A model generated the notes under the pieces. That model was not told the DNA's origin and did not search any database. It was given only the letters and a program-made list of their open reading frames with translations. A stretch of DNA of 20,379 nt. Source: a virus. Positions 1-20,379 of the stretch are shown one piece after another. Both the position numbers and the translations under genes were made by a program. Location of the stretch: positions 1-20,379 of the IMG/VR virus record IMGVR_UViG_3300002835_001390; one strand, given 5' to 3'. Positions within the stretch are counted from its first letter, which is position 1. Every line of letters begins with the position of its first letter.

Positions 1-153
1 GCCAAGGTTGGATTCATCAATGGAGTTAAGCGCGTCGAATTAAAAGACCGTACACTCACAAAAGTTGATCGTAAAGCTCTACAGGCAGCATTCCCTGAAG
101 CCTACGAAGCAACATTGCGTACTACTGAATATACAGTACTAGACGCAGAATAA
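1..153 (+). CDS. C-terminal fragment of an unknown phage protein
   Basis: The frame is open from the first base of the window to a TAA at 151-153, giving the last 50 residues of a protein whose start lies outside. The visible part is mixed charged and hydrophobic, with a short basic stretch (KRVELKDRTLTKVDRK) and an acidic end (LDAE). I recognise no domain in so short a piece. It is followed directly by a hairpin and a new promoter, so it is the last gene of its transcript. Confidence 0.75.
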   Translation, partial: AKVGFINGVKRVELKDRTLTKVDRKALQAAFPEAYEATLRTTEYTVLDAE

Positions 154-163
154 TCTAAAAAGT

Positions 164-193
164 GGAGGACCCCTGCGACACCAGGGGTCTTCC
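164..193 (+). terminator. Hairpin, probable terminator
   Basis: Arms 164-175 and 182-193 pair over 12 bp with one G-U pair; the core GACCCCTG/CAGGGGTC is perfect and the loop is 6 nt. There is no U-tract behind it, so it may be a weak or factor-assisted terminator. It separates the first gene from the promoter at 205. Confidence 0.6.
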
Positions 194-204
194 GCTCGAT
201 TACC

Positions 205-213
205 TGATATAAT
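205..213 (+). promoter_or_regulatory. Extended -10 promoter (TGATATAAT)
   Basis: Perfect TGn-TATAAT with the -10 hexamer at 208-213 and no convincing -35. It has the recurrent CC-TGATATAAT-AGT form seen across the window and lies 31 bp before the start at 245, leaving room for a short leader with the ribosome site. Confidence 0.8.
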
Positions 214-244
214 AGTTCCATACACAATGACGGAAGGAACAAAC

Positions 245-424
245 ATGAGTTCACTACACAAGCTTAAAGTCGCAGACCTTGAAACTCTAGATCACCTACG
301 CGAGTGGGTTGATGAGAGACTACATGGTTCGGTCGTAGTCCTTGATGGCGATGAGGTAATCATTCGCACCGGAATGGGAATCGACCTTGGAAATTACCTT
401 TACCCACTAAACGAGGAGAAGTAA
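245..424 (+). CDS. Small unknown protein (59 aa)
   Basis: I chose the ATG at 245 because GACGGAAGGAAC lies just before it and matches the ribosome site used by most genes here. An in-frame ATG at 227 overlaps that ribosome site and is unlikely. The protein has an amphipathic N-terminal helix (LADLETL-DHLREWVDERL region) followed by a strand-rich half (SVVVLDGDEVIIRTG), so it is probably a small folded alpha/beta protein. No family is recognised. It is first in a two-gene unit with the next gene 1 nt away. Confidence 0.75.
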   Translation: MSSLHKLKVADLETLDHLREWVDERLHGSVVVLDGDEVIIRTGMGIDLGNYLYPLNEEK

Positions 425-425
425 T

Positions 426-572
426 ATGAACGATAAGAACTGGGAAGAGATCTACGAAGCTATCCTAAAGGATATTGTTGATGTAGTCGAAGGTACGTCA
501 TCTGAAAAGATAGAGTGTATCACTCAGATACTTGTAAGCAATGACTTTATGGAAAAGGTAGATCTTTCCTAA
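426..572 (+). CDS. Small acidic unknown protein (48 aa)
   Basis: The ATG at 426 follows the previous stop by 1 nt, and GAGGAGAAG at the end of the upstream gene provides a strong ribosome site. The product is short, acidic and predicted helical (EEIYEAILKDIVDVV). No known domain. It ends just before the next promoter at 579, so it is the last gene of a two-gene transcript starting at the 205 promoter. Confidence 0.7.
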   Translation: MNDKNWEEIYEAILKDIVDVVEGTSSEKIECITQILVSNDFMEKVDLS

Positions 573-578
573 TCTACC

Positions 579-587
579 TGATATAAT
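579..587 (+). promoter_or_regulatory. Extended -10 promoter (TGATATAAT)
   Basis: TATAAT at 582-587 with TG one base upstream, in the form CTACC-TGATATAAT-AGTACTA. It is 36 bp before the start of the gene at 624. No clear -35. Confidence 0.8.
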
Positions 588-623
588 AGTACTATACACA
601 CCCAAACGACGAAAGGACAAACA

Positions 624-1079
624 ATGTCAGACAAGGACAAGGTCATCGGAAAGTCTCTCTACATAGAGATGCGCAGTTCCGGTCAAACCTACCAAGTACT
701 CATCACACCGGACGGTGTAGGTGAAAACGGACGTGCCGTACCTCCTATGGTTTATCGACGTCAGATCTCTAAGATGACGCCACGACGTGCCTGGAAGGTT
801 TACTCGCTCGCTGCTCTCCCACTAAATGCTTTTGGTGGATACGACCAGGTTACAAAGGAACTTGCCACTATCGGGGCAGGACAACGCATGACGAACGTTG
901 CGAATATCTTTAAGCATCTTGACGGTTATGGCTACAAGGTGTACAAGCAACCCGTGGTTATTGAGGTATCACAGGCTGATCTTGAAGACATCCGCTACTC
1001 TAAGACTCCATATAAGATTCTAGGTCGCATAACCCGAGTTCGCAAGACTCTCGGATTCGGCGAACTGATCGCTGAATAA
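624..1079 (+). CDS. Unknown phage protein (151 aa) upstream of the AAA+ ATPase
   Basis: ATG at 624 follows AACGACGAAAGGACAAACA, the consensus ribosome site of this genome. The protein is basic and strand-rich in its N-terminal third (YIEMRSSGQTYQVLITPDG), with a central helical segment and a basic C-terminal region (GRITRVRKTLGFGELIAE). I recognise no family. It lies 39 nt upstream of the MoxR-like ATPase with no promoter or terminator between, so the two are probably co-transcribed and may work in the same process. Confidence 0.85.
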   Translation: MSDKDKVIGKSLYIEMRSSGQTYQVLITPDGVGENGRAVPPMVYRRQISKMTPRRAWKVYSLAALPLNAFGGYDQVTKELATIGAGQRMTNVANIFKHLDGYGYKVYKQPVVIEVSQADLEDIRYSKTPYKILGRITRVRKTLGFGELIAE

Positions 1080-1118
1080 GTACCACCCACACCCACAACG
1101 ACGAAAAGGACAAAATAA

Positions 1119-2135
1119 ATGACAACATCAGTTGAAACACCTACGACAGTTCTACAACATATAGATTCTATAGGTTCAGAACTTCCGTACAAGCTCAGTG
1201 ATCTCGTAGTTGAGACACTCATTCAATCATCAGTTAAAGAAGCCTCAGAACTTCTCGACTCAAAGGTTCTCGCTCAGGGTAAGGTTTTCAATCGACCTAC
1301 ACCCAAGAAGAAGGTAGTACCCGTGGTATCAGCAGACGCCTTAGTTGGCGATGATCACTTCCTTCGTCCTAATGGCGAAAAGTACTTCTCACGCAAGTGG
1401 GGTGAGCATGACGACGTCATGGTTCTCCGCAAGGCGCGTGAACAAATGCAGTTCATTCTTATGTACGGAGCTCCAGGTTGTGGCAAAACTGCACTCGCTG
1501 AAGCTGCGTTCGACACCATGCACACAATACTTGGTACCGGTGATACCGAACTATCAGATCTTATTGGTGGTTACGTACAGACTCCTTCCGGTGGGTTCAT
1601 CTGGGAAGATGGTCCTCTGCTAAAAGCTGCCGAACAAGGTGTGCCACTACTGATCGACGAAGTCGGTCTTATTGACCCTAAGGTTCTTGCAGGTGTCTAT
1701 GGTCTTATGGATGGTCGCCGTGAATACACAGTGACTGCTAATCCAGAGCGTGGAACTGTAAAAGCTAAAGATGGGTTCTATGTAATTGCAGCGACAAACC
1801 CAAACGCTCCTGGAGTTCGTCTATCAGAAGCATTGCTATCTCGCTTCACAGTTCAGGTTGAATTAACTACCGACTGGACACTTGCTAAAAAGCTTGGAGC
1901 ATCTGCACAAATTGTGACAGTTGCACAGAACATCAATCGTCGCCAGGCATCTGGTGAATGTGGTTGGTGCCCACAGATGCGTGAGCTACTTGCGTTCCGT
2001 GATCTATCTAAGACGTTCGGCACAAAGTTCGCTATTGAGAACTTAATCGCCTCTGCTCCGGAAATGGACCGCCCCGTCGTTGCGGACGTTCTGACCAGAG
2101 TGTATGGCGAAGAGTGTCGACCAGCCAAGATCTAA
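1119..2135 (+). CDS. MoxR/CobS-type AAA+ ATPase
   Basis: This 338-residue protein is an AAA+ ATPase of the MoxR/CobS class, which usually pairs with a von Willebrand A protein to remodel a target or insert a metal. Visible motifs are Walker A GAPGCGKT at residues 117-124, Walker B with D180-E181 (LLIDEV), sensor-1 N227 in AATNPN, and an arginine-finger candidate R242 in ALLSRF. About 85 residues precede the AAA+ core. The ATG at 1119 follows ACGACGAAAAGGACAAAATAA. The next long gene (2234) encodes the expected VWA partner. The resemblance to cobaltochelatase CobS is to the fold; no other cobalamin gene is visible, so a chaperone or remodelling role is likelier than cobalt insertion. Confidence 0.93.
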   Translation: MTTSVETPTTVLQHIDSIGSELPYKLSDLVVETLIQSSVKEASELLDSKVLAQGKVFNRPTPKKKVVPVVSADALVGDDHFLRPNGEKYFSRKWGEHDDVMVLRKAREQMQFILMYGAPGCGKTALAEAAFDTMHTILGTGDTELSDLIGGYVQTPSGGFIWEDGPLLKAAEQGVPLLIDEVGLIDPKVLAGVYGLMDGRREYTVTANPERGTVKAKDGFYVIAATNPNAPGVRLSEALLSRFTVQVELTTDWTLAKKLGASAQIVTVAQNINRRQASGECGWCPQMRELLAFRDLSKTFGTKFAIENLIASAPEMDRPVVADVLTRVYGEECRPAKI

Positions 2136-2153
2136 TCCCCTTGGCAAGAGGAC

Positions 2154-2181
2154 GAGCCCTGGGTATGGGTGCCCAGGGTTC
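2154..2181 (+). terminator. Hairpin terminator after the ATPase gene
   Basis: Arms 2154-2163 and 2172-2181 form a 10-bp stem (core CCCTGGG/CCCAGGG) with an 8-nt loop, followed by the pyrimidine-rich CTCCTTCCTCT. Further pairing of AGAGGA with TCCTTCCTCT is possible with bulges. It lies between the ATPase stop and the promoter at 2199. Confidence 0.65.
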
Positions 2182-2198
2182 TCCTTCCTCTATAAACC

Positions 2199-2207
2199 TG
2201 ATATAAT
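2199..2207 (+). promoter_or_regulatory. Extended -10 promoter (TGATATAAT)
   Basis: TATAAT at 2202-2207 in the form AACC-TGATATAAT-TAACCTA, one of the two commonest promoter forms in the window. It sits 26 bp before the start at 2234. Confidence 0.8.
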
Positions 2208-2233
2208 TAACCTAAATGACGGAAGGAAATAAA

Positions 2234-4036
2234 ATGGGACACATCAAGTTATCTGCCACTCGGGCAGAGCAGACTCCCGCTGAATGGTTGAGCGTTGGCG
2301 CTCAGCTCGGCGAACTAGTCAACACATGGGCAGGACGCTCAGACATCGTTGCGTACGTAGGACCAAACGCAGGAGCTGGCTCACCTGCATGCTTTAACCC
2401 ACCTCTAGCAGAGGTTGAGGTAAACGTTGACGTTGCCTTCGGCAAAGGAGTAACTCCAGAGTTTATCGGAGATATTCGCAATCGCACTACGCAGTTCGAT
2501 TACCCACGAGCAAGTGGTGCTATCCTACACGAGGCGCTTCATGCTCGCTACTCACGCTATGATCTTCTAAAAGCCCAAGCAGAACTTTCAAAGAATGAAC
2601 TTGCAGCACTCATGCTTCTCGAGGAAACACGTATCGAAGGTTGTGGTGTTCGTAACTTCCCAGCAAACCGAGTCTTCCTACGCGCCTGCGCGATGGACAT
2701 CATTCTTTCAGATATAAATGACAACACTGAAAAGATCAACACAAACTCAACACGCATGATTGCAAACCTTGCAGGTCTTGTCTGTGCACGAGTAGACGCC
2801 GGATCTCTTGACGTTGAAGACGTTGCCGAGGTTAAGGATATCATCCTAGACTTCTTCGGACTTGACGTCTACAATGAGCTACGTTCCATCTGGCTTGAGT
2901 TCCAGCAACATGAAAATCACTTCAACGCACAACCTCTCTATGAACTTGCACGCAAGTGGGAAGCACTCCTACTTCGTGTTATCGAGGAACGTGGCGAGAT
3001 TGAAAATGAAGCAGGTACTCCAGAAGGTATGTCAATTATTCTTGGTGAGCTAATCGAAGCCATGGAGGAAGCAGCAGAGATGATTGCTATCTCTGTTGGC
3101 GACGAAGCCCAGGACCAAGAACAAAAAGAAGAGTGGAAGGAAATTGCAGAGACTCGTACCAAAGTTGCAAAGCAACAGAAGGAACACGAAAAGACTGCAG
3201 AGGAAGTATTCGCAAAATCTACAACAGATCTCGAAGGTACAGGCACTGCATCACGTCTTCGTGAAGCACGCACACCTACTCCGCAGGAACGAGCTGCAGC
3301 AGTCAAGATTGCAACAATGCTCGAGCGTGCTAAGTATCGTGAACGCGATGCGAAGGAAGTTAACTCCATACTTCCTCCAGGACGTCTGCGTACTCGCGCG
3401 ATGGTTCAGGAAGCAGCGTATCGTGCTCAAGGTTCAATGCAACATGCACAACCATGGAAGCGTACAGTTCGCAAACACACGGATGACCCAACACTTAACG
3501 TTGCAGTTATGGTTGACATCTCCGGATCGATGGCAGACGCAATGCAGCCAATGGCAACTACTGCCTGGGCAATGTCAGAAGCAGTTCGACGTGTGCAAGG
3601 TCGTTGTGCAATGGTGTATTACGGAAACACAGTTTTCCCTACACTTAAGCCAGGACAACATCTCGATCAGGTTCACGTGTACTCAGCTCCGGATGGAACT
3701 GAAAAGTTCGATAAGGCATTCAAGGCAGTCGATGGTGCGCTAAATCTCATCAATGGAACTGGCGCTCGTCTACTTGTCGTGGTTAGCGATGGTTGCTACA
3801 ATTCTGATGAAATAGAAAAAGCGCAACATTGGGTTCGCGAATGCGAAAAAGCTGGAGTAGCAGTACTCTGGATTCCTTTCGCAAAAGCATATCACCTTGA
3901 TTACGTTCGCAACATTCTTAAGGGAACAGCAGCAGTGATGCTCCCTGAGGTAACAGATCCAGCAGACGCAGCAGTCCAAATCGGAAAAGCAGCCGCAGAC
4001 GCTCTGTCAAAGATTGGACAACGCAACGCAGCGTAA
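2234..4036 (+). CDS. VWA-domain protein with N-terminal HExxH metallopeptidase-like domain (CobT/DUF2201-like)
   Basis: This 600-residue protein is the likely partner of the AAA+ ATPase at 1119. The N-terminal part has a zinc-protease-like motif HEALH at residues 99-103 within AILHEALHARYSRYD, and a candidate third ligand in EETRIE near residue 131. Residues about 270-350 are highly charged and probably coiled coil. The C-terminal third is a VWA domain with the MIDAS motif DISGS starting at D428 and the later SDG aspartate D519. VWA proteins of this kind bind a partner through a bound metal ion. I start it at 2234 because GACGGAAGGAAATAAA precedes that ATG; the in-frame ATG at 2216 overlaps the ribosome site. 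Whether the zincin site is catalytic cannot be seen from sequence. Confidence 0.9.
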   Translation: MGHIKLSATRAEQTPAEWLSVGAQLGELVNTWAGRSDIVAYVGPNAGAGSPACFNPPLAEVEVNVDVAFGKGVTPEFIGDIRNRTTQFDYPRASGAILHEALHARYSRYDLLKAQAELSKNELAALMLLEETRIEGCGVRNFPANRVFLRACAMDIILSDINDNTEKINTNSTRMIANLAGLVCARVDAGSLDVEDVAEVKDIILDFFGLDVYNELRSIWLEFQQHENHFNAQPLYELARKWEALLLRVIEERGEIENEAGTPEGMSIILGELIEAMEEAAEMIAISVGDEAQDQEQKEEWKEIAETRTKVAKQQKEHEKTAEEVFAKSTTDLEGTGTASRLREARTPTPQERAAAVKIATMLERAKYRERDAKEVNSILPPGRLRTRAMVQEAAYRAQGSMQHAQPWKRTVRKHTDDPTLNVAVMVDISGSMADAMQPMATTAWAMSEAVRRVQGRCAMVYYGNTVFPTLKPGQHLDQVHVYSAPDGTEKFDKAFKAVDGALNLINGTGARLLVVVSDGCYNSDEIEKAQHWVRECEKAGVAVLWIPFAKAYHLDYVRNILKGTAAVMLPEVTDPADAAVQIGKAAADALSKIGQRNAA

Positions 4037-4046
4037 CGCATAGCCT

Positions 4047-4096
4047 CCGGTGTGGGTGAAAGATCCTTCCGTCAGATAGATTCTCACCTGCACCGG
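4047..4096 (+). terminator. Long hairpin after the VWA gene
   Basis: CCGGTG (4047-4052) pairs with CACCGG (4091-4096), and GGTGA (4055-4059) with TCACC (4084-4088) inside it, leaving a loop of about 24 nt. No U-tract follows. I see no promoter between it and the protease at 4139, so it may attenuate read-through or protect the upstream mRNA end. Confidence 0.45.
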
Positions 4097-4138
4097 TTAT
4101 CATTACAAACCAAACCACAAAGACGAAAAGAGAAAAAG

Positions 4139-5056
4139 ATGAAAACCAAAGTACTACTGATCGTTGCAGCATTAGGTCTTGCTCTCGTAGCAACACCTGC
4201 AAGTGCGGCAGCTGATAAAACTCTCGTAATTATCGACTCAGGTATTAACAAGAACCTGCCATGGGTTGTCAACGCAGTTATCGAAGAAGCATGCTTCATC
4301 GAGTTCGGCAAGTGTCCAAATGGACTTGCAACAATGACAGGTCCAGGTGCAGCTCACCTAGACCCATCACTTGTTAAGGACAGAGCGCTCAGCCACGGAA
4401 CGCAGATGGCTTCGGTTGCGGTAGCTACTAATCCAAACGTCAAGATTGTGTTCGTACGCATCGTAGGTATGTCAGCCAAGGGTTTCGCAAACACATACAC
4501 AACTAAAGCTCTAGCTCAGGCAATGACATGGGTTAATGAAAACGCGGCACGGTTAAATGTCGGTGCGGTATCCGTATCACTTGGTCGAGTCTACAGCGAG
4601 GCATCATGCCCAGTTGCGGCAGAACCTAGCCTGCAGCCTACTATTAAAAGCCTAGCGGCAGCAAACATTCCTACTGTAATCGCAGCGGGTAACAACTCGG
4701 ATAAGGTCAAGGTTAACTACCCAGCCTGTATACCGGACGCAATAGCGGTAGGCGCAACGGACAACAGATACACCGTCAAGAATATTGTCGGCTGGGTTTA
4801 CCCCGTCATGCACAACTCGAACGGCGGGCCTGACCTAGATATATATGCGCACGGTCGATTCAACACGTCGGACGTAACCGGCAAGGTTGCGGTTAGCCTA
4901 GGTACCTCCAACGCTAACACAGCGGTGGCAACCAGACTAGCTCAGTCCCTCTCTGTAGGCGGAACGCTTGCGGACACCATGGCTAAGGTTCAGGCATCAT
5001 TCCAAAATGCGTACCGAACTGCGGCTGAACCACTTAAATTCTTCTTCCAAACCTGA
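4139..5056 (+). CDS. Secreted subtilisin-like serine protease (S8 family)
   Basis: This 305-residue protein has a classic signal peptide: MKTK, a hydrophobic run (VLLIVAALGLALVATP) and an ASA cleavage region near residue 23. The mature part is a compact subtilase: D33 in VIIDSGIN, H86 in SHGTQMASV, oxyanion N185 in AAGNN and S257 in GTSNANTAVA. All triad positions are present, so it is probably active. No long pro-domain is seen; the catalytic Asp follows the signal peptide almost directly. The ATG at 4139 follows AAGACGAAAAGAGAAAAAG. The preceding hairpin without a new promoter suggests read-through from the VWA gene. In a phage, an exported protease could act on the cell surface, on virion proteins or outside the host; which one is not visible. 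Confidence 0.92.
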   Translation: MKTKVLLIVAALGLALVATPASAAADKTLVIIDSGINKNLPWVVNAVIEEACFIEFGKCPNGLATMTGPGAAHLDPSLVKDRALSHGTQMASVAVATNPNVKIVFVRIVGMSAKGFANTYTTKALAQAMTWVNENAARLNVGAVSVSLGRVYSEASCPVAAEPSLQPTIKSLAAANIPTVIAAGNNSDKVKVNYPACIPDAIAVGATDNRYTVKNIVGWVYPVMHNSNGGPDLDIYAHGRFNTSDVTGKVAVSLGTSNANTAVATRLAQSLSVGGTLADTMAKVQASFQNAYRTAAEPLKFFFQT

Positions 5057-5062
5057 TATAAT
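5054..5062 (+). promoter_or_regulatory. Extended -10 promoter overlapping the protease stop codon
   Basis: TATAAT at 5057-5062. The TGA of the extended -10 (5054-5056) is itself the stop codon of the subtilase gene. It drives the gene at 5087, which has the ribosome site ACGACGAAGGGACAACC. Confidence 0.8.
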
Positions 5063-5086
5063 AGTATCAACGACGAAGGGACAACC

Positions 5087-5239
5087 ATGCAAACCAAACA
5101 GCGTTCGTATGTACGCAAGGGCGATGACGTCTTTTGCGCAACCGAGGACCAACACGATTACATCCACGAGTTTGTAGAAGACTCAAAGCTTGGCGACTGG
5201 TATCAGTGCCGCCACTGCGATGCGTTTCAGGTAGGCTAA
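5087..5239 (+). CDS. Small CxxC protein (50 aa)
   Basis: ATG at 5087 follows AACGACGAAGGGACAACC. The product ends with a CRHC pair, and has an earlier cysteine (VFCATEDQH) and several histidines (HDYIHE), consistent with a single small zinc site. No family is recognised. The stop TAA at 5237-5239 is followed 1 nt later by the GTG of the next gene, so the two are translationally linked. Confidence 0.75.
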   Translation: MQTKQRSYVRKGDDVFCATEDQHDYIHEFVEDSKLGDWYQCRHCDAFQVG

Positions 5240-5240
5240 C

Positions 5241-5474
5241 GTGAATACCTACTACGTAGCCCACGAGGGCATGGATACATTCTTTACGATGAACGACACC
5301 GGTTACATCTTCTCATCCGCAGACGCGGATGAGGAGATTAACGATGACCTTGAAAATGGATACTGCCGTGATGCCTGTGAGCGAATCGGTTATGAGATCA
5401 CCCCAGGTCTTGCAAAGATGTTCTACGAACTTGCAAAAAGTTACTGGGAACACGAGAGGTCTGTAAACAAATAA
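5241..5474 (+). CDS. Small acidic unknown protein (77 aa), GTG start
   Basis: The GTG at 5241 comes 1 nt after the upstream stop; a weak ribosome site (AGGTAGG) lies inside the upstream gene. The product is acidic in the middle (SADADEEINDDLENG) with an aromatic N-terminus and a helical C-terminus (LAKMFYELAKSYWEHER). I recognise no domain. It is the second gene of the unit from the 5054 promoter. Confidence 0.75.
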   Translation: MNTYYVAHEGMDTFFTMNDTGYIFSSADADEEINDDLENGYCRDACERIGYEITPGLAKMFYELAKSYWEHERSVNK

Positions 5475-5487
5475 ATCCGGAAGGTCG

Positions 5488-5516
5488 TGTACTCTATAAT
5501 AGAACTATGTTATAAT
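5488..5516 (+). promoter_or_regulatory. Promoter with TGTACT at -35 and TGTTATAAT extended -10
   Basis: TGTACT at 5488-5493 lies exactly 17 bp before TATAAT at 5511-5516, which has the extended TG. A second TATAAT (5495-5500) sits 16 bp upstream of the first and could be an alternative -10. It drives the HTH/zinc protein at 5545. Confidence 0.75.
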
Positions 5517-5544
5517 AGTACTAACAACGACGGAAGGATTGGAA

Positions 5545-5844
5545 ATGAGTACAAACGTCTGGTTAAAGGAGACCCAAGGGTTCTCCCTAGAGACAGCGGT
5601 AAACACCGGTTCCGAGTGGACCAACGCCGAGGTACGTAAGCTTGAAGTTATGAAGACATCCGGTAAATCCATTAAGGACATCTCTAAAGCTTTAGGTCGC
5701 TCGTATTACTCTGTAGCCACCAAGCTCATCAACATCGGCTTTGTAAATCACCACAAAAAGTCCAACGAACTCGTTCGACCTATCATCTCAATCTGCGGTA
5801 ACTGTTTCACAACACCATCGAAGTCGGGGGTCTGCCTCTGCTGA
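5545..5844 (+). CDS. Helix-turn-helix protein with C-terminal zinc-type cysteines (99 aa)
   Basis: Residues about 25-66 form a SANT/MYB-like or simple HTH unit: EWTNAEVRKLEVMKTSGKS, then ISKALGRSYYSVATKL as turn and recognition helix. The C-terminus carries C84-x2-C87 and C97-x-C99, a possible zinc knuckle ending on the last residue. This suggests a small DNA-binding regulator. The ATG at 5545 is preceded by ACGACGGAAGGATTGGAA; a TTG six bases earlier lies inside that ribosome site. It is a single-gene unit between its own promoter and a hairpin. Confidence 0.8.
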   Translation: MSTNVWLKETQGFSLETAVNTGSEWTNAEVRKLEVMKTSGKSIKDISKALGRSYYSVATKLINIGFVNHHKKSNELVRPIISICGNCFTTPSKSGVCLC

Positions 5845-5848
5845 GGCA
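5833..5848 (+). terminator. Short hairpin overlapping the stop codon
   Basis: TGCCTC/GAGGCA form a perfect 6-bp stem with a TGCT loop that contains the first bases of the TGA stop. GGG upstream and CCC downstream can extend it across a bulge. Downstream is CTGTACTTCTTCCCC, a poor U-tract shared with the next promoter's -35. Confidence 0.45.
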
Positions 5849-5851
5849 CCC

Positions 5852-5880
5852 TGTACTTCTTCCCCACAACCTGTTATAAT
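5852..5880 (+). promoter_or_regulatory. Promoter with TGTACT at -35 and TGTTATAAT extended -10
   Basis: TGTACT at 5852-5857, a 17-bp spacer, then TATAAT at 5875-5880 with TG at 5872-5873. It begins within a few bases of the preceding hairpin and drives the three genes from 5911. Confidence 0.8.
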
Positions 5881-5910
5881 TAAACCATACCAACGACGGA
5901 AGGAAAGAAA

Positions 5911-6096
5911 ATGACATACGAAAAAGACCACGTAGTCTACGAGACAAAGTTTACACTTGAAAGTCTCATCGAAATTGCTGACTACCTAAACGATGAAGAA
6001 AATGCTACGTTTACAAAAGAAGAGGTCGACCGGTTAAACGACGAACTCAATGACGCAGTTCAACAGACAATTGAAGACTTTCTAAACCACCGATAA
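5911..6096 (+). CDS. Small acidic helical protein (61 aa)
   Basis: ATG at 5911 follows CCAACGACGGAAGGAAAGAAA. The product is rich in Asp, Glu and Asn, and the second half is probably one long helix (TKEEVDRLNDELNDAVQQTIEDFLNHR). No known domain. It begins with MTYE, as does the next gene, although the rest is not alike. It is first of three genes from the 5852 promoter. Confidence 0.78.
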   Translation: MTYEKDHVVYETKFTLESLIEIADYLNDEENATFTKEEVDRLNDELNDAVQQTIEDFLNHR

Positions 6097-6110
6097 GCAT
6101 TGGAGCTAGC

Positions 6111-6353
6111 ATGACATACGAAGGTACAATGATGGGATCCGGCATCTATTCCGAGGAAGTTACCCTTGGCGTTGAATGCCACAACGAGGAGTGCGGTCAC
6201 TACTGGGATGCGGACGTTGCGACAGACGACTGGGGAAACATCGACTATGCGGTAACCTGCCCCGAGTGTCTACACGAATTTCGCTTCGTAAAGGAAGCCG
6301 ATGAGATTGAAACTGATAATGAACCCGATCGGATGTGGGATGACGAGGTATGA
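6111..6353 (+). CDS. Small zinc-ribbon-like protein (80 aa)
   Basis: The ATG at 6111 follows CATTGGAGCTAGC, a different ribosome site from the usual ACGACGAAAGGA. Two cysteine pairs, CHNEEC and CPEC, are separated by about 25 residues containing strand-forming sequence, the pattern of a zinc ribbon. The C-terminal third is acidic (EADEIETDNEP). A role in binding nucleic acid or protein is plausible but unproven. Confidence 0.78.
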   Translation: MTYEGTMMGSGIYSEEVTLGVECHNEECGHYWDADVATDDWGNIDYAVTCPECLHEFRFVKEADEIETDNEPDRMWDDEV

Positions 6354-6376
6354 TAGTGCCAACCGAAGGAGTTATC

Positions 6377-6583
6377 ATGGAGTCCACTGTTCTAGAGAAC
6401 GAAGAAGCTACCGAAACTAACGAAGCCTGGGTATCGTGCGATACCTGCCGCGTAGCGCGAGCTACCTGGAAGGTAGTCGGTAACATCGGCGGAGAACTCT
6501 TCTTCTGCGGTCACCACAAAAACAAGATGGAAGCCAGCCTCACAAGGTGGGCAAAAGAATTTATCGACCTGGGTGTACTTTAA
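6377..6583 (+). CDS. DUF7455-like zinc-finger protein (68 aa)
   Basis: The protein has CDTC near residue 21, then ARATWKVV, GGELFFCGHH and a helical tail. The pairing of a CxxC with a later GGEL-FCxHH motif is typical of the small DUF7455 proteins common in actinobacteria and their phages. Function is unknown; two cysteines, a third cysteine and histidines probably hold one zinc. I start it at 6377 because GAAGGAG lies 7 nt upstream; an in-frame ATG at 6350 overlaps the previous stop as ATGA and is a possible alternative. Confidence 0.8.
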   Translation: MESTVLENEEATETNEAWVSCDTCRVARATWKVVGNIGGELFFCGHHKNKMEASLTRWAKEFIDLGVL

Positions 6584-6602
6584 TACCTGAACCTGTTATA
6601 AT
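6574..6602 (+). promoter_or_regulatory. Promoter with TGTACT at -35 and TGTTATAAT extended -10
   Basis: TGTACT at 6574-6579 lies inside the last codons of the upstream gene, with 17 bp to TATAAT at 6597-6602 (TG at 6594-6595). It drives the overlapping genes 6636-7358. Confidence 0.8.
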
Positions 6603-6635
6603 TAAACTAACGACACAACGACGGAAGGAAATAAA

Positions 6636-6818
6636 ATGTCAGTTATAGTTAGAGACGGAAACGCCTTTGCAATCATGGGTGTAGGACGCAGAGAGCTTAT
6701 TAACACCGGACGCGAAAACGAAGTTGACCAGTTCATTGAAGAGATGACAAGTGGAGACTACGATAATCTTCTTCGTACCTTCTTCACATGGTTTCCAGAT
6801 GCGGCGGTAGCAGGATGA
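6636..6818 (+). CDS. Small unknown protein (60 aa)
   Basis: ATG at 6636 follows ACAACGACGGAAGGAAATAAA. It starts with a strand pair (SVIVRDGNAFAIMGVG) and continues into an acidic helix and an aromatic end (LLRTFFTWFPDAAVAG). No recognised domain. Its TGA overlaps the next start as ATGA, so it is translationally coupled to the DUF3846 gene. Confidence 0.78.
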   Translation: MSVIVRDGNAFAIMGVGRRELINTGRENEVDQFIEEMTSGDYDNLLRTFFTWFPDAAVAG

Positions 6819-7186
6819 AGAAAGCACTGAGAGTCAACACGGACTTCACAACCGAGGTTCTTATCATCGAGCCTGACGGCTACACTCCCCTGCGCGATGC
6901 GGTGGGCGGTCTCATACAAGCAGTCGACCTTTCACCTAACATGACAATGTGGTGTAACGAGGAGGGCAAGCTTATGGGCCTGACCCCAAGTATTATAGGA
7001 ACCTACATGTGGGAGAAGACGTTCGGCATGACCGACATCATTGTCGGCAACGTGGTCTTCACCGGTGGCACGGATGAAGACGGTGAAACGTTAGGACTAG
7101 AGCCTAAGCAGCTTTACAAGCTTAAGAGCCTGGCGGCAGAGCTGCGTAGCATGTACGAAGGCGCGGTCACGGTTGTCTATGAGTAA
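6815..7186 (+). CDS. DUF3846-family protein (123 aa)
   Basis: The pattern MKKALRVN... VLIIEPDG ... LRDAVGGLIQAV ... MTMWCNEEGKLMGL ... IIVGNVVFTGG matches DUF3846, a family of unknown function common in actinobacteria, phages and plasmids. The conserved NEEGK and IVGNVV parts are both present, so the domain is complete. ATG at 6815 overlaps the previous stop by 4 nt. The next gene starts 8 nt before this stop. Confidence 0.85.
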   Translation: MKKALRVNTDFTTEVLIIEPDGYTPLRDAVGGLIQAVDLSPNMTMWCNEEGKLMGLTPSIIGTYMWEKTFGMTDIIVGNVVFTGGTDEDGETLGLEPKQLYKLKSLAAELRSMYEGAVTVVYE

Positions 7187-7358
7187 GAACGCATCGGCGG
7201 GCATCTGGGAGATCAGAGACGTGCGTACCGGAGAACGGATCTCTAAGTTTAGAGCCCGTCGAAAGGCTGACGTTACCCGTTACCTGGAGATGGCTCGCAT
7301 CGGTCTGCGTCGTCCTATTGAGGACTTCGAGGCAGTGTTCATTACGGAGCGAGAATAA
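7179..7358 (+). CDS. Small basic unknown protein (59 aa)
   Basis: The ATG at 7179 overlaps the previous gene by 8 nt (ATGAGTAA), which indicates coupling; the same ATGAGTAAG junction recurs at 13225. The protein begins with a possible beta hairpin (GIWEIRDVRTGERISKF) and then a basic helix (RARRKADVTRYLEMARIGLRR). No domain is recognised. It closes the unit that began at 6636. Confidence 0.72.
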   Translation: MSKNASAGIWEIRDVRTGERISKFRARRKADVTRYLEMARIGLRRPIEDFEAVFITERE

Positions 7359-7391
7359 GTTTCGTAGTTGTACACCAAGATACAGTTTACC

Positions 7392-7400
7392 TGATATAAT
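7392..7400 (+). promoter_or_regulatory. Extended -10 promoter of the structured RNA
   Basis: TATAAT at 7395-7400 in the form TTTACC-TGATATAAT-TAACCTA, identical in core to the protein-gene promoters. The expected +1 is near 7407, two bases before the first stem of the RNA. No ribosome site or start codon follows. Confidence 0.82.
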
Positions 7401-7406
7401 TAACCT

Positions 7407-7755
7407 ATACGCAACGGAGCTAGCCGCTGGCTACCTGAACAACCTGGAACCTAGGGGGTTGGAAACGATACGGCATCCGTTGCGTTTAAGGTTGGACTTG
7501 CCAGGTCTTGGAGCGTAAGGGTATCCCATGGGGAAACTAATCCCGATATGCTGACAGTTACTGATAGGTAGCGTGACTTAGCAAAAGACAAACTAGCAAT
7601 AGGTCGTAGTGAGGTTCGGAGTAAAACCGCATAGCACAACCCACATGCGGTACTGCGCAAAAAGTGAGGCGCGACTCAGTCCTACGTGAGCGAACGTGTC
7701 GGTCCACATCCTTGAAGCTGGTCGCGTACTCCAATCCGCGGCCAGCTTCATTTTA
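7407..7755 (+). ncRNA. Structured non-coding RNA, about 350 nt, unknown family
   Basis: The segment has a promoter (7392), an intrinsic terminator (7714-7759) and no credible gene, and it folds in consecutive domains. Domain I closes with a perfect 10-bp stem, ACGCAACGGA (7409-7418) with TCCGTTGCGT (7476-7485), and holds hairpins TAGCC/GGCTA and CAACC/GGTTG. Domain II closes with AAGG and TGGAC (7488-7491, 7493-7497) pairing with GTCCA and CCTT (7702-7706, 7710-7713). Inside it are GTCTT/AAGAC (7505-7509/7585-7589), GGGA/TCCC (7531-7534/7541-7544), ACCGCAT/ATGCGGT (7626-7632/7645-7651), GCGC/GCGC (7655-7658/7669-7672) and CTCA/TGAG (7675-7678/7687-7690). The terminator hairpin follows at once. 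I found no signature of tmRNA, RNase P, SRP, 6S or a group I/II intron. Pairings were found by eye; no covariation was tested. Confidence 0.8.
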
Positions 7756-7759
7756 ATTT
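7714..7759 (+). terminator. Strong intrinsic terminator of the structured RNA
   Basis: GAAGCTGGTCGCG (7714-7726) pairs with CGCGGCCAGCTTC (7737-7749), 13 bp with one G-U pair, extendable by one A-U pair, followed by ATTTTAATTTA. The 10-nt loop is TACTCCAATC, which recurs as the loop of the hairpin at 14186-14222. Confidence 0.9.
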
Positions 7760-7775
7760 AACTATGTTTATTTTT

Positions 7776-7796
7776 TATAATTAAACCTGATATAAT
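7776..7796 (+). promoter_or_regulatory. Promoter with tandem TATAAT boxes
   Basis: TATAAT at 7776-7781 and a second at 7791-7796 (with TGA in front), 15 bp apart. The downstream copy is the extended form used elsewhere. It serves the AT-rich gene at 7846; the leader contains the near-repeats ACGAAATACG and ACGAAATCCG. Confidence 0.72.
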
Positions 7797-7845
7797 AGAT
7801 TTATTATTACGAAATACGTAATACGAAATCCGATTGGGGCCTTTC

Positions 7846-8217
7846 ATGCAAAACGCAAACGAATTCACATACTCACGCAACGCGCTTATCACTGACGCTT
7901 CGCACCCATACTTCAACGAAACCGTCGAATTAAATCATCCTTATCAAATCGCCGTCGCGCTTGCCTATATCGCACAATCTAAAATGCCTAACACTAAACT
8001 TATAAACACATTCACATCTGGCTATAACTCATATATGACTTTCGAAATTCCTGCTGACGTTTTCGAAAAATTCAATTACTCTGTCTGGTCTCTTAACTTC
8101 AACGACGACCTCGACATAAAACTCTCAAATAACCAATATCTTGTTTACTCTTACTTTCCTGATATATCTGCAACTCTCGAAAACGAAATTCTTCCCGACG
8201 ATTTTATTATTTCGTAA
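7846..8217 (+). CDS. Unknown protein (123 aa) with atypical codon use
   Basis: ATG at 7846 is preceded by GATTGGGGCCTTTC, not the usual ACGACGAAAGGA site. The protein is rich in Asn, Tyr, Phe and Asp and poor in basic residues (VALAYIAQSK, SGYNSYMTFEIPADVF, YSYFPDIS). No domain is recognised. All four lysines use AAA and no leucine uses CTA, whereas neighbours use AAG and CTA freely, which suggests separate ancestry. It sits alone between its own tandem promoter and a GC-rich terminator, like a recently gained cassette. Confidence 0.78.
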   Translation: MQNANEFTYSRNALITDASHPYFNETVELNHPYQIAVALAYIAQSKMPNTKLINTFTSGYNSYMTFEIPADVFEKFNYSVWSLNFNDDLDIKLSNNQYLVYSYFPDISATLENEILPDDFIIS

Positions 8218-8224
8218 AACATCT

Positions 8225-8276
8225 ACGCTTCGCGCGGCCTCTGCTCTGCATGCCGCGCGCTTGCGTATTTTGCTTT
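8225..8276 (+). terminator. Strong GC-rich intrinsic terminator
   Basis: CGCGCGGC (8231-8238) pairs with GCCGCGCG (8252-8259), and ACGC/GCGT (8225-8228/8263-8266) extends it across a small internal loop. ATTTTGCTTTT follows. It ends the 7846 transcript and abuts the next promoter. Confidence 0.85.
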
Positions 8277-8297
8277 TATAATTAAACCTGATACAAT
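8277..8297 (+). promoter_or_regulatory. Promoter TATAAT / TGATACAAT
   Basis: TATAAT at 8277-8282 lies 15 bp upstream of the extended -10 TGATACAAT (8289-8297). The downstream leader TTATTAACCGCTAATGATTG is nearly repeated before the gene at 8727, so the two promoters and leaders look duplicated. Confidence 0.7.
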
Positions 8298-8330
8298 TGT
8301 CTTATTAACCGCTAATGATTGGAAACCAAA

Positions 8331-8591
8331 ATGACAAAAGACATTAACGCCCAGCTAGGTGCAACGTCAGCATTCCGCATCCTAGAGTCCGCAAACCGAG
8401 AAGAGAGCGGAGAAGTGCATATGTTAATTGCAGCAGAGTTCTTGGAGCTAAAGAGTGACAAAGTTGAAATAGAAGACTTCTTAAAGTCCCTCGACAAAGA
8501 TGCGGTTATTGAAGCCGCGGTTGAAGAGTTCCGCTCACAGTTCACAGAGCTACTCAATGACTCAATTGAAAGCTATTCAGAAGAAGAGTAA
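8331..8591 (+). CDS. Acidic helical unknown protein (86 aa)
   Basis: The ATG at 8331 follows GATTGGAAACCAAA, a weak ribosome site shared with the 8727 gene. The protein is acidic and almost entirely helical by appearance, with heptad-like leucine spacing (MLIAAEFLELKSDKVEIEDF, FRSQFTELLNDSIES), and could form a small helical bundle. No family is recognised. It is a single gene between its own promoter and two terminator hairpins. Confidence 0.8.
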   Translation: MTKDINAQLGATSAFRILESANREESGEVHMLIAAEFLELKSDKVEIEDFLKSLDKDAVIEAAVEEFRSQFTELLNDSIESYSEEE

Positions 8592-8597
8592 TTCAGT

Positions 8598-8630
8598 CCG
8601 AGAGGCCGGGGCAGAGCTCTGGTCTCTCGG
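8598..8630 (+). terminator. Terminator hairpin A of a tandem pair
   Basis: CCGAGAGGCC (8598-8607) pairs with GGTCTCTCGG (8621-8630), 10 bp with one G-U pair, and a 13-nt loop. It lies 6 nt after the stop and is followed immediately by a second hairpin. Confidence 0.7.
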
Positions 8631-8631
8631 C

Positions 8632-8653
8632 AACCCTACTCACCGGTAGGGTT
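8632..8653 (+). terminator. Terminator hairpin B of a tandem pair
   Basis: AACCCTAC (8632-8639) pairs perfectly with GTAGGGTT (8646-8653) around a 6-nt loop, followed by ACCTTCAATTGTTTA. The 3' arm and tail (AGGGTTACCTTCA) match those of the terminator at 9202. Confidence 0.75.
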
Positions 8654-8664
8654 ACCTTCAATTG

Positions 8665-8693
8665 TTTACTTTATAATAGAAGTATGATACAAT
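8665..8693 (+). promoter_or_regulatory. Promoter TTTACT / TGATACAAT
   Basis: TTTACT (8665-8670), one base off TGTACT, is 17 bp before TACAAT (8688-8693) with its TG extension. An extra TATAAT lies at 8672-8677. The leader resembles that of the 8331 gene. Confidence 0.72.
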
Positions 8694-8726
8694 TATCTTA
8701 TTAACCACTAATGATTGGAACCTAAA

Positions 8727-9188
8727 ATGAAGAACAACAACACCCAAGAAGTCCTCCACACTTTCTTTACAAAAGAAGTTAAAGATCTATCTCCAGTAGA
8801 CTATAAACACTTCATCTCAGTTGCAGAAAAAGATGAAGATTCAGTTTATCCTTCACTCCCAGCAAGAACAGTTATAGTGGCTGCAGGAAACAACGGTCAA
8901 GATGCAGAGTTACTAATAGTTAGAACTCCAGACAACACCTACTACCTAGTTGATGAAAATGATGAAGATCTCATCGAGTTCTCAAAGACCCTAGATGTAG
9001 ACCCTAAAACAGATGAAATGTACCCAATAAATCATTATGATGATAACGGTACCCACTACCACTTCACCTCATACACATCATACACAGGTCTTATCCTTCA
9101 TAATCTTACAGAAGAAACAGACTACTACATGGGCTCCATTACACCCCTCACCTCAGAGTATGTAAGTAAGACTAAATACTCAAACTAA
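8727..9188 (+). CDS. Unknown acidic protein (153 aa)
   Basis: ATG at 8727 follows GATTGGAACCTAAA. The protein starts with a polar helix and then alternates short strands: RTVIVAAGNNGQDAELLIV, TYYLVDENDEDLI, THYHFTSYTSYTGLILHNL. It looks like a soluble beta-rich domain rich in Thr, Tyr and Asp. I recognise no family. It is a single gene with its own promoter and terminator, and its AT-rich composition is like that of 8331. Confidence 0.8.
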   Translation: MKNNNTQEVLHTFFTKEVKDLSPVDYKHFISVAEKDEDSVYPSLPARTVIVAAGNNGQDAELLIVRTPDNTYYLVDENDEDLIEFSKTLDVDPKTDEMYPINHYDDNGTHYHFTSYTSYTGLILHNLTEETDYYMGSITPLTSEYVSKTKYSN

Positions 9189-9201
9189 CTCCCCAGTTGC
9201 G

Positions 9202-9228
9202 GGTAACCCTCCTCCCCAGAGGGTTACC
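9202..9228 (+). terminator. Hairpin terminator
   Basis: GGTAACCCTC (9202-9211) and GAGGGTTACC (9219-9228) form a perfect 10-bp stem with a 7-nt loop, followed by TTCAGTGG, a weak tail. The 3' arm and tail resemble those of hairpin B at 8632. Confidence 0.75.
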
Positions 9229-9236
9229 TTCAGTGG

Positions 9237-9265
9237 TGTACTTCTTAGTAGATGTATGATATAAT
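9237..9265 (+). promoter_or_regulatory. Promoter TGTACT / TGATATAAT
   Basis: TGTACT (9237-9242), a 17-bp spacer, then TATAAT (9260-9265) preceded by TGA. It drives the genes from 9294, which return to the normal ACGACGAAAGGA ribosome site. Confidence 0.8.
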
Positions 9266-9293
9266 TATCTTAACAACGACGAAAGGACACAAG

Positions 9294-9608
9294 ATGCACA
9301 CATCAGTAGCTGGAATGCTCACAGCAGGAACTTCACTTCAGGGATACGTCACAACAACCCTTCGTGATATCAGCGCCGTATTCGGTGAACCAACATTTTA
9401 TTACCCAGGAGACAAAGTTACCGTCGAGTGGGGAATCCAATTCGAGGATGGAACCATCGCAACAATCTATGATTGGAAGCGATACGAAGATGCCCCAGAA
9501 GCAGATGAGGTTCTTGAGTATCACATCGGAGGAAATAACTCCGTAGCAGTTAACGCGGTTTCAGACGCACTTCGAATTCCTGCACGCATCTCAAGTTTAG
9601 GAGCATAA
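9294..9608 (+). CDS. Conserved-type small phage protein (104 aa)
   Basis: ATG at 9294 follows ACAACGACGAAAGGACACAAG. The core GDKVTVEWGIQFEDGTIATI continuing into YDWKRYE, then YHIGGNNSVAVNAVSDAL, looks like a family of small uncharacterised phage proteins I have met with the W-x-I-x-F-x-D-G-T-x-A-T-I-Y pattern; I have no name for it. The fold is probably a small beta sheet with a C-terminal helix. It is the first gene of a unit that continues through 11386. Confidence 0.82.
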   Translation: MHTSVAGMLTAGTSLQGYVTTTLRDISAVFGEPTFYYPGDKVTVEWGIQFEDGTIATIYDWKRYEDAPEADEVLEYHIGGNNSVAVNAVSDALRIPARISSLGA

Positions 9609-9610
9609 TC

Positions 9611-9766
9611 ATGAACATTGAACTAACAGACAAAGACGTTGAACTAATTCTCCGTGCGCTTGGCAAGGAAAAGAAGTTCTGCCAGGAGTCCGGATTCCAT
9701 GGGCTAGCCCACATGCACTCTGACCTTCAGGCACGAATCAAGAACGCAGCTCCGGTCCCAGCGTGA
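9611..9766 (+). CDS. Small unknown protein (51 aa)
   Basis: ATG at 9611 follows the previous stop by 2 nt, with a weak ribosome site (TTTAGGAGCATAATC). The product is a short mostly helical protein (TDKDVELILRALGKEKKF) with His and Cys residues in the middle. No family is recognised. Its TGA overlaps the next GTG start (GTGA). Confidence 0.7.
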   Translation: MNIELTDKDVELILRALGKEKKFCQESGFHGLAHMHSDLQARIKNAAPVPA

Positions 9767-9963
9767 GCGAAGACTTCTGTTCTCACTGTGGAATGATGCA
9801 GGAGGACCACCTAGGTTCTCAGGCAGACATCGCCACATCACTTATTATGATGATGAAGGTAGCCGAAACTATTCCTAGTGAATATGCAGAGGTTCTTCAA
9901 CAAATTCTCATCGACTGGAGAACTCACACTCTTCCAGCCTGTGACCCGAGCGCGATAGACTAA
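9763..9963 (+). CDS. Small CxxC protein (66 aa), GTG start
   Basis: The GTG at 9763 overlaps the previous stop by 4 nt. The N-terminus carries CSHCG, then QEDHLG, a plausible half zinc site, followed by a methionine-rich helix (SLIMMMKVAETIPSEYAEVL). A further cysteine is near the end (LPACDPS). The function is unknown. Confidence 0.72.
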   Translation: MSEDFCSHCGMMQEDHLGSQADIATSLIMMMKVAETIPSEYAEVLQQILIDWRTHTLPACDPSAID

Positions 9964-9972
9964 GGAGAAGAA

Positions 9973-10578
9973 ATGCACTCAAGAAAAAGTCCCCGTGTAA
10001 AGAAGCAGGTGCCGGTTCGTCAAAATCATACTCTTCCTCCTGTACCTACCGTAGCTGTTAACATCATCAAGGATAAACAAATACGCAACGCGTACGTTTA
10101 TGCTCTTCGTATGAAGGGTTGGACACTGCAGTCTATCGCAGATGCTCTTGGAGTTACTAGAGAACGAGTACGCCAGATTGAAACTACCGCTACTCCTTTT
10201 AGTATTCTTACCGTACTTGGAGACCCAGGGCAGTACCCTGTCCCGGAACTTCCTACCGTTGAGATAGAGGTTGCAGGTCAACCTGTTTACGTAGAGCCAA
10301 GCGAGCAAACTCTTAAGCGTCTACTTGAACTTCAACCCGAGGCTCAGATGGTTCGCTATGACCACAAGGCTCATCGTGCTGTTGGTGAGGAATACACAGC
10401 TCTCCTCTGGCACGCGCACTCCGTTGAAGGTGTGACCCTGTATCGTTTAGCCAAACGTCTTGGGATTACCCACGGGGCTGTACGTTTCCGTCTCGTAAGA
10501 TATGGTTATCTCACGACAAAAGGAAAGAGTACGGCGTACAAAACAATCAAGCCGCAGAACCGTGCGGTGTTGATGTGA
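9973..10578 (+). CDS. Double helix-turn-helix DNA-binding protein (201 aa)
   Basis: ATG at 9973 follows AAGGAGAAGAA, a classic strong ribosome site. Residues 49-70 (GWTLQSIADALGVTRERVRQ) form an HTH very close to sigma-70 region 4, including the VTRERVRQIE recognition helix. A second HTH is at residues 153-178 (GVTLYRLAKRLGITHGAVRF). The N-terminal 25 residues are basic and disordered-looking. It is probably a transcription regulator or a divergent sigma-like factor; no region 2 is seen, so it should not act as a complete sigma factor. A second protein with the same arrangement and the shared GWTLQSI is at 19281. Confidence 0.85.
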   Translation: MHSRKSPRVKKQVPVRQNHTLPPVPTVAVNIIKDKQIRNAYVYALRMKGWTLQSIADALGVTRERVRQIETTATPFSILTVLGDPGQYPVPELPTVEIEVAGQPVYVEPSEQTLKRLLELQPEAQMVRYDHKAHRAVGEEYTALLWHAHSVEGVTLYRLAKRLGITHGAVRFRLVRYGYLTTKGKSTAYKTIKPQNRAVLM

Positions 10579-10736
10579 GTACTCTATACGACCTCGTTAA
10601 CGTGTATGACAAGGACAAGAAGTGGATAGGGCAGTTCTCTAACGAGGACGTAGCTATGCACTGGCTCAAGCGAAATGGTTTCAATACCACAGAGTGCGAG
10701 ATAACAAAACGTCGACCGGAGTGGGAGAGAGACTAA
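10575..10736 (+). CDS. Small unknown protein (53 aa), GTG start
   Basis: The GTG at 10575 overlaps the upstream TGA (GTGA). The product has a strand-turn start (LYDLVNVYDKDKKWIGQFSN) then a short helix (EDVAMHWLKRNGF) and a charged tail. This resembles small phage proteins with one beta hairpin and one helix, but I recognise no family. Its stop overlaps the next ATG by 1 nt (TAATG). Confidence 0.72.
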   Translation: MSTLYDLVNVYDKDKKWIGQFSNEDVAMHWLKRNGFNTTECEITKRRPEWERD

Positions 10737-11002
10737 TGAGCTTTGAACCGAACAAACTACAGATCATCGACATGGACTATCACCGTAACGGTGTGGCAGG
10801 TCTACCCTTCAAGGTAGCGCTGGTTGATGACCCAGAGCAGTCAGACACAAAGCTCATCATCATGTTTGAAGCTGAAGGACATACGGCTGTTCTTAGCTTA
10901 AACAAACTTATGGATGAGGATATCTCGTTCGGCTCAAACTCCTGGCGCGGTGATTGGTACGAGGAAGCACTAAGACAGGAAATGTACGATGACACAGAGT
11001 AA
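10736..11002 (+). CDS. Small acidic unknown protein (88 aa)
   Basis: ATG at 10736 overlaps the previous stop in TAATG, with GGGAGAG as the ribosome site. The chain is beta-rich in the middle (KLIIMFEAEGHTAVLSLNKL) and acidic at the C-terminus (YEEALRQEMYDDTE). An extended in-frame start upstream is possible but would overlap the previous gene by more than 40 nt. No recognised family. Confidence 0.75.
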   Translation: MSFEPNKLQIIDMDYHRNGVAGLPFKVALVDDPEQSDTKLIIMFEAEGHTAVLSLNKLMDEDISFGSNSWRGDWYEEALRQEMYDDTE

Positions 11003-11147
11003 GACCTGTGTTCGTTGTGAAAAGACAAAAGGTCTACATAAGTTTCAGGATAACCGACTGACATGTGTAAGATGTCAAAAGGAATCGCTGAAGGTCTACA
11101 AAAAACATATACTGCAGTTCCGTACACTACAAAAGGACAAACGATGA
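10989..11147 (+). CDS. Small zinc-finger protein with two CVRC motifs (52 aa)
   Basis: The ATG at 10989 lies within the end of the previous gene in another frame (14-nt overlap). The product begins MTQSKTCVRCEKTKG and continues with a second CVRC pair 19 residues after the first, then a basic tail (LKVYKKHILQFRTLQKDKR). Two CxxC pairs at that spacing suit a treble-clef or zinc-ribbon fold, and the start resembles the zinc arm of HNH-type proteins, but no nuclease motif follows. The stop overlaps the next ATG (ATGA). Confidence 0.72.
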   Translation: MTQSKTCVRCEKTKGLHKFQDNRLTCVRCQKESLKVYKKHILQFRTLQKDKR

Positions 11148-11386
11148 TAGTAGCAACACTACATAAAAGCAAGGCACCAAACGCAGCGTGGTTGGTTGAG
11201 GTCAAGGACCTAGGTTCCGGTGAAGTTCGCCATGGCGCCTTCAAGTCTCTAGGACCTGCTAAAAAAGAGGCAGTTATCTACGCCAGCTCGTTTTTGGATG
11301 CTCCCCGCAAGCGTCTACCCTGGGTAGAAGATACGGTTCAGGCTGAAGCCGGAATCGGTTATTTTAGAGCAGAAGTTGACGCCTAA
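11144..11386 (+). CDS. Small unknown protein (80 aa)
   Basis: I start it at 11144, after ACAAAAGGACAAACG, which matches the usual ribosome site; the frame is open further upstream but runs through the zinc-finger gene. The product has strand-rich beginnings (MIVATLHKSK, AAWLVEVKDLGSGEVRHGAF) then a helix with AKKEAVIYASSF. No recognised family. It is the last gene before the promoter at 11400. Confidence 0.72.
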   Translation: MIVATLHKSKAPNAAWLVEVKDLGSGEVRHGAFKSLGPAKKEAVIYASSFLDAPRKRLPWVEDTVQAEAGIGYFRAEVDA

Positions 11387-11399
11387 ACCTTCATCTACC

Positions 11400-11408
11400 T
11401 GATATAAT
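11400..11408 (+). promoter_or_regulatory. Extended -10 promoter (TGATATAAT)
   Basis: TATAAT at 11403-11408 in the form CTACC-TGATATAAT-AGTATTA, 31 bp before the start at 11440. There is no -35 at the usual spacing. Confidence 0.8.
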
Positions 11409-11439
11409 AGTATTACTGACCGGAAGGAAGGATAGTACT

Positions 11440-11775
11440 ATGGACACAGAGACATTGGTTGCCCAGATTAAATCTGGCACGTACGACGCATCCTTGACTA
11501 AACTCAAGGAAGCAATCGAAGAACGCCTAAAGGCTTCACGCGGTTCACGTACACTCTCGGACTATAACATCGGAGACACCGTCGTCTTCAACGAACTTAC
11601 AGGAACTCGATACATGGTGGGTCAAAAGGCTACCATCGTCTCGATGAAGCAAAAGAAGGTCGTGGTCCGACTCGAAACACCTATGGGTAGATTCGCAAGA
11701 GTCAACAACCTAACAGGTAAGGTCGAATCGGCAAATGTTACGGTTCCACTGGGTATAATTGACCTCGTGAATTAA
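11440..11775 (+). CDS. Unknown protein with possible SH3/KOW-like beta domain (111 aa)
   Basis: ATG at 11440 follows CCGGAAGGAAGGATAGTACT. Residues 1-35 look helical (LVAQIKSG, LTKLKEAIEERLKAS). The rest reads as a small beta barrel: YNIGDTVVFNEL, VGQKATIVSMKQKKVVVRLE, then RFARVNNLTGKV, resembling KOW or SH3-like RNA/DNA-binding domains. This is a weak structural impression. It has its own promoter and ends in a large hairpin. Confidence 0.75.
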   Translation: MDTETLVAQIKSGTYDASLTKLKEAIEERLKASRGSRTLSDYNIGDTVVFNELTGTRYMVGQKATIVSMKQKKVVVRLETPMGRFARVNNLTGKVESANVTVPLGIIDLVN

Positions 11776-11828
11776 GACGCCGCCAGGCGCTTAGGATACA
11801 GTTTTCCTAGGCGTTTGGCCTAAGTCTT
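11774..11828 (+). terminator. Long hairpin after the 11440 gene
   Basis: Arms 11782-11796 and 11805-11819 pair over 15 bp with three G-U pairs. AAGAC (11774-11778) and GTCTT (11824-11828) add a lower stem. There is no U-tract and no promoter before the gene at 11843, so it may be a partial terminator or an RNA processing site. Confidence 0.6.
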
Positions 11829-11842
11829 CTGGAGAGGGAACA

Positions 11843-12424
11843 ATGACTACACTTGCAGCGTTTCAAGGAAACGGCTGGGCTGTCATCGGATGTGACTCGC
11901 GTGCGAGTGACGAAGGTGGTCGTGCCATGAACCTTGCAACCCCAAAGGTTGTTGAAAACGGTGCGTACCTCATTGCGGTTAGCGGAGCTAGCCGTGGTGG
12001 TAACATCTCGCAGTTTGGTTGGAATCCCCCAGCTCCGCCTAAAACAAATAACACCGATGTGTTAGATAGATTTATGACAAAGAAGTTTATCCCGGCACTT
12101 CGTCGAATCTTCGTAGCTTCCGGCTACGACGGAAAAGATGATGGAGATGCTGCGTGGCATGACTCAAGCTTCCTTGTTATCGTGCGGGGAGTTATATATC
12201 CGATATTTGAGGATTACTCGTGGGATAGAGAACGTCGTAACATCTATTACGGTGGTTCTGGTGGTGACGTAGCTCTCGGAGCTATGGTTGCACTTGGAGT
12301 AGACAAGATGAGTGATAAGCCAAAGGAAGCTGAAAAGGCCGTGCACAAGTCAGTGGAAATCGCATGCGGTTGGGATGTTTATACAAATGGACCGGTTACA
12401 ACCCGTATCCAATACGCTAAATAA
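11843..12424 (+). CDS. HslV/20S-proteasome-like Ntn hydrolase (193 aa)
   Basis: After Met removal the chain begins TTLAAFQGNGWAVIGCDSRA, which aligns in register with HslV and proteasome beta subunits: Thr nucleophile (T2), the Asp17 equivalent D18 in GCDSRA and a Lys33 equivalent near K35 (TPKVV). Downstream YYGGSGGDVALGAM (residues 135-148) and a late VYTNGPVTTRI also match the proteasome fold. These proteins cut peptides inside a ring. I see no partner AAA+ unfoldase beside it; the MoxR-type ATPase at 1119 is distant. The ATG at 11843 follows GGAGAGGGAACA. No alpha-subunit-like gene is visible, so an HslV-like homomer is likelier than a 20S type. Confidence 0.88.
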   Translation: MTTLAAFQGNGWAVIGCDSRASDEGGRAMNLATPKVVENGAYLIAVSGASRGGNISQFGWNPPAPPKTNNTDVLDRFMTKKFIPALRRIFVASGYDGKDDGDAAWHDSSFLVIVRGVIYPIFEDYSWDRERRNIYYGGSGGDVALGAMVALGVDKMSDKPKEAEKAVHKSVEIACGWDVYTNGPVTTRIQYAK

Positions 12425-12426
12425 CC

Positions 12427-12435
12427 TGATATAAT
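12427..12435 (+). promoter_or_regulatory. Extended -10 promoter (TGATATAAT)
   Basis: TATAAT at 12430-12435 in the form AACC-TGATATAAT-TAACCTA, beginning 2 nt after the stop of the Ntn hydrolase and 25 bp before the start at 12461. Confidence 0.8.
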
Positions 12436-12460
12436 TAACCTAATGACGAAAGGACACGCA

Positions 12461-12673
12461 ATGAGTCTTGATACTGAAACCTACATCGTAGAGACACCAA
12501 TCTGCGGTATGTGTGGAGAACAAGGTGCAGTTGAGGTACCGGCTGTTGGATTCCTTCAATGGAACTTCGGTATGCTTGTACAGGAAGCTTTTCCAGACGT
12601 ATCTCTGGATATACGCGAACAACTTATTTCTGGCACTCACCCCGAGTGTTGGAAAAAAATGGTAGGAGAATAA
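12461..12673 (+). CDS. Small zinc-type protein (70 aa)
   Basis: ATG at 12461 follows AATGACGAAAGGACACGCA; an in-frame ATG at 12443 lies in the ribosome site. The product has CGMCGEQGAVEVPAVGF near residue 15 and a later HPECW near residue 61, a pattern suggesting a zinc site closed over the chain. The middle is hydrophobic and helical (FGMLVQEAFPDVSLDIREQL). No family is recognised. Confidence 0.75.
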   Translation: MSLDTETYIVETPICGMCGEQGAVEVPAVGFLQWNFGMLVQEAFPDVSLDIREQLISGTHPECWKKMVGE

Positions 12674-12687
12674 AATAACGTTCTCCT
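12664..12687 (+). terminator. Weak hairpin at the end of the 12461 gene
   Basis: AGGAGAA (12664-12670) pairs with TTCTCCT (12681-12687) around a 10-nt AT-rich loop holding the stop codon. No promoter follows before 12717, so it is more likely partial attenuation than a full stop. Confidence 0.3.
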
Positions 12688-12716
12688 TCAAAAGACGAAA
12701 GACAAAGGAGACGAAA

Positions 12717-13232
12717 ATGGCCAAGGTCATTGACAAAGGTTTTGCCCCGGTTCACGAGATCAACGGCTGGGATTTCCCTCTATGGAGCGAGATCCTTCCA
12801 GGTTTATGGACTGGTGGCACAGATGATTTCGACACGATTGACTATACGGCAGACACAAAAACATCCCGTGAAATTACCAAGGACGAGTTCGACACCGTTG
12901 TAACTCTCTATGCGTGGGCACGACCTACCGACTGGTTGGTTGACGAGCTACGCTTTGGTTTTTACGATTCCGACATCGAACATATCGACTGGGTTAAGTT
13001 ACTTAACGTAGTTGACTATGCTCACTCTGCGTGGAAGTCCGGTAACAAGGTTTTAATTCGCTGTCAGGCTGGACTAAATCGTTCAGGGCTGACTACGGCT
13101 CTCGTTCTCATGAAGGAAGGCTACTCTGCTAAGGACGCAATTTCTCTTATGCGAGAGAAGCGTACCGATTACATTTTGTGCAACAGAGACTTTGAACATC
13201 ATCTTCTATCTATGGACGAGATAAATGAGTAA
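12717..13232 (+). CDS. Dual-specificity/tyrosine-phosphatase-like protein (171 aa)
   Basis: The signature CQAGLNRSG (C116 to R122, CX5R) is the phosphate-binding loop of cysteine phosphatases, and the opening EILPGLWTGGTDDFD resembles the start of dual-specificity phosphatases. The usual His before the Cys is Arg (LIRCQAG), which may alter the nucleophile's pKa. The general-acid Asp is not certain; the DSD and HIDW region (residues 88-95) is the best candidate. The substrate could be a phosphoprotein, RNA end or nucleotide. ATG at 12717 follows AAGGAGACGAAA. The next gene, a deacetylase-like protein, overlaps by 8 nt, so the two are made together. Confidence 0.85.
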   Translation: MAKVIDKGFAPVHEINGWDFPLWSEILPGLWTGGTDDFDTIDYTADTKTSREITKDEFDTVVTLYAWARPTDWLVDELRFGFYDSDIEHIDWVKLLNVVDYAHSAWKSGNKVLIRCQAGLNRSGLTTALVLMKEGYSAKDAISLMREKRTDYILCNRDFEHHLLSMDEINE

Positions 13233-14172
13233 GCTTCATGTAGCTTACGATGACATCTATCTTGATTGGAAGTTGGGAAACGGAGATGGCTCACATCCTA
13301 CTAATCCTATACGTGCGCAGTTTGCACTAAACATTCTTAAGGAAGACTACGATGTAGAGGTTGTCAAGCCTGATGCGGATGTTATGGATAAGGCTCACCT
13401 TCAACTCGTTCATGACCGTGAATACATTTCACGAGTTCTTGACGCAGGTCACTCCGGCGAGTGGCATCCGGATGACAAGCACAAGGGACGTGTTGCCCTA
13501 GAGATGTTTGCAGGAACTGTTCGTCTTGCAGAAAAGATTCTTTCAGGAGAAGCCAAGGTTGCGTTTAATCCTCAGGGAGCTAAGCACCATGCGCAGTACG
13601 AGCACTCGTCTGGTTTCTGCGTGTTTAACGACATGGCTTGGGCTGCACGCGAGTTTGCGGCTAATGGGTACAAGGTTATGTACATCGACTGGGACGCACA
13701 TCACGGAGATGGTGTAGAAAATCTTCTACGCGATTTCCCGGAGATTGTGACATGTTCAATTCACGACGGTACGGTATTTCCCGGTACCGGTCGCGATGGG
13801 CATAAGCCAGAGCAGGGAGTCTACAACTGGGCTTTGCCTGAGTACTCAGGAGACGAAGAGTTTATGAAGGCTATAGATGAGATTGAGGATTTGGCCGATA
13901 CGGTTAAACCTGACATCATTCTTCTTGCGGCTGGAGCTGATGGGCACAAGACAGACCCGCTAGCTACACTTCAGTTTGATTATCCTGGTTATAAGTATGC
14001 GTCGCAGACAGTCGCGCGAATCGCAAACAAATATTCACAGGGTCGTATTCTTATCGGAGGCGCAGGTGGGTACCAACCTATTATCCATACCCCGTACATC
14101 TGGGCTGGTGTCGTATCCTGGATATATGACGACGTGATACAATTTAACAACTTGATGAAGGTTCCGTCATAA
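13225..14172 (+). CDS. Histone-deacetylase-like zinc amidohydrolase (AcuC/HDAC family, 315 aa)
   Basis: The family removes acyl groups from lysines or polyamines. Key elements are present: the paired histidines H121-H122 (GAKHHAQ), zinc ligands D157 and H159 in DWDAHHGDG, third ligand D239 in AGADGHKTDPLA, and the transition-state Tyr Y283 in GAGGYQP. Length and motif order are those of a complete class I/II-type enzyme. The N-terminal HPTNP and LVHDREYI motifs also match the family. It starts inside the phosphatase gene (ATGAGTAA overlap, 8 nt), so both are co-translated. A phage-borne deacylase could act on a host protein, a polyamine or a small molecule; the substrate is not visible. Confidence 0.92.
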   Translation: MSKLHVAYDDIYLDWKLGNGDGSHPTNPIRAQFALNILKEDYDVEVVKPDADVMDKAHLQLVHDREYISRVLDAGHSGEWHPDDKHKGRVALEMFAGTVRLAEKILSGEAKVAFNPQGAKHHAQYEHSSGFCVFNDMAWAAREFAANGYKVMYIDWDAHHGDGVENLLRDFPEIVTCSIHDGTVFPGTGRDGHKPEQGVYNWALPEYSGDEEFMKAIDEIEDLADTVKPDIILLAAGADGHKTDPLATLQFDYPGYKYASQTVARIANKYSQGRILIGGAGGYQPIIHTPYIWAGVVSWIYDDVIQFNNLMKVPS

Positions 14173-14185
14173 TCCTTCATCGAGA

Positions 14186-14222
14186 GTCTCGCGGATGTAC
14201 TCCAATCCATCTCGCTTGAGAC
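14186..14222 (+). other. Hairpin with the shared loop TACTCCAATC
   Basis: GTCTC, GCG and GATG (14186-14197) pair with CATC, CGC and GAGAC (14208-14222) with small bulges. The 10-nt loop TACTCCAATC (14198-14207) is identical to the terminator loop of the structured RNA (7727-7736), while the stems differ. It lies after the deacetylase gene and just upstream of a strong terminator, so it would be in the 3' end of that mRNA. Confidence 0.65.
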
Positions 14223-14232
14223 GCCTTTCTGG

Positions 14233-14275
14233 AGAAATAGGCTAGGTGCCCATCCACCTAGTCTATTTCTTTTTA
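14233..14275 (+). terminator. Strong intrinsic terminator before the terminase gene
   Basis: Arms 14233-14248 and 14255-14270 form a 16-bp stem (one G-U pair) with the loop CCCATC, followed by TTTTTAA. It ends the phosphatase-deacetylase transcript and insulates the terminase. Confidence 0.92.
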
Positions 14276-14276
14276 A

Positions 14277-14290
14277 TGTACTATAGTACA
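14277..14290 (+). promoter_or_regulatory. 14-bp palindrome over the terminase -10 (TGTACTATAGTACA)
   Basis: TGTACTATAGTACA is a perfect inverted repeat containing TATAGT (14282-14287), a plausible -10. The terminase ATG is only 4 nt beyond the hexamer and has no ribosome site, so the mRNA would be leaderless or nearly so. The palindrome could be an operator; its half-site TGTACT also forms the -35 of promoters at 5488, 5852, 6574 and 9237. Confidence 0.6.
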
Positions 14291-14291
14291 C

Positions 14292-15686
14292 ATGGGAAAG
14301 AGCCTCGCACAAATTATCGCAGAGCTGCCTGAGGAACAACGGGCTGAAGTTCTTGCGGGTATGGACCCTGATGCCTTACAGTGGGACTGGGAGTTTTGGG
14401 GAAGACCCGAGCAGCATCGACCTGAAGGTGACGACTGGAATATCTGGATGTACCTAGCAGGTCGCGGTGCCGGTAAGACTCGTACAGCTGCTGAGTGGGT
14501 TCGAAAGGAAGCTGCCGACACAAGCAAGGGGCAAAAACGTTTTGCGTTGGTAGCTCGTACCGCAGCTGACGTACGTGACGTTATCGTTGAAGGTGAATCA
14601 GGAATTATTAACGTAACACCACCAAGCGAGCGTCCGCTGTACGAGCCGTCAAAGCGAAGACTAACTTGGCCAAATGGAAATACGGCAACGTGCTTTACGG
14701 CCGATGAGCCTGACTCCCTTCGTGGTCCTCAGTTCACGCACGCCTGGGGCGATGAGGTTGCTGCCTGGCGTCAGACTCCAGATGGAGCTGGACTTACCGC
14801 GTTTGAAAACTTACGTATCGGTACACGTCTTGGTCAAAATCCAAAAATTATGATTACAACAACTCCCAAGCGAGTTCCACTTCTTTACGACCTCATCAAG
14901 GAATCAGAAAAAACTCCAGGTAAGGTTATCATTACAAAAGGTTCAACCATGGACAACACCGGAAACCTCTCGCAGGCTTACATGGAAGGTATCCTCGGTG
15001 TGTACGAAGGTACTCGCCTAGCTGCCCAGGAACTATACGGCGAAATGCTTTCAGACGTCGAGGGAGCCTTGTGGACCCAGGAACTTATTGATAAGTGCCG
15101 TGAATCGGTAATGCCTCATGGAGCTCCACTTCGTGTAATCGGCGTTGACCCATCGGTAGCTGAAAATCCTCGTGACGAGTGCGGCATCGTTGTTGTAGCT
15201 TCTAGCGCGGACAGAGATCTTTACAAACGACAGAGCTGGGTTCTTGAGGACGCATCGGTTCTTGGTTCTCCCGACGTGTGGGCGAACAAGGTAGTTGCCA
15301 TGGCCCGTAAGTGGGGATGCCCGGTTGTAGCTGAGGTAAATCAAGGTGGTGCGCTGGTTCGCAACGCCATAAACACAATTGACCCAACTGTAAAGGTGCT
15401 CGAGGTCCACTCGAAATACGGCAAGGCTCTCCGAGCTGAGCCAATCACCCTGGCCTACGAGCAAAACCGCGTGCACCACATCGGTTTTCTTGCGGAGCTA
15501 GAGAGTCAGATGTGTGCCTGGATTCCCGGTGAAGGAAAATCACCTGACCGTGTCGATGCCTTGGTCCATGCCCTTACCGCTCTCCTTATAAAACCACCTG
15601 CCGGTTTCGTGGGTGGTCGAATCACGGCCAAGTCCCATGCGGGCAGGAAAATCCCAGGTATTAAGAGTACGTTCAAAATCAGGTAG
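14292..15686 (+). CDS. terL: Terminase large subunit
   Basis: This 464-residue protein is the ATP-driven DNA packaging motor and headful or cos nuclease. The ATPase part has Walker A GRGAGKT at residues 57-63 and Walker B acidic pair D154-E155 (AWGDEVAAW). The C-terminal RNase H-like nuclease has D286 (VIGVDPSVAENPRDECG), the VVAEVNQGG segment and D419/D422 (DRVDALVHALTALL). Length is normal, so it is complete. There is no ribosome site; the start is directly after a TATAGT box (see 14277). No small-subunit or portal gene is adjacent, which is unusual for a phage packaging locus; they must lie outside this window or be unrecognised. Confidence 0.96.
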   Translation: MGKSLAQIIAELPEEQRAEVLAGMDPDALQWDWEFWGRPEQHRPEGDDWNIWMYLAGRGAGKTRTAAEWVRKEAADTSKGQKRFALVARTAADVRDVIVEGESGIINVTPPSERPLYEPSKRRLTWPNGNTATCFTADEPDSLRGPQFTHAWGDEVAAWRQTPDGAGLTAFENLRIGTRLGQNPKIMITTTPKRVPLLYDLIKESEKTPGKVIITKGSTMDNTGNLSQAYMEGILGVYEGTRLAAQELYGEMLSDVEGALWTQELIDKCRESVMPHGAPLRVIGVDPSVAENPRDECGIVVVASSADRDLYKRQSWVLEDASVLGSPDVWANKVVAMARKWGCPVVAEVNQGGALVRNAINTIDPTVKVLEVHSKYGKALRAEPITLAYEQNRVHHIGFLAELESQMCAWIPGEGKSPDRVDALVHALTALLIKPPAGFVGGRITAKSHAGRKIPGIKSTFKIR

Positions 15687-15690
15687 ATCC

Positions 15691-15699
15691 TGATATAAT
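15691..15699 (+). promoter_or_regulatory. Extended -10 promoter (TGATATAAT)
   Basis: TATAAT at 15694-15699 in the form ATCC-TGATATAAT-TAACCTA, 4 nt after the terminase stop. It serves the small membrane protein at 15727. Confidence 0.8.
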
Positions 15700-15726
15700 T
15701 AACCTAACAACGAATTGGAGAACCAA

Positions 15727-15831
15727 ATGTTTATACTTGACTGGATTGACGAAAACGCAGATGTTATGGGACCTTTAGGCGCATTCATCGGTGTAGGTAT
15801 CTCTGTCACACTCTGCTTTATCCTCGGATAA
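15727..15831 (+). CDS. Single-pass membrane micro-protein (34 aa)
   Basis: ATG at 15727 follows CGAATTGGAGAACCAA. The short acidic N-terminus (DWIDENADVM) leads into one hydrophobic stretch, LGAFIGVGISVTLCFILG, long enough to cross the membrane. It is too small for domain recognition; with its own promoter and ribosome site it is likely a real gene. A role in lysis or membrane modulation is a guess. Confidence 0.62.
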   Translation: MFILDWIDENADVMGPLGAFIGVGISVTLCFILG

Positions 15832-15844
15832 TTAGTGATTATCC

Positions 15845-15853
15845 TGATATAAT
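15845..15853 (+). promoter_or_regulatory. Extended -10 promoter (TGATATAAT)
   Basis: TATAAT at 15848-15853 in the form ATCC-TGATATAAT-TAACCTG. It drives the two micro-genes from 15887. Confidence 0.8.
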
Positions 15854-15886
15854 TAACCTGTACGCCAAACGACGAAGGGAACTAGA

Positions 15887-16051
15887 ATGCTAGAGCTAAA
15901 GAGACAGCTGATGCTTAAGGTAGAACATCACCAGATGATGGAGCGTAACGCTCGCATCTACAAGATGCAAACAATCGGTTATCACAAGGCAAAGGCAGAA
16001 GCCTTCGCGCAGGCGCTGGTACTGGTTCATGACCTCAAGGAAGGGAACTAA
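15887..16051 (+). CDS. Small basic helical protein (54 aa)
   Basis: ATG at 15887 follows AAACGACGAAGGGAACTAGA. The whole chain looks helical (LELKRQLMLKVEHHQMMERN, KAKAEAFAQALVLVHDLKEG) with several His and Met residues. No family is recognised. The next gene starts 1 nt after the stop, using the AAGGAAGGGAAC at this gene's end as its ribosome site. Confidence 0.72.
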   Translation: MLELKRQLMLKVEHHQMMERNARIYKMQTIGYHKAKAEAFAQALVLVHDLKEGN

Positions 16052-16052
16052 A

Positions 16053-16133
16053 ATGGTGTGTATGTACTGTGGAGGAAAAAGACCACAAGGAGCAAAAACA
16101 AATCCCTGCAAGCACTGTCAGAAAAACAAATAA
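16053..16133 (+). CDS. Zinc-knuckle micro-protein (26 aa)
   Basis: The ATG at 16053 follows AAGGAAGGGAACTAAA. The product MVCMYCGGKRPQGAKTNPCK ends shortly after a second pair, so it has the pattern CxxC-x12-CxxC and little else: a minimal rubredoxin-like zinc knuckle. The basic residues between could bind nucleic acid. The size makes it uncertain, but the cysteine spacing and ribosome site argue that it is translated. Confidence 0.65.
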   Translation: MVCMYCGGKRPQGAKTNPCKHCQKNK

Positions 16134-16150
16134 GCATAATTTACTTTTAG

Positions 16151-16173
16151 GGATTATCCTGTTAGGATAATCC
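16151..16173 (+). terminator. Perfect hairpin between micro-genes and membrane gene
   Basis: GGATTATCC (16151-16159) and GGATAATCC (16165-16173) form a perfect 9-bp stem with the loop TGTTA. The tail is AGTACTTCCCC. No strong -10 follows before 16205, so the hairpin could be a leaky terminator, or belong to the leader if CATAAT at 16135-16140 is used as a -10. Confidence 0.5.
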
Positions 16174-16204
16174 AGTACTTCCCCGAAATGACGAAAGGAA
16201 CAAA

Positions 16205-16480
16205 ATGACAAGCATAAAAGGTCTTCGCCAAAAAGGATTCAGGTATCGTCGCGTGTCCTTCACCCTTAAGGTTCTTATCGGTGTATGGACAATCGCAATG
16301 TTAGGTGTATTCCTAACTGAACTTACATTTCTAGGGTTCATGGTGTTTATCACCGGATCCTTTGCTCTCGGATTCCCAGGACTTCTTCTTGCCGCTATCT
16401 TTGACGAGCTGGCAGACCGCCAGTTCTCTATGGCAGCAGCCCAAAAGCAGGGACCACTTCTTGGAGTGGTTCGTCCGTGA
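16205..16480 (+). CDS. Two-pass membrane protein (91 aa)
   Basis: ATG at 16205 follows AAATGACGAAAGGAACAAA. A basic N-terminus (KGLRQKGFRYRRVSF) precedes two hydrophobic spans, roughly residues 22-40 (LKVLIGVWTIAMLGVFL) and 42-66 (FLGFMVFITGSFALGFPGLL region), then a soluble tail. By the positive-inside rule the N-terminus is cytoplasmic. Holins can look like this, but there is no specific signature. Its TGA overlaps the next GTG start. Confidence 0.78.
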   Translation: MTSIKGLRQKGFRYRRVSFTLKVLIGVWTIAMLGVFLTELTFLGFMVFITGSFALGFPGLLLAAIFDELADRQFSMAAAQKQGPLLGVVRP

Positions 16481-16923
16481 CAAGCGGAACAAATCAGCGG
16501 GACAACGTATACGTACGCGGTACCTGCGTTATGTGTGCTGAAAAGGACGTTCTTGTCTATGAGATTAACGACATCCTCTACTGTGCAGAGCACTACCGTG
16601 ATGTTACACGCCAGTACCATAGAGTTCAGTCATGTGATTTCTGTGGGAACACTCCTGCGGTACGCGACCCAAATCATCGTCGCAACGAGTACCTATGCTG
16701 GAAGTGTCATGAACAAACTGGATTCACCGTAAACAATACGGTTATCAAGCGAGCTATCGTTTCGATGGTTGACAGGTACATACACCGCGGTCCTCGTACT
16801 AAGTGTGATGCCGCAGGATATGGAACCGCCTGCGACGATAACGTCAAACCTCGTGGCCAGTGGGGTGGAAAGTCCCTCTGTGATACTCACGGCAAAAAGC
16901 CGCCAAAACCCAATAAATCTTGA
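16477..16923 (+). CDS. Multi-zinc-finger protein (148 aa), GTG start
   Basis: The GTG at 16477 overlaps the upstream TGA (GTGA), with GGAGTGG as the ribosome site. Three cysteine/histidine clusters follow one another: CVMC then CAEH; CDFC then CWKC; and a C-terminal CDAAGYGTAC then CDTH. Each could hold one zinc, so the protein may be three small fingers in a row. The tail is basic and proline-rich (GKKPPKPNKS). The family is unrecognised; nucleic-acid or protein binding is likely. Confidence 0.8.
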   Translation: MTSGTNQRDNVYVRGTCVMCAEKDVLVYEINDILYCAEHYRDVTRQYHRVQSCDFCGNTPAVRDPNHRRNEYLCWKCHEQTGFTVNNTVIKRAIVSMVDRYIHRGPRTKCDAAGYGTACDDNVKPRGQWGGKSLCDTHGKKPPKPNKS

Positions 16924-16979
16924 GCAGTCCTAAAACTGCCCAAATCACCACAAACAAACACAATGATGAAAGGAACAAA

Positions 16980-17165
16980 ATGTCAACAACGACAATAACT
17001 CCAGAGCAGGCAGCCAAGATGTATTCCGACGGAAAGTCCGTGGTTGAGGTTTCACTTGCGCTCGGCATCACCTACGGAAAGGCTCGCAAGCTCATCGCAG
17101 CTAGCGGAACCGACATCCGTAACACGTCTGATCGTCTAAAGGGCAAAACCCGAAAGGCTAAGTAA
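16980..17165 (+). CDS. Small helix-turn-helix protein (61 aa)
   Basis: ATG at 16980 follows AATGATGAAAGGAACAAA. The core EQAAKMYSDGKSVVEVSLAL then GITYGKARKLI is a clean HTH of the type found in short actinobacterial and actinophage DNA-binding proteins, with a basic tail (RLKGKTRKAK). It is probably a DNA-binding regulator or nucleoid-type protein. No promoter is visible just before it, so it is probably transcribed with the zinc protein upstream. Confidence 0.82.
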   Translation: MSTTTITPEQAAKMYSDGKSVVEVSLALGITYGKARKLIAASGTDIRNTSDRLKGKTRKAK

Positions 17166-17168
17166 ATC

Positions 17169-17339
17169 GTGGACCGTTTTATCCTACGATTACAAAACCT
17201 TGTGTGGCCAGCTGTGTTATCAGCCGTCCTTACCGGTTTTACGGTTCTAACTGGCCTTCTAGCCCCGGATAGAGGCAATTTAATCCTAGCCCTAGGGTTA
17301 TCCGCGGTAGCGATGGCATGTCTAGCCCAAAACGCATAG
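17169..17339 (+). CDS. Two-span membrane protein, GTG start (56 aa), possible holin
   Basis: A GTG at 17169 opens a frame to TAG at 17339, giving MDRFILRLQNLVWPAVLSAV and two hydrophobic segments separated by a short polar turn (LAPDRGN). The size, two spans and position about 500 bp before the muralytic gene would fit a holin, but sequence alone does not prove it. The ribosome site (AAGGCTAAG) is weak. No ATG start is available in this frame near the beginning. Confidence 0.55.
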   Translation: MDRFILRLQNLVWPAVLSAVLTGFTVLTGLLAPDRGNLILALGLSAVAMACLAQNA

Positions 17340-17400
17340 CACACCCGTCGCGCACGCGTACTAGAACCCGTATACGGTCTATCCGTTCTTCCTCTAAACC

Positions 17401-17409
17401 TGATATAAT
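17401..17409 (+). promoter_or_regulatory. Extended -10 promoter (TGATATAAT)
   Basis: TATAAT at 17404-17409 in the form AACC-TGATATAAT-TAACCTA, 31 bp before the start at 17441, where the ribosome site is the unusually strong GAGGAGGTGG. Confidence 0.82.
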
Positions 17410-17440
17410 TAACCTATCAGAACGAGAGGAGGTGGTAATA

Positions 17441-17623
17441 ATGCCACTGCATGGACTAGTCCACGATAGCCCAGTTATTACCGCTATCCAAAAGACAACA
17501 CGTAGGGGACGAAAGGATGCCGTCCGCAGGGAACAGGCCGTACGAGAAATCGACGCCAGTATCTATGCATACGGCAAGTTATTCCGAGGAATAGCCCGAA
17601 TGTTCAATATCCCTATAAAGTAA
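17441..17623 (+). CDS. Small basic protein (60 aa)
   Basis: ATG at 17441 follows GAGAGGAGGTGGTAATA, the best anti-16S match among the starts here. The middle is strongly basic (TTRRGRKDAVRREQAVREID), with a helical and aromatic C-terminal half (YAYGKLFRGIARMFNIP). It could bind nucleic acid or membrane lipids. No family is recognised. It is a single gene with its own promoter and terminator, and the strong ribosome site suggests high expression. Confidence 0.75.
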   Translation: MPLHGLVHDSPVITAIQKTTRRGRKDAVRREQAVREIDASIYAYGKLFRGIARMFNIPIK

Positions 17624-17637
17624 GATTAAGGAGTAAT

Positions 17638-17661
17638 CGGGCGCCTTCGGGTGCCCGTTTT
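17638..17661 (+). terminator. Intrinsic terminator with UUCG tetraloop
   Basis: CGGGCGCC (17638-17645) and GGTGCCCG (17650-17657) pair around TTCG, with one G-U pair, followed by TTTTAC. It ends the 17441 transcript. Confidence 0.92.
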
Positions 17662-17672
17662 ACTTTCAAGTG

Positions 17673-17681
17673 TGGTATAGT
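17673..17681 (+). promoter_or_regulatory. Promoter with TGGTATAGT
   Basis: TATAGT at 17676-17681 with a TG extension, just after the terminator. It is a -10 variant also present at the terminase (TATAGT). It would start a leader of about 180 nt before the lysozyme gene. Confidence 0.65.
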
Positions 17682-17727
17682 TATACCCAGGCAACCCTGC
17701 CTACTACGGAGTGACGGAGGACTAACA

Positions 17728-17790
17728 TTGTTAACCCTTCTTATCTCCGGCCCTATGCAAGCGGTAGAGGACAGACCTATCCAGGACTGA
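17728..17790 (+). CDS. Possible leader peptide (20 aa) upstream of the lysozyme gene
   Basis: A TTG at 17728, 7 nt after a clear GGAGG (17716-17720), opens a 20-codon frame (MLTLLISGPMQAVEDRPIQD) ending in TGA at 17788-17790. It lies in the structured leader before the lysozyme. The only support is the ribosome site and the frame, so translation is uncertain. Confidence 0.25.
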   Translation: MLTLLISGPMQAVEDRPIQD

Positions 17791-17820
17791 GAAGCATAGC
17801 GGTAGCAAGATCATCGGAGT
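17743..17820 (+). promoter_or_regulatory. Nested stems in the leader of the lysozyme gene
   Basis: CTCCG near 17743 can pair with CGGAG near 17815, and CTATGC near 17752 with GCATAG near 17793, nested inside. The 17662-17866 stretch has no long gene, only this structure, a possible leader peptide and the AAGGAGG ribosome site at 17850-17856. It resembles a regulated 5' leader, but matches no riboswitch family I know. Confidence 0.4.
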
Positions 17821-17866
17821 AGTTAGCCGGTGCGTCCCATCCCCGACCTAAGGAGGCGAACTAGCG

Positions 17867-18445
17867 TTGCAAAACCTCACAATACGTGGAATAGCAATGT
17901 CGACCGTAGCCTATATTACGGCACTAACAATCGGAGTATTTGCGGTAACACTCGTCAAGAGTGAAGCTGCAAACGCTGAGGCAACACAGAGTACGGCAAA
18001 GGAAGCTGCCCCAAAGGTAGTAGATCCAATTGACGTAATCCGTGAATCAAAGGAGTTAACAGGCGAACAGCTTACTTATCTTCTAAGAGAAGTTGGTTTT
18101 AAGGGCCATGCTCTTAAAACTGCGTGGGCGGTAGTGATGCGGGAATCCCGTGCACATCCAAAATCCCACAACAAGAACGCCAGCACTGGTGATAACTCAT
18201 ATGGGTTGTTCCAGATAAACATGATTGGGTCACTCGGTGAAGTACGCCGGGAGAAGTTCGGTATCCTAAAGGATACGGATCTACTTGACCCACTAGTAAA
18301 TGCTAAGGCAGCTTACTTCATGACAGCCCAGGGGACTAACTGGGGCTCATGGGGACTAGGCCCTGACGCATATGACGGTGATGCTATTGAACCTGCGGTA
18401 ACAGTATGGTTCGACGACTATGCCGCTCTAAAGTCAAAAGCCTAG
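17867..18445 (+). CDS. Exported lysozyme/transglycosylase-like muralytic enzyme (192 aa)
   Basis: The core WAVVMRESRAHPKSHNKNAS and STGDNSYGLFQINMIGSLG is a lysozyme-like or soluble-lytic-transglycosylase-like fold; E93 in RES is the expected catalytic glutamate. The N-terminus has a hydrophobic export segment (MSTVAYITALTIGVFAVTLV) followed by an ANAEA cleavage-like site, so it is a signal-peptide or signal-anchor type enzyme. I chose the TTG at 17867 because a perfect AAGGAGG lies 10 nt upstream; the ATG at 17897 is the alternative. It would cut cell-wall glycan during lysis or entry. No wall-binding domain is attached; the next gene carries one. Confidence 0.85.
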   Translation: MQNLTIRGIAMSTVAYITALTIGVFAVTLVKSEAANAEATQSTAKEAAPKVVDPIDVIRESKELTGEQLTYLLREVGFKGHALKTAWAVVMRESRAHPKSHNKNASTGDNSYGLFQINMIGSLGEVRREKFGILKDTDLLDPLVNAKAAYFMTAQGTNWGSWGLGPDAYDGDAIEPAVTVWFDDYAALKSKA

Positions 18446-18460
18446 GATAGGAATATAGTT

Positions 18461-18955
18461 ATGCCTATGAGCGAACAAGATAACATCGAATACTACGACA
18501 TTGACGAGTCGGTACCAGAGGTACCAGCTCCTGTCGAAGAACCTATTGCGGTGGTTGAGGAATCAACACCCGAGCCTGCAGTTGAGGTCGAAGAAGTAAT
18601 CGCAGAAGAACCTGCGGTTGCGGCAGAGATCCCAGAGGCTGAGCCTGTAAAGGCTAGGGAAGAAAAGGTAGCCGTTAGCGGCGAGGACGTGGACAACGTA
18701 CTCCTAGCTAGCTGCATCTACAAAAACATGTACTCACGTAAGTCACTAACCGTACATCACCTACAGCGTCGCCTCCTTGAGCTTGGCTACAAGGAAGCAG
18801 ACACTGACAAGGATGGTTGGCTAGGCGATGAAACTTTGGCTGCTATCAAACAGTTCCAAAGGGACAAAGGTTTACCAGACTCTGGTAACTCGATTGACGC
18901 TGACACATTTAATAAGATCTTCCAGGGAGATCCACACGTACGCGTAGTTCTATAA
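18461..18955 (+). CDS. Acidic protein with C-terminal peptidoglycan-binding domain (164 aa)
   Basis: Residues 5-70 are an extremely acidic Glu/Pro/Val-rich linker (EVPAPVEEPIAVVEESTPEP and on), probably disordered. Residues about 95-155 are a PG_binding_1-like three-helix domain (LTVHHLQRRLLELGYKEADT, GWLGDETLAAIKQFQRDKGL). The D-T-D-K-D-G-W segment resembles a calcium loop but lacks the last ligand. No signal peptide is visible, though the neighbour's enzyme is exported. The 15-nt gap to the upstream gene implies co-expression: catalytic and wall-binding parts on separate chains. ATG 18467 is an alternative start two codons later. Confidence 0.85.
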   Translation: MPMSEQDNIEYYDIDESVPEVPAPVEEPIAVVEESTPEPAVEVEEVIAEEPAVAAEIPEAEPVKAREEKVAVSGEDVDNVLLASCIYKNMYSRKSLTVHHLQRRLLELGYKEADTDKDGWLGDETLAAIKQFQRDKGLPDSGNSIDADTFNKIFQGDPHVRVVL

Positions 18956-18973
18956 ACTACATTTAACCCCAAG

Positions 18974-19014
18974 AAGGCTGGCATCTACCAAGGTGTCAGC
19001 CTTTCTTGTTTCTT
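18974..19014 (+). terminator. Intrinsic terminator after the lysis genes
   Basis: AAGGCTGGCA (18974-18983) pairs with TGTCAGCCTT (18994-19003), 10 bp with one G-U pair, followed by TCTTGTTTCTT. It closes the lysozyme transcript. Confidence 0.88.
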
Positions 19015-19038
19015 ACTACGTACTCTAGGTACACGTAT

Positions 19039-19227
19039 CTACTTCACATGTACTTCACATAAAAAATAAAAGTAGTCCTTTGCATCTTGGTACTTCTTGC
19101 ATCTCGCTAAGAATTTGGAAAAAATGTTGGAGACGTTTTCAGGAAGGTCTCTTTCCATACGTAACCCTTTCTCACGTCCAAGCCATTTTAACCAAAAGGT
19201 ACTGCTTCTGCTGATTTTGTACATCAT
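19039..19227 (-). CDS. Possible minus-strand gene (62 aa)
   Basis: The 266-nt gap 19015-19280 has no forward gene. On the reverse strand a frame from an ATG at 19227 runs to a stop at 19039-19041. The product looks natural: basic, with helical ENVSNIFSKFLARCKKYQDA and an aromatic DYFYFLCEVHVK end. The composition is AT-rich. There is no good ribosome site, though TATAAG lies directly before the start. It would be the only minus-strand gene here, so I keep it as a low-confidence candidate. Confidence 0.3.
   Translation of the reverse strand: MMYKISRSSTFWLKWLGREKGLRMERDLPENVSNIFSKFLARCKKYQDAKDYFYFLCEVHVK
19040..19060 (+). repeat. Tandem direct repeat TACTTCACAT
   Basis: TACTTCACAT occurs at 19040-19049 and 19051-19060 with one base between (11-bp period, one helical turn). 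It lies after the lysis terminator in an AT-rich gap and coincides with the end of the possible minus-strand gene. It could be a paired protein-binding site. Confidence 0.6.
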
Positions 19228-19265
19228 CTTATAGACGCAAAGTTGTACACGTCTTCGACGAAAGA

Positions 19266-19274
19266 TGATACATT
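19266..19274 (+). promoter_or_regulatory. Extended -10 (TGATACATT) giving a leaderless start
   Basis: TACATT at 19269-19274 with the TGA extension. The usual +1, about 7 nt downstream of the hexamer, falls on 19281, the A of the start codon of the next gene, so a leaderless mRNA is predicted. Its resemblance to the TGATACAAT boxes at 8277 and 8665 supports the call. Confidence 0.6.
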
Positions 19275-19280
19275 TATGCC

Positions 19281-19769
19281 ATGGCGCATACACCCGATCT
19301 TCCTAGGAGCGAGCAGGAGTTTCTTGCCACCCTCTCCAAGGAGCAACTGTGGTGTCGTGTACGTAACCTGTCCGACGCGGGCTGGACCCTACAGTCCATC
19401 GGAAATGCGTTTTCTCCGCCGCGAAGGAGAAGCACTATTCGAAGTTGGGTTATCAAGGAAACGTCCCAGTTCGAGTTCATCACCGCGACCCCTGTTCCAC
19501 CTGAGAAGAAGATAGTCTCAAGAAGAAGGCGCCTTCCGTCTCCTGGGATACCTCACGACGAGCAGTTGCGTATTGCAAGACTGTCACCGCTGGCACGACG
19601 CTACCGCGCACGCACCAGCAGCACGTCCGCTTCTTTCACCGCGAATCAGGAACTAACAAGTATAGCAGGACATCTTTACAACAAGGGTGTTACCGTATCG
19701 GAACTAGCCCGTGCCTCAGGAGTTACCTATCGCGCGATGAAACGTCGAGTAGATAGGGCACTTCAATGA
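19281..19769 (+). CDS. Second double helix-turn-helix protein (162 aa), leaderless
   Basis: There is no ribosome site before the ATG at 19281, but a -10 box sits at the right distance for a leaderless mRNA. The N-terminal HTH is at residues 34-58 (GWTLQSIGNAFSPPRRRSTI); its GWTLQSI matches the HTH of the 9973 protein. A second HTH is at 136-160 (GVTVSELARASGVTYRAMKR). A basic Ser/Arg-rich linker (residues 78-120) joins them. It is probably a DNA-binding regulator. Its stop overlaps the next ATG (ATGA). Confidence 0.8.
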   Translation: MAHTPDLPRSEQEFLATLSKEQLWCRVRNLSDAGWTLQSIGNAFSPPRRRSTIRSWVIKETSQFEFITATPVPPEKKIVSRRRRLPSPGIPHDEQLRIARLSPLARRYRARTSSTSASFTANQELTSIAGHLYNKGVTVSELARASGVTYRAMKRRVDRALQ

Positions 19770-20155
19770 AGGTAGTTCATGATTTCTTCCCGGCGACAAT
19801 AGTTGCGGTTGCGCCAAGGATCGTAGAGGACTTCACAACTGTAACGACAAACCGTGTGGACGTGCCAAACGGCAACATGTATTTCGAGCGCGTTCGCGTT
19901 GTTGTCATGGAAAAAGACGACGGTACGAAGATACTCATGGTTGCGGCTGATCACCACACCGGACCAAGACTTATATTTTCTGAGCGGCTCTCCAACTTTA
20001 ACTGGTCAGGAGACCGAAAGCTTGACTCCCAGGCTCTAACCGAGTCCGGGAAAATTATCGCCTTCCGATACGTCCAAGGTTGTAACTGCGGCAGCAGACT
20101 TCGATCCTGGAGCCCGTATCGGACCATGGACTCGATTAAGGACCCCACAGAATGA
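19766..20155 (+). CDS. Unknown protein (129 aa)
   Basis: ATG at 19766 overlaps the previous stop by 4 nt. The chain is strand-rich (TIVAVAPRIVEDFTTVTTNR, YFERVRVVVMEKDDGTKIL) with a CNCG cysteine pair near residue 107 (VQGCNCGSRLRSW). No recognised family. It is coupled to the DUF1360 gene downstream, again by ATGA, so the three genes from 19281 form one unit. Confidence 0.8.
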   Translation: MKVVHDFFPATIVAVAPRIVEDFTTVTTNRVDVPNGNMYFERVRVVVMEKDDGTKILMVAADHHTGPRLIFSERLSNFNWSGDRKLDSQALTESGKIIAFRYVQGCNCGSRLRSWSPYRTMDSIKDPTE

Positions 20156-20379
20156 AGCTAGACCTATTTCAACTTCAGTACATGTCACTTCTCAACTTCA
20201 CCATCCTTACCCTGTTTGTCTACCGTGTTACGCGCGCGATAGTTTTTGACGAGGTATTCTCACCGTTGCGCGAGTGGGTGTGGTCCCACAAGGCACCTGA
20301 GGATTCCTACGTCGGTTATTTCATTACCTGTTCGTGGTGCGTCTCTCTATGGGTTGCGCTCCCGGTTGTGTTTTCATAC
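20152..20379 (+). CDS. DUF1360-like membrane protein, N-terminal part
   Basis: ATG at 20152 overlaps the previous stop by 4 nt, and the frame runs off the window edge after 76 codons. The visible part has a hydrophobic segment (MSLLNFTILTLFVYRVTRAI), the FDEVFSPLREWVW region and then ITCSWCVSLWVALPVV, where the C-x2-C-x-S-x-W motif is typical of DUF1360. Members are small membrane proteins of unknown function, common in actinophages and firmicutes. Confidence 0.85.
   Translation, partial: MKLDLFQLQYMSLLNFTILTLFVYRVTRAIVFDEVFSPLREWVWSHKAPEDSYVGYFITCSWCVSLWVALPVVFSY

Follow-up and report, generated by a model that had tools for sequence, protein, structure and literature searches.

A predicted stand-alone structured RNA gene in lake-type actinophages that matches no Rfam family

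We found that the plus strand of an actinophage genome carries what is almost certainly a stand-alone, single-copy gene for a structured non-coding RNA whose family is not in Rfam. The DNA analysed here (the window) is the 20,379-bp virus record IMGVR_UViG_3300002835_001390 of IMG/VR, positions 1 to 20,379, and it is part of a lake-type actinophage genome; its terminase shares 76% identity with that of Actinomycetia phage DSL-LC01, a 129-kb phage whose source is Dishui Lake, and about 60% with those of Microbacterium phages. A sequence-only reading of the window had proposed an unassigned structured phage RNA of about 350 nt with its own promoter and terminator. The homologues support such an RNA and place it at 7492-7749, comprising a 215-nt core (7492..7706), supported by covariation and by a covariance model built without the window, and the terminator; the first domain of the proposed unit (7409-7485) is not included.

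The recognisable genes of the window are all oriented rightward and use one promoter type, ACCTGATATAAT, which occurs in 16 copies with at most two mismatches, all on the plus strand, against an average of 1.6 in shuffled sequences. The other clear copies are directly followed by a short leader, a ribosome site and ATG, whereas no ORF follows the copy at 7389-7400. This copy contains the extended -10 element TGATATAAT (7392..7400, plus strand), exactly where the element had been predicted. A further copy (7785..7796, plus strand), found in the same scan, serves the unrelated downstream ORF at 7834-8217. Being uniform and confined to one strand, the promoter ACCTGATATAAT is handy for predicting transcript starts in these phages.

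At the other end, the intrinsic terminator that had been expected near 7755 is formed by GAAGCTGGTCGCG (7714-7726) pairing with CGCGGCCAGCTTC (7737-7749), giving a 13-bp hairpin with a 10-nt loop (7714..7749, plus strand) and a T-rich tail to about 7760; a terminator hairpin lies 3' of the core in all class 1 homologues. As a separate observation, a loop (G)TACTCCAATCC with differing stems recurs at intergenic sites, at 14198-14208 and 7727-7737 in the window and also at L009 6918, L020 7106, L038 9910, L063 9898 and others. There are about 25 distinct hairpins of this kind, mostly with stems of 5-13 bp, including the terminator of most class 1 RNAs, and a phage or host protein may bind the loop. 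We also considered that the terminator loop (CUCCAA) might form a kissing contact with UUGGAG of the core, and rejected this contact: it is available in some class 1 members only, is broken in L087 and is absent from L033, L034 and L110.

Relatives were first found through the terminase, and further ones through scans for the conserved motif and through the 61-aa gene upstream. Among the terminase-found relatives, blastn matches outside the window's own phage reached E values down to 2e-60; they start in the middle of the proposed unit, at 7486-7493, and extend to the terminator. Core and terminator recur at the same locus in about 30 IMG/VR contigs besides the window, all from one actinophage group, with exactly one copy per long contig (99-130 kb) and a core of about 210-220 nt in the aligned homologues. 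The cores fall into four classes. Class 1 holds the window and most of the others, class 2 consists of L131, L132, L133, L139 and L143, class 3 of L009, L080 and L086, and class 4, which is more remote, of L124 and L125; class 4 is tied to the rest by the P2 motif described below (E 0.0097; 5e-4 to 8e-4 in its own record), the P1 complement and its position, and by nothing more.

A covariance model (R1) derived from ten members of class 1, none of them the window, scored the window core at 185 bits and E=6e-55. It also recovered class 2 (E 7e-13 to 6e-23) and class 3 (1e-5 to 2e-7), all these E values being rough; over 1.05 Mb, it found nothing else at E<10. A structure-free model of the same alignment gave 140 bits against 185 for the window and 64 against 82 for L131, which indicates that structure contributes information beyond sequence. 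The fold energy by itself is mildly unusual (z -2.1; 3 of 100 shuffles equally stable) and is unconvincing alone, so that the proof of structure rests on the homologues.

The covariation alignment contains 16 distinct sequences, with 16-20 distinct sequences at hand overall. In it, 95.5% of the cells are paired, a value to be read with the knowledge that the alignment was fitted with a structure model, which favours pairing, and 27 of the 49 pairs are altered on both sides. Double-changed cells number 111. Shuffles give 35, and sliding the partner over by one to three columns gives 5-16. We then applied a home-made, R-scape-like test, in which the inferred substitutions are redistributed along the tree. 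Under this tree-preserving null the mean of paired cells is 70.5%, and nine of the 49 pairs are significant (E<0.05), spread over six helices (P2, the AUG hairpin, P3, P5, P8 and P6), with no significant pair outside the structure; an earlier alignment gave an identical count of significant pairs in the same test. The covariation on which the sequence-only reading had made its proposal depend is thereby found, and the homologues keep the stems and no reading frame. A hidden protein gene was rejected, since the open frames are unlike in frame and length between homologues and none is conserved.

The core is laid out as a three-way arrangement in which P1 closes P2 and P3, and P3 leads through P5 and P8 to a second junction of P6 and P7. 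P1 pairs 7493..7497 with 7702..7706 (TGGAC/GTCCA in the window, TGGGC/GCCCA in L061 and TTGGAAC/GTTCCAA in L124). This is the inner part of a long-range stem that had been drawn at 7488-7497/7702-7713; the inner part is conserved and covaries, but the outer AAGG 7488-7491/CCTT 7710-7713 lies beyond the conserved core. The P2 domain (7501..7581) is closed by 7501-7507/7575-7581, with the variants CTAAGTC/GACTTAG, CTGAATC/GGTTCAG and CTAGACC/GGTCTAG. Inside it, from 7515, begins the best-conserved motif, GUAAGGGU, a hairpin with an AUG triloop and ACUAAUCCCGAUA, whose consensus RUAMGGGU-hairpin(AUG)-UANUCCCRANAWG is found in all four classes. The tree-preserving test finds one significant pair in P2 and one in the AUG hairpin, and by eye the AUG hairpin covaries across all classes (UCCC/GGGA, UCUC/GAGA, UCCAC/GUGGA, GCCAC/GUGGC, ACCGC/GCGGU).

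The P3 side is the variable half of the core. The P3 domain (7587..7700), closed by 7587-7594/7695-7700, includes the covarying helices P5 (7607-7611/7681-7684), P8 (7619-7622/7674-7677) and P6 (7626-7632/7645-7651), as well as the mostly invariant hairpin P7 (7654-7658/7669-7673); at present, P1 and P7 barely vary. P6 carries a 12-nt loop (7633-7644), which reads AGCAANAUCGAC in most homologues and is shared by most of classes 1 and 2, while the window loop deviates (AGCACAACCCAC) and the conserved loop is absent from classes 3 and 4; in class 4 the P3 side seems to have been replaced. All these elements lie on the plus strand. A further helix, CUAAC/GUUAG in class 1, was rejected by eye, because its pairing is lost when the 5' strand changes.

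Searches for known relatives of the RNA agreed with its unassigned status. Against Rfam 15, at the gathering threshold and at E 10, neither the window nor the class 1-4 homologues match any family, chance sub-threshold hits aside; 6S RNA, RNase P, SRP, self-splicing introns, known ribozymes and riboswitches are among the models without a match. ARAGORN and Rfam found no tRNA or tmRNA in the window or in the homologue cores, and the earlier statement that no tmRNA, RNase P, SRP, 6S or intron signature is visible holds. One relative has, at L089 8893-8968, a tRNA-Ile gene with the anticodon TAT, which is uncommon in bacteria. No copy was found in a 131-kb relative or in the complete DSL-LC01 record, and blastn against phage records and plasmids found no relative. 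Scanning 84,980 bacterial and archaeal genomes for the motif gave two coincidental matches with the rest of the RNA absent, a looser scan for further RNA classes gave coincidental sequence only, and an open-literature search on non-coding RNAs of freshwater actinophages found nothing.

Upstream of the core in the window lies a 77-nt leader module (7409..7485, plus strand), with small internal hairpins and a 10-bp closing stem that had been described as perfect; indeed, ACGCAACGGA (7409-7418) is fully complementary to TCCGTTGCGT (7476-7485). The TATAAT-to-core distance is 4-25 nt in the 20 other carriers examined and 91 nt in the window only, because the leader module intervenes there. The module is also found in L027, L034 and L167, between the promoter and the ribosome site of protein genes, and in L034 the core and the module occur as two separate units. 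In L027 the closing stem is ACGATGAAGG/CCTTCATCGT, so that the sequence is replaced with full complementarity kept, and the internal ACCUGAAC and GGAAAC-AUACGGC are retained. The predicted unit of the window is composite, the leader module being joined to the RNA core only there. That it is instead a single 350-nt RNA with two co-evolved domains, as first proposed, is highly improbable: the two domains share one promoter and one terminator in the window, but elsewhere they are found apart, with the module before mRNAs and the core without the module in other carriers.

Since the module precedes unrelated genes as well as an RNA, it more likely serves the 5' end in a general way, through stability or insulation, than as a sensor for one gene, and it would protect or insulate the 5' end of the RNA. 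Stem-loops in 5' mRNA leaders are known structures at transcript starts. The module resembles them in its place at a predicted transcript 5' end ahead of unrelated genes, and differs from them in standing also ahead of a non-coding RNA, in its larger size and in its internal conserved ACCUGA / GGAAAC-AUACGGC. Another structured leader, of about 110 nt, is present at L038 900-1060, where the standard promoter precedes it and a small gene with its ribosome site follows; it is closed by TTCAAGGG/CCCTTGAA, contains GCTAGCCACTAG and may be distantly related to the 7409-7485 module.

The locus speaks for an autonomous RNA gene. Each of the 21 carriers examined has a TATAAT upstream of the core and another one 3' of the terminator, and those of their downstream genes for which a call was possible belong to at least 12 unrelated families. 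A leader acting in cis, a riboswitch or attenuator whose terminator gates the next gene, would fit the position of the RNA ahead of an ORF and the terminator at its 3' end. In every one of these carriers, however, a promoter for the next gene follows the terminator, and the downstream genes vary, which for practical purposes excludes this role; we consider it extremely unlikely. The upstream 61-aa gene is the sole near-constant neighbour, and it is also present in phages that do not have the RNA. In the window, the gene that follows the RNA (7834-8217) looks AT-rich compared with its neighbours and varies between relatives, and searches of Pfam and PHROG gave no match for it; the region 7760-8300 is a probable cargo hot spot. 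Elsewhere in the window, just ahead of the terminase, a gene for a histone-deacetylase-family protein (13225-14172; PF00850, E 9e-58) adjoins one for a dual-specificity-phosphatase-like protein (12717-13232), a pair that is unusual phage cargo.

The predicted RNA gene is accessory, with alleles swapped or deleted at the locus. The core is missing, with promoter and terminator side by side, in L075/L130 (one contig) and in L134. Over the upstream 500 nt, L129 is 95.6-95.8% identical to L131-L133, while its RNA, which is of a different class, is only 53-55% identical to theirs; between L131 and L132 the flanking genes are identical and the RNAs 65% alike. The reverse is seen in L129 and L024, which have 85% of the RNA but 61% of the flanking gene in common. 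L131 and L133 have RNAs that are 99.5% identical and unrelated downstream genes. These mismatches between flank and RNA identity indicate that RNA alleles move between phages at one locus.

The overall best explanation, to which we give about an even chance, is an autonomous RNA gene that acts as an accessory trans-acting RNA on a host factor. From its accessory pattern, the RNA is probably a tool of the phage used on the host. Tentatively, and with somewhat less assurance, we suggest that it acts in trans as a moron-like RNA that binds a host factor, perhaps in counter-defence or takeover. Transcription would start from the phage's standard extended -10 promoter and stop at the predicted intrinsic terminator, a host protein or RNP would bind the conserved loops displayed by the compact fold and be sequestered or modified by the RNA, as happens with viral decoy or scaffold RNAs, with allele loss and swapping mirroring variation of the host target. 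The large conserved fold, with invariant bases in its internal and hairpin loops, suggests that a protein or RNP recognises the RNA more than that it acts by simple base pairing, and the exchange and loss of alleles suggest a target that differs among hosts, although both would suit any accessory gene and not counter-defence alone. More speculative, and on balance improbable, is the joint claim that a partner-free folded RNA serves as a counter-defence or host-takeover effector, its alleles exchanged as host targets vary, and that it would be to bacterial viruses what decoy RNAs are to animal viruses.

Other functions are conceivable at lower probability. The RNA might be a trans-acting base-pairing regulator, with the P6 loop (AGCAANAUCGAC) or the P2 loop as the seed against phage or host mRNAs and the remaining fold as a stable carrier. 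We regard this as rather unlikely: a 12-nt loop conserved in most of class 1 and class 2 and a stand-alone gene with a terminator would suit it, but the fold far exceeds the typical size of a carrier, the loop departs in the window and is lacking in classes 3 and 4, and a quick scan of a few genomes for complements of the P6 loop gave no convincing target. A structural RNA that assembles with its own copies into cages or rings, in the manner of GOLLD and ROOL, for packaging, storage or encapsulation, is a less probable role still. By setting it is the closest known kind, being phage-borne, stand-alone, conserved in fold and dispensable; yet our RNA is a quarter to a third of the size of GOLLD and ROOL and has no Rfam match, the window has no tRNA island, and no palindromic loop is retained across all classes. 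The multi-helix junction and the invariant, unpaired purine-rich stretches could also point to a ribozyme, self-processing or acting on other RNAs, but as no Rfam ribozyme, intron or RNase P model matches at E 10 and no interrupted gene is seen, this is very doubtful.

Whatever its target, the predicted trans-acting RNA represents a new family of a known kind, the phage-borne structured RNAs, and is a member of no named family. Among the features of an autonomous non-coding RNA, it has a conserved promoter and terminator of its own at its two ends, as judged from sequence, and compensatory changes beyond phylogenetic expectation. GOLLD is phage-borne and extensively structured, with one part universally conserved and another variable; it exceeds 800 nt in many members, often lies near tRNA islands and forms a 14-mer cage (PMC12286853). 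ROOL is about 660 nt long, has multiple pseudoknots and no known protein partner, and is non-essential in at least one strain (PMC12286853). Our RNA resembles GOLLD as a phage-borne structured non-coding RNA with conserved and variable parts, and ROOL as a stand-alone, dispensable RNA of phages or prophages. Unlike GOLLD, it has a core of 215 nt, a different fold and no Rfam match; unlike ROOL, it is much shorter and does not match the ROOL model, and it differs from both in sequence as well as in fold. Neither the GOLLD nor the ROOL model of Rfam hits the window or the class 1-4 homologues at the gathering threshold or at E 10, and the core, at about 210-220 nt, falls short of the lengths (about 600-800 nt or more) typical of these two families. 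Adenovirus VA RNA and the EBERs of EBV are short, autonomous, structured RNA genes of viruses, whose products bind host factors; they are RNA polymerase III transcripts of animal viruses, and we draw a functional analogy only and claim no homology.

Phages that infect lake Actinobacteria have received little study. The stand-alone structured phage RNAs known so far are few, and for the best-known ones, GOLLD and ROOL, the function is unsettled. The RNA described here is small enough for structure work and comes in several natural classes with covariation. Its natural deletions and allele swaps in near-identical backgrounds make the questions of whether the phage needs it, which host it serves against and which of its loops matters directly addressable.
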